Source: Candidatus Gordonibacter avicola (lineage in GTDB: Bacteria > Actinomycetota > Coriobacteriia > Coriobacteriales > Eggerthellaceae). From it: a stretch of 64,000 bases of DNA. Below, piece after piece: positions 1 to 64,000 of this stretch. Numbering within the stretch: the stretch's first letter is position 1; each line of letters opens with the position of its first letter. The notes beneath the pieces were generated by a model, which saw only the letters and a list, made by a program, of their open reading frames with translations, was not told the origin of the DNA and ran no database searches. The position numbers and the translations under genes were made by a program. The stretch spans positions 62,001-126,000 of the forward strand of contig DXGM01000043.1 of the NCBI GenBank assembly GCA_019113915.1. Direction: 5' to 3'.

Positions 1-958
1 TGAAGCGCAGCGTGGCGGCATCGCGGATGGCGCCGAAGTTGCAGAAGTGCCTGTCGTCGTTCGCCAGGATAAAATCGCAGGTGAACATCTTGGAGAGGAA
101 TTCTTCGGGCTGGTGGATGCCCCGCTCGCGCAGAAGCGACACCACAAGGTTCAACTCCCGTCGCGGCGTGCTGAGCGTGCCCAAGGCACCCACCGAGCGC
201 AGACGTGCCAGCAGATAGGCAGCTCGCCCCAAGTCATCGGGTCGGCGACGGCAGCGTATGAGGTCGTAGAGTGGGATGAGTTCTTCGCCCTCGCCCAGCA
301 TCATGGGTGAAGCGCAGTAGGTGCCCAGGTCATCACGGTACAGGGAATAGGGCACGTAGTCGTCTTCGCGCAGCAGGCGGCGGTAGAGCCGCGTGGCTAT
401 GACCTCGTTGTACGCCGCCTGGTTAAACGGCGAGCCGCCCGCCTTGATAAACATGCGCTTCCCGCCGGAGATGACCCACTTCTTGCGCTGTTCGACGCTT
501 GCGGGCTCGTCGTGGGGCATGAGCGTGGTCGTACGCGCCAACAGGGTGGAGCCGCGAGGTGCGGCGTGCAGCACGGGCACGAGGTTTAAGTCGTGCGAGA
601 AGTCATTGTCGAAGAAGTTGATATCATCCCAGTTCAGCGGGCGTTCTTCGTCGTTTACCCAGTAGTGATCCGACAGGCTTAAACACCACGTGCGCTCGGC
701 CAGCGTGAGCGTGCTGCGCGTTTCGGGATGCCCCTCCAGCGCGCGCAGCTGGTGGTGTGACGCCAAAAGCCCCCGCTCGTGCCACCAGCGGTTCAGCGCA
801 AACTCCGACACGCGCCCCCCGCGCGCAAATACGGTGAGGGGCGCGTGCGCGGCGTTCGGCACGGCCAGCACCTTCTCCACGGCGTGGGCCTCAAGGTCGT
901 AGGAAAACCTGACCGTTTCCACGTTGCCATGCATCAAAACGTAGGTTGCGGTGGTCAC
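1..958 (-). CDS. HipA-like Ser/Thr kinase domain protein (C-terminus beyond left edge)
   Basis: An open frame of 319 codons runs on the minus strand off the left edge with no stop. The GTG at 958 is chosen because a GAAAGG Shine-Dalgarno lies 6 nt upstream; ATGs at 934 and 930 are alternatives. An early YVLMHGN segment is followed by WWHERGLLASHH, as in HipA-type proteins. KKWVISGGKRMFIKAG contains the probable ATP-binding lysine, and ILANDDRHFCNFG matches the catalytic-loop and Asn signature of HipA/CtkA-like kinases. HipA relatives phosphorylate protein targets and often act in toxin-antitoxin modules. No HipB-like antitoxin gene is visible; 33 bp separate it from the upstream proC, so the two may be co-transcribed. 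Family assignment is good; substrate and role are unknown. Confidence 0.75.
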   Translation of the reverse strand, partial: MTTATYVLMHGNVETVRFSYDLEAHAVEKVLAVPNAAHAPLTVFARGGRVSEFALNRWWHERGLLASHHQLRALEGHPETRSTLTLAERTWCLSLSDHYWVNDEERPLNWDDINFFDNDFSHDLNLVPVLHAAPRGSTLLARTTTLMPHDEPASVEQRKKWVISGGKRMFIKAGGSPFNQAAYNEVIATRLYRRLLREDDYVPYSLYRDDLGTYCASPMMLGEGEELIPLYDLIRCRRRPDDLGRAAYLLARLRSVGALGTLSTPRRELNLVVSLLRERGIHQPEEFLSKMFTCDFILANDDRHFCNFGAIRDAATLRF

Positions 959-991
959 GTGCGGCCTTTCGTGCCTGGTGTGGGGCGGCTG

Positions 992-1789
992 CTATTCGCC
1001 GGCGATGGCATCGATGGCGTCAATGATACAGCCGCGGAAGCCGTCCTTTTCAAGCGCGGCCACACCCTTGATGGTGGTGCCGCCCGGGGAACACACAGCG
1101 TCCTTCATGGCGCCGGGGTGCTCGCCGGTTTCCAGGTGAAGCGCAGCCGTGCCCTTCATCATCTGGGCGGCCAGACGATACGCGGTGGCGCGCGGCAGGC
1201 CGTGTTTCACGCCCGCATCGCCGAGCGCTTCCAAGAACATGGCGGCGAAAGCGGGACCGCAGCCGGCGAGGGAACTTGCGGTGGAAAGCAGCTTGCCGTC
1301 CACCCATTCGATGAGCGCCACCTGGCCAAACAGGTTCTCGAACGCCGCGAGTTCGGCGTCGGAGAGCGAATGGTGCACCTCGCACGCCACCACGCCCGCG
1401 CCCACGGCGATAGGCGTGTTGGGGATGGTGCTTACGTGGTGCGTGCCGGGCGCGAGGATGTCTTCATAGAAATCGAACCCGCAGCCGGCGGCCACCGAGA
1501 TCACGGCTTTAATGGCCAGCGCGTCGCGCACGGGTTCCAGCACCTGAGCCACGAGGTGAGGCTTCACGGCTACTACAACGAAGTCGCTTGCTTCGATAAC
1601 TTCCGCTGCCGTTTCGCAGGCGTGCGCACCCAGGGCACCAGCGCTTTTCTGCAGCTTGTCGAAGTGAGCGGCCGTGGCCCAGATGCGCTCGCCGGGCAAG
1701 GCACCCGCCTCCACGAGCCCGCACGCCATCGCCTGCGCCATGTTACCGAATCCGATGAAGCCCAGCGTGACGTCGCTTGATGCTGTCAT
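992..1789 (-). CDS. proC: pyrroline-5-carboxylate reductase
   Basis: 265 aa, the usual length. It reduces 1-pyrroline-5-carboxylate to L-proline with NAD(P)H, the last step of cytosolic proline synthesis. The N-terminal Rossmann motif GFIGFGNMAQAM (about residues 10-21) binds the dinucleotide. The C-terminal dimerisation domain shows the family signatures SLAGCGPAFAAMFLEAL and VCSPGGTTIKGVAALE. The frame is open further upstream to 1897, but the ATG at 1789 has an AGAGGA Shine-Dalgarno and begins just before the Rossmann strand. No other proline genes are nearby; the HipA-like gene follows 33 bp downstream on the same strand. Confidence 0.93.
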   Translation of the reverse strand: MTASSDVTLGFIGFGNMAQAMACGLVEAGALPGERIWATAAHFDKLQKSAGALGAHACETAAEVIEASDFVVVAVKPHLVAQVLEPVRDALAIKAVISVAAGCGFDFYEDILAPGTHHVSTIPNTPIAVGAGVVACEVHHSLSDAELAAFENLFGQVALIEWVDGKLLSTASSLAGCGPAFAAMFLEALGDAGVKHGLPRATAYRLAAQMMKGTAALHLETGEHPGAMKDAVCSPGGTTIKGVAALEKDGFRGCIIDAIDAIAGE

Positions 1790-1966
1790 GTTGTCCTCTT
1801 TCCCTCGCGTGACCGTTTTTCTGTCATTGTACGGCACAGGCGGGCGGTGGCGGGACGTCATGCGGACTTGCGGTGTCACTCGCCAGCAAAACTGCATGCT
1901 TGGGGGTGGGTGCGGGCGAAGGTGGGGCGGGTGTCGGGGTGCGGGCGACGCGGATAGCGCGCGACG

Positions 1967-2401
1967 TTATGCCTGCTTCAACTGCTCATCCAGTAGGCGC
2001 TCGAGGGTGCGCCAGGCGAGTTCGGCGCATTTGACGCGGGCGGGCATGCGGGCGATGCTTTCGAGTTCGGCGGCTTCGTCGAGATCAGCGCGTTCCTCGG
2101 CGGTGAGGGGACGGCCCTTGATCATGTCCAGGTAGAGCGCGGTGAGGCGACGCGCCTCGGTGACGGTTTCGCCGGTGACGAGGTCGGCCATCATGTCGGC
2201 GGTGGCTTGGCTCACGGCACAGCCGTGGCCGGTGAACGCAGCTTCCTCGATGACGTCGCCGGTAAGGCGGAGCGCCAGCGTGAGTTCGTCGCCGCAGCTG
2301 GGGTTCACGCCGTCATGCGTGCACGTGGGGTCGTCCATGACGTATTTGTAGTCGGGGTGCGCGTTGTGCTCCATGAGCGCGGCGGTGTAGATGCTAGCCA
2401 T
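1967..2401 (-). CDS. sufU: SUF system zinc-dependent sulfurtransferase SufU
   Basis: 144 aa. SufU proteins accept sulfane sulfur from the cysteine desulfurase SufS and pass it to the SufBCD scaffold. The three conserved Cys and the Asp that bind zinc are visible: NPSCGD (C36, D38), FTGHGCAVSQAT (C61) and ARVKCAELAW (C125). The gene is the last of the suf operon; its ATG overlaps the 3' end of sufS by 8 bp, which argues for translational coupling. In Gram-positive bacteria SufU takes the place of SufE. No scaffold IscU genes are in the window. Confidence 0.93.
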   Translation of the reverse strand: MASIYTAALMEHNAHPDYKYVMDDPTCTHDGVNPSCGDELTLALRLTGDVIEEAAFTGHGCAVSQATADMMADLVTGETVTEARRLTALYLDMIKGRPLTAEERADLDEAAELESIARMPARVKCAELAWRTLERLLDEQLKQA

Positions 2402-3710
2402 TAAAGGTCCTCCAGACAGTTTCCAAGCCTTCCACCAGAGCGTTTATGTCGGCTTCGTCGTTGTAGAACGTGAGCGAGGCGCGGCAGCACGACTCAACGT
2501 CCAACCACGCCAGCAGGGGCTGGGCGCAGTGATGGCCGGCGCGGATGGCGACGTTCTGTTCGTCAAGAATGCTTGCCACGTCGTGAGGATGGATGCCGTC
2601 CACGTTGAAGCTGATGGCGCCGTGGTGTTGTGCGGGGTCAGGGTGGCCAATGAGGTGCACGTACGGGAGCGCGGTGAGGCGCTCCATCGCAGTGTGGACG
2701 AGGGCGTGCTCGCGGGATTGCAGAGCCTCCCAGCCAATGTCTTCCAGGTAGTCGAGCGCGGCGGCCGTGGCTACAATGCCAGCGGCATCCTGCGTGCCGG
2801 CTTCGAATTTCTCGGGGACGGGCGCCCACACGGCGTCGGTTTCGGTAACCGACGAGATCATCTCGCCGCCCGTGAGGAAGGGTGGCATCGCGTCGAGCAG
2901 CTCCGTGCGACCCCAGAGCACGCCAATACCGAAGGGACCGAGCGCCTTATGGGCCGAGAACGTGAAGAAGTCCGCACCGAGTTTTTGCACGTCAACAGGC
3001 ATATGCGGAACCGACTGTGCGCCGTCCACCACAAGGTAGCCGCCGCGGGTGTGCACGCGGTCGGCCAGCGCACACACGGGGTTTTCGATGCCGAGAACGT
3101 TGGACACGTGGGCGACGGCGACAATCTTTGTGCGCGGGCCAATTTTCGCATCCATTTCCTCGGGCGTGATAACGCCGTCTTCGTTCGGATACATATATAT
3201 AAGGTGTGCGCCGGTGGCGCGGCAGGCCTGCTGCCAGGGGATGAGGTTGCTGTGGTGCTCCATGATGGTGAGGCACACCTCGTCGCCCGGCTCGAGTACC
3301 GTGGGCGCGAAGGAGCGCGCTACCAAGTTGAGCGCCTCCGAGGCGTTGCGCGTAAATACGATGTCGCGGCCAGCTGGGGCGCCGATGAAACGGGCGATGC
3401 GGGCGCGGGCGGCTTCGATAGCCTCCGTGGCCTCAACCGACAGCCGATAGAGCCCACGCAAGGCATTCGCATTCATGGTTTCGTAGAACGCGCGCTGGGT
3501 ATCAAGCACCGCATGCGGCCGCTGGGCTGTGGCCGCACTGTCGAGAAAAGCCAGCTCAGGGTTTGCCGCCAACAGGGGAAAGTCTGCCTTATAGGGATTG
3601 ACGGCGATGTTGGCGGAAGAAGTGTTGCACTCAGTGACGCCCTGAGAAGCCGTTCGCATGCAGCGCTGCTCCCGATGTTTGCCTTCCGGCCCTAGAAGTT
3701 GAGAACTCAT
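2394..3710 (-). CDS. sufS: cysteine desulfurase SufS
   Basis: 438 aa, PLP-dependent type II cysteine desulfurase; it releases sulfur from cysteine as an enzyme-bound persulfide for Fe-S assembly. The PLP Schiff-base lysine is in FTFSAHKALGPFGIG, and the persulfide-forming cysteine lies in the C-terminal RAGHHCAQP loop. The ATG at 3710 overlaps the sufD stop as ATGA, supporting this start, although it gives about 35 residues more than typical family members before the conserved FLDSAATAQRP segment. An internal Met at residue 18 is an alternative. It sits between sufD and sufU in the operon. Confidence 0.94.
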   Translation of the reverse strand: MSSQLLGPEGKHREQRCMRTASQGVTECNTSSANIAVNPYKADFPLLAANPELAFLDSAATAQRPHAVLDTQRAFYETMNANALRGLYRLSVEATEAIEAARARIARFIGAPAGRDIVFTRNASEALNLVARSFAPTVLEPGDEVCLTIMEHHSNLIPWQQACRATGAHLIYMYPNEDGVITPEEMDAKIGPRTKIVAVAHVSNVLGIENPVCALADRVHTRGGYLVVDGAQSVPHMPVDVQKLGADFFTFSAHKALGPFGIGVLWGRTELLDAMPPFLTGGEMISSVTETDAVWAPVPEKFEAGTQDAAGIVATAAALDYLEDIGWEALQSREHALVHTAMERLTALPYVHLIGHPDPAQHHGAISFNVDGIHPHDVASILDEQNVAIRAGHHCAQPLLAWLDVESCCRASLTFYNDEADINALVEGLETVWRTFNG

Positions 3711-5104
3711 GCGATCATCTCCTGCTGGCCGAGGTCGAGATCGAGGTTGATGGTGCGGGTGGCAGCCAGGCGGATGACGGCTTCGCGGGTGCGCGGGTCG
3801 GGGGCTTCGAAGGCGGCTTGCTCGAAGGCGGCCACCATGAACAGGCGCTCGGCTGCGTCGGGCGCGATGCCACGGCTGGTCAGGTAGAAGAGCTGTTCGG
3901 GGCGCACGTGGCCAATGGTGGCGCCGTGGTTGCCAGCGACGTCATCCTCGCTGCACAGGATGACGGGCACGGTGCGGTTCTCCACGCGCTCGTCGGCCAG
4001 CAGCACGGTTTCGCGCTCGGAACCTTCCGAACCTTTGCAACCGTGCACGAGGTCGATGGTGCCACGCAGCGTTTTCTGCGACGCGCCCGCCAGCACGCCG
4101 TTCGCCTCCAGATTGGCGTGCGTGCGGCGGCCGCGCTGGGTGACGGCGTAGTTGAAGTCGCGCAGCTGGTCGGCCTGCCCGGCGTAGCGAGTGGTTACGT
4201 CAAGGCGTGCGTCGTTGCCGCGCAGGTCGGCCGCGAGTCCGGTGTAGGCGCGGCCCGCGCCCAGCACGGTATGGCGAACGTTCAGGCGCGCGTTTTCGGC
4301 CAGCAGCGCTCCGGTGTCGTCGAGGGCCACCCAGGTGTCGTCGAGAGTTTGTGTGGTGGTGACGTCTACCTGCGCGTTTGTATTGGCGAACACGCGCAGC
4401 CGCGTGCCGACAACGCCCGCCCCAGGCGCAGGAGAGTCAAGCGCAATAGCAAGCGAGAACTGCGAATCCGGCGCCGCAATGACATCAATGGTTGCCGCGT
4501 TGACCGCGCCATCCACACCCTCAAGGCGTACCGTTGCACAGGTCTGCTCACCCGGCTGTGTCGCAAACACAAGCGGCTCCCCCGCCACAAATTCCAAATA
4601 CTCAGAAGCATCAGCCCCCATCCCTGTTGTGAAGGTATCTTCAGCCGAAAGATAGCGAGACTCAAAAGAACCCACCTGATACCCCGAAAGCGCCACCTCA
4701 TCCATCTCCGCACCCTTCGCTTCCTCCCTTTTTTGGGCTGCAGGGAGAGTCCCTTGTCTAACCGGAGAAATCCCCACGTCAGCCGCGCGCATGGCAGGTT
4801 GCTCCCCAAGTTCACCAGCGGCACAAGGAGAGGAAGAACTTGCACGACACAGGGCTTTATCCCAAGCGCTTTCTGTACTTTCTCCTTCAGTTACTTCCCC
4901 TTCTAGGGCTGCAGGGGGAGTAGCTTGGTTGTTAACCTGGTGCGCAGCCGTGGGCGAGGCCTTTGTGGGTTCGCTTGCGTTGACCTCTACTTTTTGGATT
5001 GCTTGTAGGTTCGCTGGTAGCTCAATATCTACGTCATTTACGCGCAATTTGTGCCAGGTGGGGGCGGGCATCGCATTCGCGTTGGGGATCGTTACCTGTT
5101 CCAT
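3707..5104 (-). CDS. sufD: Fe-S assembly scaffold subunit SufD, with an N-terminal low-complexity insert
   Basis: 465 aa. The C-terminal half (from about residue 140) is a SufB/SufD beta-helix core with the family ending around EDDVAGNHGATIGHVRPEQLFYLTSRG; SufD partners SufB and SufC in the SufBC2D scaffold. Start and stop overlap both neighbours (TAATG with sufB, ATGA with sufS). Residues of about 40-140 are unusual: Ala/Ser/Glu-rich, lower in GC than the rest, and bounded by two 21-bp direct repeats that start 171 bp (57 codons) apart in the same frame, giving TPPAALEGE and TLPAAQKRE. This looks like an in-frame insert that leaves the core intact. The SufD call rests on the operon position and core. 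Confidence 0.9.
   Translation of the reverse strand: MEQVTIPNANAMPAPTWHKLRVNDVDIELPANLQAIQKVEVNASEPTKASPTAAHQVNNQATPPAALEGEVTEGESTESAWDKALCRASSSSPCAAGELGEQPAMRAADVGISPVRQGTLPAAQKREEAKGAEMDEVALSGYQVGSFESRYLSAEDTFTTGMGADASEYLEFVAGEPLVFATQPGEQTCATVRLEGVDGAVNAATIDVIAAPDSQFSLAIALDSPAPGAGVVGTRLRVFANTNAQVDVTTTQTLDDTWVALDDTGALLAENARLNVRHTVLGAGRAYTGLAADLRGNDARLDVTTRYAGQADQLRDFNYAVTQRGRRTHANLEANGVLAGASQKTLRGTIDLVHGCKGSEGSERETVLLADERVENRTVPVILCSEDDVAGNHGATIGHVRPEQLFYLTSRGIAPDAAERLFMVAAFEQAAFEAPDPRTREAVIRLAATRTINLDLDLGQQEMIA
4735..4926. repeat. in-frame direct-repeat-bounded insert inside sufD
   Basis: Two imperfect direct repeats, 4735-4755 and 4906-4926, share gggctgcaggg followed by R-gagt and, two bases later, ctt. 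Their starts are exactly 171 bp apart, so the reading frame is preserved. The DNA between and just beyond them is poorer in GC than the flanking suf genes. The encoded segment has no SufD homology that I recognise. It could be an in-frame mobile or palindromic element, or slippage-driven expansion; neither can be decided from one copy. Confidence 0.5.
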
Positions 5105-6519
5105 TAGCCGATGGCCCCTTCCATTTCCAGTTTGATGAGGTTGTTCATTTCCACGGCGTATTCCAGCGGCAGTTCTTTGCTCACGGGGTCGGCGAAGCCG
5201 TTCACTATCATGGTGCGGGCCTCTTCCTCCGAGACGCCGCGACTCATCAGGTAAAACACCTTGTCGTCGCCGATGCGGCCGATGGTGGCCTCATGGCCGA
5301 TGTCCACGTGCTTGCAGCGAATGTCCATGACAGGGATGGTGTCGCTTCGGCTCATGTCGTCCAGCATGAGCGACTGACACGACACGCTGACGGCCGACCC
5401 GCGCGCGTTCTCCGTCGCCACCACCGACGAGCGGAAGGTGGACGCGCCGCCTCCCTTCGAGATGGATTTCGTCTCAATAGTGGCCGAGGTGTCGGGCGCG
5501 GCCAACACCACCTTGCAGCCGGTGTCGAGGTTCTGCCCCGCGCCGGCAAACGTGATGCCGGTGAAACTGCTGGTAGCCCCACGCCCCGCCAAAATGGACA
5601 TGGGATACAGGTAGCCCACGTGGCTGCCGAACGATCCGCTGATCCACTCGACGGCCCCGCCTTCCTGCACGACGGCGCGCTTCGTGTTGAGGTTGTACAT
5701 GTTCTTCGACCAATTCTCGATGGTTGAGTAACGAAGCGACGCGCGCTTGCCCACGAACAGCTCCACGGCGCCGGCGTGCAGGTTCGCCACGTTGTACTTG
5801 GGCGCCGAGCACCCCTCAATAAAGTGCAGGCTGGCGTCGTCCTCCACGATGATGAGCGTGTGCTCGAACTGCCCTGCGCCTTTCGCATTCAGGCGGAAGT
5901 AGCTTTGCAGGGGGAAGTCCAGCTGCACGCCCGCGGGCACGTACACGAACGAGCCGCCGCTCCACACCGCGCCGTGCAGTGCGGCGAACTTGTGGTCGGT
6001 GGGCGGGATGAGCGTCATGAACTTGCTCCGGATGAGGGGCTCCCACTGCGGGTCGTGCAGCGCTTCCTCGATGCCCGAGTACACAATGCCCCTGTCAGAA
6101 GCCGTTTTTTGCATGTTGTGGTACACCAGCTCGGAGTCGTACTGGGCGCCGACGCCGGCCAGGTAGGCGCGCTCGGCCTCGGGAATGCCGAGGCGGTCGA
6201 ACGTGTTCTTCACGTCGTCGGGCAGGCTGTCCCAATCGCTCTGCTGGTCGGTGTTCGGCTTCACGTACGTCACGATGTGGTCCATATCCAGGCCGTCGAG
6301 CGCGGGACCCCAGTCGGGCGCGGCGAGGCGCTGGTAGGTTTCGAGCGACTTCAGGCGGAAGTCGAGCATCCAGGCGGGCTCGTCTTTCTTGGCCGAAATT
6401 TCGCGCACGATGTCGGGCGTGAGGCCTGCATCGAGGCGTTCGGTGCCTTCCTCGCTGTTGAACAGGTCGTATACGGTGCGGTCGACGTCGTCGACGTAGG
6501 TGCGGTTTCCTGATGGCAT
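5104..6519 (-). CDS. sufB: Fe-S cluster scaffold subunit SufB
   Basis: 471 aa, the standard length. SufB is the scaffold on which the Fe-S cluster is built, in complex with SufC and SufD. The sequence is strongly conserved throughout: the N-terminal segment ending KPNTDQQSDWDSLP, the FVYVPAGVQLDFPLQSYF strand, FIEGCSAPKY with a conserved cysteine, and the C-terminal SVSCQSLMLDDMSRSDT and HEATIGRIGDDKVFYLMSRG. It starts 9 bp downstream of sufC and its stop overlaps the sufD start (TAATG), so the three scaffold genes are tightly coupled. Confidence 0.96.
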   Translation of the reverse strand: MPSGNRTYVDDVDRTVYDLFNSEEGTERLDAGLTPDIVREISAKKDEPAWMLDFRLKSLETYQRLAAPDWGPALDGLDMDHIVTYVKPNTDQQSDWDSLPDDVKNTFDRLGIPEAERAYLAGVGAQYDSELVYHNMQKTASDRGIVYSGIEEALHDPQWEPLIRSKFMTLIPPTDHKFAALHGAVWSGGSFVYVPAGVQLDFPLQSYFRLNAKGAGQFEHTLIIVEDDASLHFIEGCSAPKYNVANLHAGAVELFVGKRASLRYSTIENWSKNMYNLNTKRAVVQEGGAVEWISGSFGSHVGYLYPMSILAGRGATSSFTGITFAGAGQNLDTGCKVVLAAPDTSATIETKSISKGGGASTFRSSVVATENARGSAVSVSCQSLMLDDMSRSDTIPVMDIRCKHVDIGHEATIGRIGDDKVFYLMSRGVSEEEARTMIVNGFADPVSKELPLEYAVEMNNLIKLEMEGAIG

Positions 6520-6528
6520 GGTGGCCTC

Positions 6529-7314
6529 CTAGCTGGCCAGCGCGAGTTCAGCTTCGCGTTCAAAGCGCTCGAAGCCGTGCTCGTCGATCTCGGCGATGAG
6601 CGAGGCGTCGCCCTCGGCCACGAGGCGGCCGCGCACCATCACGTGCACGCGGTCGACGTCGAGCCGCTCAAGGATGCGTGTGTTGTGCGTGATCACCACG
6701 AGCGCGCCTTCGGTTGACGTGCGGTACGCCTCGATGCCACGCGACACCACGCCAAGCGCGTCCACATCAAGCCCCGAGTCTGTCTCGTCCAAGATGGCCA
6801 GCTTGGGGCGCAGCAGCAACAGTTGCAGCATCTCAAGCTTCTTTTTTTCGCCTCCGGAGAAGCCCACGCCCAGTTCACGGTCGAGGTACGTAGGGTCCAT
6901 GTCCAGCTGGTCGGCCAGCGCGCGCACGTGCTTGCGGAACTGCTTGCCCTTGAGGTCAAGCCCCTCGCGGCCCGCCGCCGCGGCACGCAGGAAGCTTGAT
7001 ACGGGCACGCCGGGAATTTCCACCGGCGCCTGAAAGCTGAGGAAGATGCCCGCGCGCGAGCGCTTGTCGGGCGAAAGATCGGTGACGTCCTGCCCGTCGA
7101 ACGTGATGTGGCCAGCGCTGATGTCGTAGGTGCTGTCACCCATAATGAGGTGGCCGAGCGTGGACTTGCCCGCGCCGTTTGGCCCCATGATCACGTGCGT
7201 CTCGCGCGCGCCGACGGCGAGGTTGATGTCGTGCAAAAGGGGAGTGCCGTCCACCGAGGCAGACAGGTGGTCAATGTTTAAGAGAGGGCTGTGCGTTGTC
7301 ATGAGAATGGCCAT
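6529..7314 (-). CDS. sufC: Fe-S assembly ATPase SufC
   Basis: 261 aa ABC-type ATPase that powers the SufBCD scaffold. Walker A is GPNGAGKSTLG, the ABC signature is FSGGEKKKLEML, and Walker B with the next Glu/Asp is LAILDETDSGLDVDAL. It is the first gene of sufCBDSU. The start is uncertain: for the ATG at 7314 the CGAAAGG Shine-Dalgarno is only 1 nt away, whereas for the internal ATG at 7302 the spacing is 13 nt. The promoter and a perfect dyad lie immediately upstream. No Rrf2/SufR-type regulator gene is adjacent. Confidence 0.95.
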   Translation of the reverse strand: MAILMTTHSPLLNIDHLSASVDGTPLLHDINLAVGARETHVIMGPNGAGKSTLGHLIMGDSTYDISAGHITFDGQDVTDLSPDKRSRAGIFLSFQAPVEIPGVPVSSFLRAAAAGREGLDLKGKQFRKHVRALADQLDMDPTYLDRELGVGFSGGEKKKLEMLQLLLLRPKLAILDETDSGLDVDALGVVSRGIEAYRTSTEGALVVITHNTRILERLDVDRVHVMVRGRLVAEGDASLIAEIDEHGFERFEREAELALAS

Positions 7315-7322
7315 GCCTTTCG

Positions 7323-7351
7323 TTAATCCCTATAAAATTTCTAGGGATTAA
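7323..7351. promoter_or_regulatory. perfect 10-bp inverted repeat at the suf operon start (candidate operator)
   Basis: Arms ttaatcccta (7323-7332) and tagggattaa (7342-7351) are perfectly complementary and separated by 9 bp. On the minus strand the first arm overlaps the end of the predicted -10 hexamer, and the site ends just before the sufC Shine-Dalgarno. A dimeric repressor here would block transcription initiation. Suf operons elsewhere are controlled by Rrf2-family or SufR proteins; the regulator for this site is not in the window. Confidence 0.7.
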
Positions 7352-7377
7352 GATAGAGCCGCACAGCCCGATGTCAA
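7350..7377 (-). promoter_or_regulatory. sigma-70-type promoter of the suf operon
   Basis: On the minus strand the -35 TTGACA (7377-7372) is followed after 16 bp by TATCTT (7355-7350). The -10 runs directly into the 10-bp dyad. It is placed to drive sufC and the four overlapping genes after it. Confidence 0.65.
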
Positions 7378-7679
7378 GAATAAATGCTACAGTTCCACTA
7401 GAAATAAGGGAATCGCCCGAAAGAAGCGTGACGCGCTTCGCGCTGACGAATACGCCAGAGGTATCCAATTCTCGCAAAATCCGCTCGCGGGTCAAATTGT
7501 GCCGACGGTGGGGTGGGTTTTGCTTGCTTTCTTGACCTTGTAATGGTTGCAAACCCCATGATGGCCTCACGGCAGCCGGACTGCCACCCAAGAGGCACCC
7601 GGCAACCTGGCAGTTTTCGAAACCTCGACCAACGATCGAAAGGAACCACCAGGAACGAACCGCTGAAGGAGGCGCTCCC
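7378..7679. other. non-coding stretch upstream of the 218-aa gene
   Basis: No gene is supported between the suf promoter and the ATG at 7680. Apart from the dispersed repeat at 7421-7457 I see no tRNA or clear terminator. An isolated ttgacc at 7531-7536 has no convincing -10 partner. Confidence 0.4.
7421..7457. repeat. dispersed repeat, copy 1
   Basis: The segment around gtgacgcgcttcgcgct and the following aatacgcca closely matches 62207-62244 (gtgacgcgctaacgcgct, aattacgcca) at the other end of the window. Both copies are intergenic, and both contain a short gcgc-rich dyad. It is probably a member of a genome-wide repeat family. Confidence 0.45.
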
Positions 7680-8336
7680 ATGAACGCAAAACGCAAGGTC
7701 ATCGAACTGACGAAGAGTCAAATTCCACACCCGGGCTCCATCCACGCCGACCATCCTGCCCTGCATGCGCTGCTTGCGCTCACGTGCTCGGCGCCTGCCA
7801 TCACGAAGGACGCTCGCAGCTTCGCCCCACTCGCGCCCATCTTTGACGAAGGGGTAAGCTCCGCCGCGAAGATTGCGACTGTGGCGCGGCTCACCGACCC
7901 GGAACCGCTGGTGGTGCTCGCTGCAAGCGACGCGCCCACCTACCTCAGGCGCGACGCGCTTCTTCGCCTCGACGAACTGCTTGATGGCACGCCGCTTGAC
8001 CAGGCGTCGGCCGAGCGGCTGGTTCCCTGCCTGCGCCATCGTGGCCTCATCGCTTACGCCGTGGTGCTCATGGACATTGCTGACTTCGATTGGTGCGCCC
8101 GCTGCGACGAGCGCACGGTGGACGCGCTCTGCCTGGCGCTGCATGAATGCCAGGAATTGAGTGAGACCATCCTTCTTGAAGATACCTTCGCTCACCTCAT
8201 CCATGCGCGGCCGGATTTGGGCCACAACCTGCGCGCCTGCAGCCCCGGCAAGGTACACCTGCAAGCCATGTACAAGCCCCTCGTCGTGCATAACGTCGTG
8301 TACGTGAACATGGCAACCGAGGACAACGTAGCCTAA
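7680..8336 (+). CDS. conserved hypothetical protein with HEAT-like helical repeats
   Basis: 218 aa with an AAGGAGG Shine-Dalgarno 7 nt before the ATG. I do not recognise a named family. The middle contains segments of the form LTDPEPLVVLAASDAPTYLR followed by RDALLRLDELLDG, which resemble HEAT or armadillo-type helical pairs. Four Cys fall late in the protein (CLRHRG, CARC, CLALHEC and CSPG regions), two of them as a C-x2-C. There is no signal peptide or membrane segment. It stands between the divergent suf operon and acsA. A long minus-strand frame covers the same DNA but lacks a ribosome site and a recognisable product. Confidence 0.7.
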   Translation: MNAKRKVIELTKSQIPHPGSIHADHPALHALLALTCSAPAITKDARSFAPLAPIFDEGVSSAAKIATVARLTDPEPLVVLAASDAPTYLRRDALLRLDELLDGTPLDQASAERLVPCLRHRGLIAYAVVLMDIADFDWCARCDERTVDALCLALHECQELSETILLEDTFAHLIHARPDLGHNLRACSPGKVHLQAMYKPLVVHNVVYVNMATEDNVA

Positions 8337-8432
8337 CCGCGCCCCCCGGCCCGCATCCGCGCCCTCCTGCGCCTCCCCGGGCCCGCGTCCGCACCCCCGC
8401 CGACACCTTCCTCCCCCAGAAAGGACCTCACC

Positions 8433-10424
8433 ATGGAGCACAACACCCGCGCCGCCTTCATCAGGCAGATGCTCAAAGACGAGCGATCGATAGAACCGTC
8501 CCCCGAGTTCAGCTACAAGGCCCACCTGAAAAGTCGCCAAGACTACGACGAGCTGTACCGCCGCTCGCTTACCGACCCCGACGCGTTTTGGGGTGACATG
8601 GCCGAGCGCCACCTTGACTGGTACCGCTCGTGGGACGCCGTGGAAGAGTACGACTTCGACGCGCCGCGTCCCTTCGTGCGCTACTTCCGCGGCGGCCAGC
8701 TGAACGCCTCCTACAACTGCATCGACCGCCACCTGGACGGCCCGCGCCGCAACAAGGCGGCCCTCATCTGGCAAGGCGAGCCCTCCGAAGAGGTGGAAGT
8801 GTTCACCTACCAGCGCCTTCACCGCGAGGTGTGCAAGGCAGCGAACGTGCTGAAAAGCCTTGGGGTGCAGAGGGGCGACCGCGTGGTGCTGTATCTACCC
8901 ATGATTCCGCAGCTGGCCATTGCCATGCTGGCGTGCGCCCGCATTGGCGCTGTGCACTGCGTCGTGTTCAGCGGGTTGTCGGCCGAGGCGCTGAAAGACC
9001 GCATCGACGACTCCGGCGCGCGTGTGGTGGTCACCGCGAACTTCGGCTACCGCTCGGGCAAAATCCTGCGCATCAAAGGCGTATGCGACCAGGCGCTCGC
9101 GGAGTGTCCCCAGGTCAAAACCTGCCTCGTGGTGCGTCGCATCGAGAAGCGCACCACCATGGAACCTGAGCGCGACGTGTGGTGGGACGACCTTACGGCA
9201 ACCGCGTCGCCCGCGTGCGAACCGGAGCGCATGGAGGCCAACGAGCCGCTGTTCGTGCTCTACACCAGCGGCAGCACGGCCAAACCCAAGGGTATCGTGC
9301 ACGGCACGGGCGGCTACCTTCTGTATGCCACGCTCACCATGAAATACGTGTTTGACCTGAAAGAAACCGACATCCACTGGTGCACGGCCGACGCGGGCTG
9401 GATCACCGGGCACTCCTATATCGTGTACGGCCCGCTGGCCAGCGGCGCCACATCGCTCATGTTCGAAGGCGTGCCGAACTACCCCAAGCCCGACCGCTTC
9501 TGGGAGGTGGTGGAGAAGTTCGGCGTGAACCTGCTCTACACCGCGCCCACGGTGGTGCGCTCCCTCATGCGCGAGGGCGAGCGCTGGACGTGCACGCACG
9601 ACCTCTCAAGCCTGCGGCTGTTGGGGTCGGTGGGCGAGCCCATCACGGCGAAGGCGTGGCTGTGGTACTACTCCGCCATCGGGCAGGGCCGCTGCCCCGT
9701 GGCCGACACCTGGTGGCAGACCGAAACGGGCGGCGTCATGATAACCACGCTGCCGGGCGCGGTGGACATGAAACCCGGCTCGGCCGCGCTGCCGTTCTTC
9801 GGCGTGGAGCCGAAGGTGGTGCGCTCAGACGGTACGCCCGCCGCGCTGGGAGAACCCGGTAGCTTGGTGGTGACGCGTCCCTGGCCAGGCATGATGCAGG
9901 GCGTGCACGGCAATGAGCAGGCGTTCAAGGACGTGTATTTCCCCACGCCGGGCCGCTACGTCACCGGCGACGGCGCGTACTGCGACGAGGACGGCTACTT
10001 CTGGATCACCGGGCGCATCGACGACGTCATCAACGTGTCGGGTCACCGCCTGGGCACGGCCGAGATCGAAAGCGCGCTCGTGTCGTGTGCGGAAGTGGCC
10101 GAGGCGGCCGTGGTGGGCTGCCCGCACCCCGTGAAGGGCGAGGGCATCTACGCCTACGTCACGCTGCACGAGGGCGTGGTGGTAAGCGACGAGCTGCGCA
10201 TACAGCTGGCCAGCCACGTGCGCGAGGTCATTGGCCCCATCGCCCGGCCCGACGTGGTTCACTTCGCGAAAGCCCTGCCGAAAACGCGCAGCGGGAAAAT
10301 TATGCGGCGCATCTTGCGCAAGATTGCGGCGCATCAAACGGAAGACCTCTGCGACATCTCCACGCTGTCCGAGCCTTCCGTGGTAGCCGATCTCATTCGT
10401 GAAAACGAGCGCCTGAGCGCGTAG
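8433..10424 (+). CDS. acsA: acetyl-CoA synthetase (AMP-forming)
   Basis: 663 aa, typical length. It activates acetate to acetyl-AMP and then acetyl-CoA in the cytosol. The AMP-binding P-loop YTSGSTAKPKGIVHGTGGYL, the TWWQTETGGVMITTLPG motif and the C-terminal KTRSGKIMRRILRK, with the lysine whose acetylation controls the family, are all present. The Shine-Dalgarno is AAAGGACC before the ATG. The gene is monocistronic by appearance and converges on the downstream MerR gene across a 10-bp inverted repeat. Related propionyl- or other acyl-CoA synthetases cannot be fully excluded, but the motifs favour acetate. Confidence 0.94.
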   Translation: MEHNTRAAFIRQMLKDERSIEPSPEFSYKAHLKSRQDYDELYRRSLTDPDAFWGDMAERHLDWYRSWDAVEEYDFDAPRPFVRYFRGGQLNASYNCIDRHLDGPRRNKAALIWQGEPSEEVEVFTYQRLHREVCKAANVLKSLGVQRGDRVVLYLPMIPQLAIAMLACARIGAVHCVVFSGLSAEALKDRIDDSGARVVVTANFGYRSGKILRIKGVCDQALAECPQVKTCLVVRRIEKRTTMEPERDVWWDDLTATASPACEPERMEANEPLFVLYTSGSTAKPKGIVHGTGGYLLYATLTMKYVFDLKETDIHWCTADAGWITGHSYIVYGPLASGATSLMFEGVPNYPKPDRFWEVVEKFGVNLLYTAPTVVRSLMREGERWTCTHDLSSLRLLGSVGEPITAKAWLWYYSAIGQGRCPVADTWWQTETGGVMITTLPGAVDMKPGSAALPFFGVEPKVVRSDGTPAALGEPGSLVVTRPWPGMMQGVHGNEQAFKDVYFPTPGRYVTGDGAYCDEDGYFWITGRIDDVINVSGHRLGTAEIESALVSCAEVAEAAVVGCPHPVKGEGIYAYVTLHEGVVVSDELRIQLASHVREVIGPIARPDVVHFAKALPKTRSGKIMRRILRKIAAHQTEDLCDISTLSEPSVVADLIRENERLSA

Positions 10425-10455
10425 GCGTGCAGGCACATACACGCCCTGGTGGCAC

Positions 10456-10498
10456 GGTCGCCCGGTTCTCCGACGCTCAGGTGTCGCGCCGGGCGACC
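10456..10498. terminator. inverted repeat between convergent acsA and merR-type gene
   Basis: Arms GGTCGCCCGG (10456-10465) and CCGGGCGACC (10489-10498) are perfectly complementary with a 23-nt loop, and the right arm lies in the last codons of the minus-strand regulator. No T-run follows on either strand, so this is at best a weak or factor-dependent terminator. Confidence 0.35.
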
Positions 10499-11343
10499 TG
10501 CTGTACGGCCTCTTCCACATCCACCAGCACGGAGATGTGTAGCAGGTAATCATCCGCCGAATCCGACATCAGATATGAGTTCATGTCCAGCTCATACAGT
10601 GGCCCGAGCATGCGGAAACCCTTGCGCCGCACGTAATCGAGCAGTCGCGCGTACGAACGCGCCACCGTGCTGGTGCCGCCCTGATGCAGGATAACGGCGT
10701 AGTTGCCCTTCGGCTTGCGCTCGAGCCGTGCCGGCGGCACCGAGCCATCGTGGGGCGGAGACACCCAGGTCACCAGCTTGGTGTAGTAGAAGGTGGCGGG
10801 GTCGTTCGCGTTGGGTATTTCAACCACGCGCCCCAACGGAAACGACGCCATGCCCGCCTCGTTGCGGCAGAAATCCGAGTGTTCGCTCATGGCCCGCGCA
10901 AAGCTTTGCTGCGTGCGTTCGCGCGGAACGGGCGTGGCCAGAAGCCAAATTTCGTCCCAGTACGCCAGCCGCGGACGCTCTTTGGGGAAGTCCACGGCGC
11001 GCTGGGTGAGGTAGCGCATCTTCTCCATCATGCCGATGCGCGCGTCCAGCACGTCGCGCTCGTGGGCCATGCGGTCGATACTTTCCTGAATGTTGTCCAG
11101 GAACAGTTCCGTGGAGCGATTGTCCAGGTACTCCTTGATTTCTTTGGCTGCCATGCCCGCGTCGGCGAAAAAGCGGATGACGTCGAAGAGGTAGAGCTGC
11201 TTGAGCGAGTAATAGCGATAGCCGTTGCCGCGCACTTCCTTGGGCTTCAGCAGGCCAATCTTGTCGTAGTGCACCAGAAGCTCGCGGCTGACGTTGCACA
11301 TCTGCGCGAACTCGCCGGTGGAGAGAAGCAGTGACTGGTCCAT
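10477..11343 (-). CDS. MerR-family regulator with C-terminal GyrI-like effector domain
   Basis: 288 aa. The N-terminal MerR winged helix (about residues 8-75) contains LSTGEFAQMCNVSRELLVHY, then YRYYSLKQLYLFDVIRFF. A coiled-coil dimer helix follows, and the C-terminal half reads like a GyrI/BmrR effector-binding domain (LERKPKGNYAVILHQGG, LLDYVRRKGFRMLGPLYE). The frame extends upstream as low-complexity Arg/Pro/Ala sequence; the ATG at 11343 is chosen because AAGGAGG lies 7 nt before it. It is divergent from the flavin/ferredoxin gene at 11789, a plausible target. The ligand is unknown. Confidence 0.88.
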   Translation of the reverse strand: MDQSLLLSTGEFAQMCNVSRELLVHYDKIGLLKPKEVRGNGYRYYSLKQLYLFDVIRFFADAGMAAKEIKEYLDNRSTELFLDNIQESIDRMAHERDVLDARIGMMEKMRYLTQRAVDFPKERPRLAYWDEIWLLATPVPRERTQQSFARAMSEHSDFCRNEAGMASFPLGRVVEIPNANDPATFYYTKLVTWVSPPHDGSVPPARLERKPKGNYAVILHQGGTSTVARSYARLLDYVRRKGFRMLGPLYELDMNSYLMSDSADDYLLHISVLVDVEEAVQQVARRDT

Positions 11344-11788
11344 GGGCAGGCCTCCTTCCGCTGCCACGCGCGGGGTCGTGCGGGCGGCAGGTGCCAAGCG
11401 GGATAGGCGCGCTTGTTGGCAGGGGGCGCGCGGTTCCCGATGAGGTGATGGTATCAGGGAAGGTGGATGTTGCGCCTGATGGATAGGGGAGCGTGGCGAA
11501 TCGGAGTGCGAGCGTGCGCCGCTGGGGCGAGAGGTGGAGGTTTGGTGGCGGAGGTGTGAGGGTGGCGTGGGGAGGGGTGTTGCGGGGCGCGGGGCTCGGG
11601 CTGGGGGCTGAGGGCCGCGGCTCGCGGGGTGCGGGCCGCCGTCCGCGTGCGCCGCTTTCCGTCCGGCGGCGGGTTTTGCGCGAAGGGCGCTTGCTGAGCG
11701 CGGGGCTCGTGGATACAGTGGGCAGCAACGGTGAGCGGGTGTGCCCCGTTCTGCGCAGGTGGGCGGGGCTGAACGAACGGAGGATGCC
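11344..11788. other. long G-rich divergent intergenic region
   Basis: This 445-bp stretch between the divergent MerR-type and flavin/ferredoxin genes has no supported gene; the frames crossing it are low complexity. The plus strand is strongly G-biased. At 11560-11614 there are eight separate runs of three or more G within 55 bases, spaced 1-9 nt apart, a layout that can form G-quadruplexes. I see no clear MerR-type promoter with a long spacer. Confidence 0.5.
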
Positions 11789-12457
11789 ATGGATGCCACA
11801 ACTGAGACGGCTGCGCAGGCGCGCGAGGAACAGGCGGTTGACGCGGCGTTTTGCCTGGACTTTTTACGGTCGGTGCGCGATGTGGCGTTCGCAACGGTGG
11901 ACGCGCGCGGGCTTCCCGCCGTGCGCATCATCGACGTGATGATGGTGGAGGACGGGCGGCTCTACTTCGTGGCGGCGCGCGGCAAGGCGTTTTACGCCGA
12001 GGTCATGCGCGATCGGTATGTGGCCCTCTGCGGCCTCTCGCCTGACTATCGCACGTGCCGTTTGCGCGGGCCGGTGGAGCATCCGGACGACGAGGCCGAG
12101 CAGCACCGCCTCATCGACCGCGTGTTTGAGCTGAACCCGTCCATGAACGAGGTCTATCCCGGTGAGGCGCGTTACGTGCTGGAGGCATTCTATTTGGAAC
12201 ACGGCCAGGGCGAGTACTTTGACCTGGGGCAACACCCCATTTTCCGTACGTCGTTCACGCTGGGTGGCGACGAGGAAGAACTCGATGGTTTCACGGTGAC
12301 CACGCGCTGCATCGGCTGCGGGACGTGCGTGGACAGGTGTCCCCAGTCCTGCATCACGCTGGATGCGGAGGGTCGCGCGCACATCAACCAACATGCCTGC
12401 TTGCGCTGCGGCCTCTGCCGCGAAATCTGCCCCGAGGCCGCCATCGAACCACGCTAG
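11789..12457 (+). CDS. pyridoxamine-phosphate-oxidase-like flavin domain fused to a 2[4Fe-4S] ferredoxin
   Basis: 222 aa. Residues of about 10-150 form a PNPOx-like split barrel (DFLRSVRDVAFATVDARGLP, RIIDVMMVEDGRLYFVAARG), a fold that usually binds FMN or F420. The C-terminus has two ferredoxin motifs, CIGCGTCVDRCP and CLRCGLCREICP, each with four Cys ending in CP. A small cytoplasmic flavin/Fe-S electron carrier or reductase is implied; the substrate is unknown. GGAGG lies 5 nt before the ATG at 11789; the frame is open further upstream to 11741 without a better ribosome site. The divergent MerR gene may control it. Confidence 0.88.
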   Translation: MDATTETAAQAREEQAVDAAFCLDFLRSVRDVAFATVDARGLPAVRIIDVMMVEDGRLYFVAARGKAFYAEVMRDRYVALCGLSPDYRTCRLRGPVEHPDDEAEQHRLIDRVFELNPSMNEVYPGEARYVLEAFYLEHGQGEYFDLGQHPIFRTSFTLGGDEEELDGFTVTTRCIGCGTCVDRCPQSCITLDAEGRAHINQHACLRCGLCREICPEAAIEPR

Positions 12458-12520
12458 AGCGCCCGTCGTGCCCGGGCGCGCATCGGGTAGAATAGGTGCT
12501 TCTTGAAAAGGAGGCCCTCC

Positions 12521-13198
12521 ATGTCCGGTTCTGCCCATCGCGCGCCTGCGCCCGCCGCGCCCGCTGTTCCCACCTCGCTCGTGTCGGTTGCCTCGCTTGT
12601 TACGTGGATTCGGGACGAAGGCGAGGGCGACCCCTTTGCGGCCCATATCTTCGTTGCGGGCGACGACGTGGACGGGGCCGACTTCGCGCTGCTTGAGTTG
12701 TCGGAATCGCGCGTTGAAAACTGCCGCTTTGCGGCCTGTGATTGTACGCGGGCCGCGTTCACCGATGTGGTGTTTTCCGGCTGCGACTTCTCGAACAGCG
12801 ACTTTTCGGAGGCGAACTTCACACGCTGCACATTCGCCTCGTGCAAGTTTACGGGTGCTAACTTCACCGAGGCGGTGCTAAGGCGCGTGGAAGTGCGCGA
12901 TTCCACATTAGCCTACGCGTCGCTTGCGAAAGCGAAGCTGGAGGACGTCGGCGTGCGCACGACCGACCTTTCGCACGCCGATGTATCGGAGATGCGCCTG
13001 AAGCGCGCCGCGTTCGATGACGTGCGGTTTGTGGGCACGAGTTTCTTCCGCACCAGCTTGGACGGCGTGGATCTGACCACCTGCCAGTTGGCCGACATTG
13101 TCCTGTCCGACACGATGGGCGAGTTGCGCGGCTGCACGATGGACCTCTACCAGGCCGCCGGCATCGCCCAACGCCTCGGGGTGCGTATTGCCGATTGA
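12521..13198 (+). CDS. pentapeptide-repeat protein
   Basis: 225 aa. After about 60 residues the sequence becomes a run of A(D/N)(L/F)xx-type pentapeptides (CDFSNSDFSEANFTRCTFAS, CKFTGANFTEAVLRR and others), predicting a right-handed quadrilateral beta helix of cytosolic type. Relatives include Qnr/McbG-like gyrase protectors, but most family members have no known role and nothing here points to one. Several positions carry Cys in place of Asp/Asn (ENCRFAACDC, VFSGCDF). AAAGGAGG is 6 nt before the ATG at 12521; an upstream ATG at 12503 overlaps that site and is less likely. Confidence 0.85.
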   Translation: MSGSAHRAPAPAAPAVPTSLVSVASLVTWIRDEGEGDPFAAHIFVAGDDVDGADFALLELSESRVENCRFAACDCTRAAFTDVVFSGCDFSNSDFSEANFTRCTFASCKFTGANFTEAVLRRVEVRDSTLAYASLAKAKLEDVGVRTTDLSHADVSEMRLKRAAFDDVRFVGTSFFRTSLDGVDLTTCQLADIVLSDTMGELRGCTMDLYQAAGIAQRLGVRIAD

Positions 13199-13206
13199 GC
13201 GTGCGC

Positions 13207-14103
13207 TTACTTTCCGCGTTCGGCCATGAGTATGTCCACCTCTTGTTCGTTGAGGCCTACCATGGCTTCGCCGAGGTTTTCGGACAGGGCGGCGATGAGT
13301 TCCGCGTCTTCGTAGTTGGCCACGGCTTGCACGATGGCCCGCGCGCGCTTGGCCGGGTCGCCCGACTTGAAGATGCCTGAGCCCACGAACACGCCCTCGG
13401 CGCCCAGTTGCATCATGAGCGCGGCATCGGCCGGAGTGGCCACGCCGCCAGCCGCGAAGTTGACGACGGGCAGCGCGCCCGTGTCGTGCACCTGTTGCAG
13501 CAGGTCAAGCGGCACCTGGAGACGCTTTGCTTCTTCGTAGAGTTCGTCGTTGCCCAGGGCGGCCACGGCGCGCACCTGGCTCATGATCAGGCGCATATGG
13601 CGAACGGCCTGCACAACGTCGCCCGTACCGGCCTCACCCTTGGTGCGCAGCATCGCGGCGCCCTCCGCGACGCGCCGCAGCGCCTCGCCCAAATCGCGCG
13701 CGCCGCACACAAACGGCGCGGTGAACGCGTTCTTATCAATGTGGTAGACATCGTCGGCGGGGGAGAGCACTTCACTTTCGTCGATGCAGTCGATGCCCAC
13801 CGCCTGGAGGATCTGCGCCTCCACGAAGTGCCCGATGCGGCACTTCGCCATGACGGGTACGCTGACGGCGCTTTTGATGTCCTTGATGAGGGCCGGGTCG
13901 CTCATGCGCGACACGCCGCCCGCCGCGCGGATATCCGCGGGAATGCGCTCGAGGGCCATCACCGCGCAGGCCCCCGCATCCTGGGCGATCTTCGCCTGCT
14001 CGGGGCTGGTTACGTCCATGATGACGCCGCCCTTGAGCGCACGGGCGAACGCGCGGTTTGCCTCGCGGCGGTCGTGCGCGGTTGTGGTGCTGGGTTCTGC
14101 CAT
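13207..14103 (-). CDS. pdxS: pyridoxal 5'-phosphate synthase lyase subunit PdxS
   Basis: 298 aa. PdxS makes PLP from ribose 5-phosphate, glyceraldehyde 3-phosphate and ammonia supplied by the glutaminase PdxT. The protein is highly conserved: [20 protein letters not shown] with the first catalytic Lys region, [17 protein letters not shown] with the Schiff-base lysine, [14 protein letters not shown] with the second lysine, and [20 protein letters not shown]. No pdxT gene lies in the window although the two are often adjacent. It is divergent from a PdxR-type regulator gene. Confidence 0.96.
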
Positions 14104-14167
14104 GGGGAGCCTCCTTCATTGCGGTTGTGTGTCGTCTGAGAATAGGGCGAAGGTGGCTATGGTAGTA

Positions 14168-14183
14168 TGTCCAAAGTCGGACT
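14168..14183. promoter_or_regulatory. candidate PdxR operator between pdxS and its regulator
   Basis: A GTCC-N6-GGAC dyad (14168-14181) overlaps AAAGTCGGACTA (14172-14183), which resembles the AAAGTGG-CTA-type half-sites described for PdxR regulators in other Actinobacteria (from memory). It lies in the 176-bp divergent region. No confident -35/-10 pair could be placed. Confidence 0.35.
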
Positions 14184-14279
14184 AATCAATAGGGTCAGAT
14201 GTAAGGCCACGGGTAAGGCCAGTTGCGGGGTTGGACGCGGGATCAGCCGCGCCGCCGCAGCTTCGAAAGGGAAGGTGTC

Positions 14280-15776
14280 ATGCTTACGTACACGTTTGAC
14301 GAGCGGGAAGGCGAGAGCCTCTACGGGCACCTCTATCGCTGTATCAGGCGCGATATTGAAGCGGGCACCCTTCCGGCCGACATGAAACTGCCCTCGAAGC
14401 GCGCCTTCGCGAAGCACCTCGGCGTGAGTCTGATCACCGTGGAAGGAGCCTACCAGCAGCTGGTGGCCGAGGGGTATGTGCGCGCGGAGCCACGCCGAGG
14501 GTTCTTCGTGAACGACCTTCCGCTCGCGTGCGCCCAGATGAACGGGGGGAAGCGGCCGCGTGGGGAAACGGAAGCCGCCGTGGCGCGCTTCGGTGCGCAT
14601 GAGGTGTCGGTACCCGCCGCCGCTTCCGCGCCCAGTTCGCTCGTGGCCGATCTTGCCACCGGGTCGGTGGCCACCGAGCTGTTCCCCTACGCCCTGTGGG
14701 CGAAGACGCTGCGCGACGTGTTGGCGCACGAGCCCGAGCGCACGCTGCTGGGCGAAACCTCGGCGTTCGGATCGCTGTGTCTGCGCGAGGCGCTTGCAAC
14801 GCACTTGCGCACGTTCCGTGGGCTTGAGGCCGATCCGGCACAGATCATTGTGGGTTCAGGAGCGCAAACGCTTTACAACTTCATTGTGCAGCTGGTGGGA
14901 AGGCGCAGCCACTTCGCCGTTGAAGACCCCGGTTACCCGCGCCTGACCAGCATCTATCGGGCGAATGATGTGCTGCTTTCCCACGTGCCGCTCGATGCGG
15001 CGGGCATCGACGTAGCAGCCCTGCGCGCCTCGGGTGCGAACGTCGCCCACCTCATGCCCTCGCACCAGTACCCCACGGGGTTGGTGACGCCGGTCAGTCG
15101 GCGCTACGAGCTGTTAGGCTGGGCGGCTGAAGAAGAGGGGCGCTACCTGATAGAGGACGACTACGACTGTGAGTTTCGCCTGGCGGGCCGGCCGATTCCT
15201 GCCATGAAAAGCATCGACGCTACCGACCGCGTCATCTACGTCAACACGTTCGCACGCAGTCTGGGGCCGTCGTTTCGCATCGGCTATGCCGTGTTGCCCG
15301 CGCATCTGGCCGAGCGGTTCCAGCGCGACCTGGGCTTTTATTCGTGCACGGTGTCCACCATCGAGCAGTTGGCGGTGGCGCGCTTCATCGAAAACGGCGA
15401 TTTCGAACGTCACATAAACCGTATGCGCGTTCACTACCGCACGGTCAAAAACGCCCTCATCGAGGCCCTGACCGCTTCACCGGCAGGCCAACACTTCGCC
15501 ATTGAAGGCGCCGATGCCGGCCTCCACTTCCTCCTGCGCATCACCACCTCCGCCACCGAGTCCTACCTTACCACCGCCGCCCGCGAAGAAGGCGTAGTCC
15601 TCGCGCCCCTTTCCGCGTTCTGCCAGCAACCCGCCGCTGTGGGCACCCTAGAAGAACGCTCGCACCAAAACGCCTTCGTCATAAACTACGCCGCCCTGAA
15701 CCTAGAATCCATCCCTCAGGTCACCCAATCCCTCACCCGCGCCATCGAGAAAACGACCACCGCCGCATCATCTTAA
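14280..15776 (+). CDS. pdxR: MocR/PdxR-type transcriptional regulator (GntR HTH plus aminotransferase-like domain), PLP lysine replaced
   Basis: 498 aa. Residues of about 5-75 are a GntR winged helix (LPSKRAFAKHLGVSLITVEG, AYQQLVAEGYV). The rest is a fold-type I aminotransferase domain (MPSHQYPTGLVTPVSRR, YLIEDDYDCEFRLAGRPIP). MocR/PdxR proteins bind PLP through a lysine in a TFSK-like motif; here the equivalent reads VNTFARSLGPSFRIGY, so R326 stands where Lys is expected. PLP could still bind non-covalently. The ATG at 14280 has a GGGAAGG ribosome site. The gene is divergent from pdxS, the expected target. The symbol rests on that context. Confidence 0.85.
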   Translation: MLTYTFDEREGESLYGHLYRCIRRDIEAGTLPADMKLPSKRAFAKHLGVSLITVEGAYQQLVAEGYVRAEPRRGFFVNDLPLACAQMNGGKRPRGETEAAVARFGAHEVSVPAAASAPSSLVADLATGSVATELFPYALWAKTLRDVLAHEPERTLLGETSAFGSLCLREALATHLRTFRGLEADPAQIIVGSGAQTLYNFIVQLVGRRSHFAVEDPGYPRLTSIYRANDVLLSHVPLDAAGIDVAALRASGANVAHLMPSHQYPTGLVTPVSRRYELLGWAAEEEGRYLIEDDYDCEFRLAGRPIPAMKSIDATDRVIYVNTFARSLGPSFRIGYAVLPAHLAERFQRDLGFYSCTVSTIEQLAVARFIENGDFERHINRMRVHYRTVKNALIEALTASPAGQHFAIEGADAGLHFLLRITTSATESYLTTAAREEGVVLAPLSAFCQQPAAVGTLEERSHQNAFVINYAALNLESIPQVTQSLTRAIEKTTTAASS

Positions 15777-15817
15777 ACCCAGCAAGCGAGCGTTTTCTCT
15801 TCGCATGACCCCTGCCC

Positions 15818-17266
15818 CTAGCCGCGCAGAATGCGGGACAGCTCAATCCCTTCGGCTTCGCCCCGGTCGCGGCTGTAAAGGCGCTCAACTGCATTGTTCC
15901 AATGCTCGTGCACACCGAGGTTTTCAACCGCGCCACCTGCACCGTCGCGGTACGTTGTACCTGATGGAGGGGCAGATATCAGGCCTGCTTCATGCAGGTA
16001 GTTCTCCACGCCCAGGTTGCCGTCAAGCGCTCTGTTGCGGCTGGTAACCGCCGGCTCGTTAATGAGGAAGTCGGCACCCACCGAATCGATGGCCACCGGA
16101 TCCTGCGACAAAAACACGCTCGCCGTGAAGCCGCCGTTGAAGGGCGCGCTTTCCCAGAGCGCCGCCTCGCGTGTAACCGACGCGCCTTCGGAGGTAGCCA
16201 CCACCAGCGCGTCGAGCATCCAGAGCATCGTTTTGCCGCCCAGCAGGTGGTTGGCGAACAAATCGGTGAGCACCGTGTAGGAGCCCATGGTCTGGCCGGA
16301 TACGTAGCGATGGATGCCTGCGGCCTCGGGCGGACGCAGGCGACTTGAGTTCATGAGGGAGCCGAAGTGGTTTTTGCTACAAAGCGTGAGCCCGTAGCTG
16401 TGGCCTTTAAGACTGGCCAGGTTGATGAGGTAGGTTGCCTCTGACACGCAGGTGGGAACCGTGTTGGTGTCGCCAGCGACATCGGCCGACCATACGAGCG
16501 GCGCGTTCGGGTCGGCCACGGCATCATTCGGGCTGCCCTCGTCGAAGTAGCGGAACTGCACGCCGGCGAGCGCGCCTTCCGAGCAAAGGTCCCTCACGTG
16601 TTGGGGAAAGATGCGACATACGTCATACACGGCGATAGCGGCGGGGGCCACACCCGCGTCCTCCACAAGCGAGAGCAAAAGCGCCCGCAGAAGTGTGGGC
16701 GTGGTGTAGCTCATGGCGCTGTTTTCGTCGCGACCGAACGTGCCGGCACCATTCATGTTGGCCTTTATGGCGATGCTTTGCCCGGCACGATAGCCACCCG
16801 CCGTGCCCGTGCGCGCGTTGTGCGCTTCGAAAAGCGCGTTCCAGCCGGTGGCTGCGGAATCGGCACCCGCGAGGTTGGCGATGCCATCGGCCACCATGGC
16901 GCGCAGGGTGTCGGCGTTGAAGTGTTCAGTCTGCCACCAGAAGCCGGAGCCGTCCCAGTTCACGGCCGCGGCGTCGCGCACCCAGGTAACGCGACCGGGC
17001 ATAACGCCCACGCCGCGCCCCAAAGGTTCATGTGGGGGAAAGACCGAGTCGTAGGGAAGCGAGCCTGCGGACGGGGCTGCCGTCTCCGGGGTGGGGGCGG
17101 GAGGTGGTGAGGCCTCAGGTGCTGAAGGCTCCACGGAATCAGGCGCGGGTGTGGTTGAGGTTGCACAGCCGCCCAAAAGCCCCGTTGCTCCCAAGGCCCC
17201 CACTGCGGCTGCGGCCAGGAGAAACTCCCGTCGATTGAGGTCGTTCGTTTGAGGGTTCTTCATCAA
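15818..17266 (-). CDS. Tat-exported lipoprotein of the DUF362 family
   Basis: 482 aa. The N-terminus has a twin-arginine signal NRREFLLAAAAVGALGATG followed by a lipobox LLGGC, so the mature protein should be lipid-anchored outside the membrane. A Pro/Ala/Glu linker (about residues 36-70) precedes the DUF362 domain (SIAIKANMNGAG, YLINLASLKGHSYGLTLCSKNHFG, VFLSQDPVAIDSVGADFL). DUF362 proteins have no established biochemical role; many occur beside iron-sulfur proteins in anaerobes. The Tat signal suggests export in folded form, possibly with a cofactor. It lies 45 bp downstream of the MFS gene on the same strand. Confidence 0.85.
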   Translation of the reverse strand: MMKNPQTNDLNRREFLLAAAAVGALGATGLLGGCATSTTPAPDSVEPSAPEASPPPAPTPETAAPSAGSLPYDSVFPPHEPLGRGVGVMPGRVTWVRDAAAVNWDGSGFWWQTEHFNADTLRAMVADGIANLAGADSAATGWNALFEAHNARTGTAGGYRAGQSIAIKANMNGAGTFGRDENSAMSYTTPTLLRALLLSLVEDAGVAPAAIAVYDVCRIFPQHVRDLCSEGALAGVQFRYFDEGSPNDAVADPNAPLVWSADVAGDTNTVPTCVSEATYLINLASLKGHSYGLTLCSKNHFGSLMNSSRLRPPEAAGIHRYVSGQTMGSYTVLTDLFANHLLGGKTMLWMLDALVVATSEGASVTREAALWESAPFNGGFTASVFLSQDPVAIDSVGADFLINEPAVTSRNRALDGNLGVENYLHEAGLISAPPSGTTYRDGAGGAVENLGVHEHWNNAVERLYSRDRGEAEGIELSRILRG

Positions 17267-17283
17267 AAGCGTCCTTTCTCGTT

Positions 17284-17314
17284 GGAAGCTGCTCTAGTGT
17301 CGGAAGCTGCTCTA
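17284..17314. repeat. 18-bp tandem duplication between the MFS and DUF362 genes
   Basis: ggaagctgctcta occurs at 17284-17296 and again at 17302-17314, an 18-bp period. The second copy overlaps the 3' end of the MFS gene. It is most simply a slippage duplication. Confidence 0.6.
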
Positions 17315-18577
17315 AGCTGCATCTTGCTTGACCGCACGTTCGCCGCTTCGCTCTTCGGCATGTCGCGTCGCCACCAGGCGAACCAGCACGAGGGCAAGGC
17401 CGCCTGCGGCCAGGGCGAAGAGGGCGCCCACGGGGCCGGTGGCTAGCAGGCCTTCCGTGTTCACCACGATACCGCCCGCGAATGACCCTAGCGCGATACC
17501 CGCGTTGAACGACATGGGATGCAGTGACGCGGAGAAGGTTACGGCGGCGGGGTAGTCTGTGCGCGCCACTGTCTGGTAGAGCATTTGCACGGTGGAGTTC
17601 ATTGCGTACATGAGCACTGCCACCACAAGAATGTTCGCAAGGGCGGGCAGGCCGGTGGGAATGGTCACGGCCAAGAGTGCGAGGGCAATGGCGTGCAGGC
17701 CGAACGTGAGGGGCAGGGCGTGCAGGCCGAAGCGTTCGGCGATCCACCCCGAGAGCAGGTTGGAACCCACGCATGCCGCTCCCACCAGCAAGAGCATGGC
17801 GCTTGCAGCTGCGCCATCGAGGCCCAGCGGCCCTTCGAGCACCGGCGTGAGGTAGGTGTGGAATACGTAGGTAGCTGCCGCGCCAAGGAGGATCATAGCC
17901 GTGTTCACGAGTACGCGGCTATCGGTGAGTATGCGCAGCTGAGAGCGCACGGTGGGCGTGCTTGTGGTGGGGTTCACGCTGGGCGATGTGGGCGCATCCG
18001 TGCGTCGAGGAAGGGCTGGCAGCAGAGCTATGCTTACTACCAGGCCAAGTGCGAACACGCATCCGTACGCGGCTTTCCAGCCAAACGCGTCGGCGAGCAG
18101 GGTTCCGATGGGTACACCCACCACGCTTGACACCGAAAATCCGGCGAGCAAAAGCCCAAGCACGCGCGGAGCCTTCTCCTTCCCTACAATGTCGGGCACG
18201 TAGGTGAGAGCTACGGCCAGCAGCGTACCGGAGGTGATGGCCGGCATGAGGCGCGATACGACGAGCAGCGCGTAGTCGTTTGCGAAGAGGGTAAGCAGGT
18301 TTCCGGCGTTGAACACCACCAAGAGCGCGGCCGTGAGTTTCAGGCGGTCGATGCGTGCGGTGGCAAGTGACACGAGCGGCGTGGCCACGGCGCAGGCGAG
18401 TGCGTAGTAGCCCACGAGGTCACCGATGCGCGTGAGAGGTTCGCCGAGCGCGCCCGCTACATCGGGCGTGATGCCAATGAGCACGAACTCGGCGAATCCG
18501 AGGGCGAAGGCGTGCGCCACCAATAGTGAAACGACAAGGCCGGAGCGTGGAGTGCGTGCGGGTGAGGTAAGTGACAT
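17312..18577 (-). CDS. major facilitator superfamily transporter (AraJ-like)
   Basis: 421 aa with about 12 hydrophobic segments. The first helices contain HAFALGFAEFVLIGITPDVA and the loop after helix 2 ends in LATARIDRLKL, as in DHA1-type AraJ/YdhP drug and sugar exporters. The central cytoplasmic loop (PRRTDAPTSPSVNPTTSTP) separates the two six-helix halves. Substrate unknown. The ATG at 18577 has AAAGGAC about 8 nt upstream; the frame opens 12 codons further up but without a ribosome site. It is divergent from the LysR gene at 18697, whose product probably controls it. Confidence 0.9.
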   Translation of the reverse strand: MSLTSPARTPRSGLVVSLLVAHAFALGFAEFVLIGITPDVAGALGEPLTRIGDLVGYYALACAVATPLVSLATARIDRLKLTAALLVVFNAGNLLTLFANDYALLVVSRLMPAITSGTLLAVALTYVPDIVGKEKAPRVLGLLLAGFSVSSVVGVPIGTLLADAFGWKAAYGCVFALGLVVSIALLPALPRRTDAPTSPSVNPTTSTPTVRSQLRILTDSRVLVNTAMILLGAAATYVFHTYLTPVLEGPLGLDGAAASAMLLLVGAACVGSNLLSGWIAERFGLHALPLTFGLHAIALALLAVTIPTGLPALANILVVAVLMYAMNSTVQMLYQTVARTDYPAAVTFSASLHPMSFNAGIALGSFAGGIVVNTEGLLATGPVGALFALAAGGLALVLVRLVATRHAEERSGERAVKQDAA

Positions 18578-18640
18578 GGGGGACGTCCTTTCGACAAAGT
18601 GGTTCCTGTACACCGTACTGCCCGTGCAGTAAAATAGCTA

Positions 18641-18678
18641 ATGCTTATACTTGATAGTTTTGTATGCCTCATAAGCAT
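18641..18678. promoter_or_regulatory. LysR-type operator between MFS and lysR genes
   Basis: Nested dyads lie in the divergent region: outer arms atgcttat (18641-18648) and ataagcat (18671-18678), and an inner atac-N11-gtat (18647-18665) that fits the T-N11-A pattern of LysR-family boxes. It is well placed to control both divergent genes. Confidence 0.55.
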
Positions 18679-18696
18679 GAGAGGGAAGGAGGCGCT

Positions 18697-19596
18697 ATGG
18701 AGCTGCGGACCCTGCGCTACTTTCTTGCGCTGGCACAGGAGGGCACCGTTTCAAACGCGGCGAAGGCGTTGCATGTGACGCAGCCTACGCTCTCGCGGCA
18801 GCTGGCCGACCTTGAGCGGAGCTTCGGCAAGCAGCTGTTCGAGCGCGGCAGCAAGCGCATTGCGCTCACCGACGAGGGCGTGCGCTTGCGCGAGTACGCC
18901 AAGGCTATCGTGGAATTGGCCGACAAGGCCGAGGCCGAACTCTCGCAACCCGAGCGCGCCGTAAGCGGGGACGTGCACATTGGTTGCGGCGAGACCGACG
19001 CGCTGCGCATTGTGCTGCGCGCAGCCAAGCGCCTGCGTGCCACGTACCCCGATGTGCGGTTTCACCTGGCCAGCGGCACGACGGTCGATCTTGTGGATCG
19101 CTTCCACGACGGTCGCTTCGACTTTCTGTTGGAATGCGAATTCGTGCAGCGCCCCGACTGCGAATCGCTGCGACTTCCGGCGCTCGATCGGTGGGGCGTG
19201 CTCATGCGCAAGGACGACCCGCTTGCCGCCAACGACGTTGTGCGCGTGGATGACCTCGCCGATCGTGCGCTCATCACGTCGCGCCAGGCCACCAAGACCG
19301 GCAAGCTGCGCGAGTGGGCCGGCGACGTAGCGGACGCGTGGAACGTGGTGGCCACTTACAACCTGCCGTTTTCCGGCGCGCTCATGGTGGAGGAAGGCGT
19401 GGGCGTGGCCGTGTGCTACGACCGCCTCGTTCGTCTGTCGGATGAGGGCACCATGTGTTTTCGCCCCCTCGACCCACCGCTCGTAAGCGAAATGGGCCTC
19501 ATCTGGAAAAAACACCGCCGCCTTTCCCGACCTGCTACCGCTTTTCTGGAAGCCCTACAAGAAGAATGCAACGAATGCGAAGAAGATACGCAGTAA
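18697..19596 (+). CDS. LysR-family transcriptional regulator
   Basis: 299 aa. The N-terminal winged helix (residues 1-60) reads ELRTLRYFLALAQEGTVSNA, then AKALHVTQPTLSRQLADLE. A periplasmic-binding-like substrate domain follows (about residues 90-295). GAAGGAGG lies before the ATG at 18697; the upstream ATG at 18664 would put the operator inside the gene and is rejected. It is divergent from the MFS transporter, its most likely target. The effector is unknown. Confidence 0.9.
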   Translation: MELRTLRYFLALAQEGTVSNAAKALHVTQPTLSRQLADLERSFGKQLFERGSKRIALTDEGVRLREYAKAIVELADKAEAELSQPERAVSGDVHIGCGETDALRIVLRAAKRLRATYPDVRFHLASGTTVDLVDRFHDGRFDFLLECEFVQRPDCESLRLPALDRWGVLMRKDDPLAANDVVRVDDLADRALITSRQATKTGKLREWAGDVADAWNVVATYNLPFSGALMVEEGVGVAVCYDRLVRLSDEGTMCFRPLDPPLVSEMGLIWKKHRRLSRPATAFLEALQEECNECEEDTQ

Positions 19597-19598
19597 TT

Positions 19599-19691
19599 CC
19601 GTAGGGCAAGGGTTCTACCCTTGCCGCTCAGCATTGGTAAACTTGCAGGTCAAACGTGGTTGACGGCAAGGGCAGAGCCCTTGCCCTACGG
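19599..19691. repeat. 93-bp cruciform-forming intergenic element between convergent genes
   Basis: Perfect 14-bp outer arms CCGTAGGGCAAGGG (19599-19612) and CCCTTGCCCTACGG (19678-19691) enclose a second inverted pair, CCCTTGCCG (19618-19626) and CGGCAAGGG (19664-19672). Each half can also fold on itself (GGCAAGGG with CCCTTGCC). It sits between the convergent lysR and DUF362 genes and may act as a terminator or be a miniature repeat element. Confidence 0.65.
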
Positions 19692-19737
19692 TCAACCTAC
19701 CAGGTAAAACCCGTGTGCTACAGCTAAAGCAACGTGC

Positions 19738-20622
19738 TTACGCGTCCAAGTCCACTAGGTTGTATTCGCGGCTTCCGAGGCCGAGGGCGGCTGCGGCTTC
19801 TATGGTGTGGATGCCGTTGCGGCTTTCCATGCGTTCGATGAGGGCGGCTTTGCCGGGGTCATCCGAGGCGTACACGGCGTCGACGCAGGCCTGGTCGAGT
19901 GCTACCGGGTCGAGCGAGGCGAAAATGCCGAGGTCGCCCATCTCGGGCTCGGCGGGGTTCGCGTCGCAGTCGCAGTCCACCGACAGGCGGTTCGCCACGT
20001 TCACGTACACGATGTTCTCGCGGCCCATATAGTCCATGACGGCCTTGTCGGCATCGGCCATCGACTCCAAAAACGCGTCGTGGTCGGCCGAGAACATGTC
20101 CTCAAACTTCTCCATGACGGCACCCGAGCAGTGAATGTGCCCCTTGCCGTGTGACGACGCTACGCCGATAGACATATTCTTAAGCGCTCCGCCGAACCCG
20201 CCCATGGCGTGGCCCTTGAAGTGGGACAACACGAGCATGGACTGGTAATTCGCAAAGTGTGCGCCTACGAAGTTCTCGGTGAGGTGCACGCCGCCTACTA
20301 CGGGCAGCGCGATTTCGTCCTCTTCGTCCATGAGATCACACGGCGCGATGGCGGTGAACCCGTGCTCTTCGAACGTCTTCAGGTGCTCTTCGGTGGTGTC
20401 GCGGCGGCCCGGGTAAGCGGTATTGCACTCAACGATGGTGCCGTCGAGTGACTTCACCAAGTCGGCGATCAGCGCGGGCTGCAAGAAGTTGTGCCCGCCC
20501 GGCTCGCCGGTTGAAATCTTCACTGCCACCTTACCCGGCAGCGTCACCCCCAGCGCCTCGTAGGCTTTCGCCAGGCCAGCCGGGCTGATGTCCTTTGTGA
20601 AATACACGGTTGCCGTATCCAT
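19738..20622 (-). CDS. DUF362 family protein, cytoplasmic form
   Basis: 294 aa. The opening VYFTKDISPAGLAKAYEALG is followed by KVAVKISTGEPGGHNFLQP, VECNTAYPGRRDTTEEHLKT and LSHFKGHAMGGFGGALKN, all hallmarks of this DUF362 subgroup. No signal peptide or classical Fe-S motif is present; one cluster of Cys reads VDCDCDANP. Function unknown. The ATG at 20622 follows an AAAGGGG ribosome site; the frame is open 37 codons further up, through the promoter region. A MerR-style promoter lies upstream, and the divergent neighbour is the molybdoenzyme operon. Confidence 0.85.
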   Translation of the reverse strand: MDTATVYFTKDISPAGLAKAYEALGVTLPGKVAVKISTGEPGGHNFLQPALIADLVKSLDGTIVECNTAYPGRRDTTEEHLKTFEEHGFTAIAPCDLMDEEDEIALPVVGGVHLTENFVGAHFANYQSMLVLSHFKGHAMGGFGGALKNMSIGVASSHGKGHIHCSGAVMEKFEDMFSADHDAFLESMADADKAVMDYMGRENIVYVNVANRLSVDCDCDANPAEPEMGDLGIFASLDPVALDQACVDAVYASDDPGKAALIERMESRNGIHTIEAAAALGLGSREYNLVDLDA

Positions 20623-20653
20623 GGGCAGACCCCTTTCAGTTTCGGTTGCCCCT

Positions 20654-20684
20654 ATTGAACACCTTAGAGTGCGCTCAAAGTCAA
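20654..20684 (-). promoter_or_regulatory. MerR-type promoter with 19-bp spacer, upstream of the DUF362 gene
   Basis: On the minus strand TTGACT (20684-20679) and TTCAAT (20659-20654) are separated by 19 bp, the overlong spacing typical of MerR-activated promoters. The spacer holds the dyad CTTTGAG-CGCA-CTCTAAG (one mismatch). No merR gene is adjacent; the nearest candidates are at 10477 and 29783. Confidence 0.55.
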
Positions 20685-20692
20685 GGGATAAA

Positions 20693-20713
20693 TGTATGCC
20701 TTTAAGGCATACA
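20693..20713. promoter_or_regulatory. 21-bp perfect palindrome upstream of the molybdoenzyme operon
   Basis: Arms tgtatgcctt (20693-20702) and aaggcataca (20704-20713) are perfect around one central base. A -10-like tatagg at 20725-20730 places the palindrome over the -35 region of the rightward promoter. This is a candidate operator for redox or substrate control of the operon. Confidence 0.6.
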
Positions 20714-20819
20714 GAAGTTTTCACTATAGGCAATAGCTTTCCCGCAGGCGCGCTCGCACAATGAGGCCATCCGAAGGGATCCGGCTTTCACGGCCGAACC
20801 GAACAGGGAAGGAGAGGGC

Positions 20820-23756
20820 ATGAGTCTTTCGAATCACGCTTTGAGTCGCCGCAGTTTCTTGCGGGCAAGCGCGGGGGCCACGGCGGCCGCAGCGGCGTTT
20901 GGCCTGGCAGGCTGCGCAAGTGACGCCGCTGCAGAAGGCGCAGGTGCGCCCGCGGCGAACGCCGACGGATCGCACGTTGTCGCGTCCGACGTTAGCGTTG
21001 TGGGAGGGGAGGGCGAGTGGATGCCCATCCACTGCCACCAGAACTGCAACCAGATGTGCCTCAACATGGGGTATGTGGTGGATGGTGTGGTCATTCGCCA
21101 AAAGACCGACGACGCGCGCGAGGACAGCTTCGACTGTCCGCAACAGCGTGGCTGCTTGCGCGGACGTTCCCTGCGCCAGCAGGTGTACAACGCCGACCGC
21201 ATCAAGTACCCCATGAAACGCAAGAACTGGCAGCCCGGCGGCGGCGAAGCGGCGCACGGCGAACTGCGCGGCAAGGACGAGTGGGAGCGCATCAGCTGGG
21301 ATGAGGCGCTCACCTACGTCACCGACGAACTCAAGCGCGTCTACGCCGAATACGGCCAAGATGCCGTCGTATGCAACGCGTGGCGCTGGGCACCCGGCTC
21401 GGCCATGTTCCCCGTCATCGGCGGCGCGGTGTATGACACGGAAACCGAGTCGTTTGGCTGCTGGGCTTTCCAAACCGAGGCGCTGGGCCTGTACTCCTGG
21501 GGCGACCATCCCGACCTCATGATGGGCCCGGACAAGTACGACCTGCCCAACGCCGACACCATCGTGCTCTACGGCTGCAACCCTGCGTGGGCACAGCACT
21601 CCAGCATGTACTGGCTTTCCCATGCGAAGGATGCCGGAGTCGATTTCGTGTACGTGGGCCCCAGCTACAACGTGACCGCCTCCACGCTGGGCGCGCGCTG
21701 GATTCGCGTGCGCCCCGGTACCGACACGGCGTTCCTGCTGGCCGTGATCTACGAGATGATTCGCCTGGATGAAGAGCGCGGGAATATCATCGACTGGGAT
21801 TTCGTGAACGAGCGCACGGTGGGCTTCACGCCCGAAACGATGCCCGCCGATGCCACCACAAGCGAGAACTATCGCGACTATATCCTGGGCGAATACGACG
21901 GCATTCCGAAAACCCCTGAGTGGGCGAGCGAAATCTGCGGCACACCGGTGGAGGATATCACGTGGTATGCCGAACTTGCTGGTAAAAACAACAAGGTGGT
22001 GTTCTTCCATAGCTACGCCGCCTCGCGCTATCTGGGCGCAGAGAACCTGCCGCAGGCGTTCATGACGGTGTCGGCGCTCGGTGGCCATTACGGCAAATCG
22101 GGCCACGGCTCGGCCGCCATCTACACGTGGGACGCGGGTGACTCGGGCTACCGCCTCATTCAGCACGCGGGTGGCGACTATGCTTACATCGACAACCTGG
22201 TGGCTTCGCCGGCCGTCACGGGCCCCAACCGCTGCATTGAGGGCAACTCATACTGGAGCTCGCTTGCGGCGGGGACGTATATCTCCACGTCGGAAGGCCC
22301 CTATGACCTGGGCAGTGAGGTTCCGAATGCGGCCGGTGGTGCCGACACGCTCACCGCGAATGGTCTTGTGGTGAAGGCTTCCACCAAGCTGCGCGCCAAC
22401 ACGCCCACCTACCACGAGGCGCGCGAGATGCCGGTGAACCCGCGCATCCTGTTCGCCACGAACTCGAACTTCATGCAGACGCGCGGCAACCTGCCCACCG
22501 CCATTGAGGTCATGCGCGCGGCCGATATGTGTGTGTCGGTGGAGATCAAGTATTCGCTCACGGCCCAGTTCGCCGACATCATTTTGCCGGTGGCCACCCA
22601 CTGGGAAGGCAATGACGACGAGGCGTGGGGTGAACTCTGCTGGCCAAGCCCCTTCGGCGACGGCAACGGCCAAAAGCAGCGCAAAGACGCGCTGCTGGCG
22701 TGGCGTCCGCTCGTAAAGCCGCTGTACGAGGCGCGCGAGGAAAAGGCCGTGTTCCGCGAGATCATCGAGCGCATGGGCTACGACCCGGACGACGCCTACC
22801 CCAAGAGCAACTACGACCAGTGGCTCGGGTATTTCTTAGGGATGCGCGAGCTGTCGGAGGACCTCACGCGCTGGGAGCCGGTGCTCACGTGGACGGCCGC
22901 CGACAACGAGAAGTACCACGCGAACTACCCGGAGCAGCAGGGGAAGGTGTCGTTCGACCAGTTCATGGCCGATGGCGCATACGTGGTGCAGCGCTCCGCC
23001 ACCGACCGGCGCAACTACGTGGGCTACCGCGACGACAAGTTGGGCATGGGCCCCGATGGCGAAGTGGTGGTGGCCGACACCGCGTGGCCGCGTCCGTCCA
23101 TCTCCGGCAAGCTGGAAATCTACTGCCAGTTCAAGGCCGACAACGCGAACCGCACGGGCCTCAACCCCGAACCGATCAAGCCCTACGCGAACTACTTCGT
23201 GCCAAACCGCGGCTACCAGGAAACGTTCGCCGACTGGGACAACAAGGTGAAGGGGGCCTATCCGCTGCAAGCCTACACGCCGCACTACCTGCGCCGCGCC
23301 CACACCTGCTACGACAACATGACCTGGACGCAAGAGGCGTTCGTAAACCCCGTGTTCATGAACGCGCAGGACGCCGCCGACCGCGGCATCAAAGCGGGCG
23401 ACACGGTTATGTGCTTCAACGACTTCGGCCGCATGCTGCGCCGTGCTCAGCCGCTTGAGGGCATGATGCCGGGTACGGTGGCCATCCCACACGGCGTGCG
23501 CTCGGTGCTTGATGAAAGCGATCCCGCGGGCATTATCGATTGCGGTGGCAGCGAGCAGATGCTCTCCGACGGGCAGCAGTCGAACTACTTCCCCCAGGTA
23601 GATGGCTACAATTCGCTGCTTATTGAAATTGAGAAGTACAACGGCGAACCCATCCCCGAAGACTACGACCGCGGGCCGTTTTTGGCCGCAGGCATCGACG
23701 CGCCCGATACCCCCGCCTATGTGACCGACGGCATCTATGAGACAAAGGAGGCGTAA
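20820..23756 (+). CDS. Tat-exported molybdopterin oxidoreductase, DMSO reductase family catalytic subunit
   Basis: 978 aa. The N-terminal Tat signal LSRRSFLRASAGATAAAAAF is followed by a lipobox-like LAGC. Residues of about 70-115 carry a 4Fe-4S motif (CHQNCNQMC and a fourth Cys in FDCPQQRGC), then RGRSLRQQVYNADRIKYPMK as in DmsA-type enzymes. Downstream signatures include RISWDEALTYVTDEL, VLYGCNPAWAQH and RPGTDTAFL for bis-MGD binding. It would transfer electrons to an external acceptor through the ferredoxin and membrane subunits that follow. Acceptor unknown; S- or N-oxides and aromatic hydroxylated compounds are possibilities in this group of bacteria. A palindrome overlaps its promoter. 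Confidence 0.92.
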   Translation: MSLSNHALSRRSFLRASAGATAAAAAFGLAGCASDAAAEGAGAPAANADGSHVVASDVSVVGGEGEWMPIHCHQNCNQMCLNMGYVVDGVVIRQKTDDAREDSFDCPQQRGCLRGRSLRQQVYNADRIKYPMKRKNWQPGGGEAAHGELRGKDEWERISWDEALTYVTDELKRVYAEYGQDAVVCNAWRWAPGSAMFPVIGGAVYDTETESFGCWAFQTEALGLYSWGDHPDLMMGPDKYDLPNADTIVLYGCNPAWAQHSSMYWLSHAKDAGVDFVYVGPSYNVTASTLGARWIRVRPGTDTAFLLAVIYEMIRLDEERGNIIDWDFVNERTVGFTPETMPADATTSENYRDYILGEYDGIPKTPEWASEICGTPVEDITWYAELAGKNNKVVFFHSYAASRYLGAENLPQAFMTVSALGGHYGKSGHGSAAIYTWDAGDSGYRLIQHAGGDYAYIDNLVASPAVTGPNRCIEGNSYWSSLAAGTYISTSEGPYDLGSEVPNAAGGADTLTANGLVVKASTKLRANTPTYHEAREMPVNPRILFATNSNFMQTRGNLPTAIEVMRAADMCVSVEIKYSLTAQFADIILPVATHWEGNDDEAWGELCWPSPFGDGNGQKQRKDALLAWRPLVKPLYEAREEKAVFREIIERMGYDPDDAYPKSNYDQWLGYFLGMRELSEDLTRWEPVLTWTAADNEKYHANYPEQQGKVSFDQFMADGAYVVQRSATDRRNYVGYRDDKLGMGPDGEVVVADTAWPRPSISGKLEIYCQFKADNANRTGLNPEPIKPYANYFVPNRGYQETFADWDNKVKGAYPLQAYTPHYLRRAHTCYDNMTWTQEAFVNPVFMNAQDAADRGIKAGDTVMCFNDFGRMLRRAQPLEGMMPGTVAIPHGVRSVLDESDPAGIIDCGGSEQMLSDGQQSNYFPQVDGYNSLLIEIEKYNGEPIPEDYDRGPFLAAGIDAPDTPAYVTDGIYETKEA

Positions 23757-23762
23757 CGCGCC

Positions 23763-24338
23763 ATGAGCTTGGGATTCTACGTAAACCTGCAGCGCTGCAT
23801 CGGCTGCAAAACCTGCCAGGTGGCCTGCAAAGATCGCCACAACCTGCAACAGGCCGGGCCACGCCCGCGCCGCGTGGGCACCTTCGAGTGCGGAACGTAT
23901 CCGAACGTGGACATGTTCCAGCTGTCGGTGTCGTGCAACCACTGCGAAAAACCTGCGTGTGTGGCGGGCTGCCCGACCGGCGCGATGTTTGTGTCCGACG
24001 ACGGCACTGTACAGCACATCGACGAGCGCTGTGTGGTGTGCCGCAACTGCATGACCGTGTGCCCGTACGGCGCGCCGCAGCTTGACGAGGTGGAGAACAT
24101 GATTGTGAAGTGCGACAGCTGCAAAGCGCTGCGCGCGGACGGCCGCAACCCGGTGTGCGTGGATGCCTGCCCGATGCGCGCCATCGAATTCGGCGACGTG
24201 GACGAGTTGCGCGCCTTGCACGGCGAAGCGGCGCGTGAGCTGCCAGTGTTGCCTTCGGCGAGTTTCACGAATCCGAACCTGCTGGTGGATGCGTCGCCGG
24301 CGGCCCTGCGCGAAGACTTCCGCGAGGTGGCACTGTGA
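23763..24338 (+). CDS. four-cluster ferredoxin subunit (DmsB-like)
   Basis: 191 aa with sixteen Cys in four ferredoxin motifs: CIGCKTCQVAC, CNHCEKPACVAGCP, CVVCRNCMTVCP and CDSCKALRADGRNPVCVDAC. This is the electron-transfer subunit that links the membrane anchor to the molybdenum subunit; like DmsB it has no signal of its own and would be exported bound to its Tat-carrying partner. It starts 6 bp after the catalytic subunit and its stop overlaps the next start (GTGA). Confidence 0.93.
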   Translation: MSLGFYVNLQRCIGCKTCQVACKDRHNLQQAGPRPRRVGTFECGTYPNVDMFQLSVSCNHCEKPACVAGCPTGAMFVSDDGTVQHIDERCVVCRNCMTVCPYGAPQLDEVENMIVKCDSCKALRADGRNPVCVDACPMRAIEFGDVDELRALHGEAARELPVLPSASFTNPNLLVDASPAALREDFREVAL

Positions 24339-25210
24339 GCGCGCAGACGCAGCTTGCCTCACCTGCCGCAGATGAGGCGCGGGAGCGGGCGGCTGCGCTT
24401 GAAGAGTTGCTGCTGGCGCGGGTGTATCTGTACGAGTTGTTTCACAAGCTGATGGGCGCTGCGCCGGATGCGGACGTGCTCGAGGCGCTTCTTGGGCAGG
24501 CACCTGCGGAAGGAGCGGGCCTATACGCCGAGGATGACGCGACGATGCGTGGGTTCGCCGCTTTCTTGGAGGCGCTAGCGGCGCGCGAGGACCGTGCGGC
24601 ACTGCTCGATGCGGCGCGCGACGAGTACACGCGCTTGTTCGTGGGCCCGGGCGCGCTCCCTGCACCCACCTGGGAGTCGCCGTACCTCACGAAGGAGCCA
24701 ACGCTTTTCCAGGAGAACACGCTTGCCGTGCGCGCCGCCTACCGCGCGCACGGTGTGGAGCCGAAGCGGCTGCAGCGTGTGCCCGACGACCATGTGGCGC
24801 TGCTGTGTGCGTTCATGGCGGAGCGGGCGCGGGCGGCGCTTACCGCGCTACGTGCGGGGGATGTGGCGGCGCTTGCCGCCGAGCTGCGTGATGAACTGGC
24901 GTTCGTGCGCGCACATCTGACAAGCTGGCTGGAGGCGTTTGCCCAGTCGGAGCGCCGTTCGCAGACGGCGGTGCTCTATCCGCAGCTCATCGAGGCCCTT
25001 GCGGCATTCGCGGCCGTGGATGCAACGTTTCTCACCGAGGCGGCGTTTTGGGTCGAGTCGTTGGACGGGCTTGCTCTCGAAGCGTCAGAGGGCGCTTCCC
25101 TCGCGGACTTCGAACACGCGCTCGCTGGCCTCGCCTCTGTGCGGCCGTTCGGCAGTGAAGACTACGAGTTGGTTCCCTGCGGGCGCGATGCCTCGCTGGG
25201 CGCAGCATAA
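24335..25210 (+). CDS. TorD/DmsD-family molybdoenzyme chaperone
   Basis: 291 aa, almost all helical. The family signature is present as YTRLFVGPG followed by PAPTWESPYL, and the C-terminal half has the HVALLCAFMAERA helix. TorD-family proteins bind the Tat signal of the molybdoenzyme and hold it back until cofactor is inserted. The GTG start overlaps the upstream TGA stop, so translation is coupled. It is longer than typical TorD (about 200 aa) because of Ala-rich extensions after residue 200. Confidence 0.87.
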   Translation: MSAQTQLASPAADEARERAAALEELLLARVYLYELFHKLMGAAPDADVLEALLGQAPAEGAGLYAEDDATMRGFAAFLEALAAREDRAALLDAARDEYTRLFVGPGALPAPTWESPYLTKEPTLFQENTLAVRAAYRAHGVEPKRLQRVPDDHVALLCAFMAERARAALTALRAGDVAALAAELRDELAFVRAHLTSWLEAFAQSERRSQTAVLYPQLIEALAAFAAVDATFLTEAAFWVESLDGLALEASEGASLADFEHALAGLASVRPFGSEDYELVPCGRDASLGAA

Positions 25211-25225
25211 GAAGAGGTGGCTGAC

Positions 25226-26002
25226 ATGATTTCTGAATTCCCCTTGTTCCTGTTCACAACGCTTGGCGGCCTGGCTGCCGGTGCGTATGTGGTGTATGCA
25301 TTTCTCCCCAGTGACCTCAGCGGCGAAGGCGAGGCGAACGCGAAACGCCCGTGGCTTTTCCCGCTGGCGTGTCTGGTGCTTCTGGGCGTGGGCCTGTTGG
25401 GCGTGCTCGGGCACCTCGGTCGCCCCGAGCGCTTCCTGCTGGCGCTGGCGAACCCCACGTCCATGATTGCTGAAGAGGCGTACTGGTCGATTGCGTTCGG
25501 GCTGCTGGTGCTAGTTGATCTGGTGTTTCTAGCGCGCAAAGGCACAAGCCCGCGCGTGGTGCGCATCCTGGCGGCACTCTGCGGGTTCGTGCTGATGTGC
25601 ATCATGGGTTGGGCGTACTTCACGGCCTACGGCAATCCTGCCTGGGCCGCGTGGCCAACCCTGCCCCTGTTTGTCATTGGTGACCTGGCCATGGGTGCCG
25701 CGCTCGCGGGGCTCTTCAAAGGTGAACGCTACCGCAAGGCCGTGTTTGCCGTAGCTGCCGCGGTGTTGGCCTTGCTTGCCGCAGCGTCGATGGTTGCCGT
25801 GAGCATGCAGTTCGCGGCCACGGGCCACGACATCACTCCCTTCACGGTGGCTGTCGTACTCGCCGTGGCATCGGCAGCCGTCACACTCCTCGCACGAGCG
25901 AACAAACTATCCGTACCCGCTGCCTCTGGACTCACCTTCATCTGCATCTTCGCCGGCGTAGTTGTCGCCCGCTACACCTTCTACGCCGCAAGTGTTTTGT
26001 AA
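25226..26002 (+). CDS. membrane anchor subunit (DmsC/NrfD-like)
   Basis: 258 aa with eight likely membrane helices beginning FPLFLFTTLGGLAAGAYVVY. The loop LGHLGRPERFLLALANPTS matches DmsC-type anchors, which oxidise menaquinol and pass electrons to the ferredoxin subunit. The ATG at 25226 is chosen because AAGAGG lies 8 nt upstream; a GTG at 25217 overlaps that site. It completes the operon catalytic subunit, ferredoxin, chaperone, anchor. Confidence 0.9.
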   Translation: MISEFPLFLFTTLGGLAAGAYVVYAFLPSDLSGEGEANAKRPWLFPLACLVLLGVGLLGVLGHLGRPERFLLALANPTSMIAEEAYWSIAFGLLVLVDLVFLARKGTSPRVVRILAALCGFVLMCIMGWAYFTAYGNPAWAAWPTLPLFVIGDLAMGAALAGLFKGERYRKAVFAVAAAVLALLAAASMVAVSMQFAATGHDITPFTVAVVLAVASAAVTLLARANKLSVPAASGLTFICIFAGVVVARYTFYAASVL

Positions 26003-26082
26003 GTTTTGAAGCTTTACACAGGTGCGGGAAGGAGTAGAGGCGTGTCTGTGCAGTGGAATTGACCGAAAGTAGGTGGGGTAGA

Positions 26083-26400
26083 ATGAGGAAGATAGTGGGA
26101 CTGATCTGCGCGGCGACCTTGATGTGTGGACTGGTTGCAATGGGGCGACGTGGTCATGTTCTTCGGTAGCTGTTCGCCGAGTGGCAGCCTCTATGAACTG
26201 GGGCACGCGGTGTCCGGCGCGGACGCCATCGCCACCCTCTCAGGCACCCTTGGAATCACGGCGACGGAATAGTTATCTACCACGGCTTCATCCAAGGCTA
26301 CTTTGGCGTCGAGGATATCGAGGTGCTCACGGGCGTCGGTGAGGAAAACAAATCGCCTGCCAAGCTTGAAGAGCTGCGCGCCTTCGGCCGCTCGCTGTAG
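26083..26400 (+). pseudogene. decayed remnants: lipoprotein leader, cyclophilin-like fragment, oxidoreductase C-terminus
   Basis: Three recognisable pieces lie in changing frames. MRKIVGLICAATLMCGLVAM looks like a lipoprotein signal peptide (26083 onward). Residues read from 26138 in the next frame, WGDVVMFFGSCSPSGSLYEL, resemble a cyclophilin-like domain and end in a stop at 26270-26272. From 26272, back in the first frame, VIYHGFIQGYFGVEDIEVLT and KSPAKLEELRAFGRSL look like the tail of a flavodoxin-type oxidoreductase ending at 26400. No single frame encodes a full protein. Assignments are tentative. Confidence 0.45.
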
Positions 26401-26438
26401 CGACGGCCGAAGGTGTTGTGGCTGACTTCTCCCTCTTT

Positions 26439-27281
26439 TTACTTCCCGAAGTTTGCCAGAAACTCGATGGTTTCGGGGTCGTAGTGGCTGAAGAAGGCGC
26501 TTTCCTCCTGGTCGAGGGCGCGGATGGCGTCCATGTCGGAGGCGTCCAGCGTGAAGTCGAACACGTCGAAGTTCTCGGCCATGTGCTCCGGCCGCACCGA
26601 CTTCGGGATGACCACCACGTTGCTTTGGATGAGGAACCGCAGCGCCACTTGTGCCACCGTTTTGCCGTGTTTCGCGCCGATGGCCGCGAGTACCGGGTTA
26701 TTAAAGAAGTCTTTGCGGCCCTCGGCGAAGGGACCCCACGACTCGTGCACCACGCCGTACTTGGCCATGACCTCGTGCGCTTTCTGCTGTTGCATGAACG
26801 CGTGCGTCTCCACCTGGTTCACGGCGGGCTGCACGTCCACGAAGTTGCACAGGTCCACCAGACGATCGGGGTAGAAGTTCGACACGCCAATGGCGCGCAC
26901 CTTGCCGGCGGCGTACGCGGCCTCCATAACGCGCCAGGTGCCGTAGTAGTCGCTCACCGGCTGGTGGATGAGCAATAGATCGAGGTAGTCGGTGCCCAGT
27001 TTGCGCAGCGACTCGTCGATGGAAGCGGCTGCTTTCGCCTCGCCGGCGTTTGAGATCCACACCTTCGTGGTGATGAACAGCTCCTCGCGCGGCACATCGC
27101 TCTTGGCCATGGCGGCACCCACGCCCTCCTCGTTGTAGTAGGCCTGCGCGGTGTCGATGAGGCGATACCCTGCGGCGATGGCGTCGCTTACGCAGCGCTC
27201 GCACTCCGCGGGGTCCACCTGGTACACGCCGTATCCCAGCTTGGGCATCTGCACACCGTTGTTTAGAGTGACGAATTCCAT
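26439..27281 (-). CDS. aldo/keto reductase
   Basis: 280 aa. NADPH-dependent carbonyl reductase family with a TIM barrel. The tetrad residues are visible in order: Asp and Tyr in LIDTAQAYYNEE, Lys in FITTKVW, His in LLLIHQP. Cofactor-contacting segments AIGVSNF and VVIPKSVRPEHMAENF are conserved. The ATG at 27281 has a GAAAGGACG ribosome site; 24 extra codons upstream are open but unsupported. It is divergent from the LysR gene at 27399. Physiological substrate unknown. Confidence 0.93.
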   Translation of the reverse strand: MEFVTLNNGVQMPKLGYGVYQVDPAECERCVSDAIAAGYRLIDTAQAYYNEEGVGAAMAKSDVPREELFITTKVWISNAGEAKAAASIDESLRKLGTDYLDLLLIHQPVSDYYGTWRVMEAAYAAGKVRAIGVSNFYPDRLVDLCNFVDVQPAVNQVETHAFMQQQKAHEVMAKYGVVHESWGPFAEGRKDFFNNPVLAAIGAKHGKTVAQVALRFLIQSNVVVIPKSVRPEHMAENFDVFDFTLDASDMDAIRALDQEESAFFSHYDPETIEFLANFGK

Positions 27282-27398
27282 GTTGCGTCCTTTCGGTTGT
27301 GGTGGAAGGTTTTTGCTGATTCCAGTGTGCGCCTCGGCTGCGCGGAAGTACAATGCCGAAAGGGAAAGTTACTATGTGTTAGACGCAAGATGAAATGA

Positions 27399-28262
27399 AT
27401 GGCTATGGAACTGGAACAGCTGAAACAACTGGATGCCATTGCGCGTAACGGGACGCTCTCTAAGGCGGCCGACCAGCTGCACCTGTCGCAGTCGGCGCTC
27501 AGTCGCTCCATCCAGCGGCTTGAGGCGGAGCTGGGACTGGCGCTCTTCGACCGCACGAAGAACCGCATGGAGCTCAACGACGCGGGCGAGCTTGCCGTGG
27601 AGCGCGCCCGCGCGGTGCTCGCCGAGGCTGACCGCATGCAGGAGGCGCTGCGTGCCCGGCGCGACGCATCGCGCGTGCTGCGCGTGGGAACGTGCGCCCC
27701 GGCACCGCTCTGGCGGCTCGTGCCCGCCATCGCCGAGCGCGAGCCCAACCTGGTGGTCATGCCGGAAATGCTTCCGCTGAAGGAGCTGGAACAGAGGCTC
27801 ATGTCCGGCAGTCTCGACTTTGCCATCCTGCCGTACGTGCCGGATCTTTCCACCATGCTCTCGGTTCCGCTCATGCGCGAGGACTTGTTCGCCGCTCTGC
27901 CAGAAGGTCACCCGCTTGCGGGACGCGACGAGTTGGCGCTAGTCGACCTCGACGGCGAGACCTTCCTCATCTTCGCAGGCATCGGCTTTTGGCGCGAGAT
28001 ATGCGAGCGGCACATGCCCCGCGCGCACTACGTCGTGCAGCACGACTACGTGGTGTTCGGCCAGCTCGCGCAAACCTCGCCGCTTCCGGGCTTCGTCACG
28101 AACACGCCCGAAAGCGGGCGCATGATAGGCGGCCGCCACATCATCCCCCTCACAGACGACGACGTGCACGTGCAATTCTCCCTCGTCGCCGTCAACCGCC
28201 CCAACTTCCGCTTTCGCGAGTTTATGGTCTGGCTGGAAAAGCGGTTGGCCCTCGAAAACTGA
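27399..28262 (+). CDS. LysR-family transcriptional regulator
   Basis: 287 aa. The winged helix is at residues 1-62 (LEQLKQLDAIARNGTLSKAA, DQLHLSQSALSRSIQRLEAE) and the substrate-binding domain follows. The start is weakly defined, with no good Shine-Dalgarno; the ATG at 27405 is an alternative. It is divergent from the aldo/keto reductase and convergent with a flavodoxin gene 4 bp away, so either could be part of its regulon. Confidence 0.88.
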   Translation: MAMELEQLKQLDAIARNGTLSKAADQLHLSQSALSRSIQRLEAELGLALFDRTKNRMELNDAGELAVERARAVLAEADRMQEALRARRDASRVLRVGTCAPAPLWRLVPAIAEREPNLVVMPEMLPLKELEQRLMSGSLDFAILPYVPDLSTMLSVPLMREDLFAALPEGHPLAGRDELALVDLDGETFLIFAGIGFWREICERHMPRAHYVVQHDYVVFGQLAQTSPLPGFVTNTPESGRMIGGRHIIPLTDDDVHVQFSLVAVNRPNFRFREFMVWLEKRLALEN

Positions 28263-28266
28263 GCGT

Positions 28267-28755
28267 TTACAGTCCCAAGCTTTCCACCCAGCGGCGTACT
28301 TCGGCTTCGCGGGCGCGGCTGGCGAGGCGTTTACCGGGGAGCCAGCGGGTGTCGGGGGAGCAGCAGGTTTTCAGGATGTCCTCGGTGCGGCCCATGCCGC
28401 TGCCGCCGGAGGTGGCGAAGGGGATGACGGTTTTGCCCGCGAAGTCGTACGCCTCAAGGAATGTGTTTACGATGGTGGGTGCAACGTACCACCAGATAGG
28501 GAAGCCGACGAACACGGTGTCGTAGGCATCCATGGCGGTCACGCGGTTGGCAATGGCGGGTCGTGAGGTGGGGTCGTTCATCTCCACGCTACTGCGGCTG
28601 GTCTGGTCGTGCCAGTCGAGGTCGGCGGCCGTATAGGGCTGTGCGGGCTGAATTTCGTGCAGGTCGGCGCCACACACGCTGGCGATGGTGCGTGCAAGGC
28701 GTGCCGTCTCGCCCGAGGCGGAGAAGTAGGCAACGAGGGTTTTTGTGCTGCTCAT
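28267..28755 (-). CDS. flavodoxin
   Basis: 162 aa, cytoplasmic. The FMN phosphate loop is AYFSASGETARLAR, and the isoalloxazine-contacting loops FVGFPIWWYVAPT and PFATSGGSGMG are typical of the flavodoxin_4 subgroup of small oxidoreductase-like flavodoxins. It would carry electrons as an FMN protein. The start is overlapped (ATGA) by a 42-codon frame with a lipoprotein-like leader. A second, exported flavodoxin follows upstream. Confidence 0.88.
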   Translation of the reverse strand: MSSTKTLVAYFSASGETARLARTIASVCGADLHEIQPAQPYTAADLDWHDQTSRSSVEMNDPTSRPAIANRVTAMDAYDTVFVGFPIWWYVAPTIVNTFLEAYDFAGKTVIPFATSGGSGMGRTEDILKTCCSPDTRWLPGKRLASRAREAEVRRWVESLGL

Positions 28756-28880
28756 AAGTGAGTTCCTTTCTTTTGTTTTCTCTTTTCCGTACTGCCGCTC
28801 GGCAGATTTTTCGGTTGCGGGGTGCAGGCTGTCATCGCACTACCGGCGAGTACGGCCATGCCGAAGCCGATCGAACCCAT
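28752..28880 (-). pseudogene. 42-codon ORF with lipoprotein signal, ATGA-overlapping the flavodoxin
   Basis: The ATG at 28880 opens MGSIGFGMAVLAGSAMTAC, a short hydrophobic leader with a lipobox-like AMTAC, then a Thr/Pro/Lys-rich tail of about 23 residues ending ahead of the flavodoxin start. The mature part is too short and unstructured for a domain. It may be the surviving 5' end of an exported flavodoxin gene like its neighbour, or a real lipopeptide. The GGAAC ribosome site of the flavodoxin lies inside it. Confidence 0.35.
28792..28811 (+). terminator. small rho-independent terminator on the plus strand
   Basis: CTGCC (28792-28796), a 4-nt loop and GGCAG (28801-28805) are followed by A and five T. 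No plus-strand gene ends here, so it may stop antisense read-through into the upstream region of the exported flavodoxin. Confidence 0.4.
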
Positions 28881-28930
28881 CACAAGCGCGTGTTGATTGG
28901 AGTTGGTATTTATAGTTTAGATACCTTTTT

Positions 28931-29608
28931 CTACAGGCCAAGCGACGCGAGCCATTCCTCGGCGCGCGTGTCCCTGGTAGACAGACCGGACTCGGTGACA
29001 GTGAGGCCTTCGAGGACGGTGGCATCGGGGCAAAGCTCGCGCAGGTCGGCCACTGAAGTAGAGATGGAACTGGAGCCTGACGTACAGAATGGCGCGATGG
29101 TTTTGCCGGCCAAGTCGCCGCGATCGGCGAGCGTGCGTATGATCTGCGGGATGTGCCCCCACCAGACGGGGAAGCCCAGGTAGACGGTGTCGTAGTCGGC
29201 CAGGCTCGACACGCTATCGGCGAGTGCCGGGCGCGCGTCTTCGTCCCGTTCGCGCTGGCCTACGGTGAGCATCTCGTCGTAGTCATCGGGGAAGGGTGCG
29301 GCGGGTTCGATGCGCACGAGGTCGAAGTTCGTGCGCGTTTGGATTGCCTCGGCCAGCGCGAGCGTGTTGCCGGTGCGCGAGAACACGGCGATTACGGCAG
29401 CGCCCTGTGCAGGGGCCAGTGTGGGTTCTGTAGTTGTTTCGGGTGCAACGTCGTTCGCCGGCGTCTGCGGCTCGGGCTCAGGTTCCGGTGCGGGCGTTGG
29501 CTCTTCAACGGGCGTTTGCGCGCATCCGCCCAGCGCCAAGCTCGCAAGCGCTGCGGCAGACACTCCCACAAAGGCGCGGCGGCTCATCGTTTTGGTCGTC
29601 GGTTTCAT
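28931..29608 (-). CDS. Tat-exported flavodoxin-like lipoprotein
   Basis: 225 aa. MSRRAFVGVSAAALASLALG is a twin-arginine signal followed directly by the lipobox GGC. A Pro/Glu/Thr linker of about 40 residues leads to a flavodoxin domain with the FMN loop AVFSRTGNTLALAEAI, LGFPVWWGHIPQI and CTSGSSSISTSV. The Tat route implies export folded with FMN, so this is an extracytoplasmic flavodoxin, an uncommon arrangement. A MerR-style promoter lies upstream, divergent from the merR gene at 29783. Confidence 0.9.
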   Translation of the reverse strand: MKPTTKTMSRRAFVGVSAAALASLALGGCAQTPVEEPTPAPEPEPEPQTPANDVAPETTTEPTLAPAQGAAVIAVFSRTGNTLALAEAIQTRTNFDLVRIEPAAPFPDDYDEMLTVGQRERDEDARPALADSVSSLADYDTVYLGFPVWWGHIPQIIRTLADRGDLAGKTIAPFCTSGSSSISTSVADLRELCPDATVLEGLTVTESGLSTRDTRAEEWLASLGL

Positions 29609-29715
29609 GGTGCTTCCTTTCTTCTGGTTGCTTCTCCTTGGTGATCTTCGCCATGGACAAGCGATTCCATTGCTGCTACCCTGTGTTCGTTCTTACTTCC
29701 GTAACTTCGATAGAT

Positions 29716-29746
29716 ATCCTAGAACTTAAAGTTAACTTCAAGTCAA
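29716..29746 (-). promoter_or_regulatory. MerR-type promoter (19-bp spacer) of the exported flavodoxin gene
   Basis: Minus-strand -35 TTGACT (29746-29741) and -10 TAGGAT (29721-29716) are 19 bp apart. The spacer is filled by the dyad acttaaagttaacttcaagt (29724-29743; one mismatched pair), centred on gttaac. Dyad and spacing are the classic MerR-activator layout, and a merR gene starts 40 bp away on the other strand. Confidence 0.75.
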
Positions 29747-29782
29747 GAGGTAAATATAAATTTCCGCACAAAGGAGGAAACC

Positions 29783-30235
29783 GTGCTCTACACCATCGGC
29801 GACGCGGCCAAGGAACTGGGCATTCCCGCCTCGGCGCTGCGCTACTACGATAAAGAGGGCTTGTTGCCGCACATGAACCGCAGCGGCAGCGGCATCCGTA
29901 TGTTCACGGAGGACGACTTTGAGTGGGTGCGCTTCATCGAGCGGCTGAAGTGCGCCGGCATGCCCATCAAAGAGATTAAGCGTTACATCGACCTGTACGA
30001 GCAGGGCGACGCCACGCTTGGCGACCGCCGCGCGCTCATCTACGACCGGCGCGACGCCGTGAAGCAGGAACTGGAGCGCCTGCAGGAGACGCTCGACTTC
30101 ATCACCTACAAGTGTTGGTACTACGACAAGGCGCTTGAACTGGGCTCCGAGGATGCCGTGAAAGCCATCCCGCTTGAGGAATTACCCCCCGACATCCGCG
30201 CCATCAAAGAACTCTGCGGCATCGTACGATACTAA
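29783..30235 (+). CDS. MerR-family transcriptional regulator
   Basis: 150 aa. TIGDAAKELGIPASALRYYD begins the MerR helix-turn-helix and wing (residues 3-70), followed by a long coiled-coil helix (DRRALIYDRRDAVKQELERL) and a short C-terminus with one Cys in TYKCWYYDKA, as in the AdhR/NmlR subgroup that senses reactive carbonyl or nitrosative stress. AAAGGAGG precedes the GTG at 29783 by 5 nt. It most likely activates the divergent exported flavodoxin and represses itself. Confidence 0.92.
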   Translation: MLYTIGDAAKELGIPASALRYYDKEGLLPHMNRSGSGIRMFTEDDFEWVRFIERLKCAGMPIKEIKRYIDLYEQGDATLGDRRALIYDRRDAVKQELERLQETLDFITYKCWYYDKALELGSEDAVKAIPLEELPPDIRAIKELCGIVRY

Positions 30236-30241
30236 GCCGTG

Positions 30242-30652
30242 TCATTCCGCTTCTTTGGCGCGGATTAGTTGGACGCGTTCGGGGGTGATGGTGGGGATGC
30301 GGATTAGCATGAGCCACAGCAGGAACACCGCTACGCAGCCAAGGATGGCCCACACCACAGGCTTTTGCACAAACCAGGCGCTCAGTCCCATCACGGTGAA
30401 CGACACTGCCAGAATGCGCACCTTCGTGCCCAGCGGAATGCCGCCGGCTTCCTTGAACGCAGCCACGTAGGTGCGGTACACCTTCGTGCTCACGATCCAC
30501 GCATGGCAGCGCGGCGATGATTTCGCGAACAGAAACGTCGCCAGCAACAGCAGGGGAGTGGTGGGCAGTACTGGCACGAATACCCCAATGCAGCCAAGGA
30601 TGCAGGCAATCCAAGCGACGGCAAGCATGAGCAGGCGGGAAACGCGGTTCAT
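30242..30652 (-). CDS. DUF454 (YbaN-like) inner-membrane protein
   Basis: 136 aa. The opening LLMLAVAWIACILGCIGVFV leads into PVLPTTPLLLLATFLFAKSS, the DUF454 signature. A charged loop (YRTYVAAFKEAGGIPLGTKV) and two further helices follow. Function unknown in all organisms. The ATG at 30652 has a GAAAGGAC ribosome site; the frame upstream to 30751 is Cys/Arg-rich and is not supported. It converges on the merR gene with a 6-bp gap. Confidence 0.85.
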   Translation of the reverse strand: MNRVSRLLMLAVAWIACILGCIGVFVPVLPTTPLLLLATFLFAKSSPRCHAWIVSTKVYRTYVAAFKEAGGIPLGTKVRILAVSFTVMGLSAWFVQKPVVWAILGCVAVFLLWLMLIRIPTITPERVQLIRAKEAE

Positions 30653-30820
30653 GAGGTGTCCTTTCCGTCGTACAAGGCGGCCCTGTTCGCAGGCGCACAC
30701 GCGGCGCGCGCAGCGCAGGGACTCGGGCATCTGGTAGTCGCAGTATAACAAAAGCCCGCGCGCCCTCTGTTATGTGTCGCCGAACTGACGGGTTTTCCCG
30801 AGGGATGGCAAAATACCCTC

Positions 30821-30848
30821 TTGCGCGAAAGTTTCCACGTGCTACAAT
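30821..30848 (+). promoter_or_regulatory. promoter of the infC-rpmI-rplT operon
   Basis: TTGCGC (30821-30826), a 16-bp spacer and TACAAT (30843-30848). Transcription would begin about 170 nt before infC, giving a long 5' leader. Confidence 0.6.
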
Positions 30849-30957
30849 AGGCAGGCTGTTTATTCAAGCGAGGGGAAACCCTCCACCTGATTCGGCGCTT
30901 CGGCTGCTGATGGGTCGCTCGCATACCGAGGTTCACGCCTCGCCACACGATTGCGAA

Positions 30958-30987
30958 CCCGTCGCCTCCCGAGGCGGCGGGTTTTTT
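30958..30987 (+). terminator. leader attenuator upstream of infC
   Basis: CCCGTCGCC and GGCGGCGGG pair as a GC-rich stem (one G-T wobble), followed by six T (30982-30987), a strong intrinsic terminator inside the infC 5' leader (about 30855-31027). infC-rpmI-rplT leaders in many bacteria are controlled by L20 or attenuation; the upstream leader (30860-30957), with several short dyads, could form the alternative fold. Read-through would be needed to express the operon. Confidence 0.75.
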
Positions 30988-31027
30988 AGTGAAGCGCGCA
31001 AGCGCGAAAGATTAGGAGGTGAGCGCG

Positions 31028-31603
31028 ATAGCTGCTCAGGAGCCCCGGCTCAACGAAGAAATTACCGTCCGCGAATGCCGTCTCATCGGATTCGATGGCG
31101 AGCAACTGGGCATTTACGCCACGGCGGAAGCCCAGCGGATCGCCGACAACCAGGGACTTGACCTGGTGGAGATCGCGCCGATGGCCGAACCGCCCGTCTG
31201 CCGCATTATGGACTACGGCAAATTCAAGTACGATCAGGCCATCAAAGCCAAGCAGGCGCGCAAGAACCAAAGCAAGATCGAAACCAAAGAAATGAAGTTC
31301 CGCCCGAAAATTGACATCGGCGACTACACCACGAAGAAGAAGCACGTCCTGCGCTTCCTCGACGATGGCAACAAGGTGAAGATCACCATCATGTTCCGCG
31401 GCCGCGAAATGGCGCACCCGGAACAGGGCCTCACCATCCTGGAGCGCCTCGCCGACGACCTGAAGGAAATGGCCGTCATCGAGAGCCAGCCCAAGATGGA
31501 AGGCCGCAACATGCACATGCTCATCGCCCCTCTGCCCTCTGCGGTTGCGGCGAAGAAGAAAAAGGAAACCGAGAAAAAGGAAGCAGAAGGGAAGGACGAG
31601 TAA
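31028..31603 (+). CDS. infC: translation initiation factor IF-3 (probable AUA start)
   Basis: 191 aa from the start chosen here. IF-3 binds the 30S subunit and checks start codon pairing. [20 protein letters not shown] opens the N-domain, and [20 protein letters not shown] with [13 protein letters not shown] opens the C-domain; a Lys/Glu-rich tail ends the protein. AGGAGG (31014-31019) is 8 nt before an ATA at 31028-31030, whereas the GTG at 31019 overlaps the Shine-Dalgarno itself. infC commonly uses AUU-class starts so that IF-3 represses its own translation, so ATA is preferred. Its stop overlaps rpmI (TAATG). Confidence 0.95.
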
Positions 31604-31800
31604 TGCCTAAGATGAAGACCCACCGCGGCACCGCGAAGCGTTTCCGCGTCACCGGTTCCGGCAAGATCATGCGCTCCAAGGCTTTCAAGAGCCACATCAT
31701 GACCAAGAAGAGCCAGAAGCGCAAGCGTAATTTCCGCCACGAAACCGAGATCGCCACGGCCGACCAGAAGGTCGTCGCCCGCAACCTCGGCCTTCGCTAA
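31603..31800 (+). CDS. rpmI: 50S ribosomal protein L35
   Basis: 65 aa, standard size, strongly basic. [20 protein letters not shown] and the closing [20 protein letters not shown] fit L35. Its start overlaps the infC stop, and rplT follows 21 bp downstream in the conserved infC-rpmI-rplT order. Confidence 0.97.
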
Positions 31801-31821
31801 GTCGAAAAGGAGTGATACTCA

Positions 31822-32175
31822 ATGCCTCGTGTTAAGCGTGCAGTTAACGCCCACAAGAAGCGTCGTACCGTTCTCAACCGCGCCAAGGGTTACTACGGTG
31901 CGAAGTCCCGCTCCTATCGCGCTGCGAAGGAACAGGTGCAGCACTCGCTGCAGTACATGTACCGCGACCGTCGCAACAAGAAGCGCGACATCCGTCGTCT
32001 GTGGATCACCCGCATCAACGCAGCTGCCCGCATCAACGGCCTGAGCTATTCCGTGTTCATGAACGGCCTGAAGAAGGCCGGCGTGCAGCTGGATCGCAAG
32101 GTGCTCTCCGACATGGCCGTGAACGACCCCGCCGCGTTCGCCGCCGTGGTGGAAGTGGCGAAGAAGGCTCTTTAG
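31822..32175 (+). CDS. rplT: 50S ribosomal protein L20
   Basis: 117 aa. [20 protein letters not shown] and [19 protein letters not shown] are diagnostic. L20 is needed for early 50S assembly and in several bacteria binds the leader of this operon to repress it. AAAAGGAG precedes the ATG. Two hairpins and a terminator follow. Confidence 0.97.
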
Positions 32176-32202
32176 TTTCGTCGTTCTACGAACGACGAAA
32201 CT
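32174..32202. repeat. 13-bp perfect hairpin at the rplT stop codon
   Basis: AGTTTCGTCGTTC (32174-32186) and GAACGACGAAACT (32190-32202) with a 3-nt loop; the first two bases belong to the rplT stop. No T-run follows, so it may protect the 3' end or work together with the true terminator further on. Confidence 0.55.
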
Positions 32203-32214
32203 GCTCGATGCTGC

Positions 32215-32314
32215 GAGGCGCTGAGGCACCCAATCTCGCCCCTTTTTCGCTTACCCTCACGTGCGAAGCACGCTCGGCCGCGAAACGGGGCGATTTCGGG
32301 CACCTCAGCGCCTC
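32215..32314. repeat. 100-bp long inverted repeat between rplT and its terminator
   Basis: Outer arms GAGGCGCTGAGG (32215-32226) and CCTCAGCGCCTC (32303-32314) are perfect. Inner arms CGCCCC (32237-32242) and GGGGCG (32287-32292) continue the stem, and the apex contains cgtgcgaagcacg, a smaller hairpin. It does not encode protein and looks like a REP or miniature-element family member. Confidence 0.6.
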
Positions 32315-32341
32315 TCGCTGACTTTGGTTCTACCTATGCGT

Positions 32342-32365
32342 AAGGCCCCGCGTGAGCGGGGCCTT
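32342..32365 (+). terminator. intrinsic terminator after the infC operon
   Basis: AAGGCCCCGC (32342-32351) and GCGGGGCCTT (32356-32365) with a gtga loop, followed by tgttgt. The A/T flanks let it work on both strands, so it may also serve the converging minus-strand gene ending at 32402. Confidence 0.7.
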
Positions 32366-32401
32366 TGTTGTGCGGGGAGGGAAGTTTACGAAGTTGGAAG
32401 C

Positions 32402-33355
32402 TTAGCCGTACATGCTGGTGAGCCAGTCGGTGGGGCAGGTTTCGTAGCCGTAGAGAGCTTGGTCATCTTGGCCGAGTTGCACGAACAGGTGGGTGCCGTT
32501 GTCCAAGGTGACATCGATGTAGTACTTAGTCTGAATTTCCTCGTCAACGGGGCCACTGCCACCTGTGGTGACGATGGTGGCCGAGACGGCCGTTGCGCCG
32601 TTGCCGAGATTGCGTTCATTAACCAGTTCAACTGCGCGTGCTGCGTGAGGTTCGTTAGCGAACCCTGCGGCAAATTCTATAGCGGCGTTTCGCTTCATCT
32701 CGCGAAATTTCGCGATTTCCTCTTCGCTCATCAAAGGCTTGCCGTAATCCTCGCCGTACTTCTCATGTACTTCTTTTCGGAAGGCGATAAGTTCAGCCTC
32801 GGTGCCAAAGTTGGGACCTTCACCAGTCTCATCGTTCCAATCATCAAATGCCTGCCAGCTGCCTTCGTAGGGGTCGAAGTTGGAACTTGCTACGGCGCCG
32901 CCATCAGCTACGATAGTGGCTGATACGGAGCCGCCATCCACTTCAAGAAGCACATCCCAAAATAGGCCGTGAATGTAGTCTGCTTCAGGGGCCGTGGTTG
33001 TCTCGCTGTTGCGAAGCACCGCCTGGGCACGGCCCGTTGCCGGGTGGTCGTAGGCGCGTTCGGCCACCTCGGCGGCAGCGGCAACGGCGTACTGCGCCGA
33101 CACATTGCCTTCGGGAAGCGCGATGCCGCGGTCATCCACCTTCACGGTGAGACCTTCGGGGGCCTGCACCTCGTCGGTCACGGCGGCCGAAGCGCTCTGC
33201 ACGGAGGCGCTTTCCACCACGCCCGCGCCGTCTTCGCCCGCCAGCGCAATGTACGATCCCAACCCGGCGGATCCCACCGTCACCAAACACGCGGCAATAC
33301 CAATAGTGATGAGGGTGCCGCTCGCGCGTGCCTTCGCTTTCGTGGTCATAACCAT
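32402..33355 (-). CDS. membrane-anchored secreted protein of unknown function
   Basis: 317 aa. An N-terminal helix GTLITIGIAACLVTVGSAGL anchors or exports the protein; a Ser/Ala/Val-rich linker follows, then an extracytoplasmic part with two similar halves. The pattern VDGGSVSATIVADGGAVASS (about residues 140-160) recurs as AVSATIVTTGGSGPVDEE (about 270-285), suggesting a duplicated domain. I do not recognise the family. AAGGAG lies 6 nt before the ATG at 33355. It follows the response regulator and kinase genes on the same strand and shares an upstream motif with the regulator gene, so it is a likely target. Confidence 0.7.
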   Translation of the reverse strand: MVMTTKAKARASGTLITIGIAACLVTVGSAGLGSYIALAGEDGAGVVESASVQSASAAVTDEVQAPEGLTVKVDDRGIALPEGNVSAQYAVAAAAEVAERAYDHPATGRAQAVLRNSETTTAPEADYIHGLFWDVLLEVDGGSVSATIVADGGAVASSNFDPYEGSWQAFDDWNDETGEGPNFGTEAELIAFRKEVHEKYGEDYGKPLMSEEEIAKFREMKRNAAIEFAAGFANEPHAARAVELVNERNLGNGATAVSATIVTTGGSGPVDEEIQTKYYIDVTLDNGTHLFVQLGQDDQALYGYETCPTDWLTSMYG

Positions 33356-33443
33356 GTCGTTCTCCTTTCGAGGGGTCCCGGCGCTTCGTGCGCTCGGTGT
33401 GCCTCTATAGTCGCGCGCGGTGGTCATCGCCTGAATACCGGTG

Positions 33444-33459
33444 TGTTACGAAACGGTAA
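33444..33459 (-). promoter_or_regulatory. motif shared with the response-regulator promoter, copy 2
   Basis: Plus-strand tgttacgaaacggtaa matches tgtcacgaaacggtaa at 35595-35610 in 15 of 16 bases. It overlaps the last codons of the kinase gene and lies about 90 bp upstream of the membrane-anchored gene. It may be a binding site for the response regulator. Confidence 0.5.
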
Positions 33460-34855
33460 ATTCCGCCTCGGCCACGGTTCCCTCACCTTCCTGCGAGCGG
33501 AACGACAGCGTTGCGCCATGGGCCTGTGCAATGCGCACGCACAGCGCCACCCCTAAACCGGCACCGCCGTGGGCGCGGCTGCGGGCCTTGTCGGGGCGGT
33601 AGAAGGGCTCACCCAAACGCTCAAGCTCTTCGGGGGCAAGCCCGCGTCCGGTGTCGGACACGGAAAGCGTCACGCGCGAACCTTCAGCGATCACCGATAC
33701 CTGCACGATGCCACTCGCCTCGCACGCGGCCACGGCGTTTGACAACAAGTTCGTGACCAGGCTTTCTAGCAACACTTCGTCCCCCGCAACGCAGGCGGCA
33801 TCAAGGCGTACGGCACACACCTCCACGCCGCGTTCGCGGGCGGCGGCTTCGGCGGTGCGCAGCGCTCTCCGAGCCACCTCGGACAGGTCGACCGGCACCC
33901 GTTCTATTTCGTCCGCCTCCAGCGAAAACAGTTGCAGCATGCGTTGCGCGATGCTCTGCAAGCGCTCGCTTTCCTCCACCACGTAGCGCAGCGCGGAGTC
34001 GCGCTCATCCTCGGTTGCGTCGGCCAGTCGCAGATATTCGGCGTAGCCGCGCACGGCGGTGAGAGGCGTGCGAATCTCGTGCGAGAGGCTGGCGGCCATG
34101 CGTGCGTTCGCTTCGGCGATGCGGCTGATCTCGTTGATGTCGGCCTCAGCCGCGTCCGCCATGGCGTTGAAGCTGGTCGACAGCGTGCCTATCTCGTCGT
34201 TTCCCGCCTCAGCGGAGCGCACCGACCTCTCGCCCGCGGCAAACGTATCAGCCGTGTGCGCTAAACGTTCCAGGGGACGCGACAGGCTGCGCAGTACGAA
34301 GAATAGCCCCACGGCCAGCACCAGGGCCACGGCGGCGCACCCTACAACCAGCGTCAGGCGCATCTGCTCCCAGGTGGCACGCAGCGGCTCGAGCGAGCGC
34401 GCGTACGACAATTCATAGGTCGCAAACTCGTCGGGCAGTGCACTCTTCACTATCACAACGTGCGTGTCGCCGAGGCTCGTTCGCATCCACGTTTGCAGGT
34501 CTTCGCCGGGCTGCACGCTGAACTGCGCCTCAGGCTCGCCCGGCAAATTCGAAAACAGCACTACGCCCGCGCGCGTCACTTCCAGATACGCGCCGTCGCG
34601 CGCGTAGTAGTCGCCGTAGGAGCGGGCGAGCGCCGCCTCGCGCAGCGCGGCACCGGTCCCGGAGTGCGCCACCTCCAGGTCCCGCACAAGACTTTGGGCC
34701 ACGAAGGCCTGCTCACCCCTCGTTTTTTCTACCTGTGCTTCCAGCATTTGTTGCTGGGTTTGCCAGCCGATAAAGGCCAGTCCGCCGCAGAGTGCCACCA
34801 GTGCCACCGCCAGCGTGAGCAGATAGGTCTTTTGCCAAAAGCGCAGGTTACGCAT
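33446..34855 (-). CDS. sensor histidine kinase
   Basis: 469 aa from the ATG at 34855; a GTG at 34864 is an alternative. The order is: N-terminal helix KTYLLTLAVALVALCGGLAF, an extracytoplasmic sensor of about 130 residues, a second helix LVVGCAAVALVLAVGLFFVL, a HAMP segment, HisKA with the phospho-accepting His in MAASLSHEIRTPLTAVRGYA, and the HATPase domain with N, G1 and G2 boxes (NLLSNAVAAC, VSDTGRGLAPEEL, GGAGLGVAL). It forms a two-component system with the regulator gene just upstream, which it overlaps by 8 bp. Signal unknown. Confidence 0.93.
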   Translation of the reverse strand: MRNLRFWQKTYLLTLAVALVALCGGLAFIGWQTQQQMLEAQVEKTRGEQAFVAQSLVRDLEVAHSGTGAALREAALARSYGDYYARDGAYLEVTRAGVVLFSNLPGEPEAQFSVQPGEDLQTWMRTSLGDTHVVIVKSALPDEFATYELSYARSLEPLRATWEQMRLTLVVGCAAVALVLAVGLFFVLRSLSRPLERLAHTADTFAAGERSVRSAEAGNDEIGTLSTSFNAMADAAEADINEISRIAEANARMAASLSHEIRTPLTAVRGYAEYLRLADATEDERDSALRYVVEESERLQSIAQRMLQLFSLEADEIERVPVDLSEVARRALRTAEAAARERGVEVCAVRLDAACVAGDEVLLESLVTNLLSNAVAACEASGIVQVSVIAEGSRVTLSVSDTGRGLAPEELERLGEPFYRPDKARSRAHGGAGLGVALCVRIAQAHGATLSFRSQEGEGTVAEAEFTVS

Positions 34856-35540
34856 GGCCGCCACGCCCCGCCGCCGCAGCTGCCCCCGTGCGCGTGCTCA
34901 AGCGATACCCCACCTTACGCACCGTCTGGATCACATCCTCCCAGCCCAGCTTCTTGCGCAGCCGCAGCACGTGCATGTCCACCGTGCGCGTTTCGCCCAC
35001 AAAGTCAAAGCCCCACACCAGCTCCAGCAGCCGCTCGCGCGAAAGCGCCAGGTTGCGGTTCACCACAAGCGTGTCCAACAACTCGAACTCCTTCGGTGCC
35101 AGACACACTTCTTCGCCGTTGCGAAACACTTGGTGAGTGTCGAAATCAACGCGCACCCCGGCGTGCTCGAAGACGCGCTGCTGGCGGTTCGTGCGGCGCA
35201 GCACTGCTTCCACTCGGGCCAGCAACTCTAGCGTTTCGAAGGGTTTCACCACGTAATCGTCCGCCCCTAAATTGAGGCCATCAAGGCGGCTCGACAGGTC
35301 ACTGCGCGCGGTAACAAATATGACAGGAAGGTCGTCGTCCAGCTGGCGCTTCACCTCAAAGCCGTCCAGGACGGGCATCATCACGTCAATGAGCGCCAGA
35401 TCAAAGCTGCCGCCCTGCGCGCAGGTAAGGGCCTCGGCGCCATCGAAGGCGGAGGCGGTGCTGTGTCCGACAAGTTGAAGGTTGCGACAGATAAGGTCGT
35501 TGATAGGTGCTTCGTCTTCAGCGACAAGAATGTGCGCCAC
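34848..35540 (-). CDS. OmpR-family response regulator
   Basis: 230 aa. Receiver domain with acidic pocket ED at 8-9, phospho-acceptor D52 in LALIDVMMP, Thr in FVTARSD and Lys in VVKPFE. The C-terminal winged helix reads LAPKEFELLDTLVVNRNLAL then VWGFDFVGETRTVDMHVLRL, typical of OmpR/PhoB. A short Ala/Gly tail follows. The gene overlaps the kinase gene. A motif upstream of its own start is repeated ahead of the membrane-anchored gene. Confidence 0.95.
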   Translation of the reverse strand: MAHILVAEDEAPINDLICRNLQLVGHSTASAFDGAEALTCAQGGSFDLALIDVMMPVLDGFEVKRQLDDDLPVIFVTARSDLSSRLDGLNLGADDYVVKPFETLELLARVEAVLRRTNRQQRVFEHAGVRVDFDTHQVFRNGEEVCLAPKEFELLDTLVVNRNLALSRERLLELVWGFDFVGETRTVDMHVLRLRKKLGWEDVIQTVRKVGYRLSTRTGAAAAAGRGGHA

Positions 35541-35594
35541 GGGAAGTCCGCCTTTCCGTCAATCGTTCGCGAAAGGGACAGTATCCCAGCGCTC

Positions 35595-35610
35595 TGTCAC
35601 GAAACGGTAA
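35595..35610 (-). promoter_or_regulatory. motif upstream of the response regulator gene, copy 1
   Basis: tgtcacgaaacggtaa on the plus strand; on the minus strand it reads TTACCGTTTCGTGACA and is followed 10 bp later by a -10-like GATACT (35585-35580), about 40 bp before the gene. Same orientation as copy 2, suggesting autoregulation. Confidence 0.5.
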
Positions 35611-35653
35611 CGACGGGGCGCACAAGGGGTGAGAGGCGCCGCAGGGGCGCCAT

Positions 35654-36031
35654 TTACGCTTCTGCTAAGTTGTGCTCTGGTTCGTCCTCACGATCCCAGT
35701 CGTCCAGATGGCACAGCTCATCAACCCCGGTGAGCGTACGGGTGAGGTAGCCCTGCGCCACTTCGCGTGCACTGCCCGACGCACCGGCAATCACTTCAAC
35801 CCCCGCGTGGCAGAACAAATTCGCAATGTCGTACTCAATGGTTCCCACAATAAGCACGTCGACGCCAATCTCGCTCAAAAGCGACACCAACTTGGCACCC
35901 GACACGGCGGGTTTGGGCATATTCTGACATTCAACAATAACGCCGCGGCTCACCGTATAACACATGTAGCTGGTACACTGGCTAAAGCGAGGCGCTACCT
36001 CCAAGCCGGTGCTTGCCACCGCAATTCTCAT
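35654..36031 (-). CDS. NifX/NifB-type dinitrogenase iron-molybdenum cofactor-binding family protein
   Basis: 125 aa. [20 protein letters not shown] opens the Nitro_FeMo-Co fold, continued by [20 protein letters not shown] and [14 protein letters not shown]. Members of this family bind iron-sulfur or iron-molybdenum clusters; in organisms without nitrogenase their role is unclear. No nif genes are present. The ATG at 36031 has GAAAGGGAG upstream; the preceding open frame overlaps the divergent oxidoreductase promoter and is not used. Confidence 0.83.
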
Positions 36032-36131
36032 AAGCTCCCTTTCGCCTAATTCGTTCCTCATACGATACCGCGATGCCCCGATTTCGCGCCCACCCTTTCG
36101 CCCAGCGGGGAAAAATAGTAAGCTGAACGAC

Positions 36132-39056
36132 ATGGACACTCAAAATGAACCATATTATGACGTGGTTGTGGTGGGCGCTGGCGTGGTCGGAGCTGCGTGT
36201 GCGCGCGAACTTTCCCGCTTTGAACTGAGCGTGGCGGTGCTGGAAGCCGGCAACGATGTGGCGTGTGGGGCAACGCGTGCGAATTCCGGCATCGTGCACG
36301 CAGGCTATGATCCTGAGCCCGGCACACTGAAGGCGTGCTTTAACCTGGCGGGCTCGCGGCTGTTTCCCACGTGGGCCGATGAGCTGGGATTTACGTATCA
36401 GCGCAACGGCTCGCTGGTGCTGGCATTCACGGAGGAAGAGCTTGAAGCCGTGTGGGCGCTTGCCGAGCGTGGTAAGCGCAACGGCGTGGAAGGCCTGCGC
36501 GTGCTGACGGGTGCCGAGGTGCGGGCGCTGGAGCCAGCGGCGGGGGAGGCGTGCGGGGCGCTTCTGGCCGACACAGCCGCTATCTGCGACCCGTACGAGG
36601 TGGCGCTGTTTAGTCTGGAGCAGGCGGTTCAGCACGGGGCGCAGGTGTTTTTTAACGAACGGGTTGAACGCGTTGCGCGTGGGGAAGGTGCTGGTGGTGA
36701 GGGCGGTGCGGCCGACGCGCGCGGTGGCGGGGCGCGCTATGTGGTGGAGACGGCTTCGGGCGCGCGGTTTGCGGCGCGCGCAGTGGTGAACGCGGCGGGT
36801 GTACATGCCGACGAGCTGAACAACCAGGTGAGCGCGCACACGCTGCGCATCGTACCGCGCCGCGGCGAGTACTGCTTGTTTGACACGGACTTCGGCACGA
36901 CGTTTTCCCATACGCTGTTCCAGGCGCCCTCAAAGGTGGGGAAGGGTGTGCTCGTCACCCCTACGGTGCACGGCAACCTGCTGGTGGGGCCGACCGCCGT
37001 TGAGCAGCCGGACAAGGATGACGCGTCCACGACGGCCGAGGGCTTGTCGGCGGTGCTTGACGCGGGGCGGCGCACCTGGCCTGGCCTGACGCCGCGCGGC
37101 ATCATTGCGAACTTTGCGGGCGTGCGTGCGACGGGAACCGAGGGCGACTTTGTTATTGGTCAGCCCGACGACGCGCCCGGGTTCTTCAACGTGGCGTGCT
37201 TCGACTCGCCGGGGCTTACGTCGGCGCCCGCAGTGGCGGTGGCTCTTGCGCGTGAGGTGGCGGACATTTTGGGCGCGCGTCCTCGTGCGAACTTTAACCC
37301 TTATCGGCCGCAAACGAAGCCGTTTCACCTGATGAGCGAGCATGAACGCACCCGTGCTGTCGCGGCTGACCCGCGGGCGGGCCATGTGGTGTGCCGCTGC
37401 TGCGAGGTGACGGAAGCCGAGGTGGTGGCGGCGCTGCACGCGCCCGTGCCGGTACTTTCGCTCGACACGCTCAAATGGCACACACGCGCGACCATGGGTC
37501 GCTGCCACGGCGGCTTCTGCTCGCCCGAGGTGGCGAAAATTGTGGCGCGCGAGACGGGGGTTGCGCCCGATAAGCTGGACAAACGTCTGCCAGGCTCGCC
37601 GCTCACAGCAACGGCGCGCCCGGACTACGCCAGCCTTGCTCAGGCCGAGGCTGCGCGCGCCGAGGCTGCGGTGCGTGCCGCAGACGCGACGGCGGGAAGT
37701 GCCGCCCCGGAATGCCCCTACGACGTTGTGGTGGTGGGTGGTGGCGCGGCCGGTCTCGCGGCGGCGCGCGCGGCGGTGGCGGGTGGTGCCGAGCGCGTGC
37801 TGTTGGTTGATCGCGAGGCGCGACAGGGCGGTATCCTCAAGCAGTGCGTACACGTGGGCTTTGGCCTGCACCGATTCGGCGAAGAACTGGCGGGGCCCGA
37901 ATACGCTTCACGCGAGATTGCGGCGTTGCCGGCCGCGGTTGAGGTGCTGGCGGACGCTTCGGTGTTGTCCCTTGATGCCACACGCGCTGCGGAGGGGGAG
38001 CTTGCCGTGCATACGTCTGGCCGCGCGGGCATGCGTACGCTGCACGCGCGCGCCGTTGTGCTGGCCACCGGTTCGCGCGAGCGGGGCCTCGGCGCGCTCA
38101 ACGTGGCGGGGAGCCGTCCTGCGGGTGTGTTCTCGGCCGGCAGCGCGCAGAACTTCATGAACCTGCAAGGGTGCTTGCCGGGGCGGTGCGCTGTCGTGTT
38201 GGGTTCGGGCGACATCGGGCTTATCATGGCGCGCCGCATGGCCTCGCAGGGCGCGGAGGTAGAGGGCGTCTACGAGCTGCTCGATAGGCCCTCTGGCCTG
38301 CGCCGTAACATCGTGCAGTGCCTCGACGACTTCAACATTCCGCTACACCTCAGCACCACGGTCGTGCGTCTGGAGGGCGCGGGCCGTCTGGAGGCAGTCT
38401 ATGTGGCGCAGGTGGATCCCGCAACGCTCACGCCCCTTCCCGGCACCGAGCGCCGCGTGCCGTGTGACACGCTGCTTTTGTCGATAGGGCTCGTACCCGA
38501 AAACGAGATAGCCACTACGGCTGGTGCCATGCTCGACAGGGTGACCGGCGGCACGGTGGTGGACAATCGCCTCGCGACCGACGTGCCCGGGCTGTTCGCC
38601 TGCGGAAACGCGCTGCACGTGCACGACTTGGCTGACCATGCCTCAGCAGAAGGTGACCTCGCCGGAGCCACTGCGGCCGCCTATGCCCGCCGCCTTGCGG
38701 CCGGGGAAGGGGCTGTCGCACAGGGCAGCGTGCCGGTAAGCGCTGGAGAGGGTGTGCGCTACGTCGTGCCCCAACGGCTTAACTCCGCAACCGACGCAAC
38801 CGAGCGCATCACGCTCTCGCTGCGCGTCTCAAAGCCGCTGCGAACCCCGCGCTTCATTGTGGAAGGAACGAACGCAAGCGGCGCGGTGCACCTGATAAAG
38901 AAGGCAAAGACCATGGTGGCCGTGCCCGCTGAAATGATTCAGATTCCTCTCACGGGTGCCGAGGTGGCAGGCTTCGCGTCCGTGCGCGTGCGTGTGGAAG
39001 GTACGCCCGATACGCCGCGCCCCACACCACAAGGAGGTGACGCGCCGTGCAAGTAG
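36132..39056 (+). CDS. fused FAD oxidoreductase: GlpA-like domain, BFD [2Fe-2S] domain, second FAD/NAD-linked domain
   Basis: 974 aa in three parts. Residues of about 8-385 are a DAO/GlpA-like flavoprotein opening with [19 protein letters not shown]. Residues of about 415-470 are a BFD-type [2Fe-2S] domain ([24 protein letters not shown]). From about residue 529 a pyridine-nucleotide-disulfide-type flavoprotein begins with [20 protein letters not shown]. In many anaerobes these occur as separate adjacent genes followed by DUF1667, as here, so the fusion is notable. A role in glycerol-3-phosphate or 2-hydroxyacid oxidation is plausible, but the substrate is not shown. The next gene overlaps its end by 10 bp. 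Confidence 0.88.
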
Positions 39057-39417
39057 CCACCGAAATTGCGTCGTTCACCTGCATTTGCTGTCCCTTGGGG
39101 TGCCTCTTGGAAGTGTCGTTTAACGAGCGAGGCGAGGTGGCGGACGTGAGCGGCAACACGTGCGCGCGTGGTGCCGCCTACGCCGTGCGCGAGGCCACCG
39201 CGCCCGAGCGCATGGTGACCGCAGTTGTGTGTGCAGTGGGATGCCTGGAGCCGCTCAGCGTGAAGACCCGCGCCCCGTGCCGAAAGAGCGCGTGGCTGAG
39301 GTGCTTGCGGCGTGCCTATCGGCGCAGGTGGAAGCACCGGTCGCGGAGGGTGCGGTCGTCATCGCCGACGTATGCGGCACCGGCGTGGACGTGGTGGCCA
39401 CAAAGAGCGTACCATGA
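39047..39417 (+). pseudogene. DUF1667 gene interrupted by a one-base frameshift
   Basis: GTG at 39047, with AAGGAGG 9 nt upstream, encodes FTCICCPLGCLLEVSFNERG, NTCARGAAYAVREATAPER and PLSVKTRAP, the Cys-rich DUF1667 pattern. At cccc (39273-39276) the frame is lost. Adding one C gives VKTRAPVPKERVAEVLAAC and DVCGTGVDVVATKSVP, ending at 39417, the normal C-terminus. So one base appears missing in a C-run, either a real mutation, a slippage site or a sequencing error. DUF1667 proteins accompany GlpA/FAD oxidoreductase pairs and may bind an Fe-S cluster. Confidence 0.8.
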
Positions 39418-39458
39418 TGGTTCACAACACACATACGCAGGGAAGGGCTGGTACCACC

Positions 39459-39716
39459 ATGGCAGAAGAGGAACCAAAAGCGGCAGAACACGAAGAGGGT
39501 CGTGGCGCCCGCATTGCGGGAACTGCCCTTGTGGCCGTAGGGGTAGTGGTGCTGATTTTCGTAGCCGCCGCCGCGGCGTTTTTCCTGTTGGCCGAACTGT
39601 TGCAAGGCGAATGGCTCCTCACCGGCAGTGCCCTGGTAGTACTGGCCGGCTGCGTATGGTTAGCCAACCGCCTCGTCCGCGTAGCCGCCAACCAAAACAA
39701 AGACCCTTTGGGCTAA
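39459..39716 (+). CDS. small two-helix membrane protein
   Basis: 85 aa. A charged start (MAEEEPKAAEHEEGRGARIA) leads to two membrane helices, GTALVAVGVVVLIFVAAAAA and LTGSALVVLAGCVWLANRLV. Family unknown. The ATG at 39459 follows GAAGGG at 11 nt; an ATG at 39414 overlapping the DUF1667 stop region would add 15 residues. The coding potential rests on the helix pattern and its isolation between a pseudogene and a terminator. Confidence 0.6.
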   Translation: MAEEEPKAAEHEEGRGARIAGTALVAVGVVVLIFVAAAAAFFLLAELLQGEWLLTGSALVVLAGCVWLANRLVRVAANQNKDPLG

Positions 39717-39743
39717 GATTCGCTCATCGCGTTACATTGTAGT

Positions 39744-39773
39744 AAGAACGCCCGTCGAGTGACGGGCGTTCTT
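39744..39773. terminator. bidirectional intrinsic terminator
   Basis: AAGAACGCCCGTC (39744-39756) and GACGGGCGTTCTT (39761-39773) pair perfectly with a 4-nt loop; T-rich sequence flanks on the plus side. It serves the converging small membrane protein and DEAD-box helicase genes. Confidence 0.8.
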
Positions 39774-39783
39774 GTGTCGGACT

Positions 39784-41295
39784 CTAGCGCCTCTTTCCCC
39801 GCTGTTTGGCAACGGCGGCGCGGTGGGCGCGGCCGGGGCGTAGATCGGGGCCGCCGGACGTGGGTTTTTTGGGAGAGGCTTGTTTCGGCTTAGGCTGGGT
39901 GCTGCCCTGCGAAGGCTTCCGCTTGGCGTTTTGCTGGGCGGGGCGCTGGCGGTTCGGTTGCGCGCCGGATACGCCAACGGGCTTCTTACCCGTGCGCTTC
40001 TTTGCTCCCTGCTGCGGCCCCTTCGCGGGCGTACCCTCAGCGGTCGCTTCGCGCGCCTTCTCCTTGCGGCGCTCGCGACGGGCCAGCTCACGAGCGGCCT
40101 GGGCGATGTCGGGGTCGGTGCGTGCTGCCTTGCGCGTGGCATGTGCGGCGGACTCGGCAAGAGCGGCCTGCTCGTCAAACGAGGCTATCTCCATCTCGGG
40201 AATCTCGCGCTTGACCAGTTTCTGAATGTCACGCAGCGCCTCTTCGGTCTCGGGGCTCACAAACGAAATGGCCCAGCCTTCCTCGCCAGCGCGGCCTGTG
40301 CGGCCGATGCGGTGCACGTAATCCTCAGGCACCGTGGGCAAGTCGTAGTTGATCACGTGGTCGACGCACTCCACGTCGATGCCGCGAGCCAACACGTCGG
40401 TGGCCACTAACACGTCGGTGGTGCCGTCGGCGAAGTTGTCGAGTGCGCGTCGCCGCTGGTTCTGTGAGCGGTCGGAGTGAATGGCCTCAGCCGTGTAGCC
40501 CACCTTCTTCAAACGGCGACACGTGGCATCGGCGCGGCTGCGGGTGCGCGTGAACACGATGACGCGCCGCGCCCCCTTCTCCGCCAGCACGGCCTTGAGC
40601 AGGGCAGGCTTCAGTGTTTGCGGGGTGCGCACAATGAACTGCTCCACCGTGTCGGCCGTTTCGCCCTTGTGGGCAATTTCCACCAGTGCGGGGTCATGCA
40701 GCAGTTTCCCCACGCTGTTCATGATAGAGCGGTCGATGGTGGCCGACAATAGCAGCGTTTGGCGGGTGTCGGGTGTGGCGCCAATGATCTTTCGCATGGA
40801 CGGCAGAAAGCCCATGTCAAGCATGCGGTCGGCCTCGTCCAGCACGAGCACTTCCACATCCCCCAAACGCACGGCACCCTGCTCCATGAGGTCCACGAGG
40901 CGCCCCGGCGTGGCAATGAGCACATCCACGCCGCGCTTGAGCTTGCTGATTTGCGGCTCGTAGGACAGCCCGCCCACCACGGTGGCAATGCGGTGGTGCG
41001 TGGATACGGCAATGGAAGAACACACCTCGCCAATCTGTTGTGCCAGCTCACGCGTGGGGGTAACCACTAACATGAGCGGACCCTGGCCACCCTTGGCGTG
41101 CTCGAGCCCATCCAGCGCGGGCAGTGAGAAAGCAGCTGTTTTGCCCGTGCCCGTTTTGGCGGCGGCAATGAGGTCGCGGCCTTCCAGTACCAGCGGAATG
41201 GCCTGCTCCTGCACGGGGGTAGGGGCCTCGTAGCCCAGGCGCGCAACGGCGTCGAGGGTCTTTTGCGAGAGGCCCAGTTCGGTGAAGTCGGTCAT
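39784..41295 (-). CDS. DEAD-box ATP-dependent RNA helicase
   Basis: 503 aa. Motifs in order: Q motif (APTPVQEQAIP), Walker A AAKTGTGKT, PTRELA, GG, TPGR, DEAD, SAT, and in the second RecA domain VATDVLARGIDVE and HRIGRTGRAG. The last 120 residues are a basic, Lys/Arg/Pro-rich tail (PKPKQASPKKPTSGGP), as in RhlE/CsdA-type helicases, which likely binds RNA. It unwinds RNA in ribosome assembly or cold adaptation. The ATG at 41295 has no close Shine-Dalgarno but begins the conserved FTELGLSQKTLDAV. Confidence 0.93.
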   Translation of the reverse strand: MTDFTELGLSQKTLDAVARLGYEAPTPVQEQAIPLVLEGRDLIAAAKTGTGKTAAFSLPALDGLEHAKGGQGPLMLVVTPTRELAQQIGEVCSSIAVSTHHRIATVVGGLSYEPQISKLKRGVDVLIATPGRLVDLMEQGAVRLGDVEVLVLDEADRMLDMGFLPSMRKIIGATPDTRQTLLLSATIDRSIMNSVGKLLHDPALVEIAHKGETADTVEQFIVRTPQTLKPALLKAVLAEKGARRVIVFTRTRSRADATCRRLKKVGYTAEAIHSDRSQNQRRRALDNFADGTTDVLVATDVLARGIDVECVDHVINYDLPTVPEDYVHRIGRTGRAGEEGWAISFVSPETEEALRDIQKLVKREIPEMEIASFDEQAALAESAAHATRKAARTDPDIAQAARELARRERRKEKAREATAEGTPAKGPQQGAKKRTGKKPVGVSGAQPNRQRPAQQNAKRKPSQGSTQPKPKQASPKKPTSGGPDLRPGRAHRAAVAKQRGKRR

Positions 41296-41356
41296 AGGTG
41301 CGGTTCGTTCCTTTCGATGAGCAGGGGGCATGCGCCTTCGAGCGCCACCCGGTTCG

Positions 41357-42850
41357 TTAGCGTGTGTGGGCGGGCTTGCCGCCCCAGTAGAAGCGCAGGA
41401 AGTGTTTCTTGCGCAAGGGGTCATCGGGGCTTTTCGGGTGCTGGGCGGCTTCAAACGTCGCATGGGCGACATCGCGCGCCGCGTCGGGATGGCGCAAAAA
41501 GGAGCCGTTGATGAGCATAGAGCGGATGCTCTCCGGGTTCTTCTCAATGTGGCGCAGCGCGTCCAGCAGCTCGCGCGCCGTGGTGACATGCATGGCGGCG
41601 CCCAGTGCCGTGAGCATGCGTACGTTCACTTTCTCCTGGCCATAGGCGCGGCCGAGCAGAATCATGGGCACCTGCGCGCAGAGGCACTCCGTCACCACGA
41701 GGCCGCCCGACTTACAGATGACGAGGTCGCTTGCCGCCATGAGCGCGGCCATGTCCTCCACGTAGTCGAGTATTGTGACGTTGGAAAGCCCCAGATCGTC
41801 CACCGCTTGGCGCAGGTGACGCGCGTAGGTTTCGTCGCGTCCGGCTATGAGCACCAGGTGTAAGCCTTGGAAGCGGTGCACGTAGGGTAAGAGCTTGTCC
41901 AGCGCCTCGCGAAAGTGCACGTAGGGGCGCGGCAGGTGAGCGCCAGCCAGCGCAAGCGCGACGGTTTTGTCCTGCGGCAGCCCCCACCGCTCGCGCGTTT
42001 CGCGCTGGTCATAGGGGCGGCGGAAGTCTTCGCGTGTGGGAATGCCCGTGATGTGAATACGTTCCTCGGGCAGCTTGCGCGCGCGCAGAGTTTCAGCCAT
42101 CGATTCGTTCGCCACGCAGAACACATCGGCGCCACGATGGGGCCAGAGGCCCTCGGTTTCGTAGTCGGTGGGCACGCACACAATGGGGAACTCCACGCCG
42201 GACAGCATGCGCGCACCCACCGCCACGTTGGCGGCCGTGATGTGTGTGCACACCACGGCGAACGGGCGCGTTTTGCGTACGTGTTCAGTAAACGCGGGGA
42301 ACATGATGCGCGACCACACCGAGCCGCCGGCCCACAGAAGGCGACCGGTGAGCGTATAGCGCCAGGTGAGGTCATAGATGGGACGCGTGGCACCCGTGAA
42401 GAGCGAGGCGGCATGGTCGCCGTCGAACTTGATGCGCCCCCAGTCAAGCACGTCGAGCACTTCTACCTCGTAGTCCTCGGGAATGGGGGGCAGGGCGCTT
42501 GCCGCGCCGTCGTAGTTGGCCGCGCCCGCAGCGCGCCGCGCCGCCGCTTCGTCGCGCAGCAGTTCGAAGGCCTGGGCAATGGCCAGCGCCGCACTGCGAT
42601 GCCCCGAGCCCACCGAAGCATGCATCACAATAACCCGCGGCCGCAGCGGTGTGGCTACGTCCTGGTCAGCAGGGATAGCCGCCTCTTCATCAGGGAGGGT
42701 AGCCGCGTCTTCGTCGACGGGCGCAGCCGTCAAATCAACCGACGCGCCGTCCTTGCGCGTCGCCAGTGCCTGCACGTGGGTCGACCCGTCTGGGCGTGCG
42801 TCAGAAGTATACAAGGCTGCCGTATCGTCGTGTTCCATACCCTTCATCAT
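41357..42850 (-). CDS. monogalactosyldiacylglycerol-synthase-like glycosyltransferase (UgtP-like, GT28)
   Basis: 497 aa. After an acidic N-terminal region of about 70 residues, VIVMHASVGSGHRSAALAIA opens an MGDG_synth domain and TVALALAGAHLPRPYVHF the GT28-like second half, which contains SDLVICKSGGLVVTECLCAQ, the donor-site motif. UgtP-type enzymes glycosylate diacylglycerol for glycolipids or lipoteichoic-acid anchors. It lies at the edge of the envelope-glycan region and is divergent from a GT2 gene. Confidence 0.87.
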   Translation of the reverse strand: MMKGMEHDDTAALYTSDARPDGSTHVQALATRKDGASVDLTAAPVDEDAATLPDEEAAIPADQDVATPLRPRVIVMHASVGSGHRSAALAIAQAFELLRDEAAARRAAGAANYDGAASALPPIPEDYEVEVLDVLDWGRIKFDGDHAASLFTGATRPIYDLTWRYTLTGRLLWAGGSVWSRIMFPAFTEHVRKTRPFAVVCTHITAANVAVGARMLSGVEFPIVCVPTDYETEGLWPHRGADVFCVANESMAETLRARKLPEERIHITGIPTREDFRRPYDQRETRERWGLPQDKTVALALAGAHLPRPYVHFREALDKLLPYVHRFQGLHLVLIAGRDETYARHLRQAVDDLGLSNVTILDYVEDMAALMAASDLVICKSGGLVVTECLCAQVPMILLGRAYGQEKVNVRMLTALGAAMHVTTARELLDALRHIEKNPESIRSMLINGSFLRHPDAARDVAHATFEAAQHPKSPDDPLRKKHFLRFYWGGKPAHTR

Positions 42851-43065
42851 ACCTCAACTGCCCTTCAAGCGGAAACTTTTCCCCACGTTCCGGATGCGGT
42901 TTTGATGGTGACGACTTCCAGGCGAGGCCCGTCGTGCCTCTGCCTGAGGCGGAACCCACGGGGGAAGGGGACTCTCGGGGCTCTTTTGCCAATGAGCGGT
43001 AGTCTCAGGCCTTGTGGTATTATGGGCGCTTGAACGAGATCGCGACAGGAAGCGAAGAAGTACGC

Positions 43066-44169
43066 ATGGTAAACCCGCCCATCCTCTCCGTCGTCGTCCC
43101 CGTGTACGGCGCAGAACCCTACCTTGATCAGGCTCTTGAAAGCATTTGTGCGCAAACGCTCAAAGACATTGAAATCATCTGCTTAAACGACGGCAGCAAG
43201 GATCGCTCCCTGGAAATTATGCAGGCGCACGCGGCCAAAGACCCGCGCATTCGCGTCATTGACAAGGGGAATCAGGGCTACGGGGCCACGTGCAACCGTG
43301 GTATGGACGAGGCGCGTGGCACGTGGATTGCCATTCTGGAACCCGACGACTGGATTGAACCCGCCATGTACGAGCGCATGCTGGCCTTCGCGCAGACGCT
43401 CGATGCGTCCGTCGATATCATAAAGACGCCCTATTGGCGTATCATCAATCCCGACACGCCGCAGCAGCGCAAGCTTCATTGCAGCTACCATAGTCGCATT
43501 CGCCCTCATCGCCAGCCGTTTTCCATCGGCGAGGCGGCGCACCTTCTGTGCCACCATCCTTCCATCTGGTCGGCCGTGTACCGCGCGGATTTTCTGCGCG
43601 AAAAGGGCATCCGCTTTCGCGAGTATCCCGGCTCCGGTTGGGCCGACAACCCGTTCCTCATCGAGACGCTGTGCCAGACCGACGCCATTGCTTACCTCGA
43701 CGAGCCGTTCTACTGCTACCGCGAGGAAACCGAGGAAAAGACGCTCGCCTTCCATAAGGCGAATCCGCTTCTGCCCATCGAGCGCTGGCAGGAAATGGCG
43801 AACGCGCTGGATACTCTTGGTGTGCGCGACGAGCGTGTGTGGAAAGCCCACAACAGCCGCGGCTTTACCTACCTGGGCGGCATCTTGGAGACGGTGGGCC
43901 TTGACTGCCCGGGCGTGCGCGAGGCGGCGCGCGGCATGATGGCGCGCATGAACGAGGAATTAGTGCTCACCGATGACAATATTTCGCCTGGTTATAAGCG
44001 CTTGTATTTGTTACTCACCGGCAAGCCTGAGCGTGACTTCCCGAAGCTGCCCTACGTGAGAAGTTTGGTGCGCGAGGGCTGGTACACGCTCAAAAACACA
44101 GGGCCAGCCAACACGCTGCACATGGTGAAAACCTATCTGGGAACGAAAGCCGACCACGAAGGCCGTTGA
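43066..44169 (+). CDS. family 2 glycosyltransferase
   Basis: 367 aa. ILSVVVPVYGAEPYLDQALE opens the GT-A fold, with EIICLNDGSKDRSLEI as nucleotide-sugar site and the DDW motif in ILEPDDWIEP as the metal-binding DXD. The C-terminal half continues with HHPSIWSAVYRADFLREKGI and GSGWADNPFLIETL. It closely resembles the GT2 at 49340, sharing the ADNPFL and HHPSIWSA motifs. The donor and acceptor are unknown; a cell-surface polysaccharide is likely. The ATG at 43066 has AGGAAGC upstream. Confidence 0.9.
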   Translation: MVNPPILSVVVPVYGAEPYLDQALESICAQTLKDIEIICLNDGSKDRSLEIMQAHAAKDPRIRVIDKGNQGYGATCNRGMDEARGTWIAILEPDDWIEPAMYERMLAFAQTLDASVDIIKTPYWRIINPDTPQQRKLHCSYHSRIRPHRQPFSIGEAAHLLCHHPSIWSAVYRADFLREKGIRFREYPGSGWADNPFLIETLCQTDAIAYLDEPFYCYREETEEKTLAFHKANPLLPIERWQEMANALDTLGVRDERVWKAHNSRGFTYLGGILETVGLDCPGVREAARGMMARMNEELVLTDDNISPGYKRLYLLLTGKPERDFPKLPYVRSLVREGWYTLKNTGPANTLHMVKTYLGTKADHEGR

Positions 44170-44536
44170 GAGTTCGCCTTTGACGCTCATATCTGACGTT
44201 TCAGCGATATGTAGTGCGATCCGTGTTCACGCGACACTCAGTCGTCTTGCCGTTCAATTAAATGAACGGCAAGACGGATAGGAAGTTCTTGTCCTGCTTG
44301 GACGCAAGCTCCCTCATCTCCCTATCCACCTTGCAAATACATCATAGCTTATCTTTTTACTTAGAATAAGTAGTGACTGGGCACGTATTTCATGTCACAC
44401 TGAAATGTTATTCACAACAAAAGTGCCGGTCAAACGGCAAAAAATGTAATCTTTAAGTTACGTTTTGCCTCCAAGAGGCTCATGCGGCTGCTGGAGACAT
44501 GTCGTTCGTGCGCCGCTTCGGCACTGTTGCGCTAGA
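44170..44536. other. AT-richer intergenic region with two hairpins
   Basis: This stretch has clearly lower GC than its surroundings and no supported gene. Besides the stem at 44243-44276 it carries a second dyad, ggcaaaa (44436-44442) with ttttgcc (44463-44469) and gtaa/ttac inside. It may hold promoters or be residual foreign DNA. Confidence 0.5.
44243..44276. terminator. 14-bp hairpin downstream of the GT2 gene
   Basis: CGTCTTGCCGTTCA (44243-44256) and TGAACGGCAAGACG (44263-44276) pair perfectly around attaaa, 74 bp after the GT2 stop. No T-run follows. Confidence 0.5.
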
Positions 44537-44545
44537 ATGAACCCC

Positions 44546-45463
44546 ATGCGAAAAAACACCCTCACATATTCAGCGCTCGTGTTTGCGGGCGGGGCCAGTT
44601 ACGGCGTCATGGCTACCACCGTGAAGTTTGCCCTCATGGACGGCTTCGGTTGGACGCAGATTGTCGCCAGTCAACCCTTGTTCGGGGCGCTTTTGTTTGC
44701 TGTGGTTCTTGCGATACAGATGCTTCGAGGTAAGCGGCCCGTGCGGCTTGCGCCGATACAGATTGCCAAACTCATGGGACTAGGGCTCACTACGTGCACC
44801 ACCTGCGTGCTGTACAATTTCGCGTTGACGAAGCTTCCCGTGGCTGTCGCCATCACTCTGTTATTCCAGTTCACCTGGATTGGTGTGGTCATACAAATTG
44901 CGGTGACCCGCCGACGCCCCCACCGCGCTGAGCTGGCAGCGGCCGTTATCATCTTAGGTGGCACGCTTCTCGCGAGCGGCCTTTTCTCCGAGACGCTTGC
45001 CGACGTGGACCCGCTCGGCGTGGTGTGCGGGCTTTTGTCCGCGGTCAGCACGGCGCTCTTCATGTTTCTGTCGGGCCGCATCGGCGTGGGCCTGCCGCCT
45101 ATCCAGCGCGGTCTCATCGTGTGCCTGGGCGCGTGCGTCCTCGGTTTCGCCGTGTGCCCAACATACTTCGTAAGCGGCGCGCTGCAGGCGGGTATCTGGA
45201 AGTATGGCCTCATCCTGGGCGCATTTGGGCTGCTGATACCCGTGGTACTGTTCGGCATTGGTACGCCGCATCTTCCGTGCGGCCTGTCCACCATTATGGC
45301 GTCGTCTGAGCTACCCTGTGGCATTCTCATCTCGGTGTTCGCCCTCGGCGAGCCCGTGGATGCCCTCCAAGCCGCCGGTGTTATCATTATTCTCGCCGGC
45401 GTGGTGGTGTCCCAACTTCCCAGCCTACTTCCCGCGAAAACGAAAACATCCCCGCCTGCCTAA
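44546..45463 (+). CDS. EamA/DMT-family permease
   Basis: 305 aa with ten likely helices in two EamA halves (SALVFAGGASYGVMATTVKF at the start and LGVVCGLLSAVSTALFMFLS at the second). The DMT family exports metabolites or sugars; the substrate is not evident. There is no Shine-Dalgarno before ATGs at 44537 or 44546. TAGAAT at 44533-44538 lies 7 nt before the second ATG, so a leaderless transcript is possible, though no good -35 is seen. Confidence 0.88.
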   Translation: MRKNTLTYSALVFAGGASYGVMATTVKFALMDGFGWTQIVASQPLFGALLFAVVLAIQMLRGKRPVRLAPIQIAKLMGLGLTTCTTCVLYNFALTKLPVAVAITLLFQFTWIGVVIQIAVTRRRPHRAELAAAVIILGGTLLASGLFSETLADVDPLGVVCGLLSAVSTALFMFLSGRIGVGLPPIQRGLIVCLGACVLGFAVCPTYFVSGALQAGIWKYGLILGAFGLLIPVVLFGIGTPHLPCGLSTIMASSELPCGILISVFALGEPVDALQAAGVIIILAGVVVSQLPSLLPAKTKTSPPA

Positions 45464-45483
45464 GCAACCGGGGATGTAAAGTG

Positions 45484-45558
45484 TGGTGCCCCCAACGAGA
45501 ATCGAACTCGTGTCTCAGCCTTGAAAGGGCCGCGTCCTGACCTCTAGACTATGGGGAC
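45484..45558 (-). tRNA. tRNA-Glu (anticodon TTC)
   Basis: The minus strand folds as a cloverleaf: acceptor GTCCCCA with TGGGGGC, anticodon stem CGGCC/GGCTG around the loop CTTTCAA giving anticodon TTC, and the T-arm GAGTTCGATTCTC. The CCA end is encoded (45486-45484). Confidence 0.95.
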
Positions 45559-45592
45559 GAAGGCGTTGCTCCCTGCGGAGCGCAGCCCGAAC

Positions 45593-45621
45593 ATTATTGC
45601 AAAGCACGCGCCTCTTGGCAA
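45593..45621 (-). promoter_or_regulatory. promoter of tRNA-Glu
   Basis: Minus-strand TTGCCA (45621-45616), 17-bp spacer, AATAAT (45598-45593), 35 bp upstream of the tRNA. The rest of the 45559-45806 gap shows nothing else I can support. Confidence 0.6.
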
Positions 45622-45806
45622 GAGTGATTTTTGTGAAACTTCAACCGAATTTCCTACGAGGCATTTGCCACCACACCTTCCGCCGCTTTCCCTCAAGGCA
45701 CCTTTTCTTATCCTGTTGAAGAAACTGAGGGTTTGGGGTTTGTGCGGTACACTATGCACAGAGCCGCGTGGCGGCTTTTTGCAGGACTCGAAAGACAAGG
45801 ACGGAC

Positions 45807-47120
45807 ATGTCGTCAGATGCACCGCTGGTTAGTGTTGTGGTTCCCGTGTATAACGCCGAAGCTTACCTGGCAGAATGCCTCGATAGCCTGGCTAAACAGA
45901 CGCTGCACGCCATCGAAATTGTGTGCGTGGATGACGGCTCTACCGATTCCTCGGCCAGCCTGCTTGACACCTACGCTGCACGCGACGAGCGCTTTGTGGT
46001 TATCCGGCAGGAGAACAAGGGCCCGGGCGCGGCGCGCAATGTTGGCATCGACCGGGCGCGCGGGCGCTACCTCTACTTCCTCGACTGTGACGACTACGTG
46101 GACACGCGGCTTTTGGAAGTGGCCGTGGCGCAGCTTGAGTCCGTCGACGCCGACATTGTGGTGCTGCCCTTCAACCAGTTCGACCAGCGCGTGGGTGTGC
46201 CGCTGCGCGCGTGGTGGTGTGTGCTGCGCGACCGCTACCCCGAAGACGTGTTCTCGTGGCGCGACAACCCGTCGTGGCTGTTCCGCGCGTTCGGGAACTA
46301 CCCCTGGAACAAGGTGATGAAAACGTCGTTTGTGCGAGCGCACAACCTGCGCTACCAGGAAGACATTCACCTGACCGAAGACCTCATGTTCTCCGCGCCG
46401 GCGCTGGTGTTGGCCGAGCGCATCACGTGCGTGGACGAGGCGCTTGTCTACCACCGCGAAGGTACCGGCGGCAACGTGATGGCGGGCAAGGACAAGCACC
46501 CGCTCGACTTTTTGGTGGCGTTCAAAAACCTCAAGGCCTTCTTGGAAGCGCAAGGCCTCTTCGACGATTTATTTGTTGCCTACGCCAACTGGGCGGTGGA
46601 CGGATGCCGCTACAATTTGCATACGCTGCGCACCTTCGAGGGCTTCTCTGCGGTGCGCCGCGCCCTGGTGGATGAGGGGGGCTTGCGCGATCTGGGCCTT
46701 CTCGACGCCGACGAGTCCGTGTTTCTGGAAGAGGGCTACAAGGAATTTCTGCACGATGTGCAGGAGCTCAATCCGGCTGATTACGCGTTCCGGCTGTTTT
46801 CCGAGGCTGCCGAAGAGCGCGACGTGAACAGCTATCGCGCAGCGGTGGAATATTACGACAAACAAGCGCAGCGAAAACACTTTGAGCACGAACTTGACGA
46901 CGCTGCCCGCGTGTCCGATGCTCTGCGGGAAGAGCTTGCGTCGGTGCGCGATGAGTTGGCCGTCTCGCATGAGAACTACGAGACATTGCAGGCAACGTTC
47001 AACGAGCACATGAACGCCGCCGAGCAAAAAGTGGGTCAAGCGCTGTGCTATATTCCGCGCCTTGTGCAACGGACTGTGTTATCACATAAGCAACCAGGGG
47101 AATCGAAGGAAACCGAATAA
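45807..47120 (+). CDS. family 2 glycosyltransferase with C-terminal coiled coil
   Basis: 437 aa. The GT-A domain begins PLVSVVVPVYNAEAYLAECL, with IVCVDDGSTDSS and the DXD motif in YFLDCDDYVDT. From about residue 360 a Glu/Arg-rich coiled coil (DDAARVSDALREELASVRDE) leads to EQKVGQALCYIPRLVQRTV, an amphipathic tail similar to the end of the next gene, which may attach the enzyme to the membrane. AAGGAC lies 4 nt before the ATG. Likely surface polysaccharide synthesis; the 706-aa GT2 gene follows 24 bp later. Confidence 0.9.
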   Translation: MSSDAPLVSVVVPVYNAEAYLAECLDSLAKQTLHAIEIVCVDDGSTDSSASLLDTYAARDERFVVIRQENKGPGAARNVGIDRARGRYLYFLDCDDYVDTRLLEVAVAQLESVDADIVVLPFNQFDQRVGVPLRAWWCVLRDRYPEDVFSWRDNPSWLFRAFGNYPWNKVMKTSFVRAHNLRYQEDIHLTEDLMFSAPALVLAERITCVDEALVYHREGTGGNVMAGKDKHPLDFLVAFKNLKAFLEAQGLFDDLFVAYANWAVDGCRYNLHTLRTFEGFSAVRRALVDEGGLRDLGLLDADESVFLEEGYKEFLHDVQELNPADYAFRLFSEAAEERDVNSYRAAVEYYDKQAQRKHFEHELDDAARVSDALREELASVRDELAVSHENYETLQATFNEHMNAAEQKVGQALCYIPRLVQRTVLSHKQPGESKETE

Positions 47121-47144
47121 GCCGCAGGAAGGCAGGAAGCTCAT

Positions 47145-49265
47145 ATGGCCGAAACCACCGATCAAACGCAGCAGAGCGCCCCGAGCGTCACCGTCATTGT
47201 TCCCGTGTACAACACGGAACGCTACCTGGAGGCATGCCTGGACAGCATTCTGGGCCAGACGCTGGCCGATATTGAGGTGTTGTGTATCGACGACGGTTCA
47301 AGCGATGGTTCGGGTGCACGGTTGGATGACTATGCGTCCCGCGACGCGCGCGTGAGAGTGATCCATCAGGAGAACGCTGGTGTATCCCATGCGCGCAACG
47401 TGGGGCTGGACAACGCGCGCGGCGACTACATTTTGTTCGTGGACTCCGACGACTTCATCGAGCCCAACACCTGCGAAAAGCTGGTGAACGTGGCGCGGCG
47501 CGAAAAGGCCGACATCGTGGTGTTCGGTGGCGAGACCTTTCCCAGTGTGGCGTGGATCGACCGGTGCTTCGATACGCACGACATCTCGTACAAAAGCGAA
47601 GGGGTGCGCGCGCTGTTCCAGGAGACGGGGTCGTTCCCGCTCATGTGCAACAAGCTGTACGCGCGTCCGCTGCTTGACATTCACCAGCTGAGATTCAACG
47701 AAGAGTTGAAGCTGGGCGAGGACAACGCGTTTCAGTTCTGCACGTTCCCGTACGCGTCGTGCGTGGCGTTTTGCTCCGACCGCTTCTACCACTATCGCTG
47801 CGAGCGCGAGGGGTCGGCCATCGACACGTTCTACGCCGACCGCACGCGCAAGGTGAACCTGCACTTCAAGATTGTGCAGTACGTGGTGGGGGAGTGGGAG
47901 CGTCGCGGCTTTCTGCGCGGGCACCAGGGCGAGCTTTTGACCTGGGCGGGGAACTTCCTGTTCGACGACGTGCAGTTTATGAGTTTCGACGACCGCGTGC
48001 AGTTTGCGGAAGCGTTTGAGAACTTTTTGGCCGAGCACGAGCTGGTGGATGCGTGTGGGGATGTGGATGAAATCGCGGGGCGCGCCCTTGGGTTCATTCG
48101 CTCGGCGCGCGCGGTGGCGCAGGAGGAGCCCGTCATTACGGTGGTGGCCTCGGCCGTGGGTGCTGGCAGCATTGATGAGGGCTTCGTGTCGGTGGCGAAC
48201 CAGTTCGAGCAGCGTGTGGAGTTGCTCTGCGTGGACGATGGGCTCGATGAGCGCATGTCGGCCGCGCTGCGCACGTGCGCTCAGGATGACGCCCGTGCCC
48301 GCGTGATAAGCGCCGAGGCGGGCGAGGATGCGGCGTCGCTCTACGCGCGCGCGGTGGCCGAGGCACGCGGTGCCTATGTGCTGTTCGCGAATCTGAACGA
48401 CCGCTACGATCCGAACGCACTTCAACTCATGCACGAGCGCGCTGCGGAAACGGGCGCGGATGTGGTGACTATTCGCGACGGCTTCCACAACCTGCGCACG
48501 CAGGATATGTGCCGCGACCTCAAGATGTTGTCCGACCCGACGGGCACGGGGCAGGCCGACGAGCGCGAAACGTTTGCGCCGGGCGAGGTGCCTGAGCGGC
48601 TGTTCACGTTCTCGTCGCTGAGCGCGCGCAATAAGCTGTTCCGTCGCGAGCATCTGCTGGCGCATCCCGTGGCACCGGCCGACGTGAAAAGTGTGGCGGG
48701 CGCGCTTCTGGGCGCTTCGAGCATTTGTCCCATCAACGGGTATTTGCTGGAAATGCAGCCGCACACACATCTCGTGCCCGAGCGCGCCGCGCGGGTGGCC
48801 GCTGCCTTGGTGGAGAGCTATCGCGCCCTCAAGGAAGATTTGGTGAGTGCGGGGCAGTTTGAGCGGCTGGAGAAGTCGTTTGTGAATTCGGTGCTGACCA
48901 GCTTCTTTGGTTGGATGGACTCGCTGCGCGCGAAGGAGGCTGTGCTTGCGTTTGGGCCGTTTGCGGTACAGGCGCTGCGTGAGGTGGTGGAGCTTGAGAA
49001 GTACGACCGCGGCTGGTTCTACGAGGCGCGCGACTACGAGCGCGCGCTGCTTCTGCTGGAGCAGCCGGCCGACCAGTACCTGCGCGAGGAAAACTTCCGC
49101 CGCATCGACGAGTTGCAGCGTCGTATTCGCGCCCTCGAGCAGGACAACGCCCGCCAGCGCGCCGAAATCGACGAATTCTACGGCTCAGTAAGCTACCGCG
49201 TAGGCCGCACCGTAACATTCCTACCCCGCAAAGCAGTAGACGTGTTGCGCAAGGTACGCGGATAG
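47145..49265 (+). CDS. two-domain family 2 glycosyltransferase, second domain degenerate
   Basis: 706 aa. Residues of about 10-310 are a canonical GT2 (SVTVIVPVYNTERYLEACLD, VLCIDDGSSDGS, and DXD in FVDSDDFIEPN). Residues of about 325-560 repeat the fold, with VITVVASAVGAGSIDEGFVS and LLCVDDGLDER, but where the DXD should be the sequence is YVLFANLNDRYDP, so this half is probably inactive or has another role. The C-terminus has a coiled coil (RRIDELQRRIRALEQDNARQ) and the tail YRVGRTVTFLPRKAVDVLRK, matching the preceding gene's tail. It follows that gene by 24 bp. Confidence 0.9.
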   Translation: MAETTDQTQQSAPSVTVIVPVYNTERYLEACLDSILGQTLADIEVLCIDDGSSDGSGARLDDYASRDARVRVIHQENAGVSHARNVGLDNARGDYILFVDSDDFIEPNTCEKLVNVARREKADIVVFGGETFPSVAWIDRCFDTHDISYKSEGVRALFQETGSFPLMCNKLYARPLLDIHQLRFNEELKLGEDNAFQFCTFPYASCVAFCSDRFYHYRCEREGSAIDTFYADRTRKVNLHFKIVQYVVGEWERRGFLRGHQGELLTWAGNFLFDDVQFMSFDDRVQFAEAFENFLAEHELVDACGDVDEIAGRALGFIRSARAVAQEEPVITVVASAVGAGSIDEGFVSVANQFEQRVELLCVDDGLDERMSAALRTCAQDDARARVISAEAGEDAASLYARAVAEARGAYVLFANLNDRYDPNALQLMHERAAETGADVVTIRDGFHNLRTQDMCRDLKMLSDPTGTGQADERETFAPGEVPERLFTFSSLSARNKLFRREHLLAHPVAPADVKSVAGALLGASSICPINGYLLEMQPHTHLVPERAARVAAALVESYRALKEDLVSAGQFERLEKSFVNSVLTSFFGWMDSLRAKEAVLAFGPFAVQALREVVELEKYDRGWFYEARDYERALLLLEQPADQYLREENFRRIDELQRRIRALEQDNARQRAEIDEFYGSVSYRVGRTVTFLPRKAVDVLRKVRG

Positions 49266-49287
49266 ACACTTAATGCACGAGTTCCAT

Positions 49288-49323
49288 AACAAAACTGCGC
49301 GCCTGGTGGCGCACAGTTTTGTT
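49288..49323. terminator. bidirectional terminator between convergent GT2 genes
   Basis: AACAAAACTGCGCGCC (49288-49303) pairs with GGCGCACAGTTTTGTT (49308-49323) with one mismatch and a tggt loop; A/T ends serve both directions. Confidence 0.8.
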
Positions 49324-49339
49324 GCCTGGAAAAGAGCGT

Positions 49340-50326
49340 CTACTTAAACACTCGGCCTATCTTGTGGGTGAGGCGGGCGGGGGCGCTTACGTGGCGTTGG
49401 TAGGCGTCTTTGTAGTTCTGTGGGATCTTCTGCGAGGTAATCACCGCGTTGTAGTCGATGCGCGCCACCATGGCTTTAATGTTGCGCTTGATCTCGGGAT
49501 CTTCCACGTCGAAGTCGTCGTTCAGCATTTCCAGGTACGCGCAGCCGCGGTTGTAGTGGCCTTCCAGGATGCGCGGTGCCGTGATGTGCTGGGCCTTCAC
49601 GATGTCGTCCATGTCAAGCCAGCGGCCATAAATGATGGACGGGTCCTTCACGTTGCTTGACGAGCCCACGTTGAACTCGCGGTAGAAGTACAGCGGCTCG
49701 TCCACGTACACAATCGTGCGCGCCTCCGCGAGCGTTTCCATGAGGAAGGGGTTGTCAGCCCAGCCAGCGCCCGGGATTTCGCGCATGCGGATGTTGTGCT
49801 CGTCCAAAAACGACCGGCGATAGATGGCCGACCAGATGCTCGGGTGATGGAACAGAAACTCGGCATCCTCGGCCAGCTGGAAAGGTTCGTCCACCTTGCT
49901 CACACAGTGCAGGTAGTTTGCGGGCAGCATATGCTCTTCCTCGGTGCCCGCAGCGCACACGCGCCAGTAGGCGGCTTTCACCACGTCAGGGCACCCGTGG
50001 CGCTGCGCAGCTTCCCACAGCGTGCGGTACATGGTGGGATCCACGTAGTCGTCAGGCTCCACGATGCCAATATAGTCGGCCGTGGCGTGCTTGAGCCCCC
50101 TGTTCACGGCCTTGCCGTAGCCGCCGTTCTCCTTGTGCACGGCCACAATGCGCTCATCGCGTGCGGCGAAACGGTCGATGATGTCGCTTGAGCCATCGGT
50201 TGAGCCGTCGTCCACACACACGACTTCAATCTCGGGCATGTCCTGCGCCAGCACACTTTCCAGGCACTGCTCAAGGAACGGCTTCACGTTGTAGATGGGA
50301 ATGATTATGGAGACGTTAGGTTTCAT
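49340..50326 (-). CDS. family 2 glycosyltransferase
   Basis: 328 aa. NVSIIIPIYNVKPFLEQCLE opens the domain; EVVCVDDGSTDGS and the DXD in IVEPDDYVDP follow, with NGGYGKAVNRGLKHATADYI between them. It shares HHPSIWSAIYRRSFLDEHNI and GAGWADNPFLMETL with the GT2 at 43066, so the two are close paralogues. The ribosome site is weak. It is convergent with the 706-aa gene and divergent from the next GT2. Confidence 0.9.
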   Translation of the reverse strand: MKPNVSIIIPIYNVKPFLEQCLESVLAQDMPEIEVVCVDDGSTDGSSDIIDRFAARDERIVAVHKENGGYGKAVNRGLKHATADYIGIVEPDDYVDPTMYRTLWEAAQRHGCPDVVKAAYWRVCAAGTEEEHMLPANYLHCVSKVDEPFQLAEDAEFLFHHPSIWSAIYRRSFLDEHNIRMREIPGAGWADNPFLMETLAEARTIVYVDEPLYFYREFNVGSSSNVKDPSIIYGRWLDMDDIVKAQHITAPRILEGHYNRGCAYLEMLNDDFDVEDPEIKRNIKAMVARIDYNAVITSQKIPQNYKDAYQRHVSAPARLTHKIGRVFK

Positions 50327-50467
50327 AGAGGGCTTTCGCGCGTGGGTTGGTTTTGGTAGAGTGCTTGGCGGCGTGGTACGCGACGCAAGCGGTTTGCATT
50401 ATAATCCATGGAAGCCGATTGGCAAAATGCCCCGTTTTGGGCTTCATCTTCGACGGTTAGGATGGTT

Positions 50468-51472
50468 ATGGGTTTGTTCGCGCGAAAGAAGCCGCTTGCA
50501 CCCGGCGAGCTGGCAGTGTCGGTGCTCGTGCCGGTGTACAACGTGGAGCGCTTTTTGCCTGCGTGTCTGGACAGCCTGAAGGCGCAGACGCTGCAAGAGA
50601 TTGAATTCATCTGCATCAACGATGGGTCGACCGACGGCTCGCTCGACATTCTGCGCTCGTATGCTGAAGCGGACGAGCGCTTCCGCATTGTGGATAAGCC
50701 GAACTCGGGCTACGGCGCCAGCATGAACCGCGGGCTCGACGCGGCGCGCGGGCGCTACCTTGGCATTGTGGAATCCGACGACTTCGCCTCGCCCGAGATG
50801 TTCGAGCAGCTGTACAAGTTCGCGTCGCGCCACGACTTGGATCTTGTGAAGTCGAACTACTTCGAGTTCTGCGACGGCAAAGATGCCCCGCAGGAGCCGT
50901 TCGCGGGCTTTCCCTACAAGAAGGTGTTCGATCCGCGCGAGATGCAGGCCGTGGTGAAGGTGCTGCCCATTATTTGGACGGCGCTCTACCGCCGCCAGAT
51001 GCTGGTTGACGAGGGCATTCGCTTCAATGAGACGCCGGGGGCGTCGTTTCAGGATACGTCGTTTGTGCAGCGCGTGTGGTTTGCCGCACGCCGGGTGGCT
51101 CTGCTCAAGCCCGCCTACTTGCACTACCGCGTGGACAACGCCGGCTCGTCGGTGAAGTCGGCGGCGAAGGTGTTTGAGGTGTGCGGCGAGTACGCCACGT
51201 CCGAGGCGTTTCTGCGCGAAGACCCCGAGCGTTTCGCGACGTTTGCACCGCTGCTCAACGCCATGAAGCTGGACACGTACCGGTGGAACTACAACCGCAT
51301 TGCCGTGGAGTGCCGCCTTGAGTTTGTGCGCCGCTGGGCCGAAGAGTTCAAGCAGGCCGAAGCCGAGGGAATGCTGCGTCATGAAAGCTTCAACGACTAC
51401 GACTGGGGCATCGCCCAAGAGTTGATGGCCGACCCCGACGCCTTCTTCGAGAAGTACAAAGAAGCTCTGTAG
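50468..51472 (+). CDS. family 2 glycosyltransferase
   Basis: 334 aa. AVSVLVPVYNVERFLPACLD, FICINDGSTDGS and the ESDD motif in YLGIVESDDFASPEM define the GT-A core. WTALYRRQMLVDEGIRFNET and PGASFQDTSFVQRVWFAA mark the acceptor half, a pattern shared with LicD-type polysaccharide clusters. The ATG at 50468 is preferred, with TTAGGA about 5 nt upstream; ATG at 50462 is possible. Confidence 0.9.
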   Translation: MGLFARKKPLAPGELAVSVLVPVYNVERFLPACLDSLKAQTLQEIEFICINDGSTDGSLDILRSYAEADERFRIVDKPNSGYGASMNRGLDAARGRYLGIVESDDFASPEMFEQLYKFASRHDLDLVKSNYFEFCDGKDAPQEPFAGFPYKKVFDPREMQAVVKVLPIIWTALYRRQMLVDEGIRFNETPGASFQDTSFVQRVWFAARRVALLKPAYLHYRVDNAGSSVKSAAKVFEVCGEYATSEAFLREDPERFATFAPLLNAMKLDTYRWNYNRIAVECRLEFVRRWAEEFKQAEAEGMLRHESFNDYDWGIAQELMADPDAFFEKYKEAL

Positions 51473-51498
51473 GGTTTCCCGCCACTGTACATGAATAG

Positions 51499-51538
51499 AA
51501 TCGGCGCGGCTCGCTTTAACTTGCGGACCGCGCCGATT
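51499..51538. terminator. terminator-like hairpin between convergent genes
   Basis: AATCGGCGCGG (51499-51509) and CCGCGCCGATT (51528-51538) are perfect arms with an 18-nt loop, followed by gttgt. It lies between the GT2 gene and the minus-strand membrane protein. Confidence 0.6.
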
Positions 51539-51563
51539 GTTGTATGGGGGAATGGCCTCTTCG

Positions 51564-53111
51564 CTAGCCGAATAAGCCTGCGACTGCGTCGTAGAGGGCG
51601 GGGTTGAGGGCTGCAATGGAAGCGTAGTGGACGGGTGAGAACAGCGACAGCAGCCCTACCAGGGCCGATATGCCAAGGCTCACTGCCAGCACAACAACCA
51701 GGATGCGGTAGTTGCGCGCTCCCTTCTCTTCCTTTTCGCCAGCGCGCGCTTGGAGGGAGAACAGTACGAAGGCGGCCACCAGCATGAGGTACCAGCCGAA
51801 GTCGCTGAAGTAGCGCTGTGTAATGCCAGCCGTGCGCGCGTCGGCTACCAGCACCACGGCGGCGAACAGCAGCATGAGCAGGCTGATTCCCCACAAATTC
51901 CGCTGCTTCAACTCGCGGCGCACAACGGGCAGAGCCAGCACCAAAAGCGCGCAGGGCACGAGCCAGAAATACCCCCCGTACATGGGCTCGAACGGCGCCC
52001 AGCTCACGGGGTAGGTGAGGTCGGTCGCCTGCACAAACGGGAAACTTCCAGACAGGTTGAAGGGCTGGATCAGGTAGTAGAACAACAGCACCGGCGTGAG
52101 GCGCCAACTTTGGTTGTAACCAATCATGTCGAAGCCGGTAAGGTTGTAGAAGCTGCCAAAGTCAAGCAGCGAGCCAAACCGCACATAGTTATAAGCAAAC
52201 AGCGGCGCAAACACCACAACGAACGGAACGAGCGCCGCAAGGGTCGAACCCAGTCCCGCGCGCGAGAATAACAGGCGCTCGCGCGTTATCTCGCGCCAGA
52301 ACAGCGGCAGTGCCAAGAAACACGCCAACATAAACTGCGGGCGACACCCCAGGTTAAGCGCCATGCACGCTGAACCCGCTGCCAGATGCCACGCCGAAAG
52401 CGTCACGCCGCCATGGGCACCGCTCGTCCCACCCTCGCGTCGCGCGCCCATCCAAAACCACAGCCCCAACATAGTGAACACCATGGACGTGAGAATAGGC
52501 ACCGAGTAAAACGTCGGCACAAAGCCCAGATACACCACGTTACTGCCCGCGAACATACACAACAGCGCCAGCACGAGCGAGCCCGTAGTGGCGGAACGCG
52601 CGAACCACCGCCGCGCCACGCGGTAGAGCAACAGCGCCGCGCACACAAGAAAGCACGATCCCAGAAACGCTACGGCCGCTGGCGTGGCCAGCCATGAGCC
52701 CGTGATCAGCTGATACGGCGCGTACAGCAGCACCGCCGGCACCACGCCGAAGTAGCAGTAGTACTTCCCCTCATAAAAAGCATGATCCCAAAAGATAGGC
52801 ACGTTGCCGCCGTCTTGAATGGCGTCGCGGTTCTCAAACGCGTAGGGGTTTTCCAATTCGGCCAGCTCATCGGGCACGGGAAGGTCAAGCGAAACGGAGC
52901 CGTGCAAAAGCGCGTCGGCAAGCCGAGCGTACTGATCGTGGTCGGCATAGTGGCGAATGGAGGGGTCATACGAGGTTCCCTGATACACGGCCGCGGCGTT
53001 GTTGAGCACGCCCACGCCTAGGAAGCACGCGACCAAAAGCGCGGTGACCAGGGCGTACACGGGTATCGATACGGCGGGACGCTCGTGCGCGCCTTCTCTG
53101 TTGCGGATCAT
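51564..53111 (-). CDS. polytopic membrane protein, GT-C-like glycosyltransferase candidate
   Basis: 515 aa with about 11 membrane helices. The first helix (VYALVTALLVACFLGVGVLN) is followed by a long outer loop, SIRHYADHDQYARLADALLH, NPYAFENRD and FWDHAFYEGKYYCYFGVVPA, a layout like GT-C lipid-linked sugar transferases whose first loop carries the catalytic Asp. This would move a sugar outside the membrane from a polyprenyl donor. Assignment is by layout only. The ATG at 53111 has GAGAGGG nearby; the open frame to 53294 is not supported. It lies between the glycosyltransferases and the ricin-repeat operon. Confidence 0.75.
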   Translation of the reverse strand: MIRNREGAHERPAVSIPVYALVTALLVACFLGVGVLNNAAAVYQGTSYDPSIRHYADHDQYARLADALLHGSVSLDLPVPDELAELENPYAFENRDAIQDGGNVPIFWDHAFYEGKYYCYFGVVPAVLLYAPYQLITGSWLATPAAVAFLGSCFLVCAALLLYRVARRWFARSATTGSLVLALLCMFAGSNVVYLGFVPTFYSVPILTSMVFTMLGLWFWMGARREGGTSGAHGGVTLSAWHLAAGSACMALNLGCRPQFMLACFLALPLFWREITRERLLFSRAGLGSTLAALVPFVVVFAPLFAYNYVRFGSLLDFGSFYNLTGFDMIGYNQSWRLTPVLLFYYLIQPFNLSGSFPFVQATDLTYPVSWAPFEPMYGGYFWLVPCALLVLALPVVRRELKQRNLWGISLLMLLFAAVVLVADARTAGITQRYFSDFGWYLMLVAAFVLFSLQARAGEKEEKGARNYRILVVVLAVSLGISALVGLLSLFSPVHYASIAALNPALYDAVAGLFG

Positions 53112-53348
53112 GCATTCCCTCTCTTGCAGGCAAAAGGACTCAAGATGGCTTCCCCGGTATGATACCAGCAAATGACGAGTGACTTGCGCGTGTTGGCGGA
53201 AGCGGGCGCACCTGCTCGTTTTCTTCACCAGCTGCCGCGCACGGAAAAAGGTGCGGCGCTTCGGCGAGGTGAGAAGGCTCTTCAGGTGGGGCATTGGCGA
53301 AGGATGGTATCATAGACACAGGAAAACGACGAGAAGAAGGAAGCGTGT

Positions 53349-56300
53349 ATGGCAAAGCGAGCGAAGACGCTGTTGTGCGTGATGTTGTGCCTGGCGTTGA
53401 CGCCCACATACGGATGGGCGGCGGAAATCGAAGGCGTGCAAGGTGGCGAAACCGCCGCACCGCGTGAGGAAACCGAATCGCAGCCGGAGGGCGTAGGCAC
53501 AGGCGAAGTGCCCGAAAGTGGCGCTCCCGTAGACACTCCGGAAGGGCCCGCGTCCCCCCAGGATGGCGTTCCCTCGCCTGCGGAACCGGAAGCGCCCGCA
53601 TCCGAAGAGCCTGAACCTACGGCTGAACCAAGCGGCATTGAGCTAGCGGCCGCCAAGGCCGAGGGCATCTACGTGTTTGCCAACCAGGCCTCGGGCAAGG
53701 TGCTCGACGTGGCGGCGGCCTCGAAGGCCAACGGCGCGAACGTGCAACAGTACACGGATAACAATTCTCCCGCGCAGCGCTTCCGCGCCGAGGCGGCGGG
53801 TAGCGGCTACTTCTATTTAGTAAACGTTGCGTCGGGCAAGGTGCTTGATGTTGAGGCCGGCCGAGCGGAGGCGGGCGCGAACGTGCAGCAGTACGAGCGC
53901 AACGGCTCGCTCGCGCAGAAGTGGAAGATCGTTGACGTGGGCGGCGGGGCGTATGTGGTGGCCTCGGCGCTGTCGTCGGCCACTTCGGGCCTCACGGGCG
54001 CGCTCGTGCTTGACGTGGCTGACGGCTCGGCGGCCAACGGCGCGAACGTGCAGCTGTACACGTACAACAATTCCCCTGCTCAGCGCTTTGCGTTGCGCGA
54101 GGCGGCGCGCACGGTGGAAGATGGCCTGTACGAGGTGCGCACGCTGGCGGCACCCGACAAGGGGCTCGACATCGCGGGCGCCTCTTCTGCGAATGGCGCC
54201 AACGTGCAAATCTACACCGCGAACGGGAGCGCCGCGCAGCGTTTCGCCGTTGCGTATGACGAGGCCTCGGGCTACTACACGCTGCGCAATGTGGCGTCCG
54301 GCAAGCTGCTTGACGTGACCAACGCCTCGCCGGATGACGGCGCGAACGTGCAGCAGTATGCCGCGAATGGCGGCGCCGCGCAGCTCTGGAGTGTGGAGGC
54401 GGTCACGGGCGGCTATGTTATCCGTTCGGGCTGCTCAGGCAAGGTGCTCGATCTGCAATGGGGCGGCATGGAGAACGGCACGAACGTATGGCAGTACGCC
54501 GCAAACGGCACGCCGGCGCAAACCTGGACGTTCAAGCAGGCCCCCGGCCGCGTCATTGAGGACGGCGTGTACACGGTGATCTCGGCGCTTTCGAACAAGC
54601 TTGCCCTTGAGGTGGCGGGCGGCTCGTCGACGGATGGCGCGAACGTGCGCCTCGGGTCTGATGAGGGCACGCTCGCCCAGAAGTTCGAAGCAACCTACGA
54701 CGAGGAAAGCGGCTACTACACGCTGCGCAATGCCGCCTCGGCCAAGGTGCTTGACGTGGCGGGCGCGGGCGGGTACGACGGCGCAAACGTGCAGCAGTAC
54801 GAAGTGAACGGCTCGCTCGCCCAGCGCTTCGCCATTGAAACACGCAGCGACGGGACGTTTATCGTGCGCGCCGCGTGCAGCGGCCTCGTGCTTGACGTGG
54901 CAGGTGCGTCAGCCACGTCCGGTGCTAACGTGCAAACCTGGACGCCTAACAACACGAGCGCGCAGGCGTGGAACTTCCACGAAGCACAGCTTTTAGACGA
55001 GGGCCTTTTCGAAGTGAAAAGCGCGCTCGGCACTGTGCTTGACGCGGCCTCGGGCGGGGAAACCAGCGGCACGAATGTACAAACCTATACTTCCAACGGC
55101 AGCCTGGCGCAAAAGTACCAGGTGACGGCGAAGGGCAAGGGCTTCTACACGCTTGAGTGCGCGAAGTCGGGCCTGGTGCTGGACGTGGACGGCGGCGTGG
55201 GCCCCAACGTGAGCTTGCGCACGCCTACCCAATCCGACGCGCAGCTATGGCGCGCCTCCATTGCGGGTGACGGCTGTGTGGCGCTCGTCAACAAAAAGAC
55301 GGGCCAGCTGCTTGACGTGGCTGGTGCCTCGGCGGCGAATGGCGCGAACGTGCAGGTGCATGTCGCCAACGGCTCCGAGGCCCAGAAGTGGCAGCTTGTT
55401 GAGACGGCTCCCTTCGTGGAAGGTCTGTTCACGGTGCAGAGCGCCATTGATCGTTCCTACGTGCTTGACGTGCGTGACGGCTCGTCCGCCAACGGGGCCC
55501 TTCTGCAGGTGTACCAGTCCAACGGCACGGCGGCGCAGAAGTTCCAGGTGTCGCGCCAGGCTGACGGCACGTATCGCCTCGTGTGCCTGGGGTCGGGCAA
55601 GGCGCTCGACGTGCGCGACAGCCAGGTGGACGCGTCAACGGGCGCGGGCACGGTGCAGCAGTGGGAGAGCGATCCCACCAACCGTGCGCAGGCGTGGCGC
55701 TTCGAGTATGCGGGCGGCGGGTACTACAGCCTGTTCGCCGTAGTGGGCGGCGGTGAGTCGTGCCTCGATGTGGAAGCTGGCGTTGCCGCAAATGGCGTGT
55801 CGGTGGGCATCTACGGGTCCAACGACACGGCCGCCCAGAAGTTCAAGCTGGTGGAAGCCGGTGCGGTGAGCAACGACCTTCTTAGCATCACGCTTGAAGA
55901 GATGATGGGCTACCAGCGCGCGGGCAACCCCTATATTACTGACATCTCAGATGAAGAGCTGCGCGGCGCGCTCGACCCGAACAACAGTGGCGGCGCGGAT
56001 TTCAACCAGTTCGCTGACCTGCGCGTCTACACGGGTCTTGAGGGCTGGCAGCTCGATGGCTACCTGGCCACCAACGGTGAGGGCGGCGTTCTGGAAGGCA
56101 AGGGCGCAGCCTTTGTTGCTGCAGCGAAACGCTACAACCTGAATGAGGTGTACCTTGCGGCCCACACGTGCCTTGAGAGCGGTTGGGGCTTCTCGCGCTT
56201 GGCGAAGGGCGCCTACTACGACGGCACGGGCTACGACTACCTGGGCACCGACGGCAACTGGTACCGTGCAGAGCTGCCGGGCTACGAGCCGGGCACGTAC

Positions 56301-56642
56301 TACAACCTGTTCGGCATTGGAGCCTACGACTCCGACCCGCACAAGTACGGCATTGAAGCGGCCATCAAGAATGGCTGGAGTAGCATCGACGCAGCCGTGG
56401 AAGGCGCGGCGAAGTGGATTGCTTCGAACTACGTGTACCGCACGTCCGGAAACGCCCAACCCACGCTCTACGCCATGAAATGGGACGTTGCATCCAGCAA
56501 TGCCACGCACGCCTACGGGTGGCACCAGTACGCCACCGACGTGCAGTGGGCGAAGAAGATCGCCCGCCTGATGAACCAGTGCTACGTCGCGAGCGGCGTG
56601 GTTGACCCCGAGTTGAGATATGTGGTGCCCAGCTATGCGTAA
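53349..56642 (+). CDS. secreted ricin-repeat protein with C-terminal glucosaminidase domain
   Basis: 1097 aa. Signal peptide in residues 1-25 (KTLLCVMLCLALTPTYGWAA), an acidic Pro/Glu-rich linker (about 26-100), then fifteen ricin-type units of about 45-50 residues (about 100-835) with the core LDVAGAS-x-NGANVQ-x-Y-xx-NGSxAQxF. The C-terminal 250 residues are a glucosaminidase domain (Flg/LytG type): EVYLAAHTCLESGWGFSRLA with the catalytic Glu, then GYDYLGTDGNWYRAELPGYE and SNATHAYGWHQYATDVQWAK. It would cut the glycan strand of peptidoglycan. Fifteen units fit five beta-trefoils. There is no LPxTG anchor. First of three similar genes. Confidence 0.9.
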   Translation: MAKRAKTLLCVMLCLALTPTYGWAAEIEGVQGGETAAPREETESQPEGVGTGEVPESGAPVDTPEGPASPQDGVPSPAEPEAPASEEPEPTAEPSGIELAAAKAEGIYVFANQASGKVLDVAAASKANGANVQQYTDNNSPAQRFRAEAAGSGYFYLVNVASGKVLDVEAGRAEAGANVQQYERNGSLAQKWKIVDVGGGAYVVASALSSATSGLTGALVLDVADGSAANGANVQLYTYNNSPAQRFALREAARTVEDGLYEVRTLAAPDKGLDIAGASSANGANVQIYTANGSAAQRFAVAYDEASGYYTLRNVASGKLLDVTNASPDDGANVQQYAANGGAAQLWSVEAVTGGYVIRSGCSGKVLDLQWGGMENGTNVWQYAANGTPAQTWTFKQAPGRVIEDGVYTVISALSNKLALEVAGGSSTDGANVRLGSDEGTLAQKFEATYDEESGYYTLRNAASAKVLDVAGAGGYDGANVQQYEVNGSLAQRFAIETRSDGTFIVRAACSGLVLDVAGASATSGANVQTWTPNNTSAQAWNFHEAQLLDEGLFEVKSALGTVLDAASGGETSGTNVQTYTSNGSLAQKYQVTAKGKGFYTLECAKSGLVLDVDGGVGPNVSLRTPTQSDAQLWRASIAGDGCVALVNKKTGQLLDVAGASAANGANVQVHVANGSEAQKWQLVETAPFVEGLFTVQSAIDRSYVLDVRDGSSANGALLQVYQSNGTAAQKFQVSRQADGTYRLVCLGSGKALDVRDSQVDASTGAGTVQQWESDPTNRAQAWRFEYAGGGYYSLFAVVGGGESCLDVEAGVAANGVSVGIYGSNDTAAQKFKLVEAGAVSNDLLSITLEEMMGYQRAGNPYITDISDEELRGALDPNNSGGADFNQFADLRVYTGLEGWQLDGYLATNGEGGVLEGKGAAFVAAAKRYNLNEVYLAAHTCLESGWGFSRLAKGAYYDGTGYDYLGTDGNWYRAELPGYEPGTYYNLFGIGAYDSDPHKYGIEAAIKNGWSSIDAAVEGAAKWIASNYVYRTSGNAQPTLYAMKWDVASSNATHAYGWHQYATDVQWAKKIARLMNQCYVASGVVDPELRYVVPSYA

Positions 56643-59313
56643 TACTCCCACCGCGCGCCGCGGCGCGCACGCGTTCCTTTCATCCGTCCTGGCCGTAGCG
56701 CTGGCGCTGTGGGTCTTCGCGCCGGCATCAGCGCTGGCCGCCGAGAATGCGGCTTTGGGAGGTGCTGCGGCTACGGAAGAGGTGCCCGGAACGGGTGGGG
56801 AAGGCGCCCTTCCTGAAAGTGACAATGGCGAAGCGCCTGCTCCCGGGCCGGAGGTCGAAACCCCCAGCACCCCTGAGGTGCCCTCGCCTGACGACGAGGC
56901 GCTTCCCGGCGAGGGAGGCGACACGCCAGGCACCGAGACCGTTGACCCCGCTGCGGGCGACGCGGACGCGCCTGACGCGGATGCGGAAGACACGGAAGCA
57001 GCCGACCCGTCCGAAGATGAGGACATCGCCCTGCGCGCGCTCACAGGCCCGACGGCCACGGATCTACCCCAGGTGGCCGCGCTCGCTTCGGCCGCCGACC
57101 GCACGCGCGTGGTTGACGCACGGAATGCCTCCACGCTCACGCTATCCGCGTCCACATCCGCCGCTTCCCAACGCTTCTTCCTGAGGCCAGTGGGTGGCGG
57201 ATGGTATGCCCTGATAGACGTACAAACCGAGCAGGCGCTTGACGTGGCTAGCGCCTCGACGGCCGATGGTACGCGGGTGGGGCTCTATGCCGACAATGGC
57301 ACCGACGCCCAGCGCTGGCGCTTCGTAGCCGCGGGTGACGGCTCCTACCGCCTTGCCTCGAAGCTGAGAAGCGATCTCGTGCTTGACGCGCGCAACGCCT
57401 CGGCACTCGTGGTGCGTTCGGCCGACAACAGCCGCTTCCAGCGCTTCTTCGTGGACGCCCCCGAGCGCACCATTGACGACGGCACCTATGTGCTCTCGTC
57501 GCGCGCCGGCACCACGGTGCTTGATGTGGCTAGCGCGAGTACGAATAACGGCGCGAACGTGCAAATGTACACGCGCAACGACACGGCAGCCCAGGAGTTC
57601 GTTTTCGTGTACGACGAGACCACGGGCTACTACACGGTGGAAACGTTCGCCACGGGCAAGGTGCTTGACGTGGCCGGAGCCTCCGCGGCCAACGGCGCGA
57701 ACGTGCAGCAGTACGCCGCCAATGGTTCCGCGGCTCAGAAGTGGGCGGTTGAGCGCGCGCCGGGCGGCCTTGGCTACACGGTGATCTCAGCGTGCAGCGG
57801 GCTCGTGCTGGACGTGGCAGGTGCCAGCCGCTTCGACGGCGCGAACGTGCAAACCTACGAAAGCAACGGCTCCGCCGCGCAAATCTGGACGTTCGACGCG
57901 CCCGCAAACGTGATGCCTGACGAGGGCCTTTACGTTATCGAAAGCGCGCTCAGCGGCCGCTACGCCTTGGATATCGACGCGGCAAGTCATGCCGATGGCG
58001 CGAACGTGCAGCTCTACCGCACGAACTTCACCTGGGCGCAGAAGTTTAACGTGGAGGTGCGCGGCGATGGCTTCTGCGTCATTCGCTCGCTGGCCTCGGG
58101 CAAGGTGTTCGACGTGGCTGCGGCTGGTCAGGTGCCCGGCACGAACGTGCAGCAGTACACCTACAACGGCTCGGACGCGCAGTTATGGAAGCCGGTGCGT
58201 TTCGGCGATGCCTACGCGTTCCGCTCAAAGGCGAATGGCCTGTTCCTCGACGTGACGGGAGGCTCGGCCGCGAACGGCGCGAACGTGCAGGTGTGGACGG
58301 GCAACGGCAGCGCCGCGCAGCGCTTCACGCTGCTGGAAACCGACACCTCCACGGCGGTGGATGAGGGTGCCTATGTGCTGCGCAGCGCAACCGACGGCAC
58401 GGTGGTGGACATCCAGGGGGCGGCCGGGCACAACGGTGCGCGCGTCCAGCTCTTTGCGGCGAACGGCAGCTACGCTCAGAAGTTCAAGGTGCTGGCCGAC
58501 GGCTGGGGCGGCTACTACTTCGTCAACGTGCATTCGTCGCGCTACCTGGACATTGACACCGGCACGGGCGCGGTGCTCCAGCAGTGGGATCGCACCGAGG
58601 GCGACAACCAGACCTGGCGCTTCTACCCGGCCAACGACGGTTCCGACACCTACTACGTGGAGTCCGCCTGGACGGGCGAGTACCTCACGAATGCGGGCGG
58701 TACGCTGGCGCTCGCGCCCCTGCGCAACACGGCCGCACAGCGGTTCTCGCTTGAACACACGAAGGCGTTCAAGGTGTATCTGGACGCAGGTCACGGCTAC
58801 AACAGCAACGGCGACGGCCGCGTGGACGCGGGGGCGTGCAGCCAGGGCTATCGCGAATGTGACCTGACCGAAGAGCTGGTGGACAAGGTGGCGAAAGAAC
58901 TCGACCGCCGCGGCATCGAATACATCGTGGGGTATGGCGAGGCCTACTGGGACCGCCACCCCGACGCGGTGGCCAAGGGCTGCTCGACGTTCCTTTCCAT
59001 CCACTTCAACGCCGCAGGTGGCACGGGTACGGAAACCTACATCCACTCCTACAACGCGGCGGCTGGCTCGCCCGCATTCCAAAAGATCATGCATTCCTAC
59101 CTGGTGACCGGCACGGGCTTGCCCGACCGAGGTATGAAGAAATCGGCGCTGGCGGTGTGCGGCGGACGCTTGCCCTCGGTTCTCTGCGAGATTGCGTTCA
59201 TCGACCGCAAGGAAGATATGGAAACCTATTTCAAACGCCAAGACGACGTGGCGCGCTTCCTCGCGGCCGGCATTGTGGAGGCGTCTTCGAACAGCATGTG
59301 CGGATGGTACTAG
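56635..59313 (+). CDS. secreted ricin-repeat protein with C-terminal N-acetylmuramoyl-L-alanine amidase
   Basis: 892 aa. Signal peptide AFLSSVLAVALALWVFAPAS, then an acidic linker rich in Glu/Asp/Pro (to about residue 140) and about twelve ricin-type units (to about 710), the first and last degenerate. Amidase_3 follows: YLDAGHGYNS (zinc His), YRECDLTEELVDK (zinc Glu), STFLSIHFNAAGG (zinc His) and LCEIAFIDRKED (catalytic Glu). It cleaves the bond between muramic acid and the stem peptide. The ATG at 56635 overlaps the previous stop by 8 bp and is preferred over ATG 56620. Twelve units fit four trefoils. Confidence 0.9.
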   Translation: MRNTPTARRGAHAFLSSVLAVALALWVFAPASALAAENAALGGAAATEEVPGTGGEGALPESDNGEAPAPGPEVETPSTPEVPSPDDEALPGEGGDTPGTETVDPAAGDADAPDADAEDTEAADPSEDEDIALRALTGPTATDLPQVAALASAADRTRVVDARNASTLTLSASTSAASQRFFLRPVGGGWYALIDVQTEQALDVASASTADGTRVGLYADNGTDAQRWRFVAAGDGSYRLASKLRSDLVLDARNASALVVRSADNSRFQRFFVDAPERTIDDGTYVLSSRAGTTVLDVASASTNNGANVQMYTRNDTAAQEFVFVYDETTGYYTVETFATGKVLDVAGASAANGANVQQYAANGSAAQKWAVERAPGGLGYTVISACSGLVLDVAGASRFDGANVQTYESNGSAAQIWTFDAPANVMPDEGLYVIESALSGRYALDIDAASHADGANVQLYRTNFTWAQKFNVEVRGDGFCVIRSLASGKVFDVAAAGQVPGTNVQQYTYNGSDAQLWKPVRFGDAYAFRSKANGLFLDVTGGSAANGANVQVWTGNGSAAQRFTLLETDTSTAVDEGAYVLRSATDGTVVDIQGAAGHNGARVQLFAANGSYAQKFKVLADGWGGYYFVNVHSSRYLDIDTGTGAVLQQWDRTEGDNQTWRFYPANDGSDTYYVESAWTGEYLTNAGGTLALAPLRNTAAQRFSLEHTKAFKVYLDAGHGYNSNGDGRVDAGACSQGYRECDLTEELVDKVAKELDRRGIEYIVGYGEAYWDRHPDAVAKGCSTFLSIHFNAAGGTGTETYIHSYNAAAGSPAFQKIMHSYLVTGTGLPDRGMKKSALAVCGGRLPSVLCEIAFIDRKEDMETYFKRQDDVARFLAAGIVEASSNSMCGWY

Positions 59314-59351
59314 TGTCTCGGGCGGCCGAGCGCGACGAGAGGGGAACTACT

Positions 59352-62048
59352 GTGAAAAAGGTGGATGGAGCGGGCAAGCTGGCGCGATGCGTGCTTGCGA
59401 TGGCGCTGAGCATGTCGCTTAGCCTCTTTGCCGTGCCGGCGTACGCGCTGGAGGCTCCGGCGGCTGGTGGGTCGGGCGAAGTGGAGGCTCCGCAGCCCGC
59501 GGTGCCCGCGGGTGACGAGGTGTCGGGCGCTGTTGGCGGGGAAGTGGCGGGCGTGCCTGAGCCTGAGCCTGTGGCGCCTGAGGCGGGAACTTCCGAGGGC
59601 GGTACTTCGGAAGACACCGCGCCTGAGGGTGTGGTTGACCCGCTGGCAAAGCCTGAGGTTCCTGAAGTGCCGACCACCCCGTCTGATCCGGAGATGCCTG
59701 CGCCCGCGCCCGCACCGGAAGGGGTGTTTGCGCTGTCGCCCGGATGCGCTCCCACGCGCGTGCTTGATGTGGCCTCTTGCTCGCAAGCCGACGGCGCGCG
59801 GGTGCAGCTGTGGCGTTCGAACAAGAGCGCCGCGCAAGCTTTCAGCTTTGTTGCTGACGAAGATGGCTACGTTGAGGTGGTTTGCGAAGGCACGGTTAAG
59901 GCACTTGATGTGGAGGCCGGGCGTGCTGAGGAAGGCACGCTCGTGAACCAGTGGACGCGCAACGGCACCGACGCTCAGCGGTGGTGCCTTGTTGCGGGGC
60001 CCGCTGAGAACACGTATGTGCTGGTGAGCCTCCTTGATCCCACGCTTGTGCTGGCGGTTCAAAGTGGGGCCGATGCCGATGGCGCACGCCTTGTGCTGGC
60101 GAAGAAGACTGATTCGGCGGCTCAGGTGTTTACCCTGTATTCCCCGAACCCGGTGGTGCCTGGTGGCGAAGCGCTCACGGCGGGCATCTACACGCTGGTG
60201 AATCCCGCGTCCGGCAAGGTTGCCGACATCGCGGGTGGCTCAGATACCGATGGCGCGGCCGCGCAGCTCTGGGAGCGCAACGGCTCCCTGGCGCAGGCGT
60301 TTTCGGTGACGCCGAGCGACGAGGGCTTCTACGAACTGCGTTCGGTCAGCTCCGGCAAGCTGCTCGATGCCGATGCGGGCTCCCTCGCTCCCGGTTCGCG
60401 CGTGCAGCAGTGGGGGCGCGAGTCGGCGCTGAACCGCCAGTGGGCCTTCAAGGCGCTTCCCGAGGGCGGCTATGTAGTGGTGTGTCGGGCCAACGGCCTC
60501 GTGCTTGATGTGGCCGGCGGCGCCACCGCCAACGGCACTGCTCTGCAAACCTGGTCGGCGAACAACACTCCTGCTCAGGCCTTTATGCTTGAACCGGTGA
60601 CGGAACTTCTGCCCGAGGGCTTCTGGTCGCTGCGTGCGCGCACGGGTTCGGCTCGTGCATTGGAAATAGCTGGTGGCTCGTTTGCCCAGGGTGGTGGCGC
60701 TCAGATATGGTCGTGGAACGGCACGCCCGCCCAGCGTTGGCGCGTGGCAACGTATGAAGATGGCACCGTGAGCCTGGAAGCGCTTTGCTCGGGAATGCTG
60801 TTGACCCAAAGTGGCTCCAAGGTTGCACAGACGTTCGCTCCTGAGGGCGTGCCTGCCGCCTCCCAGCGTTGGCGTGTCGAGGCTGCGCCGCTCGGTGGCA
60901 TTGCGCTGGTCAATGTGGAATCCGGCCAGGCCCTCGATGTGTCCGGCGCGGGCGACTGGGATGGGTGCCCCCTCGGCGTCTACGAACCCAACGGTACGGC
61001 AGCTCAGGCGTTCGCGCCCAGTCGGGTTGACCAGATCGCCGGCGAAGGCTGCTACGAGATTATCTGCGCTGCTGACGGCCGTGCGCTCGACGTGACGGGG
61101 GCTTCCCGCTCCAACGGCGCCAACGTGCAGGTGTGGACCCCCAACGGCTCAGGCGCTCAGAAATGGAACGTGTACGGTGCGGGTGGTGGCTACTACGTCA
61201 TCATCAACGCCCGTTCTAAGAAGGCGCTTGATGTGCGCGACTACGGCGTTGAGCCCGGTACCAACGTGCAACAGTGGGCCAAGAGTGGCACGGATGCCCA
61301 GCGCTGGCGCATCGAGTACGTGGGCGGCGGAAGCTATCGCTTGGTGTCTGCCTGTGGCGACCTCGCGCTCGACATTGAGGGCGCGGGCGGCTGGGACGGC
61401 GCCAACGCGCAAACGTGGACGCCCAACAACACGCCTGCTCAGTCATTCCGCATGGTGCCCACGACGTATATTCCCGAGGACTTCACCGATCTCATCGGTT
61501 CCTTCACCACGTACTCCACTAATACGTTTAACGGTACGTACAACATGCAGCGCGCGTTGAACTCGTTCAACGGCGTTATCATTCAGCCTGGGCAGACGCT
61601 GTCGTTCTTCGGTACGGCGGGTCCGTGCGGGGCGGCTCAGGGATACTTGCCGGCGGGCATCGTGGGCGGCATCGGCTACGGCGGTGGCATCTGCCAGGCT
61701 TCCACGACGCTGTATGGCGCTTCCATCCGCACTGGCCTCACCATTGTGCAGCGCCGCAACCACAGCGTGCCGTCCACGTATGTGCCTATCGGCCTCGATG
61801 CCATGGTCGATTACGGCTCATCCGACTTCAAGGTGCGCAACGACTTCGACTTCCCCGTGAAGATTGTGGTGTCTACGCCCGGCAACACGCTGACGTGCGA
61901 AATGTACGGCATCCGCCCCGAGTGGTTCGACTACATCGAGCCCCAGTCCTGGTACACCGGCCCCAGCACCGCCGCCGCCCAACGCACCTACTACAAAAAC
62001 GGCCAAGCCATCCGCGTTGATGGTTTGCCGAACTCGTACTACTGGTAA
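59352..62048 (+). CDS. secreted ricin-repeat protein with C-terminal VanW domain
   Basis: 898 aa from the GTG at 59352, which has GAGGGG 7 nt upstream. Signal peptide LARCVLAMALSMSLSLFAVP, a Pro/Glu-rich acidic linker to about residue 125, then about twelve ricin-type units (to about 710), less alike than in the two genes before. The C-terminus is a VanW domain: IGSFTTYSTNTFNGTYNMQR, IIQPGQTLSFFGTAGPCGAA, GGGICQASTTLYGASIRTGL and DAMVDYGSSDFKVRND. VanW occurs in glycopeptide-resistance clusters and L,D-transpeptidase neighbours, with unproven function in the cell wall. Third gene of the operon, 38 bp after the amidase. Confidence 0.9.
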   Translation: MKKVDGAGKLARCVLAMALSMSLSLFAVPAYALEAPAAGGSGEVEAPQPAVPAGDEVSGAVGGEVAGVPEPEPVAPEAGTSEGGTSEDTAPEGVVDPLAKPEVPEVPTTPSDPEMPAPAPAPEGVFALSPGCAPTRVLDVASCSQADGARVQLWRSNKSAAQAFSFVADEDGYVEVVCEGTVKALDVEAGRAEEGTLVNQWTRNGTDAQRWCLVAGPAENTYVLVSLLDPTLVLAVQSGADADGARLVLAKKTDSAAQVFTLYSPNPVVPGGEALTAGIYTLVNPASGKVADIAGGSDTDGAAAQLWERNGSLAQAFSVTPSDEGFYELRSVSSGKLLDADAGSLAPGSRVQQWGRESALNRQWAFKALPEGGYVVVCRANGLVLDVAGGATANGTALQTWSANNTPAQAFMLEPVTELLPEGFWSLRARTGSARALEIAGGSFAQGGGAQIWSWNGTPAQRWRVATYEDGTVSLEALCSGMLLTQSGSKVAQTFAPEGVPAASQRWRVEAAPLGGIALVNVESGQALDVSGAGDWDGCPLGVYEPNGTAAQAFAPSRVDQIAGEGCYEIICAADGRALDVTGASRSNGANVQVWTPNGSGAQKWNVYGAGGGYYVIINARSKKALDVRDYGVEPGTNVQQWAKSGTDAQRWRIEYVGGGSYRLVSACGDLALDIEGAGGWDGANAQTWTPNNTPAQSFRMVPTTYIPEDFTDLIGSFTTYSTNTFNGTYNMQRALNSFNGVIIQPGQTLSFFGTAGPCGAAQGYLPAGIVGGIGYGGGICQASTTLYGASIRTGLTIVQRRNHSVPSTYVPIGLDAMVDYGSSDFKVRNDFDFPVKIVVSTPGNTLTCEMYGIRPEWFDYIEPQSWYTGPSTAAAQRTYYKNGQAIRVDGLPNSYYW

Positions 62049-62127
62049 GAGGCAAAGCGCTTCCGCGCTATTATGACGAGGGCTCTTGCCTGCACGATAA
62101 ACATAACTAAAAAGGTAATCCACGTAG

Positions 62128-62150
62128 GGGCGCTTCACGAAGCGCCCTTT
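62128..62150 (+). terminator. intrinsic terminator after the ricin-repeat operon
   Basis: GGGCGCTTC (62128-62136) and GAAGCGCCC (62139-62147) followed by TTT. A second dyad, cgcgtcac with gtgacgcg, lies a little further on and overlaps the dispersed repeat. Confidence 0.6.
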
Positions 62151-62206
62151 CGCGCGCCAGCGCGAAAACCCAGGTCGCGTCACACTTTTGCGCACTGCTC
62201 GCCGCG

Positions 62207-62244
62207 AAGAAGAGTGACGCGCTAACGCGCTACTAATTACGCCA
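62207..62244. repeat. dispersed repeat, copy 2
   Basis: Close match to 7421-7457: both read aagaag, then gtgacgcgct, a cgcgct, and an aat/aatt acgcca end, about 55 kb apart and both intergenic. Confidence 0.45.
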
Positions 62245-62276
62245 AGCATCGAGCACGACGGTTTCACCTTCTGCAT

Positions 62277-63044
62277 CTAAATGATGCGGTAGGTATCCCT
62301 GATCAATTCAATAATCTCTTTGTAGGACGCAGGGATTCCCAACTGCTTCATGTTTACTTCGTCGTTGGCAATTGTGTTGCAGAATTCCGTCATATCCGCT
62401 GCGATTGTTGTTGGAAGATCAATGCAGTGGCCAGGCCTTAAGAGCTGAGCTAGTCTCAGAACGTCGTTCTTGTGCTTCTTCAAATCACGGGAATCAACGT
62501 GTTCCCCGCATGCTTTTCTTTGAGAGAGGTCAAGAAACGCCTTCGCTTTGAACGGTATGAGACCGGTTTCGTCCAGTACGGCAACGCCATTTACAACCTT
62601 GCGGCTTTCTTTCATGAACCCGTAGTAATCCTTGTCTAAAAGGATGGCTGATAAGCTTGATATTTTGTCATCAATGGGAAGGGGCGCTACGGCAATCTCG
62701 GCATCTTCGTTTATGAAGTCAGGTGCCGCGCTAAAGATTTCAATCATGACGGGATAGCTAAGGTCGGAGGGCTCCGTGAAGCGGTAGAAGTGGGCGTGTG
62801 TCGAACCCTTCCATCCGCAACGATAACCCCCTGTTTTCACGAGCCGCCATACTGCTGCAGCGGTTTCAGGGAGACGTCCCTCTACAAGAAGGACCATGTC
62901 AATATCTTTTGTGGCACGAAAATCAAAGTCAGCGTCCCGCAACAAAACATCGCATGCGGTTCCGCCAATAAGCGCATAGCAATCCTCGAGCCCTGCCATG
63001 TGCTCTTTGAAACGATCCAAGCCTTTGACTTCGTGTGTTACCAT
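62277..63044 (-). CDS. AbiEii-type nucleotidyltransferase (toxin of a type IV-like TA system)
   Basis: 255 aa. YALIGGTACDVLLRD and FRATKDIDMVLLVEG form the GG-x(9-13)-D-x-D signature of the MNT/AbiEii fold, and LPIDDKISSLSAILLDKDYY follows. AbiEii proteins transfer nucleotides to targets such as tRNA and can abort phage infection. The gene overlaps the upstream putative antitoxin gene by 7 bp. GC content is lower than in the envelope genes, consistent with acquisition. Confidence 0.8.
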   Translation of the reverse strand: MVTHEVKGLDRFKEHMAGLEDCYALIGGTACDVLLRDADFDFRATKDIDMVLLVEGRLPETAAAVWRLVKTGGYRCGWKGSTHAHFYRFTEPSDLSYPVMIEIFSAAPDFINEDAEIAVAPLPIDDKISSLSAILLDKDYYGFMKESRKVVNGVAVLDETGLIPFKAKAFLDLSQRKACGEHVDSRDLKKHKNDVLRLAQLLRPGHCIDLPTTIAADMTEFCNTIANDEVNMKQLGIPASYKEIIELIRDTYRII

Positions 63045-63994
63045 AGATTCTCCTTGTTGAACAGGACGTTTAGTTCTTTTTCAATTCTCTCGTCTTCCAT
63101 GCTGGCAAGTGAAAGGGCTAGAGACACGTTGTCGATAGTTTTCCCGCCGGCGACAAGTGGCTCGTAGCGCCACACTTGGAGCTCGATAGTGTCATTGTCG
63201 TCTATCTCGCCCTCCAGCACCTCCGTGAAAGCTAAATTTTTCAGCCCCTTTTTGGATACCGCTTTGCACACAATTGCTGGAACTGCAAGCATGGATCGTT
63301 CGGCTAAGGCGGTCTCGCCGGCGTTGGGTAGCGCATCGAGTGCCGCGCTGCGTTTGGCGTAAAGCGTTCGACTGACGGGGGAGGACAGCAAGGATTTCGC
63401 GGCTTTCAGCAACTCGCTTGTGTCACGTTCGCATTTGAACAGCAGTGCTCTTCCGCTTTTCTCGCGGACAATGAGTTCCTGCTCGTCGAGTTCTGCCAAG
63501 GCTCGAGACACGTCGCTCGCCGTGAGGCCGCTCACTTCTTTCAACTCTGCGGCGCTTGCGATCTCGGGATGCGCGACGAGGGCAACGAAGGCGGCTTGAG
63601 CCCGAGAAGACAGGCGGCCTTCCCGGCGATATTTCTTCGGCTCCCTTGCTGTTGCTGCCAGGGCGAAAAAGGGGAGAAAAGCCTGAACGTCAGGAACAAC
63701 GAACGGCACCCCTTGCGCAACGAGTGCCTTCCTCTGCCGCGCATCTAGTGTTTCGCTGACAATAACAACCGGCAGGTCGGTGTATTTACCGAGTTGCTTG
63801 TGGACCCTCTTGATGCTGGGGAGACTTTCCTCGCTTTTTATTGTTGCAGCAATGAACGCGATGTTGTTAACTTCACAGCGCGTGTACGATGCCGCACGTG
63901 AAAGGAAAAACGGAAGGCCGTCAGAAGGACGCCAGTTTTCACAGGCAATCCTTAAGCCGAGCGCTTCATGAAGGTATTTTTCGAGTTCATTCAT
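63038..63994 (-). CDS. AbiEi-type winged-helix antitoxin/regulator
   Basis: 318 aa. The first 120 residues contain a predicted alpha/beta domain (LPSIKRVHKQLGKYTDLPVV); a winged helix lies at about residues 140-200 (SAAELKEVSGLTASDVSRAL, AELDEQELIVREKSGRALLF), then a C-terminal domain ends at the nucleotidyltransferase start. In AbiE systems the first gene is a DNA-binding antitoxin that represses the pair. The ATG at 63994 is just inside the right edge, and no upstream control region can be seen. Assignment is by fold pattern and pairing. Confidence 0.7.
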   Translation of the reverse strand: MNELEKYLHEALGLRIACENWRPSDGLPFFLSRAASYTRCEVNNIAFIAATIKSEESLPSIKRVHKQLGKYTDLPVVIVSETLDARQRKALVAQGVPFVVPDVQAFLPFFALAATAREPKKYRREGRLSSRAQAAFVALVAHPEIASAAELKEVSGLTASDVSRALAELDEQELIVREKSGRALLFKCERDTSELLKAAKSLLSSPVSRTLYAKRSAALDALPNAGETALAERSMLAVPAIVCKAVSKKGLKNLAFTEVLEGEIDDNDTIELQVWRYEPLVAGGKTIDNVSLALSLASMEDERIEKELNVLFNKENLW

Positions 63995-64000
63995 AGCATT

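Follow-up and report, generated by a model that had tools for sequence, protein, structure and literature searches.

How could a flavodoxin that carries an export signal hold its flavin outside the cell, and what would such a protein do under the control of a MerR-type regulator? A locus from Candidatus Gordonibacter avicola raises this question, and we examined it within the window, the 64,000-nucleotide stretch of contig DXGM01000043.1 that was analysed here.

A Flavodoxin_4 domain follows a Tat-type lipoprotein signal

The gene that we call TatFld (28931-29608, minus strand) encodes a protein of 225 amino acids, in which a signal is followed by an acidic, proline-rich linker and then by a Flavodoxin_4 domain (PF12682; 101.6 bits in a profile search, with a cut-off of 24). 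Its N-terminus, MKPTTKTMSRRAFVGVSAAALASLALGGC, reads by motif as a twin-arginine lipoprotein signal, with an RR motif, a hydrophobic stretch, and a lipobox in SRRAFVGVSAAALASLALGGC (SRRAF...LGGC), the signal class being assigned by motif rules rather than by a trained predictor. Divergent from TatFld, at 29783-30235 on the plus strand, is the gene for a 150-residue, NmlR-like regulator of the MerR family with matches to PF13411 and PF09278, and both open reading frames have good ribosome-binding sites. An earlier sequence-only reading had named a Tat lipoprotein flavodoxin divergent from a merR gene, and both identifications are borne out.

The AlphaFold model of TatFld, built on a 21-row alignment, has a pLDDT > 90 throughout the domain. 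The best Foldseek matches to this model were the Flavodoxin_4 structures 4ICI, 4J8P, and FMN-bound 3KLB, followed by FMN-bound 3EDO and then by WrbA, with query TM-scores of ~0.6 for the Flavodoxin_4 group compared with about 0.42-0.46 for WrbA. The Bacteroides structures 3KLB, 4ICI, and 4J8P, the first of which holds non-covalent FMN, share their fold with TatFld at about 32-34 percent identity in structural alignment, while TatFld adds the Tat/lipoprotein signal and the linker. In the 21-row alignment, S77, G80, and T82, which belong to the FMN phosphate loop, do not vary. Together, the sequence and the model argue strongly that TatFld is exported and has an FMN site. It is highly improbable that the signal goes unused and that TatFld is an ordinary cytoplasmic flavodoxin: many genera retain the RR motif and lipobox, whereas cytosolic paralogues lack both, and TatC is encoded in the 3.08-Mb assembly.

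Tat signals and flavinylation motifs in Flavodoxin_4 proteins

Some Flavodoxin_4 proteins have a β1-α1 insertion bearing a motif at which ApbE attaches FMN covalently, as was shown for two proteins (PMC11334425). Signs of flavinylation in extracytosolic flavodoxins were contrasted with unflavinylated cytosolic members, and the contrast was taken to support the view that ApbE keeps flavin from being lost outside the cell (PMC11334425, mSystems 2024). Haem b binding by a DUF4405 protein was demonstrated in the same work (PMC11334425). TatFld shares its Pfam family and a predicted extracytosolic location with these ApbE-flavinylated, DUF4405-linked proteins, and some of its relatives are likewise tied to DUF4405. 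Unlike them, it has a Tat-type lipoprotein signal and an FMN loop of the non-covalent kind, and its sequence AVIAVFSRTGNTLALAEAI contains neither the β1-α1 insertion nor a flavinylation motif. ApbE flavinylation of TatFld was rejected on these grounds, although the genome has ApbE.

Flavodoxin_4 proteins were gathered from the family of the window organism, and their signals and motifs were classed by rule. This procedure gave 61 Tat-lipoprotein entries (about 60 homologues), a count that includes a hand correction in which L115 (MKRLFALML..., Sec-type) was taken out and L050 (DRRTF) was brought in; six further proteins, by the rule alone, have an RR motif but match no lipobox. The flavinylation insertion motif occurs in none of the family's Tat-signal Flavodoxin_4 proteins, with DxxTRAT matches among the collected proteins discounted as sitting outside the insertion, and the FMN loop is usually intact in the Tat-signal, insertion-free homologues. 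Three proteins of the family do carry the motif, all of them without a Tat signal. Two are membrane fusions of DUF4405 with a flavodoxin (L047 14530-16011; L022/L059), and the third (L047 13356-14474) is a lipoprotein whose signal is not of the RR type and which also has a cyclophilin-like domain. A Fisher test of the motif in 0/66 Tat proteins and 3/6 other exported proteins gives p = 3.4e-4, which serves as a guide only, the inputs having been set by hand post hoc and the three motif proteins, from only two genomes, being weakly independent. L097 and L115 are exceptions that have neither the RR motif nor the flavinylation motif. Among other families of the class, 29 proteins had a recognised lipobox signal; the RR motif is found in 28 of these and the flavinylation motif in none, in a sample that was picked for long open frames and so gives no estimate of how common export is.

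TatFld and its Tat-signal homologues, predicted to be extracytosolic yet unflavinylated, break the published contrast. In the family examined, no protein was found with both a Tat signal and the flavinylation motif, which suggests that flavin may be held outside in either of two ways; if this is true, the routes would be covalent attachment by ApbE and Tat export of a loaded fold, and the lineage of TatFld may have the second way of keeping flavin on outside electron carriers. What is new is the Tat-type, non-flavinylated form of Flavodoxin_4 through the class, each part having been known singly; a literature search for twin-arginine or lipoprotein flavodoxins gave no paper on the subject, as judged by title. 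With confidence just short of even, we propose that class-wide Tat export of the FMN-loaded fold, with a lipid anchor, replaces ApbE attachment, and that one family would switch this export on through a cysteine-variant MerR answering a redox-active compound.

A MerR-type operator-promoter between the divergent genes

On the minus strand between the two genes, a -35 element, TTGACT (29741-29746), and a -10 element, TAGGAT (29716-29721), flank a 19-bp spacer, TGAAGTTAACTTTAAGTTC (29722-29740), as the sequence-only reading had it. The dyad that it described as filling the spacer is also real, although its extent differs: the 20 bp of ACTTGAAGTTAACTTTAAGT (29724-29743), a predicted MerR operator, are self-complementary at 18 of 20 positions, above the shuffle maximum, but cover ACT, the second half of the -35 element, and end 2 bp before the -10 element. 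Spacers in MerR promoters are typically 19-20 bp (PMC9909328), and the 19-bp spacer and conserved palindrome found here have the form of a MerR-family promoter. Regions upstream of MerR homologues were scanned for a -35 element near TTGACT, a 19-bp spacer, a -10 element, and a dyad, with single-base shuffles as the control. The layout scored at least 16 in 18 of the 26 regions, compared with a maximum of 15 in 1000 shuffled regions; invariance of the -35 element in the aligned sites is partly by construction of the scan, and the shuffle comparison is the real test. Because these 18 regions lie above every shuffle, TTGACT-N19-TAGGAT with its dyad is predicted to be a conserved MerR-type operator-promoter. 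A genome-wide search for a multi-site regulon, allowing up to three mismatches, found this single operator: its 18-bp dyad core is unique in the assembly at that tolerance, with 0 matches expected from window shuffles. Sequence, conservation, and predicted fold lend good support to export, lipid anchoring, and MerR-type inducible control, as proposed from the letters of the locus.

The regulator matches PF13411 with 68.5 bits (cut-off 21.6), and the solved structures nearest to it are of the NmlR type (5D8C/5D90 and 5E01/HI_0186). NmlR from H. influenzae and AdhR from B. subtilis are its closest characterised relatives, and they share with the window system a long-spacer promoter with a palindrome. 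A cysteine, Cys54/Cys52, is reported to be absolutely conserved in the NmlR/AdhR clade (PMC4776306). In contrast, the window regulator aligns Arg54 with Cys54 of NmlR, and it scores 84.2 bits with the NCBIfam NmlR equivalog, for which the cut-off is 175. It is therefore NmlR-like rather than a member of NmlR by these tests. It also differs from NmlR and AdhR in its conserved Cys111 (KCWYY), which is near-invariant at 28 of 29 rows of the homologue alignment, in Cys145 (20 of 29 rows), and in having a flavodoxin rather than AdhC/EstD as its target. With Arg54 in place and Cys57 not conserved among homologues, formaldehyde or aldehyde sensing through an NmlR-type cysteine was rejected as the default; the absence of the sensor cysteine weakens the aldehyde idea, and formaldehyde sensing is not implied.

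Neighbourhoods in relatives and the function of TatFld

A contig scan with TatFld gave a single homologous locus, L033, from an uncultured member of the Coriobacteriaceae, and the search was extended to whole genomes. MerR and flavodoxin genes are repeatedly adjacent among relatives. In other relatives, DUF4405 genes adjoin MerR or TatFld, and the DUF4405-flavodoxin fusions have six or seven hydrophobic segments and keep their positive loops inside, which predicts that the C-terminal flavodoxin lies outside. No DUF4405 gene stands beside TatFld in the window, the three copies in the genome lying elsewhere. Operator-bearing MerR homologues elsewhere adjoin genes for aldo/keto reductases, alpha/beta hydrolases, a RibD_C protein, and an MFS transporter, and flavin reductases are also found near the same type of regulator or operator. 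Across the family, this operator type seems to control more than one kind of target gene. Hydrolase-like genes are divergent from operator-bearing MerR homologues at L078 3664-4638, L080 4294-5277, and L083 833-1831, the last of which encodes a product that matches Peptidase_S15/PETase-type families.

The TatFld system would resemble an inducible, outward-facing electron carrier or reductase. The mechanism that we favour, and to which we give about an even chance, is that of a lipid-anchored FMN protein, exported preloaded by Tat, that delivers electrons from the membrane to an acceptor on the outside and most likely removes the inducer. TatFld would fold and take up FMN non-covalently in the cytoplasm, and Tat would export the loaded protein, which its lipid anchor would then hold at the membrane's outer surface. 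The divergent MerR would keep the 19-bp-spacer promoter shut until the inducer led it to distort the DNA and open the promoter. The exported protein could draw electrons from the membrane pool, with a haem-b cytochrome of the DUF4405 kind as the donor in some relatives, and could pass them to an acceptor outside the cytosol, which would most likely be either the redox-active inducer itself or an enzyme acting to reduce it.

The sequence-only reading had suggested extracellular electron transfer or defence against a specific compound, and homologue neighbours lend some support to each. The DUF4405 haem-b cytochromes fused or adjacent to homologues point to electron transfer, although none adjoins TatFld in the window. 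Defence, a detoxification reading based on neighbours in other genomes, fits the reductases, hydrolases, RibD_C protein, and flavin reductases near the homologous regulator or operator, although its aldehyde version is weakened as described above. The cytochrome fusions and neighbours, together with a DmsC-type molybdoenzyme operon at 20820-26002 of the window, could also mean that TatFld is a carrier for respiration or extracellular electron transfer that feeds an extracytosolic terminal reductase or a soluble acceptor for growth, with MerR sensing the acceptor. We consider this unlikely, since the TatFld transcript includes no cytochrome or reductase, the molybdoenzyme operon may be unrelated to TatFld, and MerR control, together with the reductase and hydrolase company of the homologues, is more suggestive of a compound-specific response. 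It is distinctly doubtful that TatFld is an exported enzyme rather than a carrier, reducing quinones or nitro compounds outside the cell in the manner of WrbA. Among the structural matches, the quinone reductase WrbA comes next after the Flavodoxin_4 group, but its matches are much weaker, and an NAD(P)H-dependent enzyme would be without its reductant outside the membrane.

The class to which the window organism belongs includes gut species known for reducing drugs and dietary compounds. An inducible, outward-facing flavoprotein may therefore bear on xenobiotic reduction.

Fld2 and adjoining modules

A cytosolic paralogue, Fld2 (28267-28755, minus strand; 162 amino acids; PF12682, 238.5 bits), has no signal and lies downstream of TatFld, and no PF12682 gene other than these two was found in the genome. 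Between them, at 28809-28883 on the minus strand, is a remnant of a Tat-type lipoprotein signal, VMGSIGFGMAVLAGSAMTACTPQP, from which the arginines have been lost. It aligns with the exported DUF362 protein of L044 with a similarity score of 88 (shuffle maximum 41), and its exact parent is uncertain because the signal of a TatFld relative also scores 83. The gene order in L044 is TatFld, the exported DUF362 protein, an FMN reductase, and Fld2, which suggests that the remnant is the trace of a similar arrangement and that a gene has been lost between TatFld and Fld2.

Fld2 also travels with a separate module, identified by profile matches, of an aldo/keto reductase (26439-27353, minus strand) and a LysR regulator (27399-28262, plus strand). 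In L051 and L053 the three genes occur together without MerR, so that two modules seem to abut in the window. Fld2 is probably either part of the TatFld transcript or under LysR control.

The molybdoenzyme operon (20820-26002, plus strand) is of the DMSO-reductase type and encodes a Tat-signal catalytic subunit, an iron-sulfur subunit, a likely chaperone, and a DmsC anchor. On the minus strand of the window are two DUF362 genes, one with a Tat/lipoprotein signal (15818-17266) and one that appears to be cytosolic and resembles the exported DUF362 protein of L044 (19738-20733). A DUF362-Flavodoxin_4 fusion is found in another family of the class (L165 427-2010), and exported fusions of an FGE-sulfatase (formylglycine-generating-enzyme-like) domain with Flavodoxin_4 occur at L047 8189-9787, L048 9856-11595, and L055 6897-8369.
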